Of a DNA stretch of 60,435 bases, positions 1 through 60,435 are shown one piece after another. This DNA comes from Clostridiales bacterium. Lineage in GTDB: Bacteria; Bacillota; Clostridia; Lachnospirales; Lachnospiraceae. Each line of letters begins with the position of its first letter. Positions within the stretch are counted from its first letter, which is position 1. The stretch spans positions 1 through 60,435 of the forward strand of contig JAJQAA010000055.1 of NCBI GenBank assembly GCA_021204045.1, written 5' to 3'. The translations under genes were made by a program, and so were the position numbers. The notes beneath the pieces are model-generated. The model was not told the origin of the DNA. It made no database searches and worked only from the letters and a program-made list of their open reading frames with translations.

Positions 1-50
1 GTGTGATACGATTATAAAAACATTCGCGGTAAATCCAACGGCATCCGATA

Positions 51-917
51 TCAAACCATCGTCAGCCTTTCTGTGATCTGCTTAAAGAAATCCGCACACC
101 ACACATTCAAGGTTGATGTGTCACAAATGAATGGTTCCACATCTCGTCTCGCCTGCACGTAGTCAATCGAATCAAAGCGTTTCGACAGCATAGCTTTGAT
201 ATCTTCCAGGCTGCAGATTGCATCCGGCGTAATGTATCCGGACTGTAACAGCCGTTCCCGAAGATGTTTCTGATTTACCGCGGCTTTCTGTGTCAGATAG
301 AATACATAATCATAAAGATCTCTGCCTTTTATTCGGCTTTTCCATGTACGGCAAAGAACCGCATGAATCTTTCCGGCAAATAAAGACGGCACATCATAGA
401 GATTTACCTCGTACGGAGATGGAAGAAGTCGGTATTTATGCTCAAATGTCGCGTACTCCGGTGGATTGACATCCACCTCAAACTTTATTTTTATGGTCTC
501 ATTTTTTGAGATTCCACTCAGAATCTGTTCCTGCGGATAGAACAGGAGCAAATACTCCTTTGTATTCTCTTTGAGGAACGCGGATTGTATGTTGCTTTCT
601 TTTGTCTTTTTCTTCTCCTGGATAATGACATTCAGTCCAAACGAATGGACTTCCTTTTCCAGGGTCGGGAAATACACGGCAAGTTCAAATTCCGGATTCA
701 CCGCCATCAGTGAAAAATCCAGATCCTCCGAAAACCGATCCAGCCCGTAAAAGATTCGAAGCGCAGTTCCTCCATAAAATGCTGCCTCCTTGAAGAAACC
801 GGCACGAGACAAACCGCAGAGGACAATCTCCTGCATGATCTCCTTCATCGCGTTTTTCCGATCATACAGATTTTTCACCTGATAGTTCTTCAACATCTGT
901 TCAATTACCGCATTCAT
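51..917 (-). CDS. abiEii: AbiEii-type nucleotidyltransferase toxin
   Basis: This 288-residue protein looks like the toxin of a type IV AbiE abortive-infection/toxin-antitoxin pair. It carries the nucleotidyltransferase signature GGTAL at residues 49-53, followed by R-x-S-E-D-L-D at about 61-67, which supplies the two metal-binding aspartates. A later KFEVDVNPP segment and a GRDLYDYVFYL segment match the remaining AbiEii motifs (PF08843). Family members transfer nucleotides to RNA (tRNA acceptor stems in some homologues) and stop growth. Its ATG overlaps the antitoxin stop codon by 4 nt (ATGA), so the two are translationally coupled. The gene appears intact. The exact target is not visible from the sequence. 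Confidence 0.93.
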   Translation of the reverse strand: MNAVIEQMLKNYQVKNLYDRKNAMKEIMQEIVLCGLSRAGFFKEAAFYGGTALRIFYGLDRFSEDLDFSLMAVNPEFELAVYFPTLEKEVHSFGLNVIIQEKKKTKESNIQSAFLKENTKEYLLLFYPQEQILSGISKNETIKIKFEVDVNPPEYATFEHKYRLLPSPYEVNLYDVPSLFAGKIHAVLCRTWKSRIKGRDLYDYVFYLTQKAAVNQKHLRERLLQSGYITPDAICSLEDIKAMLSKRFDSIDYVQARRDVEPFICDTSTLNVWCADFFKQITERLTMV

Positions 918-1501
918 TTACGTATCCTCCTCAGCATCGCCGCCAGTCTTTTTACATTGGTTGAATGATAACGTTCCCACAACATTTCTGTCCTGTCTGC
1001 GTCAAGTTCTGAAAGAGCGGATTCCTCTATGCGAAGATCATCAAACAGCAAATCGGCAAATTCAGCAGCATTATCCACCGGGGGCATGGTGTACAGCTTA
1101 TCACACAGCGCCTTTACCGGATTTGCAATCCGGTAAAAATAGTCGTCTTCCTGCATCAGCACCAATTCCAACGGGAATGCGGCGGACGGAACATCCCGAT
1201 AAGTAAAAGTTCCAAACAACGTTTCATAGCGCTTTTTCTTTTTTTTCTCAAATGTCGCACAGGTAACCGTGTATACCGCTTCCGGGATCAGACCGTAAAA
1301 GCTCAGCGCATATTCAAAGGAAATATACGATGGGCCATAAATGCTCCCCGCCAGCAGATACGCCGGAACATTCCGGTCTGTTTCATATATTCCTTTTGTG
1401 ACCGGAAAGCATTCCCCATTTTTAACCATGCGCGAAAGCTTGCTCTTTGGATTGGCGTAGCTGCCCAATTCCTCCAGAAGCATATTTGTTGTTTTAATCA
1501 C
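914..1501 (-). CDS. abiEi: AbiEi-type antitoxin / autorepressor
   Basis: This 195-residue protein is the upstream partner of the AbiEii toxin. It has the layout of AbiEi antitoxins: an N-terminal winged-helix region (residues 1-45, with KLSRMVKNGECFPVTKGIYE) and a C-terminal domain that neutralises the toxin. The start is GTG at 1501, preceded at 5 nt by GAGGTG, which is itself part of the left arm of a perfect inverted repeat. A downstream ATG (Met7) lacks such a site. AbiEi proteins are known to bind inverted repeats and repress their own operon, and the site found here fits that. Neutralisation of the toxin by an unstated mechanism is family knowledge, not seen here. Confidence 0.9.
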   Translation of the reverse strand: MIKTTNMLLEELGSYANPKSKLSRMVKNGECFPVTKGIYETDRNVPAYLLAGSIYGPSYISFEYALSFYGLIPEAVYTVTCATFEKKKKKRYETLFGTFTYRDVPSAAFPLELVLMQEDDYFYRIANPVKALCDKLYTMPPVDNAAEFADLLFDDLRIEESALSELDADRTEMLWERYHSTNVKRLAAMLRRIRK

Positions 1502-1549
1502 AATTTCACCTCACAGTCTCATTATATGATACTGTGAGGTGAAATTCAA
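1502..1549 (-). promoter_or_regulatory. abiE promoter nested in a perfect 16-bp inverted repeat
   Basis: Arms AATTTCACCTCACAGT (1502-1517) and ACTGTGAGGTGAAATT (1531-1546) are perfect complements with a 13-nt spacer. On the minus strand the spacer contains a consensus -10 TATAAT (1526-1521), and TTGAAT (1549-1544) lies 17 nt upstream as the -35. One arm overlaps the end of the -35 region and the other covers the transcript start and the GAGGTG ribosome site. This is a textbook autorepression layout for AbiEi. Binding itself is inferred. Confidence 0.85.
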
Positions 1550-1591
1550 GCAATATGATCCAATTCTCTTTTACTTCCGGAAACTCCGGGA

Positions 1592-2680
1592 TTATTCTTC
1601 AAATTCATTTGTCTCATTATCAAAAACCCCGGGGTAAAACGCTGCCGCCATGCTTTCGACCGCGTAAGCCATCCGGTTTCCCGGCAGAACGCTTTCCAGC
1701 GTAATCGTCGCGAAGCGTTCCTTCTGTACGCATTCCAGCTGCGCCAGCGTCGGGTTATTTTTTATTTCCGCAATTTTTTCTTCTACGGAAGGAGAATCGT
1801 AGTCGTGGATCAGAATCACGTCCGGATTACGTGCCAGGACTTCCTCGTAGCTGACTGTCACCCACTGCCGGTCAGTCAGATCGTCAAACAGGTTCCTGCC
1901 GCCCGCCAAGCCTACCAGCAGGGATTCAAAATTACTGCCGGAGCAGGTGAAAACGCCGTTGTTTCCGCTGTCATACACCAGAACCGTGACCGGCTCCTGC
2001 CCGGCGATCGCTTCCTGTACCGCCTCGATACGGGACTGCTGGTCGGCAACATACTGTCCGGCGACGTCTTCAATACCGAATATCTTTCCAAGATCGCGAA
2101 TTTCCTGGTACTGCTCATCCAGCGTGACAGCGGAATTTACATACACCGTCATTCCATACTGCGCCGCTTCCTCAATATTGCACCCGGTCTCACTGATCTC
2201 CCAGTCCAGCGCATAGATGAAATCGGCGCCGCTGGAGATAATCGCCTCGCGCGTCACCGAGGCATGGTTCAGCTCCGGGATCGCGTTGATCACTTCCACA
2301 TATTCATCCAGCGGTCCGCGGCTGTGGTTCACAAGAGAACGCCCGATCACATGATCCGCAAGGCCAAGCGCCGCAAACAATTCCGTACAGTTCGGTCCCA
2401 GCGTCAGAACCTTTTCCGGTTTTCCCGTCACGGTCACCTCACGGCCATAATTTTCAAATGTCATCGGGTAGGCACCGTCGTCTAAATCCTGTCCAGAAAC
2501 CGTAGCTTCTTCCTGATCATCTGTACGTTCCGCACCGGCCTCACTGGTATCAATCGCACTGATGCTGGTCGTGCCGGCAGCGGCCGCGTCACTATCCGTC
2601 GTGCCGGTGCTACTCCCACAGGCTGTCAGCAAGGACAGCAGCATTGCCCCGGACAGCAGCAAACAAATCTCTCGTTTCAT
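1592..2680 (-). CDS. Substrate-binding lipoprotein of a FecB/BtuF-type ABC importer
   Basis: This 362-residue lipoprotein should capture an iron-chelate, heme or cobalamin-like ligand outside the membrane and deliver it to the permease encoded upstream. It has a type II signal peptide ending in LTAC (Cys about 21), then a Ser/Thr/Asp-rich linker to about residue 75, then a PF01497-type domain starting near GKPEKVLTLGPNCTELFAALG. The start chosen (2680) has GAGGGG 7 nt upstream. The longer start at 2695 overlaps the ATPase stop but has no site of its own. It is the last gene of a three-gene operon. The ligand cannot be told from the sequence. Confidence 0.9.
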   Translation of the reverse strand: MKREICLLLSGAMLLSLLTACGSSTGTTDSDAAAAGTTSISAIDTSEAGAERTDDQEEATVSGQDLDDGAYPMTFENYGREVTVTGKPEKVLTLGPNCTELFAALGLADHVIGRSLVNHSRGPLDEYVEVINAIPELNHASVTREAIISSGADFIYALDWEISETGCNIEEAAQYGMTVYVNSAVTLDEQYQEIRDLGKIFGIEDVAGQYVADQQSRIEAVQEAIAGQEPVTVLVYDSGNNGVFTCSGSNFESLLVGLAGGRNLFDDLTDRQWVTVSYEEVLARNPDVILIHDYDSPSVEEKIAEIKNNPTLAQLECVQKERFATITLESVLPGNRMAYAVESMAAAFYPGVFDNETNEFEE

Positions 2681-2691
2681 CTTCGTTCCCC

Positions 2692-3474
2692 TCATTCTTT
2701 CGACTGTATTTCCGCGGGCAGAAAGGTAATCGACACCCTGCCCGTAACCGGATGCGTTTCCACCGAGCTGCGCACGCCGTATACTTCATAAATCGTCTGC
2801 GGCGTGAGAACTTTCTCCGGTTTTCCCTCCATCGTCACTCTTCCGTCCTTTAAGACATATAGCCGGTCGCAGTAGAGCGCGGCCATGTTCAGATCGTGAA
2901 TCGCCGCAAGCACCGTCACCTTCAGACGCTTAATAAAATCAAAAATCTGCATCTGATAACTGATATCCAGATGATTGGTCGGCTCGTCCAGCACAAAAAA
3001 GTCGCTCTCCTGCGCGATGGCCCGGGCGATCAGCACGCGCTGTTTCTCCCCGCCGGACAGATGAAGATAGCTCCGTTTCGCCAGATGTTCCATACCCAGG
3101 TGTTCCAGCGCGTGATGGACGATCTGTTTATCCCGCGGCGTATCAATATCAAACAGCTTTTTGTGCGGCGAACGGCCCATGGAAACGATCTCTTCCACCG
3201 TAAAATCAAACGGCACCTCGTTTTCCTGACCCACAACGGCCATTTTCAGCGCGGATTCCCGGTAAGACATGGTTTGAATATCTTTTCCGTCCAGAATCAT
3301 TTTTCCGCTGTCCGGAATCAGTCCCCGGTAGACATTTTTCAGGATCGTGGATTTCCCGCTGCCATTCGGTCCAATCAGGCCCACAAACTCCCCCGCGCCA
3401 ACACCAAGCGAGACCTGGTCCACCGCCGCTTTCTCTCCGTATGAATACGATAAATTCTCAATTTGTAAACGCAT
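2692..3474 (-). CDS. FecE/BtuD-type ABC transporter ATPase
   Basis: This 260-residue ATPase powers the importer. Visible motifs are Walker A GPNGSGKST (about residues 35-43), the Q-loop VVGQENE, the signature LSGGEKQR (about 139), Walker B FFVLDEPT (about 158) and the switch histidine in AAIHDLN (about 193). The length is normal for the metal-chelate family. It begins 13 nt after the permease stop with GGAG 9 nt before ATG, and its end overlaps the region just ahead of the binding protein gene, so the three are co-transcribed. Confidence 0.93.
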   Translation of the reverse strand: MRLQIENLSYSYGEKAAVDQVSLGVGAGEFVGLIGPNGSGKSTILKNVYRGLIPDSGKMILDGKDIQTMSYRESALKMAVVGQENEVPFDFTVEEIVSMGRSPHKKLFDIDTPRDKQIVHHALEHLGMEHLAKRSYLHLSGGEKQRVLIARAIAQESDFFVLDEPTNHLDISYQMQIFDFIKRLKVTVLAAIHDLNMAALYCDRLYVLKDGRVTMEGKPEKVLTPQTIYEVYGVRSSVETHPVTGRVSITFLPAEIQSKE

Positions 3475-3487
3475 GATCCCGGCCTCC

Positions 3488-4552
3488 TCACGCTTTCCGG
3501 CGATTCGATGTTTTCAGCATCCAGATGAAAACCGGTCCGCCGATGATCGCGGTCAGAATCCCCACCGGCAACTCTTCCGGCGTGATGATCATCCTTGCCG
3601 CCACGTCCACCCACACAACCAGGATGCCGCCGAGCAGAGCGGAAACCGGCAGCACCTTTTTGTGGTCGCCGCCCACCAGCATTCTCGTAAAATGCGGCAC
3701 CATAAGCCCCACAAATCCGATGGAGCCGCTCACCGCGATCGTAACACCGGCCATAAGTGAGGCGACCAGCACCAGCATTTTCTGCAGCCGACGCACGTTG
3801 ATTCCCAGCGCTCCGGCGCTCTCATCGCCCAGAAGAAGCAGGTTCAGGCCGCGGTAATTGATCATGAGGACGGTCATGCAAACGATGAGAACCGCCAGCG
3901 GAAGCGTCAGATACGCCCATCTCGCCCCGGCCAGGCTGCCCGACATCCAGAATTCGGCATTATGTAACCCCAAAGCATTCGGCGCGCTCAGCGTAATAAT
4001 GTTCGTAATCCCATCCATGATCATGGAAATCGCGACGCCGGATAAAAGCAGCTGGGTGATGTTGATTCTCCCGCGGACTCTGGATATGCCGTACACAAAA
4101 ATAATGGTTACCGCCGCTCCGATGAACGCGCTGATCGAAAGCGAATACGTTCCCAAAAAAGAAAAAGCACCGAACAGCATCCCCAGCGTCGCAAACGCCG
4201 CCGCCCCATTTGAGACGCCCAGAATAAACGGGTCCGCCAGATCATTCCGCACGAGCGCCTGCATGGTAACTCCGCATACCGCCAGGGAAGCGCCCACCAC
4301 CATCCCCAGGCACACGCGCGGCAGCCTGAGTCCGATCACAATATTTTCCTCCAGCACATCCCATGAAGCCGCAATGCTGTCGCCAATCCCCGGTATTCTG
4401 CTCAGCAAAATTTTCGCGGTTGTTTCCGGCGCAACCGAAACCGGACCCAATCCCGCGGCAAAAATCAAAGTAATCAACGCTATGATCAGCATAACGCCGA
4501 TTAGCAGTCCCATTCTGGGTTCTCTGTGCGTAAAATGGAAGCGCGATCTCAT
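3488..4552 (-). CDS. FecCD-family ABC transporter permease
   Basis: This 354-residue membrane protein is the importer channel. It shows about nine to ten hydrophobic segments, LRLPRVCLGMVVGASLAVCG early in the protein and GSIGFVGLMVPHFTRML late, both hallmark stretches of the BtuC/FecCD family (PF01032). A GAGGTG site lies 8 nt before the ATG. It is first in the operon permease-ATPase-lipoprotein, which is a common order for iron-chelate, heme or corrinoid uptake. Metal-dependent control is likely by family but no canonical Fur box was recognised in the leader. Confidence 0.93.
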   Translation of the reverse strand: MRSRFHFTHREPRMGLLIGVMLIIALITLIFAAGLGPVSVAPETTAKILLSRIPGIGDSIAASWDVLEENIVIGLRLPRVCLGMVVGASLAVCGVTMQALVRNDLADPFILGVSNGAAAFATLGMLFGAFSFLGTYSLSISAFIGAAVTIIFVYGISRVRGRINITQLLLSGVAISMIMDGITNIITLSAPNALGLHNAEFWMSGSLAGARWAYLTLPLAVLIVCMTVLMINYRGLNLLLLGDESAGALGINVRRLQKMLVLVASLMAGVTIAVSGSIGFVGLMVPHFTRMLVGGDHKKVLPVSALLGGILVVWVDVAARMIITPEELPVGILTAIIGGPVFIWMLKTSNRRKA

Positions 4553-4676
4553 ATCGTTCCCACCTCTTCAGGCATAAAATAAAAAAACATACAACCTCTC
4601 TCCAGAGAGATCGCATGTCCCCATGACATACCGTTTCATTCAATATCATTATATTGCAGCTGAATATCATGCTGCT
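4553..4676 (-). promoter_or_regulatory. Leader and putative promoter of the FecCD-type importer operon
   Basis: A perfect -10 TATAAT lies at 4653-4648 on the minus strand; the -35 at the expected distance (AGCAGC, 4676-4671) is poor, which suggests an activator or a regulated promoter. The octamer AATATCAT occurs twice, at 4642-4649 and 4663-4670, exactly 21 bp apart and flanking the -10. The transcribed leader contains two short hairpins (ATGTC/GACAT at 4615-4629 and CTCTC/GAGAG at 4596-4609), the second followed by seven T on the minus strand. No known riboswitch motif was recognised. Confidence 0.45.
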
Positions 4677-4778
4677 TATCTTAATAATCTCACCATTTCA
4701 TAACTCTGCCGCGTTCTTCGCAGCCATTTTCAAAGATTTCCACCTCTGCGGATTTGCTTCAAGCAAATACCGTGATTA

Positions 4779-4813
4779 TAAAACAGCGGCGTCAGAATAA
4801 TCGGATGCCGCTG
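4779..4813 (-). terminator. Terminator after rpmF
   Basis: CAGCGGC (4784-4790) pairs with GCCGCTG (4807-4813). On the minus strand the stem is followed by TTTTATAAT. It lies 25 nt after the rpmF stop and separates it from the importer operon leader. Confidence 0.7.
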
Positions 4814-4838
4814 CTTTCTCGTCTTTGATTATACCGGA

Positions 4839-5021
4839 TCAGTCCTCGACGGAAACGATCTCTCTCTTGTTGTAAGAGCCGCAGGCCTTGCACACTCTGT
4901 GAGGCATCATCAGGGCACCGCACTTGCTGCATTTTACAAGATTCGTCGCGTTCATTTTCCAATTGGCTCTGCGCTGATCGCGTCTCCCCTTGGAAGATTT
5001 ATTCTTTGGGCAAATAGACAT
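4839..5021 (-). CDS. rpmF: 50S ribosomal protein L32
   Basis: This 60-residue protein is ribosomal protein L32 of the large subunit. It begins MSICPKNKSSKGRRDQRRAN, the conserved basic N-terminus, and contains a four-cysteine zinc ribbon (C-x2-C at about 31-34 and C-x2-C at about 44-47), so it is the zinc-binding form. It starts 3 nt after the YceD stop codon, the standard yceD-rpmF order in bacteria, and is followed by a terminator. The usual downstream plsX-fab genes are not next to it here. Confidence 0.97.
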   Translation of the reverse strand: MSICPKNKSSKGRRDQRRANWKMNATNLVKCSKCGALMMPHRVCKACGSYNKREIVSVED

Positions 5022-5024
5022 GGT

Positions 5025-5552
5025 TTACACCTCCTTAAACTTTTGAAATATATCTTGGACAGCCGCCATTCTCGGGTCTGGTGAGCTCTGCTCGCAGGAA
5101 CAGGTCCCGGTATTTAAGTTCATACCGCATTGATTGCAAATCCCCCTGCAGTCCTCCCGGCAGAGTACCTTCATCGGGAGGCTCAGCAGCAGCTCATTGC
5201 GAAGCAGCTGATCTACATCCAGAATATAACCGTCCACATAATGCTGTGCGTCAGGATCCGTCCCACGCTCCGCGTCCGTCCCATTCACCTCGAACTCCTC
5301 GTCGATCGCGAGATCGAACGGACATTCCACCGGCTCCAGGCAGCGGTCACAGGGAATGCTCAGCGTCAGGCTTGCTTCGCCCCACATCCGGAACTTTCTG
5401 CCGCCAAGACTGCGGATGGTCAGCTCCACCGGGCTTTTCCTCAGGACCGGATAGGCGCCGTTTGGCGCTTCAAACACATCCATCCCCGGCTCTGCTGTCC
5501 AGGTCTTCTCTTTTCCATCGCTGTCAAACAGCTCTGACAGATTAATAAGCAT
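5025..5552 (-). CDS. YceD / DUF177 family protein
   Basis: This 175-residue protein belongs to the YceD (DUF177, PF02620) family, which is coupled to L32 and linked to 23S rRNA or ribosome maturation. It has the typical cysteine pairs: CDRC near the middle and C-x3-C-x3-C-x2-C (CREDCRGICNQC) before a last Cys pair near the C-terminus, likely a zinc site. The start at 5552 has AGGAGA 5 nt upstream. A longer in-frame start at 5588 is excluded because it would lie in the spacer edge of a consensus promoter (5580-5608). The gene leads the operon. Confidence 0.93.
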   Translation of the reverse strand: MLINLSELFDSDGKEKTWTAEPGMDVFEAPNGAYPVLRKSPVELTIRSLGGRKFRMWGEASLTLSIPCDRCLEPVECPFDLAIDEEFEVNGTDAERGTDPDAQHYVDGYILDVDQLLRNELLLSLPMKVLCREDCRGICNQCGMNLNTGTCSCEQSSPDPRMAAVQDIFQKFKEV

Positions 5553-5579
5553 AGAGATCTCCTCTTGCGCACTTTTTTC

Positions 5580-5608
5580 ATTATACATAGGAGGTTGCGG
5601 TTTGTCAA
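5580..5608 (-). promoter_or_regulatory. Consensus promoter of yceD-rpmF
   Basis: On the minus strand TTGACA (5608-5603), a 17-nt spacer and TATAAT (5585-5580) form a perfect vegetative promoter. The predicted start near 5573 leaves a leader of about 20 nt to the 5552 ATG. Confidence 0.88.
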
Positions 5609-5682
5609 TCGATTATTTTACATCCTCCCAAACCGCTCCCAAACCTCGATTATTTCGCTTATTTCACATTCTCCCAAACCGC
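5609..5682. repeat. 28-bp imperfect direct repeat upstream of the yceD promoter
   Basis: Copies at 5609-5636 and 5655-5682 match at 25 of 28 positions and both end in CCTCCCAAACCGC or CTCCCAAACCGC. A partial copy lies between them. The complementary octamer GCGGTTTG at 5597-5604 forms an inverted arrangement that reaches into the promoter. This may be an operator array. Confidence 0.6.
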
Positions 5683-5706
5683 CGGAGCATCATTTCCAGA
5701 AGACCG

Positions 5707-6198
5707 CTACCCCAGAAAGTAATGGCGGTATTTTACCGCACCCGTCTTTTCATCCATCTCCATCATCAGATAAGACGGCTTGCGTCCTTCCTGCCGCGGA
5801 TAGGAGAGACTGCCCGGATTGAGGATCGTCACTCCACGGATCGTTTCCAGATACGGGCGGTGCGTGTGGCCGTACATCACGATATCGCACCCGCGCGCCT
5901 CCGCCTCGCGGTGAAGCGCCTCCACGCCCAGGGAAACATTGTAATAATGCCCATGCGTCAGAAACATCCGATGCGGGCCAAGGCTCATCTCAATTTCCAT
6001 TTCCAGGGAAGAAAAGAAATCGTTGTTGCCGCGCACAATGGCCAGTTTGCAGCCCTCGTTCACCCACTGTCCGATGATATGCTCACTGCCCTCCACATCG
6101 CCAAGATGGATCAGCATATCCAGCGGCTTCCAGGCATCAATCACCTGATGCAGGTTGTCATCTCTGCGATGCGTATCGCTCACAACCAGAATTTTCAT
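5707..6198 (-). CDS. YfcE/MJ0936-type metallophosphoesterase
   Basis: This 163-residue protein is a small calcineurin-like phosphodiesterase. The metal-binding motifs are in order: DTHRR near residue 8 (D-x-H), GDVE near 33, GNND near 57, and the paired histidine motifs LTHGHYY and MYGHTHRP. Family members cleave phosphodiester bonds of still uncertain natural substrates. The start overlaps the end of the RdgB gene by 4 nt (ATGA), and GGGGGA precedes it. The rdgB-phosphodiesterase pairing is common in Clostridia and Bacilli. Confidence 0.93.
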   Translation of the reverse strand: MKILVVSDTHRRDDNLHQVIDAWKPLDMLIHLGDVEGSEHIIGQWVNEGCKLAIVRGNNDFFSSLEMEIEMSLGPHRMFLTHGHYYNVSLGVEALHREAEARGCDIVMYGHTHRPYLETIRGVTILNPGSLSYPRQEGRKPSYLMMEMDEKTGAVKYRHYFLG

Positions 6199-6803
6199 AA
6201 CTCTTCCCCCAAATACTCCCTCAGGATGCGTTTCATTGCCTCCAGCGCCTTGCCGCGGTGACTGATGCGGTTCTTCTGTTCGATCGTCAGCTCCGCCGAT
6301 GTCACACCATATTCCGGAATATACAGGATCGGGTCATAGCCGAAGCCGCCGTTCCCGGCCGGCTGGAACGCGATCTCGCCCTCCATCGCCGCCTCCGTGT
6401 GCAGCACCCGCCCATCCGGCAGCACCGCCGCGATATTACAGACAAACCGCGCCGCGCGCTCCCGACCGTCGGCTTTCTCCAGACGCCGGATGATTTCGCG
6501 GTTCTTGATCTCGTAAGAGGTATCTTCTCCCATGTAACGCGCCGAATAGACGCCCGGCTCACCTCCGAGATAATCGACAACCAGACCGGAATCATCAGCC
6601 AGCACAATATCACCGGTCAACGCCCATACCGCTTTTGCCTTAATCTCGGCATTCTCAGCAAACGTCATCCCGTCCTCAACAATCTCGGGAACCGCTCCCG
6701 CCTCTTTCATCGACAGGATCTCACAGCCCAGATCTCCGAGAATCATACGGATCTCCCGCAGCTTCCCGGCGTTCCCTGTCGCAAAAACAATCCTGTGTTT
6801 CAT
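6195..6803 (-). CDS. rdgB: RdgB/HAM1-type dITP/XTP pyrophosphatase
   Basis: This 202-residue enzyme hydrolyses non-canonical purine nucleoside triphosphates (dITP, XTP) to the monophosphate and pyrophosphate, keeping them out of DNA and RNA. The signature FATGNAGKLREI opens the protein. LADDSGLVVDYLGGEPGVYSAR at residues 67-88 carries the acidic catalytic site, and the C-terminal SHRGKALEAM motif is present. GGGAGG lies 7 nt before the ATG. It is co-transcribed with the downstream phosphodiesterase. Confidence 0.95.
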   Translation of the reverse strand: MKHRIVFATGNAGKLREIRMILGDLGCEILSMKEAGAVPEIVEDGMTFAENAEIKAKAVWALTGDIVLADDSGLVVDYLGGEPGVYSARYMGEDTSYEIKNREIIRRLEKADGRERAARFVCNIAAVLPDGRVLHTEAAMEGEIAFQPAGNGGFGYDPILYIPEYGVTSAELTIEQKNRISHRGKALEAMKRILREYLGEEL

Positions 6804-6868
6804 GCTCGTTCCTCCCTGAGTATTTCCCCGCCTATCCTGCTGACCGGCAGTATCACAGTCCTTTTCCG

Positions 6869-8272
6869 TTACCGGCCGCGGCTGTATGCTTTCAGACAGA
6901 CATTGCAGCCCTGCTCCGTCTCCGCCCGCGTCCAGGTTTCGCCGTCCGGGCTGATATAACCCTCGCCGTCATCCAGATCTACCCGGCATTTCCCGTCGCC
7001 CGCGTCATACTCGACCGCGATCGGGTGAACGGCGTCCGGCGTTGTCAGTCGGATAATCACAAAAAAACGTTCCTTTTCATTCAATCGAAACTTTGTCTGA
7101 AAGGGGATGGTATAATAACCGGCGTCCTCAAGCTGTCCCTCCGCTGCGAGACGCAGCTTTGCCGTTTTTGTCTCATCCATTCCCGGCAGCGAAGCGCTCA
7201 CATAAATCTGATATGCCGTATTCGTTCCCGTCGCGTAAAATCCGGCCGCTTCCAGAATCTGAGCCGACGACGCCGTGTAGGCATTGGCCGCCCAGGCGGT
7301 TTCCGTGCCGTAACCGAGCTGGCCGATCCAGCCGCAGCGGTCGCTCTGGTAAATACAGTCGTAATTATCCGCGTCCTCCACACCGGTATAGGCAATCGCG
7401 GTCTGTCCCAGATTGGCGTCACAGTAGGATACATAAAAAAATCCATTCTCGCCAAACTGAGAACCCCAACTGTTCTCACACAGGAAAGCTCCGTCCGTCT
7501 CCGGCTGCACCGCAAAGTTTTCCTTCGGGAAATCATCATCCCAACCGACAATCACCACATCATGGTTCGGCACGCTCTCCTGCGGATAGTAGTAAGCGGT
7601 TGTATCCGCCCGGTAATAACCCGTATCACCGCTGCCGACCTTCAGAATTGTCTCCGTACCGCCGTCGTCTGACGTTCCCAGGCTTACCCGCAGCGTCACA
7701 TACAGCGAGCCCTGCACCCCTCCGTAATCCAGCACGGCCCGCTTGATCGCGTCGCGGTCGTATTCCGGCAGGATACGTACCTCCTGCACGTGCTTTACCG
7801 CTGTAAGACCCTCCGGTGAAACGCCGTCGCCATAAGGATCATCTTCCTCCCGCACCGGTCCCTGCCACGAAAGCAGATAGGCCAGCGCTATCGTATATTC
7901 CCCACCGCCTTCCTGCCCGATTGCAAAATCCGGATTGTTTGACATATGATCCGTGGAAAATGACCAGTTTTCCGCAGGCAACAGACGATTTTCCAGAGCA
8001 AGAAGCGAGGCGAACGCCCAGCAGGTGCCGAGATCGCCCTGGTCACGCACCGACGCGGTGCGGCCCGCCCCACGGCCATCATAACGCCGCGGCAGCTCCG
8101 TACGCTCCGCCGCCAGCGCGACCGTCACAAATGGAAGCGTCATAAACGAAGACGTCGCAAGTGAAAACGTCTCAAGCGAAGATATCGCGAGCGAAGACGT
8201 CGCGGTGCTGGAAACCATCAGAACCACTGTCAGGAAAACTGCAGCTGCACCAAATCTTCGCCGTATATTCAT
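6869..8272 (-). CDS. Secreted C1 (papain-like) cysteine peptidase with lectin-like domain
   Basis: This 467-residue exported protein has a long N-terminal signal region (residues 1-55) and then a papain-type domain. The catalytic Cys is in GDLGTCWAFASL (about 90), the His in NHDVVIVGWDD (about 240) and the Asn in ENSWGSQFGENGFFYVSY (about 267). The C-terminal third (from about residue 300, YTASSAQILEAAGFY) resembles the lectin-like domain found behind this peptidase in Clostridia. The signal region contains four near-identical Ser-rich 5-residue repeats. The start overlaps the upstream methyltransferase stop by 4 nt. The substrate is unknown; it probably acts on the cell surface or in the medium. 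Confidence 0.88.
   Translation of the reverse strand: MNIRRRFGAAAVFLTVVLMVSSTATSSLAISSLETFSLATSSFMTLPFVTVALAAERTELPRRYDGRGAGRTASVRDQGDLGTCWAFASLLALENRLLPAENWSFSTDHMSNNPDFAIGQEGGGEYTIALAYLLSWQGPVREEDDPYGDGVSPEGLTAVKHVQEVRILPEYDRDAIKRAVLDYGGVQGSLYVTLRVSLGTSDDGGTETILKVGSGDTGYYRADTTAYYYPQESVPNHDVVIVGWDDDFPKENFAVQPETDGAFLCENSWGSQFGENGFFYVSYCDANLGQTAIAYTGVEDADNYDCIYQSDRCGWIGQLGYGTETAWAANAYTASSAQILEAAGFYATGTNTAYQIYVSASLPGMDETKTAKLRLAAEGQLEDAGYYTIPFQTKFRLNEKERFFVIIRLTTPDAVHPIAVEYDAGDGKCRVDLDDGEGYISPDGETWTRAETEQGCNVCLKAYSRGR
8146..8205. repeat. Four 15-bp tandem repeats in the peptidase signal region
   Basis: Units start at 8146, 8161, 8176 and 8191 with consensus near GCGAAGACGTCGCGA. They encode repeated blocks of the kind LAISS, LETFS and LATSS between the hydrophobic core and the mature peptidase. 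A multiple-of-three unit keeps the frame, so copy number could vary without breaking the gene. Confidence 0.85.
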
Positions 8273-9435
8273 ACCGTATCCCCAGACCCGCGGCGCGGCG
8301 GCTTCGGCCCCATAAACTGGTAATAATACGTCTTCATCATCCCGTTGTAAATTTTGCGGTTGCGGTCCGCCTTGCGGCCCATATCCCGCTCCACGTCCCC
8401 GTACGCCGTGATAATATAGGCCGACCAGGAATCCAGGTTCCGGAAACGCTCACCCAGCTGTGTATACAGCTCCGGCAGTTTTTCTTTATCCTCCAGCCGC
8501 TCACCATAAGGCGGATTGGTAATCAGGAAACCATATTTTTTCGGATGGCTCAGCTCGCTCACCGGCCGCTGCTGAAAATGGATCATATGCGCCACACCGG
8601 CCGCTTCGGCATTGGCCCGCGCCGCCCGGATAATTTCTCCGTCAATATCATAGCCCTGGATGTCCACCGAAACCGTATCGTCCACAAGCCGCGCCGCCTC
8701 ATCCATCGCGGCGTACCAGGCTCTGCGCGGGATCAGATTTGTCCAGTCCTCCGCCAGAAACGAACGGTTCATCCCCGGCGCAATATTGGCTGCCATCAGC
8801 GCCGCCTCGATCGGAAACGTACCGCTGCCGCAAAAAGGATCGACCAGAATGCGATCGCGATTCCACGGCGTCAGCATAATCAATGCCGCCGCCAGCGTCT
8901 CCGTGATCGGCGCGCGGCTCGTCAGCCTGCGGTAACCGCGTTTGTGCAGCGAATCGCCCGATGTGTCCAGCCCGACCGTCACGATATCCTTGTAAATCGC
9001 GACACGAAGCGGATAGCTGCTGCCAGTCTCCGGGATCTGCGCAGTCCTGTATGCCTGCCTCATGCGCTCGACCATCGCCTTTTTCATGATCGACTGGATA
9101 TCCGAAGGGCTGAACAGTTTACTCTTGATCGAATTTGCCTTTTTTACCCAGAATTTCGCATCCGGCGGCAGAAGCTTCTCCCACGAGATCGCCTTCGTCT
9201 GCTGAAACAGCTCCTCAAAGCTCGTCGCCCGAAAGCTTCCGGCCTTGATGAGCACCCGCTCCGCCATGCGCAAAAAAACATTGGCCCGGCAAATCGCCCC
9301 GGCATCCCCGCGAAACGTCACCTTGCCATCTTCCACCTGGACAATCTCATAGCCGAGATCCGTGATCTCCCGCTTCAGCACCGACTCAAGGCCAAAATGG
9401 CAGGGCGCAATCAATTCAAAGGTTGGTTCTGTCAT
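8269..9435 (-). CDS. THUMP-domain 23S rRNA (guanine-N2) methyltransferase, RlmL/YpsC type
   Basis: This 388-residue enzyme should methylate a guanine of 23S rRNA with S-adenosylmethionine. The N-terminus (residues 1-160) has the THUMP fold pattern, FELIAPCHFGLESVLKREI at the start and KANSIKSKLFSPSDIQSIMKKA near 125. The C-terminal Rossmann domain has DPFCGSGTFPIEAAL (about 200) and the catalytic TNPPYGERL (about 300). It has its own promoter at 9472-9500 and AAGGAGG before the ATG. YpsC of Bacillus is the closest family I recall. It is translationally coupled to the peptidase. Confidence 0.92.
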   Translation of the reverse strand: MTEPTFELIAPCHFGLESVLKREITDLGYEIVQVEDGKVTFRGDAGAICRANVFLRMAERVLIKAGSFRATSFEELFQQTKAISWEKLLPPDAKFWVKKANSIKSKLFSPSDIQSIMKKAMVERMRQAYRTAQIPETGSSYPLRVAIYKDIVTVGLDTSGDSLHKRGYRRLTSRAPITETLAAALIMLTPWNRDRILVDPFCGSGTFPIEAALMAANIAPGMNRSFLAEDWTNLIPRRAWYAAMDEAARLVDDTVSVDIQGYDIDGEIIRAARANAEAAGVAHMIHFQQRPVSELSHPKKYGFLITNPPYGERLEDKEKLPELYTQLGERFRNLDSWSAYIITAYGDVERDMGRKADRNRKIYNGMMKTYYYQFMGPKPPRRGSGDTV

Positions 9436-9456
9436 ATGCGGTATTTCCTCCTTTTT

Positions 9457-9500
9457 GACCCTGGCATCATCATTTTATAGCCTGCTTTCCGGATTGTCAA
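9457..9500 (-). promoter_or_regulatory. Promoter of the rRNA methyltransferase with shared start-site motif
   Basis: On the minus strand TTGACA (9500-9495), a 17-nt spacer and TAAAAT (9477-9472) precede the sequence ATGATGATGCCAGGGTC (9473-9457), which sits at the predicted transcript start. The same 17-mer occurs at 51429-51445, in front of another minus-strand operon. Confidence 0.75.
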
Positions 9501-9504
9501 CGAC

Positions 9505-9540
9505 AGAAACAAAAGAACCCCGGGATTTCACGCCCGGGGT
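9505..9540 (-). terminator. Terminator after the Asn/Ser/Gln-rich small gene
   Basis: ACCCCGGG (9517-9524) and CCCGGGGT (9533-9540) form a perfect 8-bp stem with an 8-nt loop. On the minus strand it is followed by TTCTTTTGTTTC. Confidence 0.85.
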
Positions 9541-9560
9541 AATCTTTCTCACGACCACTT

Positions 9561-9800
9561 TTAGCGACTTGTATTCTGGCTGCTGTTGCGGCTGGAATTG
9601 CGGCTGCTGTTCTGGTTATTGTTCTGGCTGCTGTTCTGACTCGAATTCTGGCTGTTATTCTGGCTGGAATTCTGATTGCCGTTCTGGCTGGAATTCTGGC
9701 TCGTTCCGGTACCCTTGCCATTCTGGCTGGAGTTCTGGCTGCCATTCTGACTGTAGCTGCAATTTCTGCTGTTATCTACGTCATTGTAATTGTCTTTCAT
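9561..9800 (-). CDS. Small Asn/Ser/Gln-rich low-complexity protein
   Basis: This 79-residue protein is built almost entirely of S-Q-N and S-S-Q-N blocks after a short acidic start (MKDNYNDVDNSRN). I do not recognise a family with a known role. The reading frame is supported by AGGAGG 7 nt before the ATG and by a strong terminator 20 nt after the stop, so it looks like a complete single-gene unit. The protein has no hydrophobic segment or cysteine beyond one near residue 14, and should be disordered. The opposite strand is also open (Cys/Gly/Ser-rich) but lacks a ribosome site. Similar Asn/Gln-rich peptides are seen in spore formers, but I cannot link it to the spore. Confidence 0.72.
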   Translation of the reverse strand: MKDNYNDVDNSRNCSYSQNGSQNSSQNGKGTGTSQNSSQNGNQNSSQNNSQNSSQNSSQNNNQNSSRNSSRNSSQNTSR

Positions 9801-9876
9801 GATTCTACCTCCTGGTTTCCATGGTTGGATTTGTTACAGGGGTAGTATAAACAAATTTCATTTTCTTTATACGTCT

Positions 9877-10560
9877 TTAACCGAACATGCTGATAATCTT
9901 GATCGGGGACCGGTAATTCCATACCGAGGTCTTAATTCCGCTTCTTTCCGTAGAAGCATGAACAATGCGGCCGCTGCCGATATACATCGCCACATGGTTC
10001 ACCCGTGAACCGTTTCCGTAAAAAATCAGGTCGCCCGGCTGCATCTCGTCCGCGCTGACGGTATGTCCCTGGCCGGACTGAGCGGCAGAACTGCGGTTCA
10101 TCGAAATGCCTGCTCCGTACTGCATGACATATTTAACAAAACCCGAACAGTCCGCACCCGTATGCGGATCATTGCCCCCGTCACGGTATGGTTTCCCCAC
10201 AAACTGCATGGCATAATTGACAAGGTTCTGGCGAAGCGTAGCTTCACTATGCGCTTCTTCCTCGGCCTTCGCCGCCGCTTCCGCCTCCTCACGCGCTCTG
10301 GTCTCCTCGGCGATCCTCTCGGCTTCTTCCCGCTCCGCTTTCTGGGCGGCGGCAATCGCCTTTTCCTCTTTCGTCAGAACGGAAATCACTTCCGAAGCAA
10401 CCACTTCTTCCTCAGGTACTTCCTCCACCGGTTTTTCCCGCACCGGTACCTCAATCACGGCAGATACCGCTTCCTCCTCTGCCCAGCAGAGAACCGGACT
10501 GCCCAATGTCAGACTGAGCGCCGCTGCCGCCGCAGTTATGTACATCCCGATTTTTATCAT
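9877..10560 (-). CDS. Secreted NlpC/P60 peptidoglycan endopeptidase
   Basis: This 227-residue exported protein should cut peptide stems of peptidoglycan. It has a signal peptide (residues 1-27, ending near CWAEE), a Glu/Ala-rich predicted coiled coil (about 60-105, KAEREEAERIAEETRAREEA) and a C-terminal NlpC/P60 domain from about 115. The catalytic Cys is in TGADCSGFVKY and the His in RVNHVAMYIG, with a further His in RIVHAST. The start chosen (10560) has GAGG 8 nt upstream; a longer start at 10605 has none. A consensus promoter lies at 10640-10668. Confidence 0.92.
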   Translation of the reverse strand: MIKIGMYITAAAAALSLTLGSPVLCWAEEEAVSAVIEVPVREKPVEEVPEEEVVASEVISVLTKEEKAIAAAQKAEREEAERIAEETRAREEAEAAAKAEEEAHSEATLRQNLVNYAMQFVGKPYRDGGNDPHTGADCSGFVKYVMQYGAGISMNRSSAAQSGQGHTVSADEMQPGDLIFYGNGSRVNHVAMYIGSGRIVHASTERSGIKTSVWNYRSPIKIISMFG

Positions 10561-10639
10561 GATTTCATCCTCGTCGCGGATAATGTTACAACTTTTTGTC
10601 ATCAATTATTACATAATTGTTAAATCATGTTACGGATGT

Positions 10640-10668
10640 ATTATACTACTGCGACAAAATTTCGTCAA
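10640..10668 (-). promoter_or_regulatory. Promoter of the NlpC/P60 gene
   Basis: On the minus strand TTGACG (10668-10663), a 17-nt spacer and TATAAT (10645-10640) form a near-consensus promoter. The leader is about 75 nt and shows no obvious riboswitch. Confidence 0.82.
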
Positions 10669-10684
10669 CTGTTTCATAGATATT

Positions 10685-12418
10685 TTATTTTTTTGCAATC
10701 AGATTGCCAACCATCTCCACGCATCCGCGATGCGATCCCAGACAGCCGTTTTCAAAACACGCCCTGTTGAAATCTTTCAAACCCGTTCGCAGATTTGTAT
10801 ATTCGATCCGGGCATATTGATCCGACATTACATAAGCGGTATAATATCCCGCCTGCTGCGCGACAAATGGTCGGAGCCGCTCAATAGCGTGAGAAATGGT
10901 ATTATCCGGAGGCAGCGGTTCTTCCGGGAAATCTTCGTACTTCCAATCCTTTTCATAAAATTTTTTCAGTGCATCATAACGGAACCAGAAGAACGATCCG
11001 AATGGAGCCACTGCGTCTTTATCCGGATCCATGGGTACCCGAATCCCCAGTTCATCGGCCAGATCCTTTGTCAGCTGATAATTTTTCCATCCCCAGGAGA
11101 ATCCCAACGTTACAGAATAATCTGCATGGTTTGGCTCCGGCGGACACAGGATACCCAAACGGGGATTTTTTTCAAATGTCTCTATAACATTGTAAATATA
11201 ATCTTCGCTGTATAACGTATTTTCAAAACATTTATAATTAAAGCCCTCTCCGACAGAACCGGATACCTGGAAGCTTTTTTTATCATGACAAAAACACAGG
11301 TACTCATATTGAGCCACAATATCGCTTACTCCCACCAGAATGCTGGCGACGTCGCGTCCTCTGTTGGGAATTTTTCTGATTTCCAGATATGCGCATGGAA
11401 AATCTCTGCATTTTTGTTCTACCACTCTTTTCATTTCTTCCGAATTCACCGTGATATAAATGTCACACAAATCAGGAAGATGAGAAACATATTTCCATAC
11501 ATCGTCCAGCAAATCCAGGAAATACAAATGGACAATCAGTGCGGTTCTTTTCGTTTTCAGGACATCCCGCACCATCTCCCTGTGTGAAAATTCTCCGGAC
11601 AGGATATAATCCAGATGAAGATTTTCAAACAAATCGCTCAGATTACAGGTTCTCAGAAGATTGTCCCATATGGTGTCCATATCGTAACGACATTCCTGTT
11701 CCAGGTAATTATAAAGCTCCAATGCGTGCTGTCCAACAGAAAAGCAGAGAAGTGCCCCGTAATTATGATAAAATACCCTTCTTTTAAATACCGGGCACCG
11801 GAATTTTTCCAATAAAAGCTTTGGGTATAAAATCATCAGATTTTCACTCAGATAATCCATCTTTTCCGTATGCAGATACACATCCCAGGTAAATCCCATG
11901 TCTGAAAAATACTTTGTAAACACCACTTCGTGTCGGTGAACCACCTCCCAATACTCCGTCATTTCCGGCAGATTATTCCAGTAAAACTGGAATTCATAAG
12001 ATTTCACAAAAGAATTTCGAAATGCTATAAAATAGAATTGTATATGTTCCGGAAAATAACCATATTCATTTTTTACATCTTTTTCAAATTTTTCTGCATG
12101 GCGCGTCAGACCCCAAAAATCGACCTCCTTTGCATCCATTTTTGAGAACACCTCATCCAGCGGATATACCGGCCCCATCACAGAATTATTTACCAGGAGG
12201 ACTTCATCGTATTCCGACAGCTTTTTCCACCCTGAATGTAACATCCCGGCCCGGTAAGCTCCGGCGTCAAGCCCTGCGTTCTCTCGTTTTATCACGAGGA
12301 TATGCCGACGCAGCAGCTCCTTATAACACCGCTCCTGCAGATCTCCGTTTGCTACAAACAGGATCTGTTCCGCACATTTTCCCAGCGCTTCCAGCATACG
12401 GAAAACATAAGTATCCAC
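10685..12418 (-). CDS. RgpF-type rhamnan synthesis protein, 5' end interrupted
   Basis: This is the last gene of the polysaccharide cluster and matches the rhamnan synthesis F family (PF05045), glycosyltransferase-like proteins that add rhamnose or other sugars to the wall polysaccharide. Visible blocks are ENAGLDAGAYRAGM (about 45), YDEVLLVNNSVMGPVYPLD (about 69) and FCHDKKSFQVSG, with a second glycosyltransferase-like half starting ALIVHLYFLDLLDDVWKYV (about 290). The GTG at 12418 is only the first possible start after a stop: the natural start is ATG at 12463, and codon 3 is TGA. Translation from 12418 would lose the first beta strand (LIIYAFYD) and has no ribosome site. It may be a recent pseudogene or be read through. 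Confidence 0.8.
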   Translation of the reverse strand: MDTYVFRMLEALGKCAEQILFVANGDLQERCYKELLRRHILVIKRENAGLDAGAYRAGMLHSGWKKLSEYDEVLLVNNSVMGPVYPLDEVFSKMDAKEVDFWGLTRHAEKFEKDVKNEYGYFPEHIQFYFIAFRNSFVKSYEFQFYWNNLPEMTEYWEVVHRHEVVFTKYFSDMGFTWDVYLHTEKMDYLSENLMILYPKLLLEKFRCPVFKRRVFYHNYGALLCFSVGQHALELYNYLEQECRYDMDTIWDNLLRTCNLSDLFENLHLDYILSGEFSHREMVRDVLKTKRTALIVHLYFLDLLDDVWKYVSHLPDLCDIYITVNSEEMKRVVEQKCRDFPCAYLEIRKIPNRGRDVASILVGVSDIVAQYEYLCFCHDKKSFQVSGSVGEGFNYKCFENTLYSEDYIYNVIETFEKNPRLGILCPPEPNHADYSVTLGFSWGWKNYQLTKDLADELGIRVPMDPDKDAVAPFGSFFWFRYDALKKFYEKDWKYEDFPEEPLPPDNTISHAIERLRPFVAQQAGYYTAYVMSDQYARIEYTNLRTGLKDFNRACFENGCLGSHRGCVEMVGNLIAKK

Positions 12419-12463
12419 ATATCCGTCGCTATCGTAAAAAGCATAAATGATAAGTCATTTCAT
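12419..12463 (-). other. Lost 5' end of the rgpF-like gene with in-frame TGA at codon 3
   Basis: On the minus strand ATG (12463), AAA, TGA (12457-12455) and then CTT ATC ATT TAT GCT TTT TAC continue in frame into the downstream gene. The peptide M-K-stop-LIIYAFYDSDGYV aligns with MKRLLIYVY of the neighbouring gene, so the stop replaces an Arg codon (CGA or AGA by one base change). AGGA lies 5 nt before the ATG, and the gap to the upstream gene is 18 nt. Confidence 0.8.
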
Positions 12464-12481
12464 TTGCGTCCTGTTCTCGCT

Positions 12482-14026
12482 TTACTCAATAAACTGTATG
12501 TTTCCTCTCACATATACCGAGCGAATCTGCGCCGTCCTCGTCCTGAACAAAATGATCGGATCCCGGTGAGGAAATTCCCACTCGTTTTTCCCGCGTTTCA
12601 TTCCATTTGTCTTTTTAATGGCCCCATTCGCTCCATTGATCCGTATTTCTGATAATTTTATTCTGGTTTTTACATCCTCAATCGGATCCAGACGTAATTC
12701 CCGGACATGATCCAATTCACACAAAAACAGCAACTCGAATTCTCCATTTCCGTCCAGAAACAACGATTTCATTATCTGGTGCCCTTCATCGTATCCCCTG
12801 CCCTCATCCCAGAAAATTCTTGAAAAATACGACGTAACGCGGCAGGAATTCATATTTTCAACAAACCGCCGGTTAAAAAACTGCATATTGCCTTCTATCA
12901 CAATTTCCCTGATTTCGTCCGCCCTGTATTCAAACTCATAGTACGGATCCGCGGAAGGAAATACCTGGTAATCAGTTCCCCAGTCTCTCCCATTATGGCT
13001 CTTTGGACACACTTCCCGGCCGTCACACTTACATCTGTACAATGTCATTCCCAAATTCGGTATTTGTTCCAGCGGATCATAGCGAAATCCTTTTATTTCC
13101 GCTACTGCCTCCTGTTTGTACGGATATCCTTCATGAATCGTAAACCGGATAAGAAAATCTCCATTTTCCTCAACCATATTCCGGCTCCTGAATGCGTTAC
13201 GTTCACAATATCCGCTCCCATAGTCAATATAAATGGTTCCTTCTCCCAGATCTCTTACCCTCTGCCGCAAATCTGCATTTCGAAGAATCCCTTTTGCCAT
13301 CTCGCGTTCCGCGAATACCAGTTCCAGATTATAAAACCCGTTCCGGCGGATTCCGGATATCGCCCGACCGATTTCCGCTGATTTTCCTGACGCCAGAATA
13401 TCGCCGTAAGACTGTTCCAGAATCCGTTTTTCCAGAAACGGATACGCTTCTGATTTCTCCTTAAGGTAAGAATCGCCTGTCATCCCGGTGTAGCTGCTGT
13501 CCGGGCTTTTATCCGTTTCCGGTATGTTCTTCTTTCCTATTCCCTGAAATGTTTTCTGATAAGCTGCCAGAAGCTTTTCGAGATATTTCTGATAAGAGAC
13601 TCTCTGTAAAAAGCTTTTGCGAAGCACAACATAACTGCTTGTTTCCACAGATTCTGCCATCTTCCAGTAATCGCATTTTCTGGTTCCCATTTCGTCATAA
13701 ATTTTCTTCAGAGAACACAACGGTCCCCAGACGCTGTCATCCATCAGGGTCACCTCGTCGTACGTTACAACCGTCGCTATTCCGCAATAATTCACAATAG
13801 CATCCGCATATGCCACTTCCGTCAGGTTCCTCCTGTTCAGGCAATAAACGTCTTCTGTGATTTTTCGAAAAGCCCGCCTTCCCTGCACAGAAAGATAGCC
13901 ATTGCAGACTACCACGATCCGATCCATTATTTTCCCAAATTCTCCCAGCAGGTGGTTCGTAGCGTCCCCGACTATCCCGCTTTTTTCATTATACACATAA
14001 ATCAGCAGCCGTTTCATTTTCTCCAT
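12482..14026 (-). CDS. RgpF-like N-terminal domain fused to two tandem beta-type modules
   Basis: This protein of about 514 residues begins MKRLLIYVYNEKSGIVGD, like an RgpF-type glycosyltransferase, and keeps the block VTLMDDSVWGPLCSLKKIYDEM (about 105). The rest of the catalytic region is reduced. From about residue 235 it carries two modules that look related: each ends in a strand of the form E-I-R-E-I-V-I-E-G-N-M-Q-F and Q-I-R-S-V-Y-V-R-G-N-I-Q-F, and each has a central F-R-Y-D-P-L or L-R-L-D-P-I strand. Such modules resemble the carbohydrate-binding-like sandwiches attached to wall glycosyltransferases. The start is uncertain (14026 or 14017; GGAG is only 3 nt from the latter). It lies between the ATPase and rgpF. 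Confidence 0.75.
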   Translation of the reverse strand: MEKMKRLLIYVYNEKSGIVGDATNHLLGEFGKIMDRIVVVCNGYLSVQGRRAFRKITEDVYCLNRRNLTEVAYADAIVNYCGIATVVTYDEVTLMDDSVWGPLCSLKKIYDEMGTRKCDYWKMAESVETSSYVVLRKSFLQRVSYQKYLEKLLAAYQKTFQGIGKKNIPETDKSPDSSYTGMTGDSYLKEKSEAYPFLEKRILEQSYGDILASGKSAEIGRAISGIRRNGFYNLELVFAEREMAKGILRNADLRQRVRDLGEGTIYIDYGSGYCERNAFRSRNMVEENGDFLIRFTIHEGYPYKQEAVAEIKGFRYDPLEQIPNLGMTLYRCKCDGREVCPKSHNGRDWGTDYQVFPSADPYYEFEYRADEIREIVIEGNMQFFNRRFVENMNSCRVTSYFSRIFWDEGRGYDEGHQIMKSLFLDGNGEFELLFLCELDHVRELRLDPIEDVKTRIKLSEIRINGANGAIKKTNGMKRGKNEWEFPHRDPIILFRTRTAQIRSVYVRGNIQFIE

Positions 14027-14042
14027 ACAATGGAAGTTCGCG

Positions 14043-14774
14043 TCATTTCCAGTACTTCCCATATTCCCCGCACACCTCCCTCGCCGGACCGATCATCCTC
14101 ACTTTGTGTTCGTCCAGCCACATTACCCGATCGCACATTTCTTCCACCTGCTCCATGCTGTGCGACACAAACAGCACGGTCGTTCCGCCTCCCATAAGTT
14201 CCCGCATCCGTTCCCGGCTCTTTGCCTGGAACCCTTCGTCCCCGACGGACAAAATCTCGTCTACAATCAGAATCTCCGGCTCCACCACTGTCGCGATGGA
14301 AAACGCCAGACGCATCAGCATCCCGGATGAGTAATTTCGAATCGCCATGGAAATAAATTCCTCCAGCTCCGAAAACCGTACGATCTCCTCATATTTTTCT
14401 TCCAGGAACTGCTTATCATAGCCCAGAATTGCGCCGTTTAAGTAAATATTCTCGCTCCCGCTCAGATCCGGGTCAAAGCCGGATCCAAGTTCCAGCATGG
14501 GAACGACGTTTCCACCGAGGGTAATCGTCCCGGCTGTCGGTTTTAATACTCCGGCTATAATTTTAAGGAGCGTGCTTTTACCGGCGCCGTTTTTCCCGAT
14601 AATTCCCAGTACTTCGCCTTTTTTCACCTGAAAACTGATGTCATCCAGCGCCGAGAATTCCTTATACTGCAGGCGGTGTTCCATCCGCGCGACCACATAC
14701 TCCTTCAGGCTCGTGATTTTGTCATTTGTTATGCGGAAATTCATTGTCACATGCTTGACATTTACCATATCCAT
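14043..14774 (-). CDS. Polysaccharide ABC exporter ATPase (Wzt/RgpD/TagH type)
   Basis: This 243-residue ATPase energises export of a lipid-linked polysaccharide. It has Walker A GKNGAGKST (about 58-66), signature YSSGMLMRLAF (about 150), Walker B ILIVDEILSVGD (about 173) and the H-loop LFVSHSMEQV (about 207). The early start and the sequence MDMVNVKHVTMNFRI are typical of exporters of teichoic acid or rhamnan. It lacks the long C-terminal sugar-binding domain of some Wzt proteins. It starts 9 nt after the permease stop, and the next gene begins just before or after its stop. Confidence 0.93.
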   Translation of the reverse strand: MDMVNVKHVTMNFRITNDKITSLKEYVVARMEHRLQYKEFSALDDISFQVKKGEVLGIIGKNGAGKSTLLKIIAGVLKPTAGTITLGGNVVPMLELGSGFDPDLSGSENIYLNGAILGYDKQFLEEKYEEIVRFSELEEFISMAIRNYSSGMLMRLAFSIATVVEPEILIVDEILSVGDEGFQAKSRERMRELMGGGTTVLFVSHSMEQVEEMCDRVMWLDEHKVRMIGPAREVCGEYGKYWK

Positions 14775-14783
14775 ATACGCTTT

Positions 14784-16202
14784 CTATATATACAAAACAA
14801 ACCGATCCTGCGTCTTTTTAAACACGAACCCGCCCACAATCAGGGACGCCAGCGCGGAAATGATGCATATTCCATACAGCCTGGGAGATGGCGATACCCC
14901 GTCAATCAACAGGATCCGCACAAATTTTACCATGTAATACATCGGGTTCCAGACCTGGATCCACCTGTACTGAGGCGGTATAATCGTTTCCGGGTAAAAC
15001 AGGGGCGTCGCGTACATCCAGATCAGGCTGAAAATTCCCCATAGATACTGTGTGTCGCGAAAGAACACCATCGCCGAGGACAACATCAATGCCATCCCGA
15101 TGCTAAAACCAATCAGACAGATAAGCGCAAACGGAAGCAGCAGCAGGGCTTTTGTAACCGGAGCACGCGTGAGCAGAGCGACAAGCAGCAGCGGCAATAT
15201 GGAAATCAGGAGATTGATCGAACTGGAGATCACCCTCGTAACCGGGTAAATATATTTCGGTACATATACCTTTGTGATCAGGGAAGCATTGCCTATGATC
15301 GCGGACAATCCCTGGCTGACCGCATCGGTAAAAAAATTAAACAGAATGATTCCGCTCAGCAGATATACCGGGAAATTTTTTATATCCGAACGGAAAATGG
15401 TTGAAAAGACAATGTACTGCACCAGCATCGTCAGCAGCGGGTTTAAAAAGCTCCAGAGATATCCCAGTAAAGAGCGCTTATACTTTTTCTTAAAATCCCT
15501 GGAAACCAGCTGCTGAACCAGGAAACGATACCGTTTCCATAAAGCGGCATATGTTCCGGCCAGCGTAGCTTTGCCCTGCCGTTCGCAAAGTGCGACCCAG
15601 AGACCGTACAACGTCAGGACAACCGCCCCTGCGCCGGCCAAAAGCCAGTAATGCGCGCCGAACCAGGTGACAGAACGACCGCAAAAACTGAAACAGAGCA
15701 TCTGTCCCCCGTCTGCGCCATTGATCAAAAGCCTGGTATCTTCGGACGGCTCATTGCTGCAGTAAATCGTCGGCGCTTCTCCCGGAAGGCAATCGGACGT
15801 AACCCGTATGGTATAGCTTCGTCCTTTCGCGGAAACAAGCGGCGTTTCCAGCGGCCACTCGTAATAGCTGTTATCTTCAAGCAGGGATGCGTCCATCCTC
15901 AGTTCAGCCAACTGTTCCTGTGTCTGGTTTTCCAGCAATGCAACCGTAAGGATTCCCCGGTTGCTTCTGGCGTATGTCGCCACGCATAACGTGAATTTTT
16001 CGATGCTGTCATACCCGGAAACAAACGTTTGCTCAATCACCGTCCCCGCGGTAATTTCACCGACCACCGAATCGGCTGCCGGCATGTCTGCATACATTTC
16101 GCGCGTGCGGATCTGAATGTCGCCAATCGCCCAGAAAGCAAACGCCAATATAAAATAGAACAGCAGCAACCGAAAAACAGCAGATATCCTTGCAACATCC
16201 AT
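14784..16202 (-). CDS. Wzm/RgpC-type ABC-2 permease with N-terminal extracytoplasmic domain
   Basis: This 472-residue permease is nearly 200 residues longer than the usual Wzm/RgpC length of about 260-275. Residues about 12-28 form a first membrane helix. Residues about 32-175 form a polar, Thr/Ser/Glu-rich domain with strand-like stretches (EQTFVSGYDSIEKFTLCVATYARS, LVSAKGRSYTIRVTSD) and three or four cysteines. A second helix follows at about 178-197. The normal ABC-2 region (FKKKYKRSLLGYLWSFLNPLLTMLVQY) begins near 230 and holds about six helices. The extra domain should face outward and may bind the exported glycan or the wall; this is inference. GAGGA lies 6 nt before the ATG. Confidence 0.88.
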   Translation of the reverse strand: MDVARISAVFRLLLFYFILAFAFWAIGDIQIRTREMYADMPAADSVVGEITAGTVIEQTFVSGYDSIEKFTLCVATYARSNRGILTVALLENQTQEQLAELRMDASLLEDNSYYEWPLETPLVSAKGRSYTIRVTSDCLPGEAPTIYCSNEPSEDTRLLINGADGGQMLCFSFCGRSVTWFGAHYWLLAGAGAVVLTLYGLWVALCERQGKATLAGTYAALWKRYRFLVQQLVSRDFKKKYKRSLLGYLWSFLNPLLTMLVQYIVFSTIFRSDIKNFPVYLLSGIILFNFFTDAVSQGLSAIIGNASLITKVYVPKYIYPVTRVISSSINLLISILPLLLVALLTRAPVTKALLLLPFALICLIGFSIGMALMLSSAMVFFRDTQYLWGIFSLIWMYATPLFYPETIIPPQYRWIQVWNPMYYMVKFVRILLIDGVSPSPRLYGICIISALASLIVGGFVFKKTQDRFVLYI

Positions 16203-16214
16203 GAAAGTTCCTCA

Positions 16215-18524
16215 TCAGTTCCGCTTTACCGTCCGATACACGATATAAAGCAGCTTTTTAATTTGTTTCCGGCACGGTATGGGAATCTCGCCCAGCGCCT
16301 GCATGCACTTGTAGGTAAACGACGTCGTGATTGCCGTCAGGCGGTTTTCCATCTCATCCATCCGTTCCCGGAGGCAGGACAGATCATCGCTTCCTGCGCT
16401 TTTCAGCCCGCATGCAACCAGGTAGCCATTCAGCAGGTATTCCCGCGTCTGCTTATCCGAACCGATTTCACAATCCTGGCGCCGTTCCCGATATAATTCC
16501 CGGTACAGTTCCCCGTACTGCGAGGCCATCTCCTCAAGCGTCTTTATCCGCAGCGTCCTTATGTGAGCGCGTTTTTCCTGATATTCGCTACCCTTATCCT
16601 TCAGCTTGTTGATCAGCGCAAGCGTCTCCTCATAAGCGTTCTCCACCGGGACCAGCCAGCCACAATCCATTTCCCGCACCCGCTCCCCCAGCGCGCCGAT
16701 ATCCGTGGCAATGACCGGGACGCCGCACATAACCGCCTCAGACAGCGTATAGCAATATGTCTCCGCCCACACTGGCAAAATACAGACCAGATCGATCTGA
16801 TGGGCTTCCATCAGCCCCGCCAGCTCTTCCCGCTCATAAAGACCGGTTTTCGTGTAATTTTTCCGGTCGGTCATTGAGAGCTCGTTGTAGCCCCAGGTGC
16901 CGAATAAATGCCAGTGCACGTCAGGAGGACCGTTTTTGATCAGGCGGACCGCAATATGCTCTCCTTTTTCCCGGCTGATACCGCCGATAAACGCGACGTG
17001 CAGCTGCGCGGCGTTTCCTGCTGAAATCGGCTCCATTCTCGCAACGCCATGGGGAATTACCATCGTCTTTGGATGGATATCCGGCTCGTATCTTTCCACG
17101 ATCTGTCTTGCGCTGTTCGAAGGAAATATAATCTTCTCCGAAAATCCCAGGGCTTTCTGCTGTTCCCCGCGCCATATGGCGCGATAATCAAGCCCCTGGT
17201 AAATACCTTCTTTCTGATGAAGGCACGCTTTACAGTCCGTATCGTTTCTCCCCGCGCACAGCCGCCCCCTAGCATCCATCATCTTGATCTGCGGACAGAG
17301 CGTGTAATAATCATGCAGCGTGGTAATAATGGGAATCTGCCGTTTTTTTGCTTCATAATAAAGCTCCAGCGTCAGGTTCCTCGTATGATGAATGTGAACC
17401 AGCCCGATGCAAAACCCATCCAGCAGTCTTCCGTACAATTCCGCAAACTTTTTGCTGCGGAATTCCGGATATTGCGGACAGTCGCCAATATAAAATTTAA
17501 AACAAAGCTCCTCAGTTCCGGTATATGCGGTCACGTTCAGGAAATCTACATTGCGGGCAGCAACAAAAACGTTGTAAACTCCGCGCATACAGGACGTCAT
17601 GTCTTTCACATGCAGCTGCGTACCTCCCAGATGATCCGCGGCATCCCTGCGGAAATCCGACTGGACAAGATACAGCAGATTTTTGCGGCCATTTCTCAGT
17701 TTTTCCCAGATACGGATATTATCCTGTATTGCCGCATTGGGGTTATCCCTGCAGTGAGCAGCGACCACATGGTTCTGTCCGGAATAACGTTCGTCCAGGA
17801 TCCGTTCGTGCATATCGATGTATTTCTTCTTTTCTTCGCTGACAAAAGACGCCGTCCCCTTGTGGAAAATATAGGTGTCATCGCACATTACATGACAATA
17901 TCCTGCCTGCCCGGCGCGATAGCAGAAATCATTTTCCTCCCCATAACCGCGTCCAAACGTTTCCTCGTCAAACAGACCGATTTTATCAAACGTCGCCCGT
18001 TTGATATACATACAGAACCCGTTCGCGACAGGGATCCTCGGATACCGACGCAAGCTCACTGTCTCGACCAGCCTGGCATATTCCGCCAGCGTATAGCCGC
18101 CCGGAATGGCATTCTCTTTTAAGAATTCCGGCACGGAACACAGAGTCGCGTTGTTGGAGAGCGGCGTGACCGTCGCGATGGCGGTATCGCTAAAGGCGCA
18201 GGCAATCAGCTTTTCCACCCAGTTTTCTGTCACAATCGTGTCGGAATTCAGCAAAACTACATCGCGGTTCTCAGACAGTCGGATCCCTCGGTTGATACTC
18301 CCTGCGAATCCAAGGTTTTTCTCATTTTCTGCAACAAGAACCGTTTCCCCTTTCAGGGAATCCAGATACGGGGCAATGCGAACATCCGGGCTGGCATCAT
18401 TAACCAGAATCATGCGGTGACGTGCAAGATCCGTGCATGCGAAAACGCTCTCGACGCATTTTTGCAGCTCATCGAATGCATTGTAGACCGGTATGATAAT
18501 ATCAATCCCGTCCGCTTTTGCCAT
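16215..18524 (-). CDS. Bifunctional GT2-GT4 glycosyltransferase
   Basis: This 769-residue protein joins two glycosyltransferases. Residues 1-270 are a GT2 domain (IDIIIPVYNAFDELQKCVESV at the start, NSDTIVTENWVEKLI near 95 and GEENDFCYRAGQAGY near 195). Residues about 290-640 are a GT4-like domain, with HVAFIGGISREKGEHIAVRL (about 510) and the nucleotide-sugar site ETYCYTLSEAVMCGVPVIATD (about 590). The C-terminal 80 residues end in a short coiled coil (LSCLRERMDEMENRLTAI). Such fusions can add two successive sugars of a repeat unit. GGAGG lies 10 nt before the ATG. Confidence 0.9.
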   Translation of the reverse strand: MAKADGIDIIIPVYNAFDELQKCVESVFACTDLARHRMILVNDASPDVRIAPYLDSLKGETVLVAENEKNLGFAGSINRGIRLSENRDVVLLNSDTIVTENWVEKLIACAFSDTAIATVTPLSNNATLCSVPEFLKENAIPGGYTLAEYARLVETVSLRRYPRIPVANGFCMYIKRATFDKIGLFDEETFGRGYGEENDFCYRAGQAGYCHVMCDDTYIFHKGTASFVSEEKKKYIDMHERILDERYSGQNHVVAAHCRDNPNAAIQDNIRIWEKLRNGRKNLLYLVQSDFRRDAADHLGGTQLHVKDMTSCMRGVYNVFVAARNVDFLNVTAYTGTEELCFKFYIGDCPQYPEFRSKKFAELYGRLLDGFCIGLVHIHHTRNLTLELYYEAKKRQIPIITTLHDYYTLCPQIKMMDARGRLCAGRNDTDCKACLHQKEGIYQGLDYRAIWRGEQQKALGFSEKIIFPSNSARQIVERYEPDIHPKTMVIPHGVARMEPISAGNAAQLHVAFIGGISREKGEHIAVRLIKNGPPDVHWHLFGTWGYNELSMTDRKNYTKTGLYEREELAGLMEAHQIDLVCILPVWAETYCYTLSEAVMCGVPVIATDIGALGERVREMDCGWLVPVENAYEETLALINKLKDKGSEYQEKRAHIRTLRIKTLEEMASQYGELYRELYRERRQDCEIGSDKQTREYLLNGYLVACGLKSAGSDDLSCLRERMDEMENRLTAITTSFTYKCMQALGEIPIPCRKQIKKLLYIVYRTVKRN

Positions 18525-18540
18525 AAGTGCGTTGCCTCCG

Positions 18541-19506
18541 TCATAGTTTCCCGATCAGGACAATCCCCCGAAAGATCAGATCGTCGCTTCGTTTTTGCCG
18601 GAAATAACCGGCATCCGCAGCCACTGCAATCCGTCCGGCCAGGCTGCGCTCCGCCTTTAAAAGTTTCCGGAGCTTTCTCTGATTTTCTGCGTTTTCCGGC
18701 TGATCCAGACGGTTCTTATAAATTTCCCCAAATGCTCTGGCCTGACAAAAAATTTCTCCTCTCGGCTGCATCAGCTCATTCAGGCGATAATTCAGCAATT
18801 GCCTGTGTCCGGTTTTTGTCCCGAAGACGTTTCCGCCATGCTGACGATAACGGATATAGGCATTCTCATCATAATAAACATTCCCGAAACACGCCGCCGT
18901 CAGGTACAGCCACCAGTCGTGCATAATAACAGAATCCATCTGAGCCTGCCAACCGGTACCGGCGAAGCAGCTGCGAAAGCCGTCGCAAACGAGATCAACC
19001 AGATTTCGGTTCGCTACCGCGGTGCAGCCGGTACAGACATTCTGCACCAGGGCGTTGCCAAACGAAGTTTCCCGTACCATCGGGCGCAATGTTCTCCGAA
19101 GCGGTTTTAACTCCGCATCAACCGGAAGCCAATCGCTGCAGTAAAGCAACGGTTCCCCCGGCCTGCACCGGCGTTCCAGCCTGGACAAGGAAGCCGCCGC
19201 CTGTTCCAGTTTTTCCGGCATCCATTCGTCGTCCTGATCTGCCAACGCGATATAATCCGCTTCCCTGTCTGAGCGCCGCATTAGATCGAAAAAACTCTTC
19301 CGCGCCCCGATATTGGATCCGTAATAACAACGGATCCAGGGATATTTTTTCTGGTATTCCTCCAGAATCCTCCGCGTCTGATCGGCAGAGCCGTCGTCGC
19401 GGATCAGAAGCGATTTTCCTCTGACCGTTTGGGCAACAATGCTCTCCAGCTGCGTACGAAGATAACGCGTCCCGTTATGGGTAGACATCAAAATTTGCAG
19501 CTTCAT
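18541..19506 (-). CDS. GT2 family (rhamnosyl-type) glycosyltransferase
   Basis: This 321-residue GT2 enzyme starts MKLQILMSTHNGTRYLRTQL, the form typical of RgpB/RfbF-like rhamnosyltransferases. The donor site DDGSADQTRRIL is at about 37 and the metal site ADQDDEWMPEKL at about 91 (D-x-D type ADQDD). HDWWLYLTAACFG (about 195) is the conserved acceptor block. It should act on the cytoplasmic face to extend an undecaprenyl-linked chain. Its ATG overlaps the upstream GT4 stop by 4 nt. Confidence 0.92.
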   Translation of the reverse strand: MKLQILMSTHNGTRYLRTQLESIVAQTVRGKSLLIRDDGSADQTRRILEEYQKKYPWIRCYYGSNIGARKSFFDLMRRSDREADYIALADQDDEWMPEKLEQAAASLSRLERRCRPGEPLLYCSDWLPVDAELKPLRRTLRPMVRETSFGNALVQNVCTGCTAVANRNLVDLVCDGFRSCFAGTGWQAQMDSVIMHDWWLYLTAACFGNVYYDENAYIRYRQHGGNVFGTKTGHRQLLNYRLNELMQPRGEIFCQARAFGEIYKNRLDQPENAENQRKLRKLLKAERSLAGRIAVAADAGYFRQKRSDDLIFRGIVLIGKL

Positions 19507-20600
19507 TTTAAATAAACCACTTCCAGTTTTTTTGCCTGCTGATTTATATCAAACAATTGCGACTCCATCCCCGCCCAGCGTCCCTTGCGAATTCCTTCAA
19601 GAACCTTTTGCGCCCATTCTTCGGGCGATCGTTTCAACGATATCCGGCAGACATGCCCGCAGTCCCATTCGCTGGAAAAGGTGTCCGATACCACGCAGGG
19701 AAGCCCGTTGCAGCATGCCTCGACAAACGAAACCGGATAACCTTCAAAAAGCGAAGGAAGCAAAAATATATCCATCGCATCAAGAAGATCCGCAACATCC
19801 GAACGCAGGCCAAGAAAGCGGATATGCTCCCATATCCCCAACCGTCGCGCTTTCTGTTCCGTCTGTTCCCGCAGTCTTCCATCCCCAATACACAACAGCT
19901 TCGCGTTGGGTTCATAGTTCAGAAATACATGAAAAATATTCATCAGAAATTGATGATTTTTTTGTCTGGTGAATCGCCCGATATGTCCCAGGACGATATC
20001 CCCGTCCGAAAATCCAAGCTTGTTTCGGCTGGTTCTTCGTCTCTCTGAATGAAACCGGAAATGTGGGATATCCACAGCATTGTACAGCAACTGTACGTTT
20101 CCCCTGTCTGCTGCCCCATCCCCAAACAGGAAGCGCCCGGCTTCTTTGGAACAGGCCAGCCTTTCGCAATTCATAAAGCGGATTGTGCTGCAAAAGACAT
20201 GATTCCTTATGGAGTACGGCAGCCTGTCTGAGTACCGCGTCGCATGGCTGTGGATAATAAACCCCGGTATTTTATAATAGATAACAAGAAGTTTCAGAAA
20301 AAAACTCAAATATACTTCATGATTGTGGAGCCATTGGTATTCCCCATTGTGCTCGCGAAAAAAAGAAGCCAGCTGCCGGATCGAGGCAATGGAACTTCTC
20401 GGTTTTGAAACATAAGAAACTACCCCCCCTAACGCCCTTATTTCCCGTTCGTAGGATTCTTCCTCGTTCCTGCACCGGAGAAAGCAAAGAAAACCGAACT
20501 GGATCCTGGAACGATCGATATGACGATAGTAATTCATAATAACGCTCATCACCCCGCTCGAAATGGACGGAGTAGATACAAAATGGAGAACCTTAATCAT
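19503..20600 (-). CDS. GT4 family glycosyltransferase
   Basis: This 365-residue enzyme begins MIKVLHFVSTPSISSGVMSV, with the glycine-containing acceptor loop of GT4 enzymes, and has the donor motif FEGYPVSFVEACCNGLPCVVSD (about 285-306) with the E-x7-E spacing. GHIGRFTRQKNHQFL (about 192) is the linker strand common to the family. The start at 20600 overlaps the previous stop by one base (TGATG) and has GAGG 8 nt upstream; an upstream in-frame extension is just the overlap with the DUF1700 gene. It is likely an early transferase of the polysaccharide. Confidence 0.91.
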   Translation of the reverse strand: MIKVLHFVSTPSISSGVMSVIMNYYRHIDRSRIQFGFLCFLRCRNEEESYEREIRALGGVVSYVSKPRSSIASIRQLASFFREHNGEYQWLHNHEVYLSFFLKLLVIYYKIPGFIIHSHATRYSDRLPYSIRNHVFCSTIRFMNCERLACSKEAGRFLFGDGAADRGNVQLLYNAVDIPHFRFHSERRRTSRNKLGFSDGDIVLGHIGRFTRQKNHQFLMNIFHVFLNYEPNAKLLCIGDGRLREQTEQKARRLGIWEHIRFLGLRSDVADLLDAMDIFLLPSLFEGYPVSFVEACCNGLPCVVSDTFSSEWDCGHVCRISLKRSPEEWAQKVLEGIRKGRWAGMESQLFDINQQAKKLEVVYLK

Positions 20601-21079
20601 CAGAACATCCTCACGATCCACATGACCATCAGCACCGCTATGATCACCGGGAGCAGCGGTATCACCAGCGTAAGAATCCCGCTGACCACGGCAAGCATCA
20701 GCGCCACCACCAGCACAATAACGACAATCGCGATCAGCTTCCAGTACCATTTGTTTAAATCATAATAATGAACGCTGCCTCGCGTCCGGGCGCTGTCCTC
20801 CTCAGTGGCTTCCCTGTACCGATCCGCCATATCGCCAAATGGATTCGCGCGGTATTCGTCAAAATTTCCCTCTCCGGCCCCCGGCGTCGTATCTTCGATC
20901 GTACGGGCAATCAGCCGCGGATCACCAAGCTCCGCAAGCACATCTGCTTCCGGACGTCCCTTCGCGGCCTCGCCGCGGATATATTCGTCATAATAGCGCA
21001 GGTTTTCGCGCACCACGGAGGGCGGCACCCGCCCGGACAGAGCAGACTGCAGTCCTTCTAAAAATTCCTCTCTGTTCAC
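20600..21079 (-). CDS. DUF1700 / HAAS-domain membrane protein
   Basis: This 159-residue protein has the HAAS signature: an N-terminal helical domain (NREEFLEGLQSALSGRVPPSVV, then YYDEYI and LAELGDPRLIARTI, residues 1-65), a polar linker, and two hydrophobic helices near the C-terminus (about 107-155). HAAS proteins are usually encoded next to PadR repressors and are thought to sense envelope stress. Here there is no PadR gene, and it overlaps a glycosyltransferase by one base. The start is GTG at 21079, with AAAGGAG 8 nt upstream; the ATG further up has no site. Confidence 0.85.
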   Translation of the reverse strand: MNREEFLEGLQSALSGRVPPSVVRENLRYYDEYIRGEAAKGRPEADVLAELGDPRLIARTIEDTTPGAGEGNFDEYRANPFGDMADRYREATEEDSARTRGSVHYYDLNKWYWKLIAIVVIVLVVALMLAVVSGILTLVIPLLPVIIAVLMVMWIVRMF

Positions 21080-21135
21080 CTGCTTATCTCCTTTCCCGCA
21101 AAACGGTATATCCGACACCTTATGGCATCCTGATT

Positions 21136-23073
21136 TTAATCTGCAGTTTCCTTGATCTCGCCACGCCGGAACGCATCCACCAGCTCGCGCAGATCGGTAA
21201 TCTGTTCCTGTAATTCCCTTCCCTTGTCCGTGTCCGCAACCATCACGCGGTTTTTCATTTTCTCCACAATCGCCACCCGTGGCGTACTCTCCCGGTTGGG
21301 ATCAAACGGTTTGTGCTCCGCCAGCGCCAGATGCCGTGAATTATAGATCAGCGTATATCCGGCGATCCCCGTGTGTTTCTGGTAAGCTTTGGATAAACCG
21401 CCGTCGATGACAAACAGCCTGCCGCCTCCCTTGACCGGCGTCTCCCCATCCTTAATTTTGACCGGCACATGCCCGTTTATAATATGAGAATCCTCCGGCT
21501 TCAGGCCAAATTCCCGAAGGATCCGGCAGCAGACCTCTTCCTTCTGACAAAGTTGATAATAAGGGTTCAGATGCTCCTTGCGAACGGATTGGTCCTCAAT
21601 AAAATAATGTTCAAATGTCCGCATCTTGTCTTTGCCAAACACCGGTGATTTCGCGCCGCACCAGAGGTACCACATAAAATCCAGCGCCCTGTCCTTCCCC
21701 GGCGTGCCGTCCGGCTGCAAATATGCCATGCGAATCTCCTCGCTGATGCGGTCCATCAGCGCGCGGCCGCCAAGCTTCTCACCGTCAAAATCGATTTCCA
21801 CAAAACTTCCATCTGCCCGCATCGGAATACAGCCGTGATACAGCAGATTGCCATTGTAGCATTTGTATAAAGCTCCATGGGTATACAGGAAACGAATATG
21901 CCGCTGCAAAAGCTCGCTGTGGCGGAAAGAAAGCCGCAGCGTATACAGAAGTTCTTCCTCATCCTTTGAAAGCTTCAACGGATCATTCGGATCAATGGTC
22001 GGAAAACTCATATCCAGCATCGGATATTCCTTCCCATCGACCGTGACGACGCCGCGCCCGTAATCCACCGCCTCCAGAAGTACGCGATCGTCCATCTCAT
22101 ACTCCGGATGCCTGCGGATAATCTGGCCCTCCACCTTGAGCTGCATGATCGCGATCGCTTTGTGCATCTTGGCCGCCAGCCCCGGATCCACCGCATCATA
22201 AATATTTTCATCAAGAATCTTCGGTGAAAACAATGTACACGGATCCTCCCGGTATACCCGGGCCGCGAACATGGACAGCGGCCGCAGATTGATGCCATAA
22301 CCGTCCTCAAGCACGTCGAAACTGTTGTAGCTGATCGCGATGCGCAGTACATTGCAGATACAGGCCACGTTTCCGGCCGCCGCGCCCATCCAGGAAATGT
22401 CATGGTTGCCCCACTGAACGTCCACATCGTGGAACTGCATCAATTCATCCATAATGATATCCGCCCGCGGGCCGCGGTCAAAAATATCGCCGATAATGTG
22501 CAGATTATCAATCGTCAGATCCCTTATCAACTCACTGATCGCCACGATAAACTTGTCCGTAATCCCGGTATCAATAATCGAGCGAATGATCTCATCATAA
22601 TAAACACGCTTATCTTCGTCGTTATAATTGACATGGAGTAATTCATCGATAATATAGGCAAATTCCGCCGGCATTTTCTTGCGAACCTTGGAACGGGTGT
22701 ACTTTGAACCAATCTCCTTACAGATCTGCACCAGGCGGTAGATCGTGATCCGCTGCCAGTTTTCCGTATACTTGCCGTCATGAATCAAACGCGCCAGACT
22801 GCGATCCGGATAATAAATCAGGTTTGCAAGCTCGACCTGCTCCTCCTCCGGAATGACATAGCCGAACGTCTCTCGGATCTTCTCCCGGATAATACCGGAA
22901 GCGCTGCGCAGCAAATGAATAAACGCTTCATACTCGCCGTGCAGATCGCTGAAAAAGTATTCCGTCCCCTTAGGAAGTCCGCAGATCGCCGTCAAATTAA
23001 TAATCTCACTGGACGCTGCCTTTATGCTGGGGTATTGCCTCGCCAGCAGCTTTAAATACGCCAGGTCTCTCAT
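21136..23073 (-). CDS. fbp: Class III fructose-1,6-bisphosphatase
   Basis: This 645-residue enzyme hydrolyses fructose 1,6-bisphosphate to fructose 6-phosphate for gluconeogenesis and sugar-nucleotide supply. It matches the Firmicute class III family (PF06874), with metallophosphatase motifs FFSDLHGEYEAF (about 38), GDIFDRGPRAD (about 197), QWGNHDISWMGA (about 220), INGHVPVK (about 545) and the KAYQKHTGIAGYTL stretch near 575. The ATG at 23073 has GGAGG 5 nt upstream; the frame also opens at a TTG 12 nt earlier. It is preceded by a heavily structured leader and followed 56 nt later by the DUF1700-polysaccharide genes. Confidence 0.96.
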   Translation of the reverse strand: MRDLAYLKLLARQYPSIKAASSEIINLTAICGLPKGTEYFFSDLHGEYEAFIHLLRSASGIIREKIRETFGYVIPEEEQVELANLIYYPDRSLARLIHDGKYTENWQRITIYRLVQICKEIGSKYTRSKVRKKMPAEFAYIIDELLHVNYNDEDKRVYYDEIIRSIIDTGITDKFIVAISELIRDLTIDNLHIIGDIFDRGPRADIIMDELMQFHDVDVQWGNHDISWMGAAAGNVACICNVLRIAISYNSFDVLEDGYGINLRPLSMFAARVYREDPCTLFSPKILDENIYDAVDPGLAAKMHKAIAIMQLKVEGQIIRRHPEYEMDDRVLLEAVDYGRGVVTVDGKEYPMLDMSFPTIDPNDPLKLSKDEEELLYTLRLSFRHSELLQRHIRFLYTHGALYKCYNGNLLYHGCIPMRADGSFVEIDFDGEKLGGRALMDRISEEIRMAYLQPDGTPGKDRALDFMWYLWCGAKSPVFGKDKMRTFEHYFIEDQSVRKEHLNPYYQLCQKEEVCCRILREFGLKPEDSHIINGHVPVKIKDGETPVKGGGRLFVIDGGLSKAYQKHTGIAGYTLIYNSRHLALAEHKPFDPNRESTPRVAIVEKMKNRVMVADTDKGRELQEQITDLRELVDAFRRGEIKETAD

Positions 23074-23101
23074 ATGCTCCTCCAATACACTTCACCCAAG
23101 C

Positions 23102-23217
23102 GGGCAGAGCCTCGAAAAGCCTTCGGCTTTTCTCGGTCGCTTCGCTCGCCATATAGATATCCCTGTGCCCGCTCGTGCAAGCACGGCGGTCACCCGGATA
23201 TCCATCTGGCTCTGCCC
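23102..23217 (-). ncRNA. Structured 5' leader of fbp, candidate cis-regulatory RNA
   Basis: GGGCAGAGCC (23217-23208, minus strand is its partner) and GGCTCTGCCC (23111-23102) form a perfect 10-bp closing stem over 116 nt. Inside it are GATATCC/GGATATC (7 bp, around 23195 and 23160), a CGTGC/GCACG hairpin, and an AAAAGCC-GAA-GGCTTTT hairpin (near 23115-23131). The element begins about 3 nt after the predicted transcript start and ends about 24 nt before the fbp ribosome site. I do not recognise it as a known riboswitch. An alternative is a small palindromic repeat that landed in the leader. Confidence 0.6.
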
Positions 23218-23226
23218 TTTGCGTAC

Positions 23227-23254
23227 ATTTTACCACATTTTCGGTTTTTGTACA
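23227..23254 (-). promoter_or_regulatory. Probable fbp promoter
   Basis: On the minus strand TGTACA (23254-23249), 16 nt and TAAAAT (23232-23227) give a moderate promoter. Its start near 23220 lies directly ahead of the structured leader. Confidence 0.55.
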
Positions 23255-23430
23255 GCGGCGCATGAGATTGAATTCCGGTTTTTACTGCATTTTTTAACGG
23301 TTTTGTGGATTTAGATTGTTGACTTTGAGATACAGAACGGCTACAATATCGTGCATATCGATTGTTTCCGGTATAATGAAATGTGGGAAATTTGATGTGG
23401 GAAAAACAGCGAAAAGGAGCGGTTTACAAG

Positions 23431-24204
23431 ATGCCTTATTGTCCGAAATGTGATATGGAATTTGTTGAGGGGATTACGGTCTGCAGTGATTGCGGCGGCC
23501 CGCTGGTTGCTTCGAAGGAGGAAGCGGACGCGATACGGCAGGCGGAGGAAGAAGCCGCTCGCGCGGCCGAACGGGAAGCTTTTCAGGCTGCGTTAGAGGC
23601 CGCCAGGCAGGAAGCGGCACAAGCAGCCGGGGCTGCTGGCGAACAATCGGAGGGCGGTGACTTTGATACAGAGCAGGGATTGCTCGGTTCCTCACGTCTG
23701 CGCACCCGGAGCCGTATCCCGGCAACACCGGTCTATGTCAAAAAATCGCAGCAGTATGAGGATCTGCAGTCCTCCGCTTCCGCATTTTTACTGGTTGGAG
23801 CCGCGCTCCTGGTTATCTCCGCCCTGCTCTGGGCCGGCGTCGTCCGGTTGCCCGCTGTCGGCTTTTCACGGTATCTTACCCAATCCGTGATGACGCTGCT
23901 CGGCCTCGCGTCGCTGGGTGTCGCGCTTTCTTCCCGGCGCTCCGCCAAAAAGGTCGGCAGTCAGGTGGCCGATGAGGAAGAAGTGACCAGACAGCTCGTC
24001 GAATGGTTTCTGGGAAATTACTCCGCCGAACAGCTCGACGCGCAGATATCCGAAGAAAACAGCGGCGATTTAAGCCCGGAGGAACGCAGCCTCAAACGCT
24101 TCGATCTCATCCAGGACGCCATCATCACCAACCACGACATCGCCGACCAGTCTTATGTCGATCTGCTGGCCGAGGAAATTTACAGCAAACTGTTTCAAGA
24201 TTGA
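23431..24204 (+). CDS. Zinc-ribbon membrane protein of unknown function
   Basis: This protein of about 257 residues has an N-terminal zinc ribbon (MPYCPKCDMEFVEGITVCSDCG, two C-x2-C pairs), an Ala/Glu-rich helical segment (about 30-75), two hydrophobic helices (about 110-165, starting SASAFLLVGAALLVISALLW) and a soluble acidic tail of about 80 residues. I do not recognise its role. AAAGGAG is 11 nt before the ATG at 23431, so a start upstream at 23383 cannot be ruled out. Its 3' end overlaps the convergent HAD gene by 10 nt. Confidence 0.8.
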   Translation: MPYCPKCDMEFVEGITVCSDCGGPLVASKEEADAIRQAEEEAARAAEREAFQAALEAARQEAAQAAGAAGEQSEGGDFDTEQGLLGSSRLRTRSRIPATPVYVKKSQQYEDLQSSASAFLLVGAALLVISALLWAGVVRLPAVGFSRYLTQSVMTLLGLASLGVALSSRRSAKKVGSQVADEEEVTRQLVEWFLGNYSAEQLDAQISEENSGDLSPEERSLKRFDLIQDAIITNHDIADQSYVDLLAEEIYSKLFQD

Positions 24205-24854
24205 AGAATTTTCTCAAACACCTCTTCCGGCCGGTCAATGATATACTGCGGATGATACTCCGCCAGCTCCGCGCGGCCGCGAAAACCCCAGGTCACGCCA
24301 ACCGTCGTCAGTCCCGCTCCCAGCCCGGTCTTCATATCGGTGTTGGTGTCGCCAAAATACAGACATTCCTCCGGGCGGCAGGCGAGAATATCCAGGATCC
24401 GGCGGACACCGGCCGGGTCCGGCTTGCGCGGAATGCCCTCCTGCTCCCCGGCCACGACGTCAAAATAATCCATTCCAAAGATTCCTTCAATATTATCAAC
24501 CGTGCGCTCATGCGGTTTGTTGGAAAGCACGGCAATACGAATGCCGCGCTTTTTCAATCCGGTCAGCAGCTCCCGGATACCGTCATAAGGCTTCACCTCA
24601 TACATACACAGCTTCTCAAACAGCTCCTGGTAAACGCCAAGCACCTCCGTATAATGGCGAAGCTCCGCATCGCCGGCATAAAGCAGCGCCCGCTCCACCA
24701 GCATCTTATAACCATCCCCGACAAATTTCCGGATATGCGCCTCGTCCGCCGGACCATAGCCAAACCGTTCCAGCATGCGGTTTGTCGTCAGTTCCAGCGC
24801 CGCAAGCGTATTCAGAAGCGTCCCATCCAGATCAAAAATACAGCAACAAATCAT
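24195..24854 (-). CDS. HAD-family phosphatase, phosphoglycolate phosphatase-like
   Basis: This 219-residue HAD hydrolase has motif I DLDGTLLNTLAA (about 8), motif II VLSNKPHE (about 110), the lysine in GIPRKPDPAG (about 140) and motif IV FGDTNTDMKTGLGAG (about 165). The order and the helical cap between residues 15 and 80 match Gph/PpaX-type phosphatases, which act on phosphoglycolate or pyrophosphate. The substrate is not decided by sequence alone. It stands alone and converges on the zinc-ribbon gene. Confidence 0.88.
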   Translation of the reverse strand: MICCCIFDLDGTLLNTLAALELTTNRMLERFGYGPADEAHIRKFVGDGYKMLVERALLYAGDAELRHYTEVLGVYQELFEKLCMYEVKPYDGIRELLTGLKKRGIRIAVLSNKPHERTVDNIEGIFGMDYFDVVAGEQEGIPRKPDPAGVRRILDILACRPEECLYFGDTNTDMKTGLGAGLTTVGVTWGFRGRAELAEYHPQYIIDRPEEVFEKILQS

Positions 24855-25010
24855 TTCTCACACCATCCTGTCCTTCCTGTTTTCCGGTTTTCAAAGGCTT
24901 TATTGATCTTTCTTCCCCTGTTTTCACCACAATATCGGATTTCCACCTCATGATACATGAAATCAGCGCCTTATTCAAGAAGAATTATTGCTGTCTCATC
25001 TGGTACTGTC

Positions 25011-25841
25011 TCATCCGATCTTTCCAACGTTCGGTTCCGGCTGCTCCGTTCCGGCCGCCAGGAAAAGATAAAGGATTTCTGTCACAAACATCGCCGAAAG
25101 GCAGAGAAATCCGCATTCATCCAGCAGCAGTTTTTCCCTGGAGGCCGTGAGCAGGCAAACATCTGCCAGCTTTCCCACCGGAGAATCCGGGTTGTTTGTA
25201 ATCGCGATTATCCGGCAGCCGTTTCCCCGCGCGATTTCCATCAACGCTTCCAGCTGCCGCGATTTCCCGGTATTGGAAATGATAACAATGACATCGCATG
25301 CTCCCAAGGTGCGCGCACACGCCGCCTGTGCCTCCCAGAGTACCTCGGATACGGTTCTGACACCGCACCGTCCCATTTTAAGCACAAAATCCATCGCGGC
25401 CGGAGCCGCACTGTCATCCGCAATGATCTGCACAATGCGGGCCTGCTCCAGCCAGGACAACGCGTTTTCCAACTGGTTCTCATTCATCAGCTCCGCCGTC
25501 TGCTCCAGCTCTGCTATCCGGTTCGCAAGAATATTTTCCAGAGACCGGCGGATATCTCCGCGGGAGACATGATTCGACACCGTTTCCGGTCGTTCCCGCT
25601 CCTTTAACAGCTCGCGCGCCAGCCCCATTTTCATCTGAGAAAAGCCGCGAAAACCACAGTGCCGGCAAAACCGGGATATCGTCGCGCCGCTCGTCCCGCT
25701 TGCCCGTGCCAGCCGCTCGACCGTCATATCGACAACCGTCTCCCGATGTTCCATCACATAATCGGCAACTTTCCGCTCCGCGTCAAAAAGATGATCATAG
25801 CGCGAACACAGAATTCCGCTTACATCCTCACCGTCGTTCAT
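25011..25841 (-). CDS. RpiR/MurR-family transcription regulator
   Basis: This regulator of about 276 residues has an N-terminal helix-turn-helix of the RpiR type (AERKVADYVMEH, then RASGTSGATISRFCRHCGFRGFSQ, about 18-75) and a C-terminal SIS sugar-phosphate-binding domain (VIVIISNTGKSRQLEALMEIARGNG near 185-210 and IAITNNPDSPVGKLAD). Such proteins respond to sugar phosphates or amino-sugar phosphates. The start at 25841 follows GGGAG at 9 nt; an extension to 25946 is less likely. It is divergent from the LUD-domain gene and may control it; this is inference. Confidence 0.87.
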   Translation of the reverse strand: MNDGEDVSGILCSRYDHLFDAERKVADYVMEHRETVVDMTVERLARASGTSGATISRFCRHCGFRGFSQMKMGLARELLKERERPETVSNHVSRGDIRRSLENILANRIAELEQTAELMNENQLENALSWLEQARIVQIIADDSAAPAAMDFVLKMGRCGVRTVSEVLWEAQAACARTLGACDVIVIISNTGKSRQLEALMEIARGNGCRIIAITNNPDSPVGKLADVCLLTASREKLLLDECGFLCLSAMFVTEILYLFLAAGTEQPEPNVGKIG

Positions 25842-26012
25842 CTCTCGTTTCTCCCATGTCATGATGTTGAGGTCCAACGTTAATGATGCCACGGATTGCC
25901 TCAAATCCCGGTTTTCATTATAAAATATCATGTCCGGTTCGTCCATGCTGCCCGCGCAAAACCCATGACGGAATGCGCAAATGTGATGTTTTGTCGCGTC
26001 ACTGTCCGCCTC

Positions 26013-26041
26013 TTTACATTTTTTCTCAATTCGGGTATGAT
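26013..26041 (+). promoter_or_regulatory. Promoter of the LUD-domain gene
   Basis: TTTACA (26013-26018), a 17-nt spacer and TATGAT (26036-26041) precede a leader of about 42 nt ending in AAGGAGG and the ATG at 26091. Confidence 0.75.
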
Positions 26042-26090
26042 GATGGAAAAGCCAGACAAAAATGGAATCATTTTAAAGGAGGGTTCGAAT

Positions 26091-26735
26091 ATGAACGAGA
26101 GAACTTCACCGTTGGAAATGCAATATGATAAACTGGGACCGCGGGTCGCCGAAGCTCTGAACCGCCGGCATTTTGAGGCCGTCTACTGCCCGACGCCCGC
26201 AGAAGCCGTCGCAAAAGCGCTCTCCCTGATCCCGGAGGGCGACACCGTCTGCTGGGGCGGCTCCGCGACGATCGACGCGCTCGGCCTGCTTCCGCTTGTG
26301 CGGGAGCGCTTCTCCGTCATCGACCGCGCCGAAGCCAAATCCGCCGAAGAACGGGCAGATCTGCAAAGAAAGGGTCTCCTTAGCGACACCTTCCTGATGA
26401 GCAGCAACGCGATCAGCGAGGACGGACAGCTGTTCAATATCGACGGAAACGGCAACCGCGTCGCCGCCCTTGTCTACGGGCCGAAACAGGTTATCGTCAT
26501 CGCGGGCATGAACAAGGTTGTCCCCACCGTGGACGACGCCTGGACGCGGGCACGCACGATCGCCGCACCGATCAACGCACAGCGTTTTTCTCTGAATACG
26601 CCATGCAGCGTTTCCGGCACCTGTGCCGACTGTCTGAGCGAATCCAGCATCTGCGCGTCCATGCTGCGCACGCGCATCTGCCGTCCGGCCGGAAGGATCA
26701 AGGTCATTCTGGTAGGCGCGACGCTGGGCTTTTAG
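26091..26735 (+). CDS. LUD-domain (LutC/YkgG-like) lactate-utilisation family protein
   Basis: This 214-residue protein matches the LUD domain (PF02589, formerly DUF162), seen in LutB/LutC of lactate oxidation. The conserved blocks VCWGGSATIDALGL (about 53), LMSSNAISEDGQLFNIDGNGNR (about 100) and IVIAGMNKVV (about 135) are present. A Cys-rich C-terminal part (CSVSGTCADCLSESSIC) may bind a metal or cluster. AAGGAGG is 8 nt before ATG. No LutA/LutB gene is next to it, so a lactate role is not certain; stand-alone LUD proteins are common in Clostridia. Its 3' end overlaps convergent hflX by 32 nt. Confidence 0.88.
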   Translation: MNERTSPLEMQYDKLGPRVAEALNRRHFEAVYCPTPAEAVAKALSLIPEGDTVCWGGSATIDALGLLPLVRERFSVIDRAEAKSAEERADLQRKGLLSDTFLMSSNAISEDGQLFNIDGNGNRVAALVYGPKQVIVIAGMNKVVPTVDDAWTRARTIAAPINAQRFSLNTPCSVSGTCADCLSESSICASMLRTRICRPAGRIKVILVGATLGF

Positions 26736-27984
26736 TTTTCAGCGCCGCAAAACGTTCCGCCGGTACATAAGCCCGGACGGCGATCCCGTCCGGGCCGTAT
26801 TCTTCTGAAAGCAATTCTCCGTATCTGCGGATGATCTGCAGATTCCCTGCCTCCGAATACGGAAATACTTCTTCCAGATAGACCTTCTGGCTGCGCAGGA
26901 TCGCTTCCAGGCACTCCGTGAGGCGAGGCAGTCCCTCGCCGGTGCGCGCCGAAATACAGATCTGGTAATCTGCCTGCAGATCACGCGGCTGGCCAAATTC
27001 CCCTTCCAGGCGGTCAATCTTATTAAAAACCGTGACAACGGTCTTATCTTTCACTTCAAGCTCCCGCAATGTCTCGTAGACGACATGCATCTGCATGTCC
27101 ATCCGCGGATTCGAGCAGTCCACCACATGCAGGATGATATCGCAATACCGCGCCTCCTCGAGCGTGCTGCGAAACGCCTCGATCAGGTGATGCGGCAGCT
27201 TGCGGATAAAACCGACCGTATCGGTCAGCAGGATCGTCTGCCCTCCGCTCAGCGTCAGGGCGCGCGTCGTCGGGTCGAGCGTGGCAAATAGCTTATCCTC
27301 CGCGAGAATACCAGCATCCGTCAGACTGTTTAAAAGCGTCGACTTCCCGGCGTTTGTATAACCGACAATCGCCGCGGTCGGCGTACCGTTTTTCTGTCTC
27401 TGACCCCGGATCACCTCGCGGTGCCGCCTCACTTGTGCGAGTTCCGCTTTCAGCTGGCCGATCCGCTCATGGATCAGACGCCGATCGGTCTCCAGCTTTT
27501 TTTCGCCGGGTCCACGGGTACCAATGCCTCCGCCCAACCGCGAAAGCGAATCCCGCATACCGACCAGGCGTGCGGCCCGGTAGCGCAGCTGCGCCAGCTC
27601 CACCTGAATCTTGCCCTCGCTGGTGGCTGCACGGGACGCGAAAATGTCAAGAATCACCATCGTGCGATCCATAACCTTCGTTTCCAGCGCCTCTTCCAGG
27701 TTGCGCATCTGCGCCGGAGAAAGCTCATCGTCACAGATCACTCCCGTCGCGTCCAGCTCCCACAACCGGTCTCTTACTTCCTCAAGCTTTCCCTGACCCA
27801 GATAAGTGCCCGGATGGATTTTCTCCCGGTTCTGCACTACGCGGCCGACCGTCCTCGCCCCCGCCGTGCGCGCCAGTTCCTCCAGCTCATCCAGAGAAGC
27901 ATCCGTCTCCTCCCCGCCGGCCGTACTGACCGCGATCAGGAGCACCCGCTCCTCTTCGGCCTGCGTTACAATCAATTCCGCCAT
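26704..27984 (-). CDS. hflX: Ribosome-associated GTPase HflX
   Basis: This 426-residue GTPase binds the 50S subunit and helps rescue or split stalled ribosomes. The HflX N-domain (residues 1-190) has HPGTYLGQGKLEEV (about 56) and the glycine-rich GGGIGTRGPGEKKLETDRR (about 150). The G domain has GYTNAGKST (G1, about 206), DPTTR (G2), DTVGF (G3, about 250) and NKID (G4, about 320). The ATG at 27984 has AAGGA 7 nt upstream; the frame is open further upstream without a site. It lies downstream of dut. Confidence 0.95.
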   Translation of the reverse strand: MAELIVTQAEEERVLLIAVSTAGGEETDASLDELEELARTAGARTVGRVVQNREKIHPGTYLGQGKLEEVRDRLWELDATGVICDDELSPAQMRNLEEALETKVMDRTMVILDIFASRAATSEGKIQVELAQLRYRAARLVGMRDSLSRLGGGIGTRGPGEKKLETDRRLIHERIGQLKAELAQVRRHREVIRGQRQKNGTPTAAIVGYTNAGKSTLLNSLTDAGILAEDKLFATLDPTTRALTLSGGQTILLTDTVGFIRKLPHHLIEAFRSTLEEARYCDIILHVVDCSNPRMDMQMHVVYETLRELEVKDKTVVTVFNKIDRLEGEFGQPRDLQADYQICISARTGEGLPRLTECLEAILRSQKVYLEEVFPYSEAGNLQIIRRYGELLSEEYGPDGIAVRAYVPAERFAALKTKSPASRLPE

Positions 27985-28063
27985 ATCTGATTCCTTCCCA
28001 TCCCGCTGCGATCCGTCATCGTCATTATTTTTCATACTGCCATGCCGTTGCAATCCGCCATCG

Positions 28064-28501
28064 TCAGTTTCTCCCGGTGCTGCCGTGGCCGCCGCGATCC
28101 TCATGCCCCAGCTGCGTGGTTTCCTCAAAACAGATGCGAGGCTGATGTTCCATGATGCGGAACTGGCAGATGCGGTCGCCAAAACCAATGTGCGTGTCGC
28201 GCAGCGCGTAAGCCGGGAAAAACCACTGGTCATTGTCGCCGCAGTAGGTCTCGTCAATCACGCCCATATGGTTGGTCTGAATAATGCCGAAATTTTTAAA
28301 CGTGCTGCTGCGCGGCACCACATGCGCCTCATACCCCTGCGGCAGCTCCATCGCCACGCCCAGCGGAATCAGGCGAAATTCTCCCGCCTTCATATCAATA
28401 TCCGCGGCCGCGCGCAGATCAATCCAGTCCGATTTGCCGTCAATATAATCCAGCCGTTCCAGCTGGTCATGAAAATATTTAATCCGGATTTTCTTCTGCA
28501 T
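28064..28501 (-). CDS. dut: dUTP diphosphatase
   Basis: This protein of about 145 residues hydrolyses dUTP to dUMP. It shows the trimeric dUTPase motifs: [14 protein letters not shown] near the start (motif 1, D-L-R-A), [13 protein letters not shown] (motif 2), [17 protein letters not shown] (motif 3), [10 protein letters not shown] (motif 4) and a C-terminal G-rich tail [12 protein letters not shown] (motif 5). The sequence is a divergent Clostridial form, longer in the loop before motif 3. The ATG at 28501 overlaps the scpB end by 23 nt, so coupling is likely. Confidence 0.92.
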
Positions 28502-29258
28502 TCCGGTCATCCTCCTCCGTCGCCGCCTCACTTTTATCCGTAATCTCCGGCTCTGCTGACACCGGTTCTTCCGGCTCCGATTCCATCATTTCCGTCTCCG
28601 GCTCTATTCCATCTGTCTCTGCTTCCTCCGGCTCCTCGCGCAGCGTGCCGTCCGCGTCCAGGTGAACCTGCAGCTCTTCCTCCACCTCATGGACAATCTC
28701 ATCCTGCTCCTCCGGATTCATCGTCGGCAGATCCGTCGTCGATGTGACCCCGAACCGCCGCAGAAATTCCTCCGTCGTCGCAAACAGCATCGGCCGCCCC
28801 GGCGCGTCAAGCCTTCCCACCTCACAGATCAGCCCATACTCGACCAGGCGGTTTACCGCGTGATCCGAAGAGACGCCGCGAATGCGGCTGATCTCCACCT
28901 TGGTCACCGGCTGCTTGTAGGCGACAATGGACAACGTTTCCAGCAGCACATCCGTCAGCACCTGCTTCTTGGGTGCCGCGGCCACGCGAATCAGATTCTC
29001 ATAATAATCCGCGCGCGTCGTCATCTGATAAGCGTCCTCCAGCGGCAATATCTGCATGCCGCGGCGTTCCTCATCATAACGCCGGCGCAGACGCTCCACA
29101 ACCTGTCTCGCCGTCTCCTTTTCCTGGCCGATCGCGATCGCCAGCTGGCCAAGCTCCACCGAATTTCCCATGGTAAACAGCACCGCTTCCACCACGGCCT
29201 CCCACTCGGCCATCTGTTCCGTATCGTAATCCTCCAGCTTCATCTGATAATCATTCAT
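28479..29258 (-). CDS. scpB: Segregation and condensation protein B
   Basis: This protein of about 259 residues is the winged-helix kite subunit of the SMC-ScpAB condensin complex. [20 protein letters not shown] (about 20), the stretch [30 protein letters not shown] (about 105-135) and [18 protein letters not shown] are the conserved family blocks. The last 75 residues form a very acidic Glu/Asp-rich tail beyond the usual length of about 190, which is unusual but seen in some Clostridia. It follows scpA by 34 nt. Confidence 0.94.
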
Positions 29259-29292
29259 ACCCAATCTGCCCTCTGTTTTCACGCTGTTTCTC

Positions 29293-30117
29293 TCAATCGT
29301 CCACCAGTCCCGCCAGATCAAGCTCCAGCTCATCGTCCTCGCCGTCCGACTCGATTGTTTCCAGATTGATATCATCCGCGGGCGAGTCCTCCTCAAGCAG
29401 ACGAATCTTTCCGACCTTCATCAGTTCCAGAATCGCCAGAAATGTCACAACGACCTGCAGACGGCCGCTGCGGTGCTCCAGCATCTGCCGGAAAGAGAAA
29501 CGCCGATGCTGCCGCGCATAGCCCAGCACATCATGGACGCGCTGCTCCAGGCTCACCGTCTCTCGTTTGATTGTGCCAAAGCTGCTGCGGATCGGATCTA
29601 CCTTATCCTCCTGCCGCTTCATCACCTGGCCGAAAATCTTCTCCAGCCGCGCCAGGGTCAGACCGTCAAGCAGCCGGTCCAGATCAACCGGAGCTTCGTA
29701 GAGCGCCACCTCCTCAGGAACCGTCGGGGCTTTCAGAAAAAGTCCTCCGGCCTGATCCTCCAGATCGCCCAGCTCCTGCGCCATCCGCTTGCAGCGCTTG
29801 TATTCCAGAAGACGTTCCACCAGTTCGGCTCGCGGATCTTCCTCATCGCCCTCCACTGCAGGCTCCGCGGGCAGCAGCATACGCGACTTAATATCGAGCA
29901 GTGTCGCCGCCATCACCAGGAAATCACTGACAACATCCAGATCCTCATGCTCCATCTGATTGACATAATCTAAATACTGGCGTGTAATTTCCGCGATGGG
30001 AATATCATAAATATCAATTTTATTTTTCTCAATCAAATGAAGGAGAAGATCGAGAGGGCCCTCAAAACTTTCCAGTTTATAGGAAATTGTCGTTCCGCCT
30101 TTTTCGTTATCGGACAT
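29293..30117 (-). CDS. scpA: Segregation and condensation protein A
   Basis: This 274-residue kleisin subunit bridges the SMC heads. It has the hallmark N-terminus YKLESFEGPLDLLLHLIEKNKIDIYDIPI (residues 13-41) and MAATLLDIKSRMLLP (about 70), and the C-terminal winged helix VVVTFLAILELMKVGKIRLLEE (about 225). The final 30 residues are acidic. It leads the scpA-scpB-dut-hflX set, which all point the same way with short gaps or overlaps. Confidence 0.95.
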   Translation of the reverse strand: MSDNEKGGTTISYKLESFEGPLDLLLHLIEKNKIDIYDIPIAEITRQYLDYVNQMEHEDLDVVSDFLVMAATLLDIKSRMLLPAEPAVEGDEEDPRAELVERLLEYKRCKRMAQELGDLEDQAGGLFLKAPTVPEEVALYEAPVDLDRLLDGLTLARLEKIFGQVMKRQEDKVDPIRSSFGTIKRETVSLEQRVHDVLGYARQHRRFSFRQMLEHRSGRLQVVVTFLAILELMKVGKIRLLEEDSPADDINLETIESDGEDDELELDLAGLVDD

Positions 30118-30131
30118 AAGCCACCTTCACT

Positions 30132-30749
30132 CTACCGGATAAAATGCGTAGACACCCGCGGCTCTTTTTCGGGAAGTCCGAATTTTTCTTTCCCGAGAGC
30201 GATGCTCCGCATCAGAAATGTCATATTGCGGGCCAACGCGCGCACCGTCTGCAGCCCTTCCGCGTCCTGCGACGCCTCTCCCTTTTCACGACCGTGAACG
30301 CTGTTCCAGTACTGACTGGCCGCGATCGGCATCCCGCTGATCCCGAAATATTTATTCAGCTCATCGTATGTAGCGGAACAGCCGCCTCTCCTGGCAACCA
30401 CCACGCTCGCGCCCACCTTCATCGTCTTGTCAAATCCCGTGCTGTAAAACAGCCGGTCGAGACAGGCGATCAGCGTGGCGTTTGCCGAGGCGTAATAGAC
30501 AGGACCCGCGACCACAAGACCATCGCTTTCCTCAAATTTCGGCGCCAGCTCATTTACGATATCATCGAATACACATTTCCCATTTTTATGGCAATATCCG
30601 CAGGCCATGCAGCCGCGAATCACCTGATTACCCAGCTGTACAATCTCCGTGTCCGCGCCTTCTGCCTCGAAAACCGCTTTCATCTCGTCCAGCGCAATCG
30701 CCGTGTTGCCGTTCGCCCTCGGGCTGCCGTTTAATATTAAAACCTTCAT
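30132..30749 (-). CDS. NADPH-dependent FMN reductase / iron-sulfur flavoprotein
   Basis: This 205-residue protein has the flavodoxin-like fold of the FMN reductase family: MKVLILNGSPRANGNTA (FMN phosphate loop, residues 1-17) and VVAGPVYYASANA (about 80). A cysteine cluster RGCMACGYCHKNGKC (about 45-59) could hold a 4Fe-4S centre, as in iron-sulfur flavoproteins of anaerobes. It lies 14 nt downstream of the scpA start on the same strand, so it is upstream in transcription and may be expressed with scpA. The electron acceptor is unknown. Confidence 0.88.
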   Translation of the reverse strand: MKVLILNGSPRANGNTAIALDEMKAVFEAEGADTEIVQLGNQVIRGCMACGYCHKNGKCVFDDIVNELAPKFEESDGLVVAGPVYYASANATLIACLDRLFYSTGFDKTMKVGASVVVARRGGCSATYDELNKYFGISGMPIAASQYWNSVHGREKGEASQDAEGLQTVRALARNMTFLMRSIALGKEKFGLPEKEPRVSTHFIR

Positions 30750-31008
30750 CTTACCCGCCTTTCCTCCTGTCTCTTAATTCATTTACACGACAAAACTCCT
30801 TTTCAAAGTATAACCGAAGGTAATTTTGAAAGCAACCGGCTATTCTGATTTTTTTCGATTTCCTGCGTTGCTATTAAAGTGGGGGCATCAAAAAGATATG
30901 AAGCCAGAATTGTTCTGATTATCAGAATCCGGAGTATTCCCATCAAAAATAAAACTTCCCATTTCACATTTCCTGTTGTAAAATGGGTGAAAAACGACAG
31001 GGGGCGCC
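30750..31008 (+). promoter_or_regulatory. Divergent intergenic region with bioY promoter
   Basis: For bioY, TTCCCA (30956-30961), 17 nt and TAAAAT (30979-30984) form a promoter. CCCATTT (30958-30964) and AAATGGG (30981-30987) make a 7-bp inverted repeat that covers both elements, a possible repressor site. AGGGGG lies 4 nt before the ATG. A small TTCTGA/TCAGAA hairpin lies near 30913. I saw no BirA-type operator. Confidence 0.5.
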
Positions 31009-31599
31009 ATGAAAACTTCCATTAAAAAACAGAAACGATCTTCCCAGGCGCTCGATCTGACACTCTGCGGGCTGTTCGCCGCCCTGATTGCGGCCGGCGC
31101 GTTTATCCGAATTGTCATTCCGGCCGGCGCCGATACCATGAATTTTACGCTGCAATGGCTTTTTGTGATGCTGGCGGCTTTCCTCCTCGGTTCCCGCCGC
31201 GCCTTTTTAAGCGTGGCCGTATATCTGATCATCGGTTTGTCCGGCGTGCCGATCTTTGCCCGCGGCGGCGGCCCCGCTTACCTGCTGCGCCCCACCTTCG
31301 GCTTCCTGCTGGGCTTTCTCCTCGCCGCTCCTCTGATCGGACGGATCTGCGAATTTCAGCGATCCGTCTGTTTTCGTGGCTGGTTCGCGGCGGCAACTGC
31401 CGGGTATCTGGTCTACTATGGCATGGGCATGCTGTATTTTTACGCCATCACAGCCTGGGTTACCGCGCAGCCGGTCGGCTGGAAAGCAATCTTCCTGGTT
31501 TACTGCCTGCCCACGATGATGCCGGACTACATTCTCTGTGTTCTGGCAGTCACCGTGGGACTGCGGCTGCGTCCGGCGCTGCGGGAGCTTCTGCCTTGA
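31009..31599 (+). CDS. bioY: Biotin ECF transporter substrate-binding protein BioY
   Basis: This 196-residue membrane protein has about six hydrophobic segments and the BioY signatures GAFIRIVIPAG (about 30), the loop FARGGGPAYLLRPTFGFLLGF (about 83-103) and a C-terminal VYCLPTMMPDYILCVLAVTV. It captures biotin and works alone or with a shared energy-coupling module (EcfAAT), none of which is encoded here. It stands as a single gene, so it would need a shared ECF module from elsewhere. Confidence 0.94.
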   Translation: MKTSIKKQKRSSQALDLTLCGLFAALIAAGAFIRIVIPAGADTMNFTLQWLFVMLAAFLLGSRRAFLSVAVYLIIGLSGVPIFARGGGPAYLLRPTFGFLLGFLLAAPLIGRICEFQRSVCFRGWFAAATAGYLVYYGMGMLYFYAITAWVTAQPVGWKAIFLVYCLPTMMPDYILCVLAVTVGLRLRPALRELLP

Positions 31600-31665
31600 G
31601 TCTTCCCGCTCCGCACACATCACCGGAACTTTATTCTTCCAAAGAGAAAACATCCCCATGATTTC

Positions 31666-32325
31666 TCACGTTGACAGTTCCTTCTTAAATCTGGAGTACA
31701 TGGAAGTTGCGGTATATAGTGCAGCGACCGGATTATGACCCAATACGCGATCCTTGACGATCATAACGGTTGTGGGTGCTTTTGAGTGTCGCAGAAACAA
31801 CGTATCATGACCTACGCAAAGACCGATCACAACATTGAAATCCGTTCCCTGCGTCTCCAGGATCCTGGCTTGCATAATTGGATTGCACATGGATTCATGC
31901 CCACAGCCGCGATTCAGCTTTTTCTCATTTGGAATACCGATTTCGGTCTTATCCACTGCGCCGATCTTGCAGCCGACGGTATAGTAACTAATTTTGTTTG
32001 CTTTCAGGATTCTGGCAAATATGCGCGTCTCATTCATCAGCCCCACGCAAGACGCGATGCCGATTTTTTTATAACCCATGCGCTTGATAAACTCAATGGT
32101 TTCTTCTACCCGGGTCAGTTTTCCGTAAAATTCGCCTTCGATTCCGGCGGATACACGCGCAATTTCGCCCTGTTCGGTATCCGTTTGATAGATCTGAACC
32201 ACTTCGTTCAACAATTCCTGATCCACATGTTCGGTCAGACAAAAAGCGGGGTACTTTGATTCGTCACGGCCCAGACAGGCCAGAACGGCACAATCCGAGC
32301 AGGTGTGAATAGATTTTGCAGCCAT
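31666..32325 (-). CDS. DUF1847 cysteine-rich protein
   Basis: This 219-residue protein matches DUF1847 (PF08901), cysteine-rich proteins of strict anaerobes. It starts HTCSDCAVLACLG and keeps scattered cysteines in IASCVGLMNETRIFA (about 90), YTVGCKIGAVDKTE (about 115), RGCGHESMCNP (about 140) and VIGLCVGHD (about 165), with a conserved LRHSKAPTTVMIVKDRVLGHNP near the end. The cysteines suggest a metal or cluster site. Its function is unknown. It follows cysK beyond a hairpin terminator, so partial read-through could join them. Confidence 0.87.
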   Translation of the reverse strand: MAAKSIHTCSDCAVLACLGRDESKYPAFCLTEHVDQELLNEVVQIYQTDTEQGEIARVSAGIEGEFYGKLTRVEETIEFIKRMGYKKIGIASCVGLMNETRIFARILKANKISYYTVGCKIGAVDKTEIGIPNEKKLNRGCGHESMCNPIMQARILETQGTDFNVVIGLCVGHDTLFLRHSKAPTTVMIVKDRVLGHNPVAALYTATSMYSRFKKELST

Positions 32326-32348
32326 ATCAGAAACACATCCTTTCGCTT

Positions 32349-32383
32349 TAAAAATGGGGCTGCTGCCATCATGCAGCAGTCCC
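32349..32383 (-). terminator. Terminator after cysK
   Basis: GGGGCTGCTGC (32356-32366) pairs with GCAGCAGTCCC (32373-32383), including one G-T pair. On the minus strand the stem is followed by ATTTTTAAAG. It lies between cysK and the DUF1847 gene. Confidence 0.82.
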
Positions 32384-32399
32384 GAAGAAACCTGGTCTT

Positions 32400-33332
32400 T
32401 TAATCTGCAAACAACGGGGTGGAAAGATAACGCTCACCGGTGTCAGGCAGCAGAGCTACAATCGTCTTACCCTTATTCTCTGACCGTTTGGCCAGCTGGA
32501 TGGCAGCCCATACGGCGGCGCCGGAAGAAATGCCTACGAGTATCCCCTCCTTCTTGCCGATCTGTTTGCCGGTAGCAAAGGCATCATCATTTTCCACAGC
32601 AATGATCTCATCATAAATTCCGGTGTCCAGCACTTCCGGAACGAAACCGGCACCAATCCCCTGGATCTTATGGGCGCCGGAAATCCCTCTGCTCAGCACG
32701 GGAGAACCGACAGGTTCGACCGCCACGACTTTTACATTGGGATTATGATTCTTCAGATACGCGCCAGTGCCGGTAACCGTTCCGCCAGTGCCAACGCCTG
32801 CCACAAAGATATCCACCTTACCATCGGTATCCTCCCAAATCTCGGGTCCGGTAGTCGTCTTGTGAATGGCGGGGTTGGCGGGATTAACGAATTGTCCGGG
32901 AATGAAGCTGTTTGGAATCTCTTTGGACAGTTCATCTGCCCTGGCAATGGCACCCTTCATGCCTTTGGCACCTTCAGTCAAAACCAGCTCCGCACCGTAC
33001 GCCTTCATCAACTGACGGCGCTCGATGCTCATAGTTTCGGGCATCACGATAATGATGCGGTAACCACGGGCGGCTGCCACAGAAGCCAGACCGATGCCCG
33101 TGTTGCCGGAAGTGGGTTCGATAATCACAGAATCGGGTTTCAAAAGACCCTTCTGCTCTGCATCGTCGATCATAGCTTTGGCAATGCGATCCTTCACACT
33201 GCCGGCGGGATTGAAATATTCCAGCTTGCCCAGAATCTTAGCCTCCAGGTTCTCCTCCTTTTCCATGTGAACCAGCTCCAGCAGCGGAGTCTTGCCAATC
33301 AGTTGATCAACGGATGAATAAACTTTACCCAT
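32400..33332 (-). CDS. cysK: Cysteine synthase A (O-acetylserine sulfhydrylase)
   Basis: This 310-residue PLP enzyme makes cysteine from O-acetylserine and sulfide. The Lys Schiff base is in [15 protein letters not shown] (about 46), the substrate loop is [15 protein letters not shown] (about 73), and the phosphate cradle is [12 protein letters not shown] (about 180). The C-terminal [16 protein letters not shown] holds the serine that contacts the pyridine nitrogen. It is a single gene with a perfect promoter and an operator-like palindrome, suggesting regulation by sulfur supply. AAGGAG is 8 nt before ATG. Confidence 0.96.
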
Positions 33333-33352
33333 TTTGCAATCTCCTTTTTAAT

Positions 33353-33408
33353 ACCTATTTATCTTGTAGGTTTATATGAATTATAGTTACATCTTCCTTC
33401 TTTGTCAA
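33353..33408 (-). promoter_or_regulatory. Consensus cysK promoter with operator-like palindrome
   Basis: On the minus strand TTGACA (33408-33403), 17 nt and TATAAT (33385-33380) form a perfect promoter. ACCTA and TAGGT (33353-33357 and 33367-33371) make a 5-bp inverted repeat directly at the transcript start. The shape resembles sites of Rrf2-family (CymR/IscR-like) repressors, which control cysteine genes in Firmicutes; the assignment is inference. Confidence 0.78.
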
Positions 33409-33441
33409 TAGCTTTTTGGGAATTTTCGGTTGATTTTTAGA

Positions 33442-33476
33442 TCACAAAAAACAAATCCGGGCAAAAGAGCCCGGAT
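33442..33476 (-). terminator. Terminator after the metallophosphoesterase gene
   Basis: ATCCGGGC (33455-33462) and GCCCGGAT (33469-33476) are perfect arms with a 6-nt loop, followed on the minus strand by TTTGTTTTTTGTG. Confidence 0.88.
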
Positions 33477-33543
33477 ATCAGGGGCTGCAAAAGGATATTT
33501 ATCAAACTTCCTTTTTACAGTCACGTTTTTGTAGCAGAAAAAC

Positions 33544-34422
33544 TCATCCCACCGGCAACAACTTTATCACCGCCACCTGCGGGCGATTGCCCAGGCGGAT
33601 GTTGATCGAATGCGTCCCCAGCCCGCGGCTGACCACAAGATCCCGTCCGCCGCGGCGAAAATGCCCCGCGCAGCAGGGCAGAAAGAACTGGTATTGCGGT
33701 GTCATCACGCCGCCAAGCAGGGGCAGTCGGATCGTCCCGCCATGGAAATGACCCGCGAGCGTCAGATCCGCGCCCCAGTGCCGGTAAGCCCGGAAGAACA
33801 ATGGAGAATGCGCCAGAAGAATCTGATAGCGCTTCCTGTCCGCTGCTCCCAGACGCCGGCGCAGGTAATCGCTTTCCATCATGGAAGGAAAAAAATTGCG
33901 ATAATAGCACGGCGCGATTTTCAGTCCGCTGATACGGATATCCTCATCCAGACAGGCGGAAGCGTCGGCCAGGCAGATCACGCCGCATTCCCGCAGCAGA
34001 CGACGCAGTTCCACATACAAATCCCCATAAATTTCCGCTTCTTCCCACAGGCGCTGCTCATGATTGCCTTCGGCATAATAAATCGGGCAGAGTCCTTTCA
34101 GGCCGCGCAGCAGACGCGCGGTCACCGCAAGCCTGGCCCGGCCGGGTTTCGCCACCATCGTATCGCCGCCGATCAGCACCGCGTCCGGATGCTGGCGGCG
34201 CACCGCATCCAGCAGCTGCTCATTCCCCGGCCCGAATTCTTTATCATGAAGATCTGATAAAAAAACCAGCGTCCGCGGACGTTGTATCTTCGCGGAGCGA
34301 ATATGAGTATACTCCACCGCAAGCTGATCCCGCTCCCATGCGGAACGCACAGCGGCAGCCGCAACGGCTGCTGTCGCCGCGATCGCCGATACGGGGATCA
34401 GCCATCGTTTCTCAGCTTTCAT
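33544..34422 (-). CDS. YkuE/YaeI-type membrane-anchored metallophosphoesterase
   Basis: This protein of about 292 residues starts with an uncleaved-looking membrane anchor (about 5-27, WLIPVSAIAATAAVAAAA) and then a calcineurin-like domain. Motifs are VFLSDLHDKEFG (D-x-H, about 55), LIGGDTMV (about 83), YAEGNHEQRLW (about 118), LAHSPLFF and LTLAGHFHGG (about 230). Family members include YkuE, a twin-arginine-exported enzyme, and YaeI, linked to the envelope. The catalytic site should face outward. The start at 34422 has AGGA 6 nt upstream. Confidence 0.88.
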   Translation of the reverse strand: MKAEKRWLIPVSAIAATAAVAAAAVRSAWERDQLAVEYTHIRSAKIQRPRTLVFLSDLHDKEFGPGNEQLLDAVRRQHPDAVLIGGDTMVAKPGRARLAVTARLLRGLKGLCPIYYAEGNHEQRLWEEAEIYGDLYVELRRLLRECGVICLADASACLDEDIRISGLKIAPCYYRNFFPSMMESDYLRRRLGAADRKRYQILLAHSPLFFRAYRHWGADLTLAGHFHGGTIRLPLLGGVMTPQYQFFLPCCAGHFRRGGRDLVVSRGLGTHSINIRLGNRPQVAVIKLLPVG

Positions 34423-34468
34423 TCGCTTTCCTTTCTGCACAGCATTCGTCTTTTTATTCAACATCCCG

Positions 34469-35143
34469 CTATCGCAGCTCTTCAAGCAGCGGGATCACCT
34501 CGTCCAGCGACCGGCACACCCGATACAGGCGGCCACGCAGCTCCTCCGTGGGCTGCCAGATATCCGGCACCATCACCGTGACAAAACCGCCGCGCAGCCC
34601 GGCCTCCAGCCCCTTGCGGCTGTCCTCAAGCACCAGGCAGTGTTCCGGCTTCTCGCCGAGCATCTGCGCCGCTTTCAGAAATAATTCCGGATCCGGCTTT
34701 GCGTGCTTCACCATATCGCAGTTTGTGACCGCTGCAAAATACTCGCTGATCCCGGTTTCCTCCAGGTTTCGCCGCGTATATTCTTCCCTGCTTGCCGTCG
34801 CCACCGCCATCCGGTAGCCGTGCTCCCGCAGCCACGCAAGAAGCTTGCGCAGCCCCGGCTTAACCGGAACACCTTTTTCGCGCACCTCCCGCAAAAAAAC
34901 CTCCCGCTTTCGCTCCCGGAAGGCGCGGATATCAACGGTATCGCCGTAATATTCCCGGAACAGCCCGTAAGAATCGTCGGCGTTCATACCGCGGATCGAG
35001 GCAAGTAATTCGTCATAAATGGGGATCCCCAGTTCATCAGCCACGCGGTACCAGATTCCCTCCGACATTCGCTCTGTATCAAACATCAGGCCGTCCTGAT
35101 CAAATATTACCGCGTTTATCGTTGGTTTTTCCATCATTCCCAT
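34469..35143 (-). CDS. HAD hydrolase, beta-phosphoglucomutase-like
   Basis: This protein of about 224 residues is a HAD phosphatase or mutase with motif I VIFDQDGLMFDTE (about 10; the second acid of D-x-D follows), a helical cap, motif II VATASREEYTRR (about 110), HAKPDPELFLKA (about 140) and motif IV VLEDSRKGLEAG (about 165). The Gln between the two aspartates (DQD) is common in beta-phosphoglucomutase-like sugar-phosphatases. The substrate is unknown. Among several close ATGs, 35143 best fits AAAGGA at 5 nt. It lies about 46 nt upstream of the phosphoesterase gene. Confidence 0.84.
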   Translation of the reverse strand: MGMMEKPTINAVIFDQDGLMFDTERMSEGIWYRVADELGIPIYDELLASIRGMNADDSYGLFREYYGDTVDIRAFRERKREVFLREVREKGVPVKPGLRKLLAWLREHGYRMAVATASREEYTRRNLEETGISEYFAAVTNCDMVKHAKPDPELFLKAAQMLGEKPEHCLVLEDSRKGLEAGLRGGFVTVMVPDIWQPTEELRGRLYRVCRSLDEVIPLLEELR

Positions 35144-35180
35144 TCTCATCCTTTGCAGATTTCATTCATTTTTTCCCTTT

Positions 35181-35777
35181 TCAGGCGCCACGCGTATAAG
35201 GAGCAAGCTCCAGACGCACAAACCAGCCCTGCTCGTGATCGCAGGCGGGGCATTTCGCCGGCGCCTTACTGCCACGATAAACATAACCGCAATTCAGACA
35301 CATCCAGCCCGTCTCGACATCCGATACAAAGAGACGTCCCTGCTCCAGATAATCGGCAAGCAACTGGAAACGATCTCCGTGAATTTTCTCGACCCCCGCA
35401 ATCAGTGAAAATGATTTTGCCACCCCGGCAAACCCCTCATCCTGCGCAATCTGTGCAAAGCTCCGGTAAACGTCCTCATATTCCTCATATTCGTTGTGGC
35501 GGGCCGCCTTCAGCAGATCCAGGCTGTCCGTGTAATTGTCCACCGGATAGCCGCCCTGTATGATAACGGTATCGCCGTTTAATTCCTTCAGATGATTGTA
35601 AAATACCTGCGCGTGCTCTCTCTCCTGGGCTGCCGTAAACAAAAACACGGATGAGATCACCGGCTGGCCGTTTTTCCTCGCCTGGCCGGCGGAAAACTCA
35701 TACCGGTTTCTCGCCTGGCTCTCGCCGGCAAAAGCGCGCATCAGGTTTTTTGCGGTCTCACTGTTCCTGAAATCCAT
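35181..35777 (-). CDS. Rubrerythrin
   Basis: This 198-residue protein reduces hydrogen peroxide in anaerobes. The N-terminal di-iron four-helix bundle has AGESQARNRYEF (about 17) and QEREHAQVFYNHL (about 51), and later EYEDVYRSFAQIAQDEG and VEKIHGDRF, giving the E-x2-Y and E-x2-H ligands. The C-terminal rubredoxin-like domain has C-x2-C pairs (WMCLNCGYVYRG and AKCPACDHEQGWF). AAGGAGG precedes the ATG at 10 nt. Length and domain order are normal. Confidence 0.96.
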   Translation of the reverse strand: MDFRNSETAKNLMRAFAGESQARNRYEFSAGQARKNGQPVISSVFLFTAAQEREHAQVFYNHLKELNGDTVIIQGGYPVDNYTDSLDLLKAARHNEYEEYEDVYRSFAQIAQDEGFAGVAKSFSLIAGVEKIHGDRFQLLADYLEQGRLFVSDVETGWMCLNCGYVYRGSKAPAKCPACDHEQGWFVRLELAPYTRGA

Positions 35778-35850
35778 ATTGGGAAAGCCTCCTTGTCTGT
35801 TTTCTCTCCCTAGTGTATCCCAGAAATGACAGTTTATACCTCGCTCAATC

Positions 35851-36024
35851 TCACTGTTTCAGAATTCCATTCTCATCCACAGTATAACCATCCGGCGTTG
35901 TCGTATCCGTCAGCAGCACTCCGTCGCTGCCCAGGTAAAACCAGTCGCCGCCATCTTCAATCCAGCACTCCGTCGCCATGTATCCCGCCGTCGTGCTGAA
36001 ATAATACCAGGAACCGTTGGTAAA
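35851..36024 (-). pseudogene. In-frame 3' remainder of the carboxypeptidase wall-binding repeats
   Basis: After the TAG at 36027-36025 the same frame stays open for 57 codons to TGA at 35853-35851. It encodes more wall-binding repeats (NGSWYYFSTTAGYMATECW, then GGDWFYLGSDGVLL). The TAG is one base change from CAG, AAG, TTG or TGG, so it looks like a point nonsense mutation or read-through codon. No separate start or ribosome site is seen. This is all that is found between 35778 and 36024. Confidence 0.82.
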
Positions 36025-37362
36025 CTAACGCCAGCCGGTCGCCATATAGCCGTCCGAATCAAACCAGTAAGTATGTCCGTCAAGCTTCAGCCATTCGCCG
36101 GATGCCCGCGAACCATCTCCCTTGATGTAATACCAGCGCTGGCCCTCCGCGTACCAGACGCCCTCTGTCGTATCCGCCGCTGCTGTCGTATTCGCCGTTT
36201 CCGCCGTATTCGTCGCTGTCACTGTATTCGACGCTTCCGCTGTATTCGCCGTTATTACCGTCGCTGTACCCCCTGCATTTTCCTGACCCATCAACGCCGC
36301 GTAATTCTCAAAACCATAATCCAGCAGCGCCTTCGTGTCCGTGTACTGCGTGCTCTGGCTGTGCAGAATCACGGCAATCAGCTGAACGCCATCGCGCTCC
36401 GCCGCGGTCACCAGCGTGTTCCGCGCCAGCGAGGTATAACCGGTCTTGCCGCCAATGATGCCTTCATAATACCGCGCATCTGACGGATACATCATCTTAT
36501 GTCCCATCGTGATCGTGCGCGCCGCCGCATTCTTCGTCGCCGGGAAATTGTAGGTCAGCGTCGTGTCGATTTTGCGAAATGTTTCATTTTTTACCGCTTC
36601 GCGCAGGATCAGAGCCATATCATAGGCGGTCGTTTTGTGACTGGAATCATTGAGCCCGTTGGGATTGACAAAATTTGTATTTTTGCAGCCGAGGCTCTTC
36701 GCCTTCGCGTTCATCAGCTCTGCAAAGGAGCTGACGCTTCCGGAGACGTGCTCCGCCAGGCCATTGGCGATCTCATTGGCCGACTTCAGCAGCAGCCCGT
36801 AGAGCGCCTGCTCCACCGTCAGCTGGTCGCCCTCTGTAATATTCAGGGAAACCGCTCCGGACTCCAGGTTGCTCGTCGCCGACGCTGAAAACGTCACCGT
36901 ATCATCCAGGCTGCAATGTTCCAGGACAAGCAGCGCTGTCATCACCTTCGTGATGCTCGCCGGATAATACTGGGTATCCTCATTTTTTCCATAAAGAATC
37001 TTCCCCGTCGCACCGTCCATCAGCACCGCGCCGTCCGCGGATATCTCCGGCTCCGTGAGCGCGGATGCCGTACCGGATGGCGCATCGGTAACGGACGACG
37101 TATTGGCATCGGCTGCCGTCTCCGCCGTCGTTTCAGCCGACGCCTCCACTCCCGGCCCGGATACCATACTGTCCTCCGGGCTTTCCGCAGACACGGCTCC
37201 CGGACTGTCCGCAGCCGCATCGGAAATCGGGGTCTGGATGCCGCCCACCGCAAAGGGCATCGGCGGTACAATCGTCTCCGCCCAGGCCGTCTGTATCATA
37301 AACAGACTCGCTCCCAGAGTGAGCGCCAGCAGTCTCGTAAGGTATTTTTTATGTATCATCAT
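36025..37362 (-). CDS. DacF-type D-alanyl-D-alanine carboxypeptidase, C-terminus truncated
   Basis: This 445-residue exported penicillin-binding protein trims the terminal D-Ala of peptidoglycan stems. It has a signal peptide (about 1-28), a Ser/Thr/Ala-rich linker (to about 105), and the S11 peptidase motifs PASITKVM (S-x-x-K, about 135), LLLKSANEIANG (S-x-N, about 190) and GGKTGYTSLARN (K-T-G, about 300). A Thr/Asn-rich repeat linker (TNTAE, TANTT) leads to wall-binding repeats (WYYIKGDGSRASGEW, then HTYWFDSDGYMATGW). The product ends inside these repeats at a TAG, and the remainder is still open in frame. The catalytic part is intact. Confidence 0.92.
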   Translation of the reverse strand: MMIHKKYLTRLLALTLGASLFMIQTAWAETIVPPMPFAVGGIQTPISDAAADSPGAVSAESPEDSMVSGPGVEASAETTAETAADANTSSVTDAPSGTASALTEPEISADGAVLMDGATGKILYGKNEDTQYYPASITKVMTALLVLEHCSLDDTVTFSASATSNLESGAVSLNITEGDQLTVEQALYGLLLKSANEIANGLAEHVSGSVSSFAELMNAKAKSLGCKNTNFVNPNGLNDSSHKTTAYDMALILREAVKNETFRKIDTTLTYNFPATKNAAARTITMGHKMMYPSDARYYEGIIGGKTGYTSLARNTLVTAAERDGVQLIAVILHSQSTQYTDTKALLDYGFENYAALMGQENAGGTATVITANTAEASNTVTATNTAETANTTAAADTTEGVWYAEGQRWYYIKGDGSRASGEWLKLDGHTYWFDSDGYMATGWR

Positions 37363-37498
37363 CCGTTTCTCCTGTTTTATGAATCACTGTAAAACCTGCC
37401 ATGTGGGAATTGTACCACATTTTTAAGTATTTGTATCTGACGACTTTCTTACAATGCGTCTGCGATGTCTTTTAAAAATCAAATTCTGCTGATGCGAA

Positions 37499-37538
37499 GC
37501 GCAAAAGTCTTGCGCGCGTCCGATTTATCATCTATAAT
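37499..37538 (+). promoter_or_regulatory. Promoter of the peptide transporter operon with overlapping inverted repeat
   Basis: A perfect -10 TATAAT (37533-37538) is 17 nt from a poor -35 TTGCGC (37510-37515). GCGCAA (37499-37504) and TTGCGC (37510-37515) form a 6-bp inverted repeat with a 5-nt loop over the -35. A regulator could bind there. The gene upstream (37363-37498) is empty apart from a weak promoter for the carboxypeptidase. Confidence 0.6.
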
Positions 37539-37574
37539 AGGTAACAAAAATTTAAAACATATGGAGGAGCAGTC

Positions 37575-39230
37575 ATGAAAAAAATTATGGCAATTGTTCT
37601 GGCTTCGTCGATGCTGGTCTCCCTCGCAGGATGTTCATCCTCCGGTTCCGGCAGCACAGCCACTACCGCTGCTGCGGCTGAGACAGCCGCGGCGGCCGAC
37701 GCGGGCAGCGCTTCCGCTGATGCGGGCAGCACGGATACTTCCGATCGTGTCCTGAAGATTCGCAAGACCCAGGCCCTGATTTCCACCAACTGGGAATTTA
37801 TTGTAAATACGGAGGACATGCCTGTGATCTGGGATCAGGTTTTCGAGGGCCTCTACGGACTGGATGAAGCCGGAGGCGGCTATTGTCACGACCTGGCCAA
37901 GGACGTCAGCATCAGCGATGACGGCCTGGTTTATACCATCACTCTGGTAGACGCCGTCTTCCAGAACGGAGACCCGGTGACCGCAAATGATGTTGTGTTC
38001 AGCTACAACCGCGCCATTGAGAGCGGACGTTTCAACTACGCCACCGACATGATTGATTCCGTGGAAGCGGTGGACGACAGCACCGTACAGTTTACGCTGC
38101 TTTACCCGTATTCCGCGATCGACCATACCTTCTATACCGTAAAGATCTCCAGTGAGCGCGAAGTCACCGAACTGGGCGACAGCTACGGAACCGGCCCACA
38201 CACCGCGGGTACCGGTCCCTACTATGTCAGCGCGTACGACCCGGCGGGAAATATCGTGCTGAAAGCGCACGAGGATTACTGGGGCGGCGCGCCGGACATC
38301 AAGACCGTCGAGTATGTTCTGATTACGGAGGATTCCGCCGCGGTGATCGCGTATGAAAACGGCGAGATCGACTTCATGCAGAACGCACCAACCACCGACT
38401 GGGATTCCCTGGTCAAAGCTTCCGGCGAGAACAACGCCATCCTCAAGGGCAACAACATCCGTTCCGTCTACATCAATTACCGTTCCGAAACCAACGACGG
38501 GATTCTCGCGAACGAGCTGGTCCGCAAGGCCATCTGCTACGCGATCAACAAAGATGCTATCAACAACGTAGTGACCAACGGCCTGGGCGTCCCGACCTCC
38601 GAGTACATTCCTTCCTCTTATGTGGAGACTGCACCGAGCGCCGATAATTTTGAGACCTATCCTTATGATCCGGACAAGGCCATCGAACTGCTGCACGAAG
38701 CCGGTTACACGGACGAACAGCTGCAGGCAGGCGTCAGCGTCGGTACCCTTACAACCTACGGCGCAGCCACCGGCGAGAAGGCCAAGGCGGCCCAGGTCGT
38801 CCAGTCCAACCTGGAGGCAGTCGGATTAAAATGTGATATCGAGGTACAGGACAGCTCCATTATCTCCCCGCGCCTGCATGCGTTTGATTACGATCTCTGC
38901 ATCTACGGCGACAGCGGAAACTACGACTTCAACAACATCCGTCAGCAGGTTCTGGTAGACGGCGGTTACTCTGTGGTCGATCTGTCCGGTGACGACAGCT
39001 GCGTCGATTACGCGAAAATTCAGGAACTGCTTGCCGCTGGTATCGCGACGACCGATATCAGCGAACGCGCGGCCATCTATCTGGAACTGTGGCAGATGGT
39101 TGCTGACAGCGCGACGATCTATCCCTACCTGCATCTCCCGGTAGCAGTGGTCTGGTCCCCGGCGATTGATCCCGGCGACGGCGCACTCTCCCCGACACAT
39201 TACCACATCAAGACCTTCAGCTGGAAGTAA
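37575..39230 (+). CDS. Dipeptide/oligopeptide ABC transporter substrate-binding lipoprotein
   Basis: This 551-residue lipoprotein binds peptides, amides or related ligands outside the cell. It has a lipobox SLAGC (Cys about 20), a Ser/Thr/Ala-rich linker to about residue 55, and a SBP_bac_5 (PF00496) domain with TITLVDAVFQNGDPVTANDVVFS (about 117), GTGPYYVSAYDP (about 215) and AICYAINKDAIN (about 318). GGAGGAG precedes the ATG. It leads the operon and is followed by a partial terminator, which should give more binding protein than permease. The ligand cannot be read from the sequence. Confidence 0.94.
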   Translation: MKKIMAIVLASSMLVSLAGCSSSGSGSTATTAAAAETAAAADAGSASADAGSTDTSDRVLKIRKTQALISTNWEFIVNTEDMPVIWDQVFEGLYGLDEAGGGYCHDLAKDVSISDDGLVYTITLVDAVFQNGDPVTANDVVFSYNRAIESGRFNYATDMIDSVEAVDDSTVQFTLLYPYSAIDHTFYTVKISSEREVTELGDSYGTGPHTAGTGPYYVSAYDPAGNIVLKAHEDYWGGAPDIKTVEYVLITEDSAAVIAYENGEIDFMQNAPTTDWDSLVKASGENNAILKGNNIRSVYINYRSETNDGILANELVRKAICYAINKDAINNVVTNGLGVPTSEYIPSSYVETAPSADNFETYPYDPDKAIELLHEAGYTDEQLQAGVSVGTLTTYGAATGEKAKAAQVVQSNLEAVGLKCDIEVQDSSIISPRLHAFDYDLCIYGDSGNYDFNNIRQQVLVDGGYSVVDLSGDDSCVDYAKIQELLAAGIATTDISERAAIYLELWQMVADSATIYPYLHLPVAVVWSPAIDPGDGALSPTHYHIKTFSWK

Positions 39231-39306
39231 AAAGCCGGAAGGCGAAATAAGACTGGGCGGCTCCGGACAGAACTGGAGCCGGATCACGATAATCACAGGA
39301 AAAAGA

Positions 39307-39338
39307 GTTCCCGCATGGTATCGTGCGGGAACCTTTTT
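39307..39338 (+). terminator. Intra-operon attenuator/terminator after the binding protein
   Basis: GTTCCCGCA (39307-39315) and TGCGGGAAC (39324-39332) are perfect 9-bp arms, followed by CTTTTT. It lies between the binding protein and permease genes. A second small GGCTCC/GGAGCC stem lies just upstream (about 39259-39280). Confidence 0.82.
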
Positions 39339-39370
39339 ACAGAAAATCAACTCCCGGAAAGGAGTAGGAT

Positions 39371-40312
39371 ATGCATAAGTACATATTAAAACGCATCGCC
39401 TTCCTGATTCCGACCATTCTCGGCGTCGTTTTTATCATCTACGCGATCATGAACATCACGCCGGGCAATCTCGGCCTGGCCGTCCTGGGCGCGGGCGCTA
39501 CCGAACAGGAAATCGCGAATTACAATCATCAGGTGGGGTACGATCTTCCCTTCCTGCAAAAATATGTCAATTTCCTGGTAAACGCCGTGACAAAGCTGGA
39601 TTTCGGCATTTCCTATTATACAAAGCAATCCGTGTTCGCCGAGGTCTGGCCGCGCTTCCAGCTCACGATCAAGCTCTCGCTGGGCGGCGTATTTCTCGCG
39701 GCTCTGATCGGCGTGCCTCTGGGCATCATGGCGGCCGTAAAGCAGTATTCCCTGCTGGATACGATCCCATCGGTACTCTCGTTTTTCATCGCCGCGATTC
39801 CCAGCTTCGTATTGGGCACCGTTCTGCTTTTCGTTTTTGCCCTCAAGCTGAATCTGCTGCCCTCATACGGGATCAATTCCTGGCAAAGCTACATCATGCC
39901 GATGGTTGCCATCGCAATTCCTCCGGCGGCGCAGAACATGCGCTTCACCAAATCCTCCATGCTGGAAGCGATCCGGCAGGATTATGTCCGCACTGCCAGA
40001 GCCAAGGGCGCGCCTGAGCGCACGGTCATCTGGAAACATGCGCTGCGCAACGCGCTGCTTCCGGTCGTCACCCAGATCGGAATGAGCCTGGGGATGCTGA
40101 TCTGCGGTTCGGTCGTTGTGGAAAAACTGTTTTCCCTGCCCGGCATCGGCAGCCTGATCATTGACCGGATCACCTACAAGGACGAGCCGATCATCATTGC
40201 GGGAACCATCCTCATCTCTGTCTGCTTTACCATCATCATGCTGGCGGTCGACCTGCTCTATGCTTTTATCGACCCGCGCATCCGGGCAAAGTATTCCAAA
40301 GCAAAGGAGTGA
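39371..40312 (+). CDS. dppB: DppB-type ABC permease
   Basis: This 313-residue inner-membrane permease has the DppB/OppB start MHKYILKRIAFLIPTILGVVF and six hydrophobic helices. The binding-protein-dependent transport EAA loop is at DYVRTARAKGAPERTVIWKHALRNALLPV (about 207-235). VVEKLFSLPGIGSLIIDRI (about 245) is also conserved in this family. AAAGGAG lies 6 nt before ATG. The next gene begins 4 nt after its stop. Confidence 0.94.
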   Translation: MHKYILKRIAFLIPTILGVVFIIYAIMNITPGNLGLAVLGAGATEQEIANYNHQVGYDLPFLQKYVNFLVNAVTKLDFGISYYTKQSVFAEVWPRFQLTIKLSLGGVFLAALIGVPLGIMAAVKQYSLLDTIPSVLSFFIAAIPSFVLGTVLLFVFALKLNLLPSYGINSWQSYIMPMVAIAIPPAAQNMRFTKSSMLEAIRQDYVRTARAKGAPERTVIWKHALRNALLPVVTQIGMSLGMLICGSVVVEKLFSLPGIGSLIIDRITYKDEPIIIAGTILISVCFTIIMLAVDLLYAFIDPRIRAKYSKAKE

Positions 40313-40316
40313 ATCT

Positions 40317-41204
40317 ATGAAACGGAAAACGGATTCTACCCGGGACGACTCATTCCGGCGTCCCAGCCAGGCCAAAGAAATCTGGCGACGTTTCTGTAAG
40401 AGCAAGGGAGCTCTGATCGGCCTTTGTCTGCTCGTTTTTGTGCTCGCGGTACTGATTTTCGGACCGGTGTTCGTATCCTATAAATCCGCGACCACACAGG
40501 ATTACAACAGCCTGCTTGCCTCGCCCTCCGCGGAACATATTTTCGGGTGTGACGGCTTCGGCCGCGATATCTTCGCCCGCATCATTTATGGCGGCAGGAC
40601 CTCCTTAAGCGTGGCGCTGATCGCCACCGCGACCTCCTGCATCTTCGGCTGCGCGCTCGGCGCGATTGCCGGCTATTTCGGCGGCTGGATCGATTCCATC
40701 ATCATGCGCGCCCTGGATATTTTCATGTCCGTGCCGGATATTCTCTTCACCATGGCCGTGGTGGTCGCACTCGGCGCCAGTGCTACCAACCTGATTATTG
40801 CGCTGACACTGGCCTATTTTTCCAACTATGTGCGCCTTGTCCGTTCCCAGGTTTTAAGCCTTTCGGAGCAGGACTATGTGGAAGCGGCCCGGGCCGGCGG
40901 CTCCGGCAACGCGCGAATCATCCTCTCGCACATTCTCCCCAACGCCATCGGCGTCATCATCGTCAACGCGACGCTGAACGTGGCAAAAATCATTATCTAC
41001 GAGTCCACACTGAGCTTTCTCGGTCTGGGGATGCCGCCGCCACAGCCGGAATGGGGACTGATGCTTTCCGAGGCGCGTGAATTTATGCGCACCGCACCGC
41101 ATCTGCTGTTTTTCCCCGCGGCGGCTATCGTCCTCTGCGCCTGTTCCGTCAACCTGGTGGGCGACGGTCTGCGCGACGCCCTGGATCCGCACCTCAAATC
41201 CTGA
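40317..41204 (+). CDS. dppC: DppC-type ABC permease
   Basis: This 295-residue permease forms the channel with DppB. After a polar N-terminus (MKRKTDSTRDDSFRRPSQ) it has a first helix GALIGLCLLVFVLAVLIFG and five more. DGFGRDIFARIIYGGRTSL (about 80) and the EAA loop DYVEAARAGGSGNARIILSHILPNA (about 185-210) are typical of DppC/OppC. AAGGAG lies 7 nt before ATG, and the ATG at 40317 was chosen for that reason. Confidence 0.94.
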   Translation: MKRKTDSTRDDSFRRPSQAKEIWRRFCKSKGALIGLCLLVFVLAVLIFGPVFVSYKSATTQDYNSLLASPSAEHIFGCDGFGRDIFARIIYGGRTSLSVALIATATSCIFGCALGAIAGYFGGWIDSIIMRALDIFMSVPDILFTMAVVVALGASATNLIIALTLAYFSNYVRLVRSQVLSLSEQDYVEAARAGGSGNARIILSHILPNAIGVIIVNATLNVAKIIIYESTLSFLGLGMPPPQPEWGLMLSEAREFMRTAPHLLFFPAAAIVLCACSVNLVGDGLRDALDPHLKS

Positions 41205-41287
41205 CCGGAAGCCGGTCAAGCCGTGTACACGGGACGACATAAACCGCAGCGCTGTCAGCGCCAACATACGGGAGAATGGAGATTAAC

Positions 41288-42295
41288 ATGGAACAAGCAA
41301 AAAATGACACGATACTGGAAATCAACGATTTAAAGGTTATCTACAAAACAGATGACGCCATCGTGGAGGCAGTAAACGATATCCACCTCCACATCGGCAA
41401 GGGAAAGACCCTCGGCCTGGTTGGCGAGACCGGCGCGGGAAAGACCACAACCGCCCTGTCCATTCTGCGGCTTCTTCCCTCCATGACCGGCCATATCACT
41501 GGTGGGGAGATTCTGTTCGACGGTCACAATCTGCTCGACTACAGCGAACATGAGATGCAGGCTGTGCGCGGAAATCTGATCTCCATGGTCTTTCAGGATC
41601 CGATGACCAGCTTAAATCCGGTGCTCACCGTAGGCGACCAGATTGCCGAAGCGATCTCTCTGCACAACCCGGATATGAGCCACGAGCAGATCGAAGCCAA
41701 GGTCGATGAAACCCTTTCCATGGTCGGTATCCTGACAAGCCGCAAATCCGACTATCCCCATCAGTTTTCCGGCGGCATGAAGCAGAGAGTTGTCATCGCG
41801 ATGGCGCTCTGCTGCGAACCGGAACTTCTGATTGCCGACGAACCGACGACGGCGCTGGACGTCACCATCCAGGCGCAGGTGCTGTCCATGATGCGCGACC
41901 TGCGAGACCGCCTCGGCACGTCGATGCTGATGATCACCCACGATCTGGGCATCGTCGCCCAGGTCTGCGATGACGTGGCTGTGATGTACGCCGGGGAAAT
42001 TCTCGAAGCCGGGACGGCAGAGGATCTGTTCCTCGGCGAAAAACACCACCCTTATACGGTCGGCCTGTTTGATTCTATCCCCAACCTGGACTCCAGAGCG
42101 GCACGGCTCAAGCCCATACCGGGCCTGGTTCCGGATCCGACCGATCTGCCGAAAGGCTGCGTGTTCTCCCCGCGCTGCTCCCACTGCATGGAAATCTGCA
42201 GACAGCAGCGTCCCAGAACCCTGAAATTCGGCACGCACAGCATTCGCTGTCATCTCTTTGAAAATCCGGAGGGAGGCAACGCAGATGGAAAATAA
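41288..42295 (+). CDS. dppD: DppD-type ABC ATPase
   Basis: This 335-residue ATPase has Walker A GETGAGKTT (about 45), Q-loop MVFQDPMTSLNP (about 95), signature FSGGMKQR (about 160), Walker B LLIADEPTTALDV (about 180) and the H-loop MLMITHDLGI (about 215). The C-terminal oligopeptide domain (CVFSPRCSHCMEIC, cysteine-rich) matches DppD/OppD. The start at 41288 has GGAG 6 nt upstream; the ATG 12 nt earlier overlaps that site. The end overlaps the next gene. Confidence 0.93.
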   Translation: MEQAKNDTILEINDLKVIYKTDDAIVEAVNDIHLHIGKGKTLGLVGETGAGKTTTALSILRLLPSMTGHITGGEILFDGHNLLDYSEHEMQAVRGNLISMVFQDPMTSLNPVLTVGDQIAEAISLHNPDMSHEQIEAKVDETLSMVGILTSRKSDYPHQFSGGMKQRVVIAMALCCEPELLIADEPTTALDVTIQAQVLSMMRDLRDRLGTSMLMITHDLGIVAQVCDDVAVMYAGEILEAGTAEDLFLGEKHHPYTVGLFDSIPNLDSRAARLKPIPGLVPDPTDLPKGCVFSPRCSHCMEICRQQRPRTLKFGTHSIRCHLFENPEGGNADGK

Positions 42296-43277
42296 ACAGC
42301 CCTTAATCAAAACCGTTGATTTAAAAAAATATTTTAAGCTGAAGGGAAATCATTACCTTCATGCGGTCGATGGCGTCAACCTGGAAATCATGCCTTCGGA
42401 AACCCTCGGCGTCGTCGGAGAATCCGGCTGCGGGAAATCCACGCTGGGCCGTACCATTCTGAAATTAATTGAGCCGAGTTCCGGACAGATTTTCTATGAC
42501 GGCGAGGAAATTACGCATTATTCGGTACGCCAGATGCGCCCGATGCGCAAAAACATCCAGATCATTTTTCAGGATCCTTACGCCTGTCTGGACGCCAGAA
42601 AATCGGTGATTGACATTATCGCCGAATACATGGTGATTCATCATACCTACCGGACACGGCATGAAATCTACAATCATGCCGCGGAACTGATGGATCAGGT
42701 TGGTCTTGCGCGGCGTTACGCCAACATGTATCCACACGAGCTGGACGGCGGCCGCCGCCAGCGCGTCGGCATTGCCCGCGCCCTGTCTCTCAACCCGAAA
42801 TTTATCATGTGCGACGAACCGGTCTCCGCACTGGACGTCTCCATCCAGGCACAGATTCTGAATCTGCTGATGGATCTGCAGGATCAGCTGGGGCTGGCCT
42901 ACATGTTTGTCACGCACGATCTGAGCGTCGTAAAGCATATTTCAGACAATATCATGGTGATGTACCTCGGTCTCTGCGTAGAAAAAGCGCCCTCGGACGA
43001 ACTGTTCGCGCACCCGCTTCATCCCTACACGCAGGCGCTTCTGGCCGCAATCCCAAAACCGGATATCACCCTGCGCAATCAGCAGATGAAGCTGATCCGC
43101 GGCGAAGTCACCAGCCCCATCGATGTCAAACCGGGCTGCCGCTTTGCCAGTCGCTGCGATCACTGCCGGCCGGAATGCCTGGAGCGCGATCCCGAATTTA
43201 CCGAAATCTCACCCGGACATTTTGTCGCCTGCCATATGGTGACAGCAGGTTCCAGCGTTCCGGCTGGTCAACCGTAA
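42285..43277 (+). CDS. dppF: DppF-type ABC ATPase
   Basis: This 330-residue second ATPase has Walker [10 protein letters not shown] (about 47), [11 protein letters not shown] (about 92), the signature variant ELDGGRRQR (about 152, with D in place of S), Walker [14 protein letters not shown] (about 172) and [10 protein letters not shown] (about 210). The C-terminal [14 protein letters not shown] is the family zinc-like cysteine stretch. GGAGGGAGG precedes the ATG, which overlaps the previous gene by 11 nt. The Asp in the signature (LDGGRRQR) is unusual but occurs in DppF-like proteins. Confidence 0.93.
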
Positions 43278-43313
43278 TCTTTTAAAATGAACAAATCAGG
43301 AGGAATATCGATC

Positions 43314-44543
43314 ATGAATCCGATGGAACAGCAGATTATCTCCGCCGTCGATCAGCGGCGCGATGATTTTATCCGGTTTTTCCGCGAACTGGTTATGACA
43401 CCAAGCATTACCAAGCATGAGCAGGAAGTCGCGAAAAAGCTTTTTGACGGCCTGAAAGCACGCGGCATGGAGGATGTACGCATTGTCGAAAAAGAACCGG
43501 GACGCCCCAATGTCCTGGCATACTATCACGGCGTCGAGGATGGCCCTACGTTCACATTCAACGGACATCTGGACGTGCTGCCGCCGCAGGAAAATGCCGA
43601 ATGGCCGCACCCGCCCTTCGCCGGTGAAATCGAGGACGGAAAACTTTACGGACGTGGCACCGTCGACATGAAAAGCGGTACCTTCAGTTCCTTTTTCGCG
43701 GGGCTCATCCTCAATGAGCTGAAGGTTCCCATCCGCGGCAACGTGCTTTTCACCGGCGTCTGCGATGAACTCATTTCCGGCGATCAGGGTGTGATTTATC
43801 TGATCGACGCGGGCTACATCAAAAAAGAGCACGCGGATGACAGCGGTTTAAACTGCGAGCCAACGGACCTCAACGAGATGAACATCGCGACCAAGGGTAT
43901 CCTGCGGGTCGACGTTTTTATCCAGGGAAAAGGCGCCTTCAACGCGCGGCCCTACCTCGGTATCAGCGCCATCGATAAAGCCGCAAAATTTATCGAGGCC
44001 ATCCAGGAACTCAACGAACAGTTAAAAGCCGATCCGGCGCATCAGCATCCCATGCTGGAACCGCGGACCGTACAGGTCGCCATGATCGAGGGCGGCGAAG
44101 CTTCCAACCTGGTTCCGGACCGCGTAAAAATGACCGTCACACGCCGCCTGCATCCGGGTGAAACCATGGAGGACTGCCTGCGGGATTATCAGGCCGTCAT
44201 CGACCGCCTGCACGCGGAAGATCCGGAATTTCAGGCCACCTTCCGGCCCTGGCCCGGTTTCCGTCCGCCGGCGGAAGTCCCGGAAGAATCTCCGGTCGTT
44301 GCGGCCGTGGCGCGCGCGCACCAGCTCATCAAAGGCAGGAAAATGGAACTGATCGGCAGCGAGGGCGGCACAGATGCTTCTCATGTGGTCGCGCGCACGG
44401 GCATTCCCATGCCGGTCTATGGACCGGGCGACTACCGCCTGCTGGGCACGGTCGACGAATGCGTCAGCCTGGATGAATTTATCAACGCAATCAAAATCTA
44501 CGCCCTGACTGTCTACTACATGCAGGGGATTGGAGAGAAATGA
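43314..44543 (+). CDS. M20 family metallopeptidase (ArgE/DapE-like)
   Basis: This protein of about 409 residues hydrolyses peptide or acyl-amino acid bonds. Metal ligands lie in FNGHLDVLPP (about 75), GRGTVDMKSG (about 107) and the C-terminal EGGTDASHVV (about 350). The usual catalytic Glu region reads GVCDELISGDQG (about 145), with the DE pair kept. AGGAGG is 10 nt before ATG. The gene is in the transporter operon, so its substrate probably arrives through it; the exact substrate is not clear. Confidence 0.9.
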   Translation: MNPMEQQIISAVDQRRDDFIRFFRELVMTPSITKHEQEVAKKLFDGLKARGMEDVRIVEKEPGRPNVLAYYHGVEDGPTFTFNGHLDVLPPQENAEWPHPPFAGEIEDGKLYGRGTVDMKSGTFSSFFAGLILNELKVPIRGNVLFTGVCDELISGDQGVIYLIDAGYIKKEHADDSGLNCEPTDLNEMNIATKGILRVDVFIQGKGAFNARPYLGISAIDKAAKFIEAIQELNEQLKADPAHQHPMLEPRTVQVAMIEGGEASNLVPDRVKMTVTRRLHPGETMEDCLRDYQAVIDRLHAEDPEFQATFRPWPGFRPPAEVPEESPVVAAVARAHQLIKGRKMELIGSEGGTDASHVVARTGIPMPVYGPGDYRLLGTVDECVSLDEFINAIKIYALTVYYMQGIGEK

Positions 44544-45658
44544 GAGAAGAACATTATCAGATGGCCGTAACGCTGCGCCACGAGCTGCACATGCACCCGG
44601 AAGCTTCCATGCAGGAGAGCTGGACAAAGCAGCATTTGATGGATTTTCTGAAGGAACATACGGATCTGGAAGTGGTTGACCGGGGAAAATGGTTTTATGC
44701 CGTCTACCACGCGGGAGAAGACCGGCCGTCCATCGCCTTCCGGGCGGATATGGACGCCGTGCCGGTGGAAGAGCCGGAAGGGCTCGTTCCCTACGCTTCC
44801 TGCTGTCCCGGCGTCAGCCACAAATGCGGCCACGACGGACACAGCGCCTCCCTGGCTGCTTTCGCGCTGGAGCTTGAGGGTCTGCGGCCACAAAAAAACG
44901 TCTTTCTGATTTTCCAGCATGCGGAGGAAACCGGACAGGGCGCGAAGGAATGCGCCGCGCTGCTTGAGGAAGCTTCCATCTCGGAGATCTACGCTTTTCA
45001 CAATCTTCCGGGAGTGACACAGGGCTCGCTCGTTGTGCTGGACGGCGTGACGCAGTATGCCTCCACCGGCATGATCCTGCGCTTTACCGGAAAAAAATCC
45101 CACGCCTCCTACCCGGAAAACGGAATCAATCCGGCGTTCGCCATCAGTGAGATCGTTTCCTCGCTGGAAGGCATCACGCGGACAGACGCAGACAAAGGTC
45201 TGCTGATGATCACCGTAATCCAGGTACTGGTCGGAGAACGCGCCTTCGGCACCAGCCCGGGATACGGCGAACTGCTCCTGACCATCCGCGGCGGATTCGA
45301 GCAGGAGATGAACGGCCTGATCGGACGCATCGAGAACCTGGCCCGTGAACGGGCGGCCCATTACGGCCTGCAATGTTCCTTCGCCTATGAGGACACCTTC
45401 CCGGAGACGAGAAACCGTCCGGAGGCCGTGGCGCGCGTGCGCCAGGCCGCAAAAGACTGCGGCATTCCCCTTGAGGATCTGAAAGAGCCCTGGCGCGCTT
45501 CCGAGGATTTCGGTTATTACACCAAACAGATCCCCGGCGCCATGTTCTACCTGGGCAGCGGCGACGCCGCGCCCCTGCATACGGCGCTCTTTGATTTCCC
45601 GGATCCGCTGATCCGATCGGCAGTCGCCGTATTTTCCAGGCTCTGTGAGCTTGATTGA
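44540..45658 (+). CDS. M20 family amidohydrolase (AmhX/AbgB-like)
   Basis: This 372-residue enzyme belongs to the aminoacylase/hippurate hydrolase branch of M20. RADMDAVPVEEPEG (about 73), the metal motif SHKCGHDGHSASL (about 93), HAEETGQGAKEC (about 130) and FHNLPG (about 153) are present, with the final ligand in ASEDFGYY (about 315). It overlaps the preceding M20 gene by 4 nt (ATGA) and ends the operon at a strong terminator. With the transporter it suggests uptake and intracellular cleavage of N-acyl or peptide-like compounds. Confidence 0.92.
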   Translation: MREEHYQMAVTLRHELHMHPEASMQESWTKQHLMDFLKEHTDLEVVDRGKWFYAVYHAGEDRPSIAFRADMDAVPVEEPEGLVPYASCCPGVSHKCGHDGHSASLAAFALELEGLRPQKNVFLIFQHAEETGQGAKECAALLEEASISEIYAFHNLPGVTQGSLVVLDGVTQYASTGMILRFTGKKSHASYPENGINPAFAISEIVSSLEGITRTDADKGLLMITVIQVLVGERAFGTSPGYGELLLTIRGGFEQEMNGLIGRIENLARERAAHYGLQCSFAYEDTFPETRNRPEAVARVRQAAKDCGIPLEDLKEPWRASEDFGYYTKQIPGAMFYLGSGDAAPLHTALFDFPDPLIRSAVAVFSRLCELD

Positions 45659-45702
45659 TTTTCCCGCAACCCGGATATGAAAAGAATTTCCGTATTTTGT
45701 CA

Positions 45703-45733
45703 AAAAGAGGATTCCGCAAAAGAATCCTCTTTT
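45703..45733. terminator. Bidirectional terminator between peptide operon and CarD-like gene
   Basis: AAAAGAGGATT (45703-45713) and AATCCTCTTTT (45723-45733) are perfect 11-bp arms with a 9-nt loop. The A/T ends make it work in both directions, serving the plus-strand operon and the minus-strand carD-like gene. Confidence 0.9.
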
Positions 45734-45774
45734 CTGTCATTATATTTATTCCGATGTGACGGAGAATCTGTCCG

Positions 45775-46299
45775 CTACTCCCCGTCTTCCAGACCCTGGG
45801 CGTCCCCGATGCGCTCCGTGATATAACTCTCCATCTGCTCCTTGGGAATCCCCAGCGGGATCTCCAGCTCCGTGTAGAGATAATCCTCCGCCATGCGCAG
45901 ATAGCGCTCATCGGTCGCGGTGATCTTCTTTCCCTGCGCGCTGCGCTCCTGTTTGCGCAGATACAGCGTCTTGATGATACGGATCCATTCCCGGCAATCG
46001 CAGGATTTCATACACTCTTTGTAATTTTCCTCGCGCATTTTCTCGTTTGTAATCCAAAGCACCTGAATCCCCGGCATTTCATCGATCAATGTCGCGGCCT
46101 CTTTCTGGTTCAGGATACGGCGCATCGGCGTCTTCTGATTATCAACCGGAGTAAAAATCCGCCCGCCCTTCTGACTGGATGGGCTTAATACATAATAAAG
46201 GCGGTCCCGCGGCACGCCTTCCATCTCCATCGTCGTAATGTCCTCTACCTTGCACACACCTGAGGTTCCGTAGATAATGTACTCCCCTCGTTCAAACAT
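45775..46299 (-). CDS. CarD-like (CdnL/TRCF-domain) transcription regulator
   Basis: This 174-residue protein has an N-terminal RNA polymerase interaction domain (MFERGEYIIYGTSGVCKVEDI, residues 1-21, then YYVLSPSSQKGGRIFTPVDN) typical of CarD/CdnL. A helical C-terminal part follows (residues 60-150). Such proteins bind the RNA polymerase beta subunit and stabilise open complexes. The C-terminal region ends with a long acidic tail and differs from mycobacterial CarD. A separate weak promoter may lie at about 46355. Confidence 0.9.
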   Translation of the reverse strand: MFERGEYIIYGTSGVCKVEDITTMEMEGVPRDRLYYVLSPSSQKGGRIFTPVDNQKTPMRRILNQKEAATLIDEMPGIQVLWITNEKMREENYKECMKSCDCREWIRIIKTLYLRKQERSAQGKKITATDERYLRMAEDYLYTELEIPLGIPKEQMESYITERIGDAQGLEDGE

Positions 46300-46460
46300 C
46301 CTGTCTCATCCCTTTCCGGCACTCCAAGCACAAACGTCATATTTCCTATTCCATTGTACCAGAAAACCCGGGCAATTTCTAATATTTTTTCATTGCTAGG
46401 GAAACTTCGGCAAAATTAACCGATACGGATCGGGTTGTTTTTGTGCATATTTAACTCGTC

Positions 46461-47276
46461 TTATTTGTAAAACTCGTGTTTTTCGTAGCGGAACAGGTAG
46501 GTCAGCCTTCCGTCAAACCAGCTCACGCTCCGGGCGTGCGACCGGGTACGGTTCATAAAATACAGCGCTCCTTCCGAATAATCCTCTCCGGCCAGCGCCC
46601 GGTCGACCGCCTGGGTGGTCTCCGCGGTTACCGTGCAGCGGTCAATGCTGCCGTTGGCCACCGGAGAAAACTGCCGGTTCTGGTAGATGACCTCCGCGAT
46701 CGTATCCGGAAACTTCTCCGAACGCACACGATTGAGTATCACGTTCGCCACAAGAATCTTTCCCTTTTCATCACAGATTCCGGCCTCCGCCTCCACAATA
46801 CGCTGCAAAACCTCATAATCCTGCGCCGAACAGGAAACTGCCTGTGCAGCCGCTTCTTCGGCCGCCTGCGCCATGGCTTCCTCTTCGGCCTGTCGCGCGC
46901 GCTCTTCCTCAATCTTCTGTGTCTTTGTCTTCGCCTCAATCACGGCGGATTTCTGTTCCTCCCATGTCTCCTGGCGAATTTCCGCAACCTTTTCCAGGGT
47001 CTCGCCCAGGAGCTCTTCTCCTTCCCGGACGCTCTCCGGGTCCGTTATCTGCTGCTCCAGTTTCGCTTCCGTATATTCCGCAGCTTCCTCCTCCGTATCC
47101 TTCTCCTCCTGTTGTTCCCCGAGCGCTTCCGTCTCCGCGTAAGCGGTCATGGAGCTGCCCGCGCCGCCCAATGCTATTGTCACAATACCGATCGCCAGGA
47201 AAACGGCGAACACGCTCGCGGACATCGCGGCGGTCGAACTACAGAGAGAAGAAATCATGGATTTGATTCTCTGCAT
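46461..47276 (-). CDS. SleB/CwlJ-type cell wall hydrolase
   Basis: This 271-residue exported protein has a membrane-anchor or signal region (about 17-46), a long Glu/Ala-rich coiled coil (about 50-145) and a C-terminal hydrolase_2 domain (PF07486). The catalytic-type stretch IVEAEAGICDEKGKILVANVILNRV lies at about 158, and GALYFMNRTRSHARSVSWF near 240. SleB/CwlJ enzymes are lytic transglycosylase-like hydrolases of spore cortex; similar proteins also act in vegetative cells. AAAGGAG lies 5 nt before ATG. It has its own promoter far upstream. Confidence 0.9.
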   Translation of the reverse strand: MQRIKSMISSLCSSTAAMSASVFAVFLAIGIVTIALGGAGSSMTAYAETEALGEQQEEKDTEEEAAEYTEAKLEQQITDPESVREGEELLGETLEKVAEIRQETWEEQKSAVIEAKTKTQKIEEERARQAEEEAMAQAAEEAAAQAVSCSAQDYEVLQRIVEAEAGICDEKGKILVANVILNRVRSEKFPDTIAEVIYQNRQFSPVANGSIDRCTVTAETTQAVDRALAGEDYSEGALYFMNRTRSHARSVSWFDGRLTYLFRYEKHEFYK

Positions 47277-47480
47277 ACAATCTCCTTTTCTGTTTCACGC
47301 AGCATTTCCCGTGCCGCGTTTCTTTCTTCTGAAACGCCCACACCGTCCGGCATTTCAGCCGCAAAATAACCGGTTCCCATTTTCTTTCGCATATTTTGTC
47401 GAAAGTGGGGGATTCATCCTAAAATCGCCGGTTTTCTTGCGATGCAGGTAATTATAGTGGGGCGAGCGAAATATTGTCAA
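47277..47480 (-). promoter_or_regulatory. Promoter and long leader of the SleB-type gene
   Basis: On the minus strand TTGACA (47480-47475), 18 nt and TATAAT (47456-47451) form the promoter. The leader is about 170 nt. I looked for the ydaO (c-di-AMP) riboswitch, common before such hydrolases, and did not find its core motifs. Confidence 0.65.
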
Positions 47481-47645
47481 TAACTTTTTGACATTTTTGT
47501 TACATCTCACATCACTATTTTTTGTCCTGCATTTTTGTTTTATGCAATATTTATAATATACGATGGCGTATTCTTGTTAATTTTGTGTTGTTTTGTTGAG
47601 AAATTGTTACAAAAATATTTCGGATTTGTTAAAGATTATCGGATA

Positions 47646-47677
47646 AAAAATGGGTCGAACATTGTCGGCCCATTTTT
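47646..47677. terminator. Terminator after the tandem dehydratase genes
   Basis: AAAAATGGG (47646-47654) and CCCATTTTT (47669-47677) are perfect arms. It works in both directions and is the end of the minus-strand dehydratase set. Between it and the stop at 47773 lies a short GC-rich stretch with repeated GGATTCCGGATTCC-like segments. The rest of 47481-47645 is AT-rich with nothing recognised. Confidence 0.8.
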
Positions 47678-47772
47678 ATGTAAACTAAATATGCTTTCAT
47701 TCCGGTCCCGGCTGCTACGGATTTCGATTGCTGCGGATTCCGGATTCCCAGATCCAGGGCTCCTGGTTTCGG

Positions 47773-49026
47773 CTACTCCAGCTCCCGGCTGCTGATAATT
47801 TTCCCCGCAACGGCACACGCGGCTGCTGTCTCCGGCGAAGCCAGATAAATCTCCACCTTCGAGGTCCCCATACGGCCGAGGAAATTCCGATTGTTCGTTG
47901 CCACCACGCGCTCGCCGTCACACAGGATACCGCCCGTTCTCCCGCAGCAGAGACCGCAGCCCGGATGTGTGAGAATCGCCCCAGCCTCAAGCAGCGTACG
48001 AATCGCTCCGCAACGCACCGCATCCTCGTAGACCTTCCGGCTCACCGGAGTGACAATCAGCTTCACAAATGGCGCGACTTTGCGGCCGCAAAGCACCTTT
48101 GCCGCCGCCTGCAGATCCTCGAGGCGGCCGTTCGTGCAGGAGCCGATGAAGACCTGATCGATCGGCGTCCCGGCAACTTCGCTCACGTCGCGGATCTTAT
48201 CCACCTGCGAGGGGCAGGCCATCACCGGCACAAACTCCTCCGCCCGGTAGGACAGCGTCCGCAGATAAACCGCGTCCGCGTCGCCCGTCAACGATTTCTG
48301 GAACTCATCCAGTGCGATCCCGCAGTATTCCGCGGTCTTCTCATCCGGCGTAAACGTCGCACACTTTGCTCCCGCCTCGATGGCCATATTCGCCATCGTC
48401 ATGCGGCTCGCAATGCTCATGGCCTTCACCGTATCGCCAGTGAATTCCAGCGCCCGGTAGGTCGCACCGTCCGCTCCCAGGTCGCCGATCAGCCGCAGGA
48501 TCACATCCTTTGACATCACGCCCTCCGGCAGCTCGCCGTTGATCTCCACGCGGATGGTCTCCGGCACCTTCACCCACAGATTTCCCGTCCCCAGGATCCC
48601 GGCCATCTCCGTGTAGCCGATACCAGTCGCGAAAGCGCCCACGCAGCCGTAGGTCGTCGTATGGCTGTCCGTGCCGAAAACAACGTCGCCCGGCTTCACA
48701 TAACCGGCCTCCGTCATCAGCTGATGGCAAACACCGTCGCTGCGGTGCACATGCGTCAGCCCCTGCTCGCGCGCGAACTCATCTCCGGCCTTATAATGCC
48801 GCACATCGTCGATCTGGCTGGAGGGTACAAGATGATCATAGATCATCACAATCCTGTCCGGATCCCACACCTTCCGAAAGCCCATCTCCTGAAATTTCGC
48901 TATGATGAACGGCATCATGATATCGTCCAGCATCACACGGTCCACATCCACGGTGACGATATCGCCCGGCTTCACCGCCGCGCCGACGCTGTGCGAAATA
49001 ATTTTTTCTATAATTGTCTGTCCCAT
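47773..49026 (-). CDS. 3-isopropylmalate dehydratase-family large subunit (pair A)
   Basis: This 417-residue aconitase-family protein binds a 4Fe-4S cluster through GSCTNGR (Cys about 300) and THPGCGLCCGRTGG (Cys about 360 and 363). GTDSHTTTYGCVGAFATGIGY (about 105) and MANMAIEAGAKCATF are the substrate-binding blocks. It belongs to the LeuC/HacA branch, and its nearest relatives by memory include 2,3-dimethylmalate dehydratase large subunit as well as LeuC. The small subunit follows upstream by 3 nt. The substrate is uncertain. Confidence 0.88.
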   Translation of the reverse strand: MGQTIIEKIISHSVGAAVKPGDIVTVDVDRVMLDDIMMPFIIAKFQEMGFRKVWDPDRIVMIYDHLVPSSQIDDVRHYKAGDEFAREQGLTHVHRSDGVCHQLMTEAGYVKPGDVVFGTDSHTTTYGCVGAFATGIGYTEMAGILGTGNLWVKVPETIRVEINGELPEGVMSKDVILRLIGDLGADGATYRALEFTGDTVKAMSIASRMTMANMAIEAGAKCATFTPDEKTAEYCGIALDEFQKSLTGDADAVYLRTLSYRAEEFVPVMACPSQVDKIRDVSEVAGTPIDQVFIGSCTNGRLEDLQAAAKVLCGRKVAPFVKLIVTPVSRKVYEDAVRCGAIRTLLEAGAILTHPGCGLCCGRTGGILCDGERVVATNNRNFLGRMGTSKVEIYLASPETAAACAVAGKIISSRELE

Positions 49027-49029
49027 CGC

Positions 49030-49530
49030 CTATTCCTCCGCATCCAGTCCGTTGCGCCTGCGCATCGCCTTTACCAGGCCCCCGGCATTCAGAATTTCCA
49101 CAAGATTGTCCGGCAGCGAGGCGATCGGGTATTGTCTGCCCTGATACTCCACATGTTCATTGACCGTAACCGTGATCGTGTCGCCCTCTTTCATATCATC
49201 ATAGAGATCCGGCTGCTCAATCAGAAGCAGGCCGTTGTTGATCGCGTTGCGGAAAAAAATACGCGCGAATGATTTGGCGATCACGCAGCGTATCCCCAGC
49301 GCTTTCACAACCTCCGGCGCCTGTTCGCGCGAAGAACCGCAGCCGAAATTTTTCCCGGCCACAATGATGTCGCCCGGGCGGATCTGCGCCGCCAGCTCCG
49401 GCCGCAGCGGGCTGAATCCATAAACTTTCATATCCTCGATGGTTTTCATTGCCAGATATTCCGTGGGAATAATGATATCCGTATCGATATCATCACCCAA
49501 CAGCCATACCCGGCCTGTAAATTTTTCCAT
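49030..49530 (-). CDS. 3-isopropylmalate dehydratase-family small subunit (pair A)
   Basis: This 166-residue small subunit completes pair A. DDIDTDIIIPTEYLAM (about 13-28) includes the substrate loop Y-L-A-M, and NFGCGSSREQAPEVV (about 65) is the conserved swivelling-domain motif. Canonical LeuD usually reads SREHAP at this site; both small subunits here read SREQAP. By memory, Arg in the loop (YLRT) marks homoaconitase, so the hydrophobic YLAM argues against it. AAGGA lies 7 nt before the ATG at 49530. Confidence 0.87.
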   Translation of the reverse strand: MEKFTGRVWLLGDDIDTDIIIPTEYLAMKTIEDMKVYGFSPLRPELAAQIRPGDIIVAGKNFGCGSSREQAPEVVKALGIRCVIAKSFARIFFRNAINNGLLLIEQPDLYDDMKEGDTITVTVNEHVEYQGRQYPIASLPDNLVEILNAGGLVKAMRRRNGLDAEE

Positions 49531-49580
49531 GGCTTTTTCCTTCCTGCTAAATATAATCGACGCCGCGGATGCCGCTGTCA

Positions 49581-50831
49581 TCACAGCATGTCCGCCGTGC
49601 AGATCTCGCCCCGTACCGCCGAGGCCGTCACTGTCGCCGCCGAAGCCAGGTAGACCTTCGAACTCGGATGCCCGGCGCGGCCCTTGAAATTGCGGGTACC
49701 CGTGCTGATCAGCACCTCATTCTCGCCGATCACACCCTGGCAGCTGCCCCAACAGACGCTGCAGTTCGGATTCATCACGATCGCGCCGCTCTCCATAAAG
49801 GTCTCAATCAGCCCCTCTTCCAGCGCCTGCAGGTAAACCTCCTGGCTGGCCGGGACGACAAGGAAACGCACGTGATCGCAGACCTTCCTTCCTTTCAGGA
49901 TCGCCGCACCCACACGCAGCTCGTCAATACGCCCGTTGTTACACGAACCGAGGAACGCCTCGTCAATATGCGTGCCGCATACCTCCGTCGCGGGCGCCAG
50001 CGCGTCGACAAAGTCCGGCTTGGCCACCACCGGCTCAATCTTACTTAAATCAAAGGTATATTCCCGCACATAGCTCGCGTCCGGATCGCTGTGAAGCACC
50101 GCCTTAGGCTCTCTTCCCCGCTCCTTCAGCCACTGCAGCGCGATCTCATCGGCCTCAAAAATCGCCGTCTTCGCACCGGCCTCGACCGAGAGATTGCAAA
50201 GCACCATGCGGTCGTTGACGCTCAGCGTCTTCGCGCCGTCCCCACAAAATTCCATCACCTGGTAATTCGCGCCGTTCGCGCCGATCGTGCCGATGATTGT
50301 CAGCATCAGATCTCTCGGATAGACTCCCTCCCGCAGCTTTCCGGTGAGGTTAAATTTGATCGTCTCCGGCACCAGCACCCAGGATGTGCCGGTCACCATG
50401 CCGTAAAGCAGATCCGTGCAGCCCACGCCGGTGCCGAACGCGCCCAGCGCCCCGTACGTGCAGGTATGGCTGTCCGCGCCGAAAATCAGCTCGCCGGGGC
50501 AGACGTAGTGCTCCATCATGATCTGGTGGCAAACTCCCTTGCCCTCCCAGAAATCAATGCCATGCTCCCTGGCAAAATCGCGCATCTTCTTCTGCGAAGC
50601 CGCCGTCTTCGGGCTGTCCGATGGCACATTGTGGTCAACGATAAACACCATCTTGCCCGGGTCGGCGACGCGCGGATGGCTGAGCTTATTGTGATACATG
50701 TCAACGGTCAGATGCGTCGTACCGTCGTTTGACATCATGCGGTCAAGCGTCACCGTATGAATATCGCCGGCCTTTACCTCGGGAACCCCGGCCGCCAGCG
50801 CAATGATTTTTTCAGCAATCGTCATTCCCAT
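49581..50831 (-). CDS. 3-isopropylmalate dehydratase-family large subunit (pair B)
   Basis: This 416-residue protein is a second aconitase-family large subunit. It has the cluster cysteines GSCNNGR and NPNCSVCWGSCQG (two variants from the pair A GCGLCCG) and the block GADSHTCTYGALGAFGTGVGC (about 105). It is only partly similar to pair A, so duplication was old or the two were acquired together. The start at 50831 has AAGGAGG 9 nt upstream. It lies between small subunit B and small subunit A. Confidence 0.87.
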   Translation of the reverse strand: MGMTIAEKIIALAAGVPEVKAGDIHTVTLDRMMSNDGTTHLTVDMYHNKLSHPRVADPGKMVFIVDHNVPSDSPKTAASQKKMRDFAREHGIDFWEGKGVCHQIMMEHYVCPGELIFGADSHTCTYGALGAFGTGVGCTDLLYGMVTGTSWVLVPETIKFNLTGKLREGVYPRDLMLTIIGTIGANGANYQVMEFCGDGAKTLSVNDRMVLCNLSVEAGAKTAIFEADEIALQWLKERGREPKAVLHSDPDASYVREYTFDLSKIEPVVAKPDFVDALAPATEVCGTHIDEAFLGSCNNGRIDELRVGAAILKGRKVCDHVRFLVVPASQEVYLQALEEGLIETFMESGAIVMNPNCSVCWGSCQGVIGENEVLISTGTRNFKGRAGHPSSKVYLASAATVTASAVRGEICTADML

Positions 50832-50832
50832 C

Positions 50833-51315
50833 TCACGCATCCTCCTTATTTAATGAAGCGATCAGGCCGCCCTCGTTCAGAATCCGCTGCATGTACTCCG
50901 GCAGCTTTGTGCAGGAAAACATTTTCCCATTAGCGCTCGCCGTGCCCTCGGTCAGCGACAGCTCCATCTCATCCCCGGTCTCCACCGCATCCGGCAGCTC
51001 CTTGCAGACAATCACCGGCAGCCCGATGTTGATCGAATTGCGGTAAAAAATACGCGCAAATGATTTCGCGACAACCGCCTGCACGCCCAGCGCCTTCAGC
51101 ACCGACGGCGCCTGTTCGCGGGACGAACCGCAGCCGAAATTTTCGCCGCCGACCACATAATCGCCGGGTTTCACCTTGTCCGGGAAATCCGGATCCAGCG
51201 ATTCAAACGTATGGCTTTTCATCTCATCGATCGTCGGCAGTAACAGATACTGCGAGGCGATGATCTGATCGGTATCAAGGTCATTATGAAACTTGAAAAT
51301 TTTTCCTTTCGACAT
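50833..51315 (-). CDS. 3-isopropylmalate dehydratase-family small subunit (pair B)
   Basis: This 160-residue small subunit is first in the four-gene set. NDLDTDQIIASQYLLL (about 11-26) carries the loop Y-L-L-L, and NFGCGSSREQAPSVL (about 61) the conserved motif. GGAGG is 6 nt before ATG. Its stop lies 2 nt from the pair B large subunit start. The order small-large-small-large is retained. No leuA or leuB lies next to it. Confidence 0.87.
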   Translation of the reverse strand: MSKGKIFKFHNDLDTDQIIASQYLLLPTIDEMKSHTFESLDPDFPDKVKPGDYVVGGENFGCGSSREQAPSVLKALGVQAVVAKSFARIFYRNSINIGLPVIVCKELPDAVETGDEMELSLTEGTASANGKMFSCTKLPEYMQRILNEGGLIASLNKEDA

Positions 51316-51343
51316 GACTCTCCTCCATTTTCCTGAGTAATTA

Positions 51344-51446
51344 ATGATGCTGCGAATCTCAACGTCATGAATCGGAATGCCCCAAAGAACTCGCTTCGCG
51401 TCCCAAACATTCGACTCATGTTTTTTTCGACCCTGGCATCATCATA
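51344..51446 (-). promoter_or_regulatory. Structured leader and promoter region of the dehydratase set
   Basis: GACCCTGGCATCATCAT (51429-51445) matches exactly the promoter-proximal sequence at 9457-9473. A -10 TATGAT lies at 51446-51441 on the minus strand. The transcript then has a long-range pairing ATGATGC (51344-51350) with GCATCAT (51436-51442), and an inner stem CATGAATCGGAATG with CATTCGACTCATG (51366-51379 and 51408-51420, one bulge, one wobble). I do not recognise it. It could be a regulatory leader or a small repeat element. Confidence 0.55.
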
Positions 51447-51483
51447 GCACGCTTTTCGCCACAATGGAACAAAAAATTAGATA

Positions 51484-52203
51484 CTACCGCGGCAAAAATG
51501 CCCACGCCGCCGCGACGACAATCGAAGGCAGCATGTTCGCGACCTTGAACATCTTCCCCCGGATCAGGTTTACGCCCACACAAAAGATCAGAACAGAACC
51601 GACAAGGGAAAGATTATCCAGAGCCGACTCTGTGAGCAGCGGCTCAATCAGCCGCGCCACCAGAGTCACCGCGCCCTGAAACATGCCTACCGGAACCGCC
51701 GCAAAAATACAGCCCTTTCCCATCGAAGCGGTCATCGCCATAATAATCAGCATATCCATCACGGCCTTGGCCGCCAGAATCGAATAATCACCATAAATGC
51801 CGTCCCGCACGGAACCGACGATCGCCATCGCGCCGATACAGACGGTCAGCGAAGCGGTCACAAAAGCATGGATAAATCCCACGTCGCCCTCATTTCCCGA
51901 GCGGCGCTTGAGCCATTCGCCAAATTCTTCCATGTGCAGCTCGATATTGAGATACTCGCCAATCAGAGAGCCAAGCACCAGGCTGATGATCATCATCATG
52001 GAACCGCCGGATACAAGCTTCCCGTCCTCGACCTGCAGCATCTTCTCCATCGCTCCGGCAATCCCCAGAAACACGCTGGCAATCCCAATGGCCATAAGCA
52101 CGATTTCCCGGTAACGCTCCTCGATCCGCTTTCCAAACAAAGTGCCGGCTAAACCGCCCGCAATAATCGCTCCGACGTTGATCAAAGTTCCCATTCCCGG
52201 CAT
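51484..52203 (-). CDS. DUF554 family membrane protein
   Basis: This 239-residue membrane protein matches DUF554 (YdfK type, PF04474), with about seven hydrophobic segments. GTLINVGAIIAGGLAGTLFG at the start and IAFVGSVRDG-like block AIVGSVRDGIYGDYSILAAKAVMDML (about 130) are typical. The function is not known; a transport role is often guessed. GGAG lies 7 nt before ATG at 52203. The HD gene lies just upstream by 1 nt, so the two are co-transcribed. Confidence 0.88.
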   Translation of the reverse strand: MPGMGTLINVGAIIAGGLAGTLFGKRIEERYREIVLMAIGIASVFLGIAGAMEKMLQVEDGKLVSGGSMMMIISLVLGSLIGEYLNIELHMEEFGEWLKRRSGNEGDVGFIHAFVTASLTVCIGAMAIVGSVRDGIYGDYSILAAKAVMDMLIIMAMTASMGKGCIFAAVPVGMFQGAVTLVARLIEPLLTESALDNLSLVGSVLIFCVGVNLIRGKMFKVANMLPSIVVAAAWAFLPR

Positions 52204-52204
52204 C

Positions 52205-52723
52205 TTACAGCTCCTCCACAAACATATCATCCAAGAAGCGCCGCCCCGCGGCCGTCTTAAAAATACGTTCCCGCGCGGACGCGACCGCCTGGGCATCTGA
52301 GGAATCCTCATAGAGATTGACAAGAAAATCCGCCTCGACGAGTATCTGGTAATCCAAACCCTGAATCTCGTGGTACGTATGATGATGCCCAATCAGATAC
52401 TTCACGCGCTCAATCTCGTCCTCCGGATAACCGCCAAGACCGCGAAGCAGCCGTTCCGCCTCCGCCGGTCCCTCGATCTCCTGATAATGTCCCGCGCCGG
52501 AGCCGTATTTTTTCTCACTGATATGAATGCCGATATCGTGCAGAATGGCCGCCGTCTCCAGGATGCGCTGCGTCTTCTCATCCAGGCCCTCCAGGATACC
52601 GATCGCCGCCGCCAGATCATGTACCTTCACAAAATGCTGGATGCGCCTTGCATCCCCACGATCGTAACGAATGGCCTCTGCCATCAGCTTTGCCGTTTTT
52701 GTTTTCATGCTGTCATTTTTCAT
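52205..52723 (-). CDS. HD-domain phosphohydrolase
   Basis: This 172-residue protein has the HD superfamily motif ILHDIGIHISEKKYG (about 60) with an upstream H (RRIQHFVKVHDLA) and later HHHTYHEIQGLDYQILVEADFLVN (about 115-138), together giving the metal-binding H...HD...D pattern. Such enzymes hydrolyse nucleotides or other phosphate esters. Its substrate is unknown. AAGGAG lies 9 nt before ATG. Confidence 0.9.
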   Translation of the reverse strand: MKNDSMKTKTAKLMAEAIRYDRGDARRIQHFVKVHDLAAAIGILEGLDEKTQRILETAAILHDIGIHISEKKYGSGAGHYQEIEGPAEAERLLRGLGGYPEDEIERVKYLIGHHHTYHEIQGLDYQILVEADFLVNLYEDSSDAQAVASARERIFKTAAGRRFLDDMFVEEL

Positions 52724-52883
52724 TTTGGTAACTCCTTGGATATCTTTTAAAAAACAGATTTATCGTACCACATAATTGCATCTATTTCATCATTTTTTTA
52801 TTCTTAATGTCACTTCGATCAACGACACAAATCATGGAAAACAGAAGCATGTGCCGCCGACACACAAAAAATGCCCGGATATG

Positions 52884-52928
52884 AAAAACGCCCGGATATT
52901 CCAATCAAATGAATATCCGGACGTTTTT
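52884..52928. terminator. Long bidirectional terminator next to the small membrane peptide gene
   Basis: AAAAACGCCCGGATATTC (52884-52901) pairs with GAATATCCGGACGTTTTT (52911-52928) with one mismatch. An extra direct copy of CCCGGATAT lies at 52874-52882. The 52724-52883 stretch beside it holds nothing else recognised. Confidence 0.88.
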
Positions 52929-52978
52929 CGCAATAAAGATTCTTACAAATTATCCCGATCTTTAAGCTGCGCTCTCTG

Positions 52979-53110
52979 TCAGATTCCGTGTTTTGAAAAA
53001 TACGCAATGTACGGAATGCTGTACATGGCGGTAACCACCACCATGGATACCAGCGCAGAGCAGATGCCTCTGCCATTTTCCTTCCAGAAAATATTTATAT
53101 TCTTAAGCAT
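52979..53110 (-). CDS. 43-residue single-pass membrane peptide
   Basis: This 43-residue reading frame starts at ATG 53110 with AGGAGG 9 nt upstream and ends at TGA 52981-52979. It has a charged N-terminus (MLKNINIFWKENGRG), a hydrophobic helix (ICSALVSMVVVTAMYSIPYI) and a short basic end (YFSKHGI). A strong terminator follows 50 nt later, so it forms a complete transcription unit. I do not recognise a family. Possible roles are a small membrane regulator or a signalling peptide; nothing in it matches AgrD. It is divergent from the AraC-type gene. Confidence 0.7.
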   Translation of the reverse strand: MLKNINIFWKENGRGICSALVSMVVVTAMYSIPYIAYFSKHGI

Positions 53111-53169
53111 ACGTTATTACCTCCTGTTTCGTTTTGAGTTTACTTCGTCTTTCGACTACCTCAGAGTTT

Positions 53170-53222
53170 CAACGGTAACGTGCCCTGCGGGTAATGTGCC
53201 ATGCGGGTGCTCTCAACCGTTG
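53170..53222. promoter_or_regulatory. Repeat array between divergent genes
   Basis: GTGCCCTGCGGGT (53180-53192) and GTGCCATGCGGGT (53196-53208) are 12/13 identical direct repeats 16 bp apart, framed by CAACGGT (53170-53176) and ACCGTTG (53216-53222). It lies between the small peptide gene and the AraC-type gene and may be a regulator site. Confidence 0.6.
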
Positions 53223-53286
53223 CCCATATGATACAGGAAATAGATGGAAGAAAAAAGGCAGGATATTGCCGAAAGCTTAGTCGATA

Positions 53287-53316
53287 TTGACTTTATGAGG
53301 GGATTCGTGCTATAGT
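53287..53316 (+). promoter_or_regulatory. Promoter of the AraC-type gene, apparently leaderless
   Basis: TTGACT (53287-53292), 18 nt and TATAGT (53311-53316) place the transcript start near 53323, at or next to the ATG at 53324. No Shine-Dalgarno site can be transcribed, so the mRNA would be leaderless. Confidence 0.7.
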
Positions 53317-53323
53317 CTGAGTT

Positions 53324-54175
53324 ATGGAAAACTATTATCAGGATACAAATATATCGCCGGACATCGGCTTTCAGATTGAATTTGTGACGATGCGGTACAA
53401 TTCGCCGCCGCACTGGCACCGGGAGATCGAGATTCTTTACATCCTCAACGGAAGCACGACCGTCATAATGGAGGGAAAAAAATACGAGATCCGGCCGTTG
53501 GACCTGATCGTCATCGATTGCGCAATCGTCCATGAGGTCACTTATGAGCTGCCGCAGACGATGGGAATCCGGATTCACATCTCGAAAAGCCATTTCAGTC
53601 TCAACCAGCCGGAGCTGGAGCATCAGCGGATGGTCTGCTGCGCGCAAACACTCGCTCCCCGGCAGACAGAATCCTACTATCGGATCTGCGGATATCTGAA
53701 GGATCTGACGGTTCTCTATTTTGAACAGAAGGCGGCGTACCCGCTGCGCAGCAATGCGCTGATTCTGGAAATTCTGGCGGAGCTGGCGGAACATTTCAGC
53801 ACGCCATTACCGGAAGGTGCGCTCGCGCTGGACGCAACCCGGACGGGAAGAATGGAGCAGGTGTTCCAGTACGTCGAGGAACATTACACCGGGCCGATCT
53901 CACTGCAGGATGCAGCGGACGCGATTGGCTTTAATAAAGAATATTTCTGCCGTCTTTTCAAGAAAAACACAGGAATGACCTTTTTACAGTACATAAGCCA
54001 TGTAAGGCTGAACCACGTTTATCAGGACCTGATCCATACCGACGCAGGCATTCAGGAAATTCTGGAGCGGAACGGAATAACAAGCACGAAACTTTTTTAT
54101 AAGCAGTTTAAAGAAACATTTCACTGTACCCCAGGGGAACTGAAAAGGCTCAGCAGGGATAATCCGTATTTATAA
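53324..54175 (+). CDS. AraC-family transcription regulator
   Basis: This 283-residue regulator has a cupin-like N-terminal sensor domain (PPHWHREIEILYILNG, H-x-H-type, about 28) and a C-terminal double helix-turn-helix (ISLQDAADAIGFNKEYFCRLFKKNTGMTFLQYI, about 195-226, then IQEILERNGITSTKLFYKQFKE, ending in CTPGELKRL). Such proteins answer to carbon sources or other small molecules. The ATG at 53324 appears to be at the transcript start. A perfect 12-bp terminator overlaps its stop. Confidence 0.92.
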   Translation: MENYYQDTNISPDIGFQIEFVTMRYNSPPHWHREIEILYILNGSTTVIMEGKKYEIRPLDLIVIDCAIVHEVTYELPQTMGIRIHISKSHFSLNQPELEHQRMVCCAQTLAPRQTESYYRICGYLKDLTVLYFEQKAAYPLRSNALILEILAELAEHFSTPLPEGALALDATRTGRMEQVFQYVEEHYTGPISLQDAADAIGFNKEYFCRLFKKNTGMTFLQYISHVRLNHVYQDLIHTDAGIQEILERNGITSTKLFYKQFKETFHCTPGELKRLSRDNPYL

Positions 54176-54210
54176 CACCCTCGCCGGTTTTGAAGAAGGG
54201 CGAGGGTGTT
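54174..54210 (+). terminator. Terminator of the AraC-type gene
   Basis: AACACCCTCGCC (54174-54185) and GGCGAGGGTGTT (54199-54210) are perfect 12-bp arms, followed by ATTTATC. The left arm overlaps the TAA stop codon. Confidence 0.9.
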
Positions 54211-54250
54211 ATTTATCTAGAGGATATGCCCATTTTTTGTTGTAAAAAAT

Positions 54251-54652
54251 TCACCGTGCATTGATAGCATTGATGAAAGCAATATAGCAGCCAAAATCAC
54301 CAATTCGTTTGCGGTTGTATTTATCGTCCTCCTCATAGCCCAATGCATCGCGCCAGTCAGCAGGCTTCCCTTGCATTTTCAGGTAGCGAGCCAACTGGTT
54401 ACACTTGACAATCAGGGAATTATGGCAGGAGGTTCTGTCAGAATCCTTGTCCATCCGTTCTTCACGGTTCCACAAAAACCATTGGGCGCGAATACCGGAA
54501 TAACGGGTTGCTGCACAGACCAGCTCGTCATACAATTCAAGCGCGTCAGGATCGTTTCCGACCTCGGAAACAATTTCATGATGCAGAGCAGCCATTCCCT
54601 CAAAGTTCAGGCTTTTTTCCTTTGTAAGATATTCTTCATATATTGAGATCAT
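54251..54652 (-). CDS. Conserved hypothetical protein of mobile-element type
   Basis: This protein of about 133 residues begins MISIYEEYLTKEKSLNFEGM and includes LYDELVCAATRYSGIRAQWF (about 45) and a basic C-terminal part ending RKRIGDFGCYIAFINAINAR. It resembles proteins I associate with DUF3232 that are found in plasmids and integrative elements, but I am not certain. No enzymatic motif is visible. The ATG at 54652 is preceded only by a weak GGGG. A promoter (TTGTTT, 17 nt, TATGGT) overlaps a palindrome at 54687-54702. Confidence 0.6.
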   Translation of the reverse strand: MISIYEEYLTKEKSLNFEGMAALHHEIVSEVGNDPDALELYDELVCAATRYSGIRAQWFLWNREERMDKDSDRTSCHNSLIVKCNQLARYLKMQGKPADWRDALGYEEDDKYNRKRIGDFGCYIAFINAINAR

Positions 54653-54686
54653 TATGTACCCCGACTTAAAAACCATAGCATAATTG

Positions 54687-54992
54687 ACTTGTTAAAACAA
54701 GTATATCGGAAGAGCCGTAACATGTCAAAAAAATTTCTGTGTTTCTTCTATGCCATACCCGATTGATACACCACTGTCCCCGCAAATTTATCTACTGTTA
54801 TGCATGATGTTTTTCACTCTGTAACACAGATTGTTTGGATTCTCAATCCGTACAATTTGCTTGCATCGCTGCCATCATCATTACCTCTTTTTTACATGGA
54901 TGAATATTTCTACATTTACTTAAAATCAAAGTTTTTAAATATTTTGGTCCAACTGATTAAGAATCTTTTGCCAGTTGAAATTATCACTCTGT
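54687..54992. other. AT-rich intergenic region with a perfect palindrome
   Basis: ACTTGTTAAAACAAGT (54687-54702) is a perfect 16-bp palindrome that covers the putative -35 of the downstream minus-strand gene. From 54703 to 54992 nothing further was recognised; a short open frame on the plus strand has no ribosome site. Confidence 0.6.
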
Positions 54993-56384
54993 TCAATTCA
55001 GACGATCTTCGACAGCTTTAATGGTAATCAGATTTTTCTTTTCATAATCGTTAAGGACAGATTCATCAAATTGATCTGCTGTCAAATATCCATTGTACCA
55101 ATCCTTGCTGTTAAAATACTGTTGTAAATCGTCAGAACTGAAAAGCCTTCCATGCCAAGCATAGATTTCATTTCTGGCCAAACGAAGCTCTTTTTTTGTA
55201 TAAATCGAAAGCTCTTCTTCGGTATAATAACGGCTATCACTATATGGCAAAATGAAGTCGTCTTCTCCGCTATCTGAACTAACTACAGTACTTTCGTCTT
55301 CTACATCAAATAATTCCCCTTCTGTCTCAAGTCCTACATAACTATCCGAATCATAATTATTGGACGAAATAGAGTTTTCTTCTCCACTATCTGGATTTAT
55401 TACAGCAACACTATCCTGCGCACTAAGATATTCTTCTTCTGTCACTGGTATTATATATATACCTGAAACAAGCATACGCTCCATATCTGATGCCGTTGTT
55501 ATCCTAGAGTCATAGGTTACTTCTACATAACTAGTATCACTTCTATTATTCAATGTAAATTCTACCTTGCTCCCTTTTTTGTCAATATCCAAATAACTAC
55601 CATATTTTGTTCCTCCGGTATACGACTTAAAACTAAGCGGAACACTGTATGCTATCCCATTAATTACACATAATATAGTACCAACCTGATTACCATATTC
55701 AGCAGTTAATTTGACTTCGGCCGATTTCGTTTTTTCATTCATCACATTAGTAGCCTGAAGTATATCAAAATTTTCAAACGCAAAATACATTGAAATGCTG
55801 CTAATTTCTCCATTCATATCTAACACTTCTTTTTCAAAAAAATCATCTGCTTCATAATATAGATCCATCGGATCAGACCCATCGTCAATCACTTTCCAGT
55901 ATGTATTATTAAAACCAGTTACATCACATTCCAGCAATTCTCCTGCATCATAGTTATTTGCCCAGCCAATTGCATCTCCCCAATACATATATATGGCTGA
56001 TATCTCTTCTGTAAAATAGTACAAATTATCTTTATCAACATAAGTTGCTTTTAATTTAATAATATCTTGTGTTCCGCTTTCTCCAACTTTTTTACCATCG
56101 GATGCCTTAACCTCATGTGACTCCAGCCATACATATGTATAACCTTTTTCATGATAATCATTGATAACTCTATCTGTATCAACCATTCCAGATACATTTT
56201 TATAATTATCAGAAACGCCTTCCAAAAAGTCTTTGCTTTCCTCTAAATTATCATCTGTATCAAAACTTTCCAATAATTCTGTTCCCGTCTCTGAAACATC
56301 TGTATTAGGACTGCTACACTGAGTCATGAACATTGTAACAACTACGGCTATCCCTATAATAAAAATTTTTCTCTTTTTGCACAT
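54993..56384 (-). CDS. YARHG-domain lipoprotein
   Basis: This 463-residue lipoprotein has a signal peptide ending in MTQC (Cys about 23), an Asp/Glu/Ser-rich linker, a large polar central part of unknown fold (about 60-330) and a C-terminal YARHG domain (PF13308) at about 395-460: LRLARNEIYAWHGRLFSSDDLQQYFNSKDWY. The YARHG module is an extracellular domain of unknown role, often in surface proteins of Firmicutes. The gene is AT-rich and lies 25 nt downstream of the zinc-ribbon gene, in one operon. GGAGG is 8 nt before ATG. Confidence 0.85.
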   Translation of the reverse strand: MCKKRKIFIIGIAVVVTMFMTQCSSPNTDVSETGTELLESFDTDDNLEESKDFLEGVSDNYKNVSGMVDTDRVINDYHEKGYTYVWLESHEVKASDGKKVGESGTQDIIKLKATYVDKDNLYYFTEEISAIYMYWGDAIGWANNYDAGELLECDVTGFNNTYWKVIDDGSDPMDLYYEADDFFEKEVLDMNGEISSISMYFAFENFDILQATNVMNEKTKSAEVKLTAEYGNQVGTILCVINGIAYSVPLSFKSYTGGTKYGSYLDIDKKGSKVEFTLNNRSDTSYVEVTYDSRITTASDMERMLVSGIYIIPVTEEEYLSAQDSVAVINPDSGEENSISSNNYDSDSYVGLETEGELFDVEDESTVVSSDSGEDDFILPYSDSRYYTEEELSIYTKKELRLARNEIYAWHGRLFSSDDLQQYFNSKDWYNGYLTADQFDESVLNDYEKKNLITIKAVEDRLN

Positions 56385-56409
56385 TTTTCTCTCCTCCTAA
56401 GCAACAACA

Positions 56410-58251
56410 TTAAAAATTGCCTTTTTGCATGTTTTGTATTTTTTCAACAACAACAGAAGGTTTCAATCCCAGTGCCGAAACACGCCGATCCTGTTTTCCC
56501 AGCACACCATATGGATAACGGAACTTTATAAGACCAAGCAGACCGACTTGTAATTTTGACATCTTGTAAATATCATATCTCCACGCCCGATTCTTTTTTA
56601 CATCTATCTGTATCAGTTCTCTTGTCGTTAAAATCATATATCCCCGGTCATCATCACCTGCACATAGTACTGCCTTTTCACCTTCAAATATTCCCTTATT
56701 TATTTCTTCTGTCCCCGGATATATTTTTGTTCTTATCGTTTGAGATTTTTCTCCTGCAAACAGGCTGTCCACAAAACTTTTGGACTTCTGCAATGAGGCT
56801 CCAACCTGTTTTCTGTAATAACTTACAGCCTCACTTTTCTGTTCTACCGTATAATTTGCAAGTATGTATGCCTTAGCCTCTTCCTCTACAGCTTTTTGCT
56901 TTTCTTTTTTCTTTTCAACAATTGCAGACACGCTCTGAGAATCTATCTTTTCGTATTTTCCATTAATAGCGTCTTCGATTACCCGAGTCCAGATATCACT
57001 CAGCGGAGTTACAAATATCACCAGCAAAAACTTACCTTTTATAGTGATTTCAAACCTATTTCCACAATCTTCCACTTTTTTTATAGAACCAATAGGTATC
57101 TTTTTATTATCAGCTGGATCATCACCTGTAAACACTAATACATCCTGTAACAATTTTAAATTCCCCGGTTTGCCATTCCCTATATTCAATTTAACTGGTG
57201 TTTTCAAAAATGCCCGTTCATTTTCTTTGTATAAAAAGTCCAAATGCCAATATTCTTTAAATGCTTTCCAGGCCTCAGTGTCTTCCAAATCCATTTCGAT
57301 CGCATCATAAAATTCCCGTGAAGAAGGATATAATCCCAAACATTCCACTACGGTTCCAAATAATTTATCCCTATCTTTTTCATAAGTCATGGCCGATTCA
57401 AATTTTGCGTTAGCCTGCTCCAAGTCAATATTTATTTTATTTCCCAATTGACCAATACCATCCAATTCTTCTGTATAAGCCAAAAAAAGCCCATTCATAC
57501 ATGTAATGATGCCTTCGCAAGTTTCAATCATAATTGACTCATTGTTATATAACTTTTCCTTCTTTTTGTCTATTGAGCCCTCATCTATTGAACCAACAAC
57601 CATAGTTCCAATTCCGCTTAAAACACTGGTTCCCATGTTTAGAACCCCAGCCTGTACAGCCCCCTTAACTGCTCCTTTCATTCCAAAACCACCACCTACC
57701 CATCTTCCTCTATTTGCGTAGGCAGCCGCACGCGAATGCGCCATATCCTGCTGTAAACCCAAAATGTTATTGTAATTTTCCATAAATGAATCCATAAAAT
57801 CAGTGTAATCCAATGGATATTTATCACCATACTTGATTTTAAACTGCTTCATGGTCATTGACAAACCTTTAGCATATAAATCTCTCAATATAGCATCAAT
57901 TTGATCATCTACCATTTTTTGTGCCTCTGTTGCAAGATTTTTTGCAACAGAATCAGCAGTTCCCAACTTTTTATATACATCACATAAAAGTTCAAATTTT
58001 TCGAAACCGAGCTTTACATAATCTCCATAAAGTCCTGCATACAGCTCCGCATCCACAGGATATTTAATACTGAATTGTTTAAAATTGAATACAATTTGCC
58101 TATCCTCTTTAATACTTTCCGATGCCTCAGTAATCGGTTGCTCTGTCTGTTCACCTATTTCAAAAAATTCTGCCGGACATCCACACTCAGGACATACCTT
58201 TACTCTCGATGATACCATTTTCCCACAATCAGGACATTTAACCAGTGCCAT
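56410..58251 (-). CDS. Zinc-ribbon multidomain protein with PH-like C-terminus
   Basis: This protein of about 613 residues starts with a zinc ribbon (MALVKCPDCGKMVSSRVKVC then PECG, two C-x2-C pairs). It has an internal duplication (FKQFSIKYPVD near 57 and MKQFKIKYGDKYPLD near 136), and a Gly/Ala-rich hydrophobic stretch (about 184-220, VGGGFGMKGAVKGAVQAGVLNMG) that may insert in the membrane. A PH-like stretch lies at about 375-435, and a coiled coil and a second PH-like stretch (about 540-600) follow. I do not recognise a family. The start at 58251 has GGAGGAG 6 nt upstream. It forms an operon with the YARHG lipoprotein. Confidence 0.78.
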   Translation of the reverse strand: MALVKCPDCGKMVSSRVKVCPECGCPAEFFEIGEQTEQPITEASESIKEDRQIVFNFKQFSIKYPVDAELYAGLYGDYVKLGFEKFELLCDVYKKLGTADSVAKNLATEAQKMVDDQIDAILRDLYAKGLSMTMKQFKIKYGDKYPLDYTDFMDSFMENYNNILGLQQDMAHSRAAAYANRGRWVGGGFGMKGAVKGAVQAGVLNMGTSVLSGIGTMVVGSIDEGSIDKKKEKLYNNESIMIETCEGIITCMNGLFLAYTEELDGIGQLGNKINIDLEQANAKFESAMTYEKDRDKLFGTVVECLGLYPSSREFYDAIEMDLEDTEAWKAFKEYWHLDFLYKENERAFLKTPVKLNIGNGKPGNLKLLQDVLVFTGDDPADNKKIPIGSIKKVEDCGNRFEITIKGKFLLVIFVTPLSDIWTRVIEDAINGKYEKIDSQSVSAIVEKKKEKQKAVEEEAKAYILANYTVEQKSEAVSYYRKQVGASLQKSKSFVDSLFAGEKSQTIRTKIYPGTEEINKGIFEGEKAVLCAGDDDRGYMILTTRELIQIDVKKNRAWRYDIYKMSKLQVGLLGLIKFRYPYGVLGKQDRRVSALGLKPSVVVEKIQNMQKGNF

Positions 58252-58335
58252 AGAATTCTCCTCCTCCATATAAACTTCTATTTTCACTTTACATGAATTT
58301 AAAATCCCACCACAAACACTACCGTAATTATATTA

Positions 58336-58382
58336 TGTCTAAACAAGTTATTCAAGCAAAAGTTGTGTTTAAATGAATTATT
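58336..58382 (+). promoter_or_regulatory. Direct repeats upstream of the XRE gene
   Basis: TGTCTAAACAAGTTATT (58336-58352) and TGTTTAAATGAATTATT (58366-58382) match at 13 of 17 positions, 30 bp apart (about three turns). A TATAAT -10 lies near 58405-58410. They look like operators in the divergent region. Confidence 0.6.
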
Positions 58383-58424
58383 TTCAGAGAACTTATCCCA
58401 TATAATATGAACGGAGGAAATCTT

Positions 58425-58643
58425 ATGGTACAGCTACGAATTTTAGAGATACTGGAAGAACAGAACCATACAAAGTATTGGCTCTATAAACGAATGGATA
58501 TGCTAAGTTACCGCAATTTTCAAAATATTGTGGAAAACAAGACGTCCAGCATCCGCTTTGAGACACTGGATAAACTCAGTACGATTCTGAATGTGCCGAT
58601 TGGCGATCTCTTTGAAAAAATAAATGATGTTGACGATAAGTAA
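58425..58643 (+). CDS. XRE-family helix-turn-helix protein
   Basis: This 72-residue protein is a Cro/C1-type DNA-binding protein. MVQLRILEILEEQNHTKYWLYKRM is followed by a recognition-type helix (YRNFQNIVENKTSSIRFETLDKLSTILN) and ends DLFEKINDVDDK. It lacks a sensor domain. GGAGG lies 7 nt before the ATG at 58425. It is divergent from the zinc-ribbon operon and may regulate it. A terminator follows at once. Confidence 0.9.
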   Translation: MVQLRILEILEEQNHTKYWLYKRMDMLSYRNFQNIVENKTSSIRFETLDKLSTILNVPIGDLFEKINDVDDK

Positions 58644-58651
58644 GACCTTTT

Positions 58652-58688
58652 AGCGGCTGACACCAATGGCCAGCCGCTTTTCATTTTC
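58652..58688 (+). terminator. Terminator of the XRE gene
   Basis: AGCGGCTG (58652-58659) and CAGCCGCT (58671-58678) are perfect arms, followed by TTTCATTTTC. The adjacent convergent gene ends at 58706. Confidence 0.85.
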
Positions 58689-58705
58689 TTTATTTACTTC
58701 TCTTG

Positions 58706-59086
58706 CTATTCTTCCAATTCCTTCGCCGCATACTTACGCATAGCATTTTTCATCCGTTTGATAAGCTGCTCCTGCGGAAGTTCCGATACCAGATCATTTA
58801 CAAACCGTTCCCTGACAGCTTCCATTGATCGTGAGCTGCTCCAATCCGAGTTAAATACGATGTACGCCACAGAATACAGCCCTGCTTCTTCCAGGCTTTC
58901 AATCAGTTCCAGTTTTTCTCTGACAGGCAATTCCAGGAAATCAGGATTGCAGATATATTTCCATTTTTCCTGATTCTCCACAATCCATTGAAGCAGCCTT
59001 GCCAGTTCCCTTTCTCCTTCTTCCTGCATCATGGTCTTGCTGTTAATAACAGGGATAGCTCCACCCGTAACGGCTGCCTTCTTCAT
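58706..59086 (-). CDS. Hypothetical protein
   Basis: This 126-residue protein begins MKKAAVTGGAIPVINSKTMM and is mostly helical with many Glu and Leu residues (EGERELARLLQWIVENQ, EKLELIESLEEAGLYS). It has no cysteines apart from one near residue 46 and no membrane segment. I do not recognise a family or a function. The ATG at 59086 has AAGGAG 7 nt upstream. It sits alone in the AT-rich island, with no neighbour in the same operon. Confidence 0.75.
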   Translation of the reverse strand: MKKAAVTGGAIPVINSKTMMQEEGERELARLLQWIVENQEKWKYICNPDFLELPVREKLELIESLEEAGLYSVAYIVFNSDWSSSRSMEAVRERFVNDLVSELPQEQLIKRMKNAMRKYAAKELEE

Positions 59087-59170
59087 CACTATTCTCCTTT
59101 CGTTTTTTGAAGTTCCCCTTGTGCTGTTATCAGTGAATCACTTAATCAACAAGAGCCGCTATTCACAGAC

Positions 59171-59207
59171 ATGCAAAAAAGGATACCCTGCTCCCAGGAT
59201 ATCCTTT
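59171..59207 (-). terminator. Terminator of the MNT-HEPN unit and remnants
   Basis: AAAGGATA (59178-59185) and TATCCTTT (59200-59207) form perfect 8-bp arms with a 14-nt loop. On the minus strand they are followed by six T. The 59087-59170 stretch holds nothing else. Confidence 0.75.
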
Positions 59208-59235
59208 CTCATATGCTATATTAGCATCGGTTATT

Positions 59236-59344
59236 TTACGAATCAAATAATTCTTTCACACATAATACACCTTCGGCTGTTCTAAAATAGCTGCCTTTTG
59301 AGCAAAACGTCCAACACTACATCTGTATCAATCAGCAATCTCAT
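59236..59344 (-). pseudogene. PIN-domain (VapC-like) toxin remnant
   Basis: From ATG at 59344 the frame reads MRLLIDTDVVLDVLLKRQLF and then stops at TAG (59284-59282). This is the canonical N-terminus of a PIN-domain RNase (D at 6 and 11). A frameshift restores similar sequence (FRTAEGVLCVKELFDS, to 59236), after which the gene is gone. It is a truncated, frameshifted relic. A 28-codon frame (59328-59414) overlaps its start, where an antitoxin would usually end, but is too short to name. Confidence 0.68.
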
Positions 59345-59413
59345 ACTTACTCAAGCTTTCTACGCGATAGTCTCCTAAAGGCTTGCCACTATTCGGTTTT
59401 CGTTCCCCTCGCA

Positions 59414-59515
59414 TTATTCTAACGGGGCAAGTTTTTTAATTGTCTTGGTATCCCACATTTTCATAATGTCGGTCTTGTACTCACCGGCCCATTCTCTAAT
59501 CAGACTTTGGGCTTT
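59414..59515 (-). pseudogene. DUF4160-like C-terminal remnant
   Basis: Codons of a frame ending at TAA (59416-59414) read KAQSLIREWAGEYKTDIMKM, then WDTKTIKKLAPLE. This resembles the C-terminus of DUF4160 proteins by memory. No start or N-terminal part is visible, and it overlaps the end of the HEPN gene. It is probably a decayed fragment. Confidence 0.45.
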
Positions 59516-59928
59516 TGATTTTTCTTCGTCTCCTCCATGGTTTTCTTAATATACTGTGTGACTCCCTCTACAAAAAACTGTGCATGACTTATCTGCTGCT
59601 CGACTTTATCCTTAGATATGACATAATAGTCGTCATAGTCCACATCTGCCCTCACATCGAACGCTTCTCTTAAAATTTTAGAATATTCTTTATCAAATAT
59701 CCCTGTTTTCACGTATTCCTTTTGAAAATGCGCCATTACACCTGCGTGCTTGGAGAAATCAACGCCCTCTAAGGCCAGTATCCCCCTTATGCTATGAAAT
59801 ATTGCATAATAGGAACGATTAGCCGCACCATAATAATCTCCGGAATCTGCCAAAATACGGGATGAAGCCAGACAATTCTCTGCTTTTTCCAATCTGTATT
59901 TACACAGATCACGCTTTCTCTCATCCAT
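59500..59928 (-). CDS. HEPN-domain toxin
   Basis: This protein of about 142 residues matches the HEPN family (PF05168): a helical bundle with KYRLEKAENCLASSRILADSGDYYGAANRSYYAIFHSIRGIL (about 10-52). NRSYYAIFHS gives the R-x6-H form of the HEPN RNase motif. Known HepT proteins have R-x4-H-x-Y; here the tyrosines precede the histidine. HEPN proteins are RNases kept in check by the partner MNT. The ATG at 59928 overlaps the MNT gene stop by 8 nt. The gene is intact. Confidence 0.9.
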   Translation of the reverse strand: MDERKRDLCKYRLEKAENCLASSRILADSGDYYGAANRSYYAIFHSIRGILALEGVDFSKHAGVMAHFQKEYVKTGIFDKEYSKILREAFDVRADVDYDDYYVISKDKVEQQISHAQFFVEGVTQYIKKTMEETKKNQKPKV

Positions 59929-60262
59929 ATATCGACACCCCATCTTTCACTATATTTCGATAGAAAGGCAAGAAATCCTGATTTTCTTCAAAATGCTTTT
60001 TGTCCCTTAAAAGTACTGAAAGGAAGACATCTTCATCCAGCGAAATATCATTTGCCATTTCATATGTCTTCTCCCTCAGTTCCTCCACCTCATCTTTATC
60101 GCAATCTAATAAGATCATGATATCCACATCGGACTCATCTGTATTATCGCCTCTTGCATAGGAACCGTACAGGATAATCCGACTGAGCTTTTTTCCATAT
60201 ATGTGTCTCGATTCTTCTCGGACCCTACCCAATACGGTTTGTAATTCTGCCTTACTGCACAT
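59921..60262 (-). CDS. MNT-type nucleotidyltransferase antitoxin
   Basis: This 113-residue minimal nucleotidyltransferase has the full signature SRIILYGSYARGDNTDESDVDIMIL (about 27-51), that is G-S-Y then D-x-D metal ligands. In the MntA-HepT system it adds AMP to a tyrosine of the HEPN toxin and silences it. The ATG at 60262 has GGGAG 9 nt upstream; an in-frame ATG 6 nt earlier is too close to it. It is the first gene of the pair. Confidence 0.9.
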   Translation of the reverse strand: MCSKAELQTVLGRVREESRHIYGKKLSRIILYGSYARGDNTDESDVDIMILLDCDKDEVEELREKTYEMANDISLDEDVFLSVLLRDKKHFEENQDFLPFYRNIVKDGVSIYG

Positions 60263-60435
60263 AAGCATCAACTCCCTTTTCAGCGAATTCCATATTTCTC
60301 CTATACAATGCCAGTGTCTTTCCGTAATCACATTATAACATGGACGGCAAGCGAACACCACACAAAAAATATAAATTGATGTATAATTCTTCAGTAAAGT
60401 ATCATATTCAGGACAGACAAAAAGGACAGCCTTAT
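60263..60435 (-). promoter_or_regulatory. Leader and promoter region of the MNT-HEPN pair
   Basis: A -10 TATAAT lies at 60337-60332 on the minus strand; the -35 at the expected distance is poor (TGGTGT). From 60338 to the end of the window no gene or repeat was seen; the end is AT-rich. Confidence 0.5.

Follow-up and report, generated by a model that had tools for sequence, protein, structure and literature searches.

The short, highly structured stretch of DNA before the FBPase gene fbp of a Clostridiales bacterium was put down in a preliminary description as a leader of unknown class, laid out like a metabolite-sensing or protein-binding RNA or, on a rival view, as a palindromic repeat, and it raises the question of whether the fold serves fbp, serves many genes or chiefly propagates itself. 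Within the window (the whole 60,435-nt stretch that was analysed), fbp (class III, FBPase_2; PF06874, E 2.5e-288) occupies 21136..23073 of the minus strand, with a likely ATG at 23073 and a reading frame open from TTG 23085, so that the transcript is the minus strand. Upstream on the same strand, a -35-like hexamer TGTACA (23249..23254, 4/6 match) stands 16 nt from a TG-extended -10 box TAAAAT (23227..23232, TG at 23234-23235); this promoter, TGTACA-16-TAAAAT with TG at 23254-23227, came from a scan of 601 bases that gave 3 promoter-like sites against 0.9 in shuffled sequence, and the plus-strand ORF divergent from fbp has a promoter-like site of its own at 23319-23347. Judged by spacing, transcription would start at 23220 of the minus strand, 7 nt past the -10 box, with 5'-AAAGGGCAGAG..., and the predicted RNA, from about 23220, begins AAAGGGCAGAGCC.

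Structurally, the leader fills 116 nt of the minus strand (23217-23102) between the promoter and fbp, and the perfect 10-bp closing stem, 7-bp inner stem and hairpins of the preliminary description are all present at the positions it gave. The 5' strand of the closing stem P1 (GGGCAGAGCC, 23208..23217) pairs with its 3' strand (GGCTCTGCCC, 23102..23111), the inner stem reads GATATCC/GGATATC, and P1 encloses a long P2 hairpin (23153..23205) with a conserved apical GCUUGC, the sequence of which differs among copies with pairing retained, a nearly invariant linker or mini-hairpin GGCGAGCGAAGCGACCGAG (23133..23152) and a P3 hairpin AAAAGCCGAAGGCUUUU (23114..23132), all on the minus strand. The core GCGAGCGAAGCGA (at most two mismatches) is confined to the fbp element. 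Energetically, plus-strand positions 23102-23254 fold at −67.9 kcal/mol (z −8.2, 0/200 shuffles as low), and the strand running into fbp (minus, 23220-23102) at −64.4 kcal/mol (z −7.66). A structured leader between the promoter and the fbp ribosome site (GGAGGAG, 23077..23083, minus strand) is thereby borne out; the ribosome site itself lies outside the fold and is not masked at the window copy, and a sequence scan of this copy revealed no terminator downstream of the fold.

Genomically, the element is dispersed. With the 116-nt promoter-free sequence as query, BLAST matched the own genome 17 times and 60 relatives not at all; on inspection, the 17 matches resolved into 11 full-length loci (C33, which is the window copy, C54, C46, C30, which has a second copy in tandem, C13, C40, C23, C3, C34, C18 and C60), one truncated locus, C5, and tandem copies that are incomplete, and two further loci, the mini-copies C64 and C57, came from a covariance model. 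The total is thus at least 14 loci, 11 full-length and three truncated, a list that represents the yield of these searches and may miss shorter remnants. All 14 sit 5' of co-oriented genes, and 13 of these genes are not fbp: besides FBPase, the products comprise an AI-2E-type transporter, an OmpR-type response regulator, LepA, a solute-binding protein, a DUF4015 protein, FtsH, GlgC, a PBP1A-like protein, an Spx/MgsR-like protein and the product of the C60 ORF (a weak methyltransferase match), together with three named by reading only, namely a second response regulator (C5), a cardiolipin-synthase-like protein (C64) and a formyltransferase-like protein (C57). A -10 hexamer matching at five or more of six positions precedes 13 of the 14 loci (4/6 before C64), and just seven have, at a spacing of 16-18 nt, a -35 that agrees at four or more of six positions.

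The reverse question, whether fbp genes elsewhere carry the element, was answered with R1, a covariance model of the element that, like the broader model R2 used further below, includes 20 promoter columns. Among 80 fbp loci (named records of relatives, mostly Lachnospiraceae), none matched R1 at E 0.1; in 59 of them, the 130 nt that precede fbp contain TACTAT or TACTAC, often as TATGnTACTATA, and the same box precedes fbp in same-genus genomes (plus-oriented loci examined). R1 matched two of 23 sister genomes, G005 and, weakly and doubtfully, G001, in a search whose filters lose weak matches. Given the empty fbp loci and the sparse sister genomes, the window copy looks like a lineage-specific gain, and a leader dedicated to fbp or gluconeogenesis, as the preliminary description had it, does not agree with the 13 other loci of the own genome or with the fbp loci of relatives.

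The pairing scheme is retained from copy to copy. Two-sided changes occur at 16 of 42 pairs within the own genome and at 39 of 42 over 28 sequences from seven genomes, so the covariation that the preliminary description had proposed to look for is there. In that alignment, which was fitted to the structure, and so favours it, and which draws 14 of its 28 rows from the own genome, 94.3% of cells pair (64.7% shuffled) and covariation reaches 0.754 (0.201 shuffled, at most 0.147 when slid). P2 is almost wholly different between the C33-type and the C3/C60/C34-type copies and still paired, and the linker and apical loop stay near-invariant while P2 drifts. There are 52 G-U cells against 11 A-C cells, and folding favours the sense over the antisense strand in 25/28 short and 79/80 canonical Clostridiales-1 copies (see below), these being counts of related rather than independent copies; the excess of G-U cells and the stabler sense strand point to selection acting on the RNA strand. 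Covarying stems always before fbp had been named beforehand as the sign of regulation and many scattered copies as the sign of a repeat: the copies proved numerous and unrelated to fbp, as a repeat would have it, yet they covary and are nearly always 5' leaders, as a regulatory RNA would be.

Positionally, we examined 93 short copies, namely the 11 from the own genome, 16 of 17 R1 loci from other genomes (the doubtful L073 was dropped) and 66 R2 copies, the latter being the best-scoring ones (26 loci plus the next 40 among the matches listed). With genes called by a codon model, the start of a co-oriented gene follows 88 of the 89 assessable copies, among them all 11 full-length copies of the own genome; of the rest, one faces a gene end (L337), two have no gene called and two have too little sequence. 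Cruder ORF methods put fewer copies before gene starts, with 76 starts and 14 ends, and 54 starts, 22 ends, 13 ambiguous and four too short, respectively, for the short copies, and 49 starts and 23 ends, and 37 starts, 32 ends, six ambiguous and five too short, for 80 canonical copies. The codon model was chosen because the cruder methods called antisense ORFs where known genes lie, for example at the C46 response regulator and at glgC, and because the script behind the second count of each pair passed over valid starts. Outside the own genome, ten copies stand before deoB (twice), aspS, dnaE, pfk, tkt, gyrB/parE, purM, glgB and thrS, and others before two more response regulators, each with an output domain (L068, L358), a gene for a receiver domain (L348) and one for a GTPase that resembles lepA at its start (L321).

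A -10 of at least 5/6 precedes 77 of the 93 short copies, compared with 15% of control windows, and is absent from 16. Exactly 17 nt above this -10, a -35 of at least 4/6 occurs in 26/77 copies (shuffled mean 3.7, maximum 9). Sequences upstream of the -10 do not resemble one another (identity 0.284 within and 0.271 between genomes), from which it follows that the shared element starts at about the -10 and that a third of the loci supply their own in-phase -35. Because of the 20 promoter columns in R1 and R2, the promoter linkage of copies found by these models is partly selected; the 11 full-length own-genome copies were found without promoter columns.

Taxonomically, R2 matches 149/299 genomes of the window's family (E 0.001), which the closest named fbp records suggest to be Lachnospiraceae, and 13/291 genomes of the class (E 1e-5), the own genome counted in both. 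Matches of R1 and R2 in other genera follow the same plan, with each genome tending to its own P1; over the 93 short copies, the P1 3' strand is 0.70 identical within and 0.43 between genomes.

The preliminary description could not match the element to a known riboswitch, and at the curated threshold it belongs to no Rfam family: Rfam at its gathering thresholds gave no match to the window copy, and a search of the whole window at E 1 returned just two weak, implausible families, RF01699 (Clostridiales-1) not among them. The RF01699 match emerged in searches of 3-kb loci, where the program's filters are laxer: the model aligned to the window copy over its full length (1-166) at 34.6 bits, below the gathering cut-off of 48, with E 1.2e-4 when 4227 families were run against 10 kb. 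RF01699 likewise ran full-length in three of seven other short loci (30.7-37.9 bits for the four of eight) and hit one of 12 further short loci (31.6 bits), or 5/20 overall. In reverse, R2 matched 48 of the 80 RF01699 loci at E<=0.1, with a best E of 4.3e-5 and 51 rows in all, three of which cover little beyond P2. Of 61 genomes, the own one among them, 31 contain RF01699 itself and 23 contain it above the cut-off, with at least 38 matches in G012, 10 in the own genome (the seven among the matches listed all over cut-off) and none in 14 control genomes. Clostridiales-1 was tabulated as probably an RNA, probably not cis-regulatory and probably not a switch (Weinberg et al. 2010, PMC2864571). 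Both forms have a P1 uniting the two ends, a long P2 with apical GCUUGC (GYUYRC in some copies) and a P3 hairpin, and occur in several copies per genome in overlapping hosts. They differ in length (about 116 and 166 nt), in the sequence of P1 and in the fixed -10 and leader position of the short form, which lacks the second long arm between P2 and P3 (AACAUGAG...CGAAUGUU) and has a linker or mini-hairpin of about 16 nt there instead. Because it falls short of the cut-off and has no second arm, we regard the element, on the strength of sub-threshold reciprocal matches, as a short, divergent relative of Clostridiales-1, a distant cousin rather than a member.

A second leader of the window bears on this relationship. 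The preliminary description had found a motif of the fbp element in the leader at 51344-51446 as well, and the 9-mer GCGAAGCGA does occur there on the minus strand; neither R2 nor RF01699 matches this leader. What appears to link the two leaders is, rather than the 9-mer, the Clostridiales-1-like left end of the latter (ATGATGATGCCAGGGTC), which, in a possible degenerate relative at 51337..51450 (minus strand, leader of a leuD-like ORF named by reading), is identical at 20/21 nt to the canonical own-genome Clostridiales-1 copy L128 (0/300 shuffles); the remainder is degenerate, still closing via ATGATGC/GCATCAT. A solo Clostridiales-1 left end, GATGCCAGGGTCAAAAAG, lies at 9451..9468 (minus strand) after TTGACA-17-TATAAA and before a ribosome site and gene start, and several similar solo or shortened ends were noticed in the genome (L303, L313, L314).

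Evolutionarily, the full-size form carries marks of transposition. The canonical ends of Clostridiales-1 are GAT...GGGTCAAAAGG, and, by reading, its left and right ends are inverted repeats, GATACCAGGGTCAAAAGG and GATGTTGGGGTCAAAAGG. We analysed 80 RF01699 copies (20 chosen plus the next 60 among the matches listed), of which 29 have a recognisable right end (CCTTTTGACCCCAACATC, at least 14/18), and 24 of these 29 are flanked by exact target-site duplications (TSDs) at least 6 bp long, where shuffled pairings would give 0.66; the right end was defined on the first 20 copies, where TSDs flank 10/11, and TSDs recur in 14/18 among the 60 new ones. RF01699 itself thus looks mobile. The codon model places 57 of 75 assessable canonical copies before a gene start and 18 not. 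A -10-like hexamer is found in 19 of the 24 TSD-bearing copies, four of which also have an in-phase -35 of at least 4/6, and over all canonical copies a -10 is found in 50/80, 13 of these with a -35; the case for reading the canonical TSDs as targeting of -10 boxes is weak, and a choice of AT-rich targets may explain them. In the window copy, the 10-bp inverted repeat of P1 corresponds to the terminal inverted repeats of MITEs. In the short form, repeats of at least 10 nt occur in 3/93 copies (1.06 expected; the window copy is not among them) and of at least 9 nt in 5/93 (1.84 expected), so that a -10-box TSD, clear by eye in L066, L070 and L077, was rejected as a general feature, not being above chance over the 93. 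A pattern scan of eight genomes showed no autonomous transposon with canonical ends among the matches listed, searches of plasmids with a canonical copy and of phages with the window copy gave no match, and the joined flanks of six insertions in G025 found no close relative for an empty-site comparison; no two of 23 same-genus genomes are more than 88.6% identical in fbp. In G022, at ~777-1446 of L386, Clostridiales-1 inverted-repeat ends flank some 670 bp in which a second inverted repeat is nested and a broken, apparently IS-like ORF lies; the whole may be an IS inside a solo palindrome.

From these observations, we posit that the element, a relative of Clostridiales-1, is a 5' leader anchored to promoters that spreads within genomes and acts as the structured 5' end of mRNAs at many dispersed loci, a reading that we hold to be on balance probable. 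Its unit would be a cassette of a sigma-A -10 box (TRTGnTATAATGTnCGnAAA) followed by 110-150 nt of RNA, the 5' end of which would pair with the 3' end (P1) around a variable P2, a near-invariant linker and a short P3. As the distribution of copies suggests, the cassette would spread within a genome, becoming the first part of unrelated housekeeping mRNAs, and the copy at 23102-23217 would have become the leader of fbp in this way; the full-size Clostridiales-1 would be the MITE-like element, with terminal inverted repeats and TSDs. Transcribed from its -10, the structured 5' end, with about three predicted unpaired nt before P1, could shield the mRNA from decay at the 5' end, or the leader could insulate the ribosome site, possibly via a general binding factor, and a role in 5'-end stability or through such a factor is what we predict as probable. 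A riboswitch would be associated with one pathway and have an expression platform; here, the genes share no evident theme, no terminator follows the fold and the ribosome site lies free of it at a variable distance, which makes a dedicated metabolite switch, and with it the metabolite sensing of the preliminary description, unlikely. The unrelated genes and the missing terminator, taken with a 10-bp stem near the predicted 5' end, favour a general function at the 5' end or a binding factor. More tentatively, and with rather less than even confidence, Clostridiales-1 and the short branch together may be mobile elements that insert at the -10 boxes of working sigma-A promoters, become folded leaders and are then kept under selection as RNA, so that every lineage would remodel the leaders of its own set of housekeeping genes.

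Against this stands the explanation that the element is a purely selfish MITE- or REP-like repeat, whose hairpins matter as DNA (in recognition by a transposase) and whose leader position is tolerated rather than useful. It accounts for the multiple copies, the genome-specific P1, the tandem partial copies, the TSDs of the related canonical form and the burst confined to one lineage (0/60 relatives by DNA); it does not lead one to expect the bias toward the RNA strand seen in G-U cells and sense-strand stability, nor a single orientation before gene starts in 88/89 assessable short copies, nor short-copy TSDs at chance level, and we consider it unlikely.

Somewhat more doubtful is a global cis-regulatory RNA, in which one protein or small molecule would bind the GCGAGCGAAGCGA linker and the GCUUGC loop and coordinate a regulon of growth genes. 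The near-invariance of both sites despite the drift of P2, the constant leader position and the housekeeping and glycogen or sugar phosphate genes downstream are what such a regulon would display, but the named genes have no common theme, sister species do without the element (0/80 fbp loci; R1 in 2/23 sister genomes, one weak) and the window copy has neither a terminator nor a masked ribosome site. The sugar-phosphate riboswitch specific to fbp that was first suggested draws on the strong fold immediately upstream of this gene; the distribution of copies, with BLAST matching the genome 17 times, other genes behind 13 of the 14 loci and no match at the fbp loci of relatives, rules it out, and we give it next to no probability. 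The preferred reading, that of a promoter-anchored leader spreading within genomes, has counterparts among known systems, with which it was compared by description. Correia elements are promoter-bearing MITEs with sigma-70-like promoters upstream of genes (PMC10969869), and they too are small inverted-repeat units that carry promoters before genes; in the present element, unlike these, the promoter would read through the element, which would thus form the folded 5' end of the mRNA, and pairing of the RNA strand is conserved. The BOX elements of pneumococcus are stem-loop repeats of modular and variable build; they are transcribed, enter 5' untranslated regions and can alter downstream expression (PMC3049150), a similar arrangement in other hosts and with other modules, and the parts of that account available to us mention no anchoring at a -10. 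In a survey of structured motifs, mobile/repeat sequence candidates (MRSC) are multi-copy motifs judged selfish, inconsistent gene orientation being one sign (PMC11109978); the present element is likewise structured and present in many copies per genome, and differs in that its short form is co-oriented in all but one assessable copy.

Open-access literature searches found no description of Clostridiales-1 as mobile, as a leader or with a later role. Mobile promoters are an existing concept. The TSDs of the full-size form and the leader placement of its short relative give the orphan Clostridiales-1 a testable identity, that of a mobile structured-RNA element supplying mRNA 5' ends, the short form of which is found in about half of the sampled genomes of the family. 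If true, this would be a route by which many unrelated genes gain the same leader.

Several copies depart from the common arrangement. Extra P1 3' strands lie downstream in 26 of the 93 short-copy loci, against 1.1% in the control, and in L031, L032, L030 and L027 tandem partial copies of P3 and the P1 3' strand follow the element and offer several possible partners to each P1 5' strand. Three tandem short-element matches (G553:C18:9719-10111) were seen in a genome of another family. L335, L381 and L337 lack a -10 and come after a T-run or after what looks by eye like a tRNA gene. In genome G030, at L067 1501-1866 (minus strand), a copy of the element lies between a T-box-like leader (87.3 bits, below the family's cut-off of 93) and thrS, an arrangement which indicates that another leader can take the place of the -10 in front of a copy.
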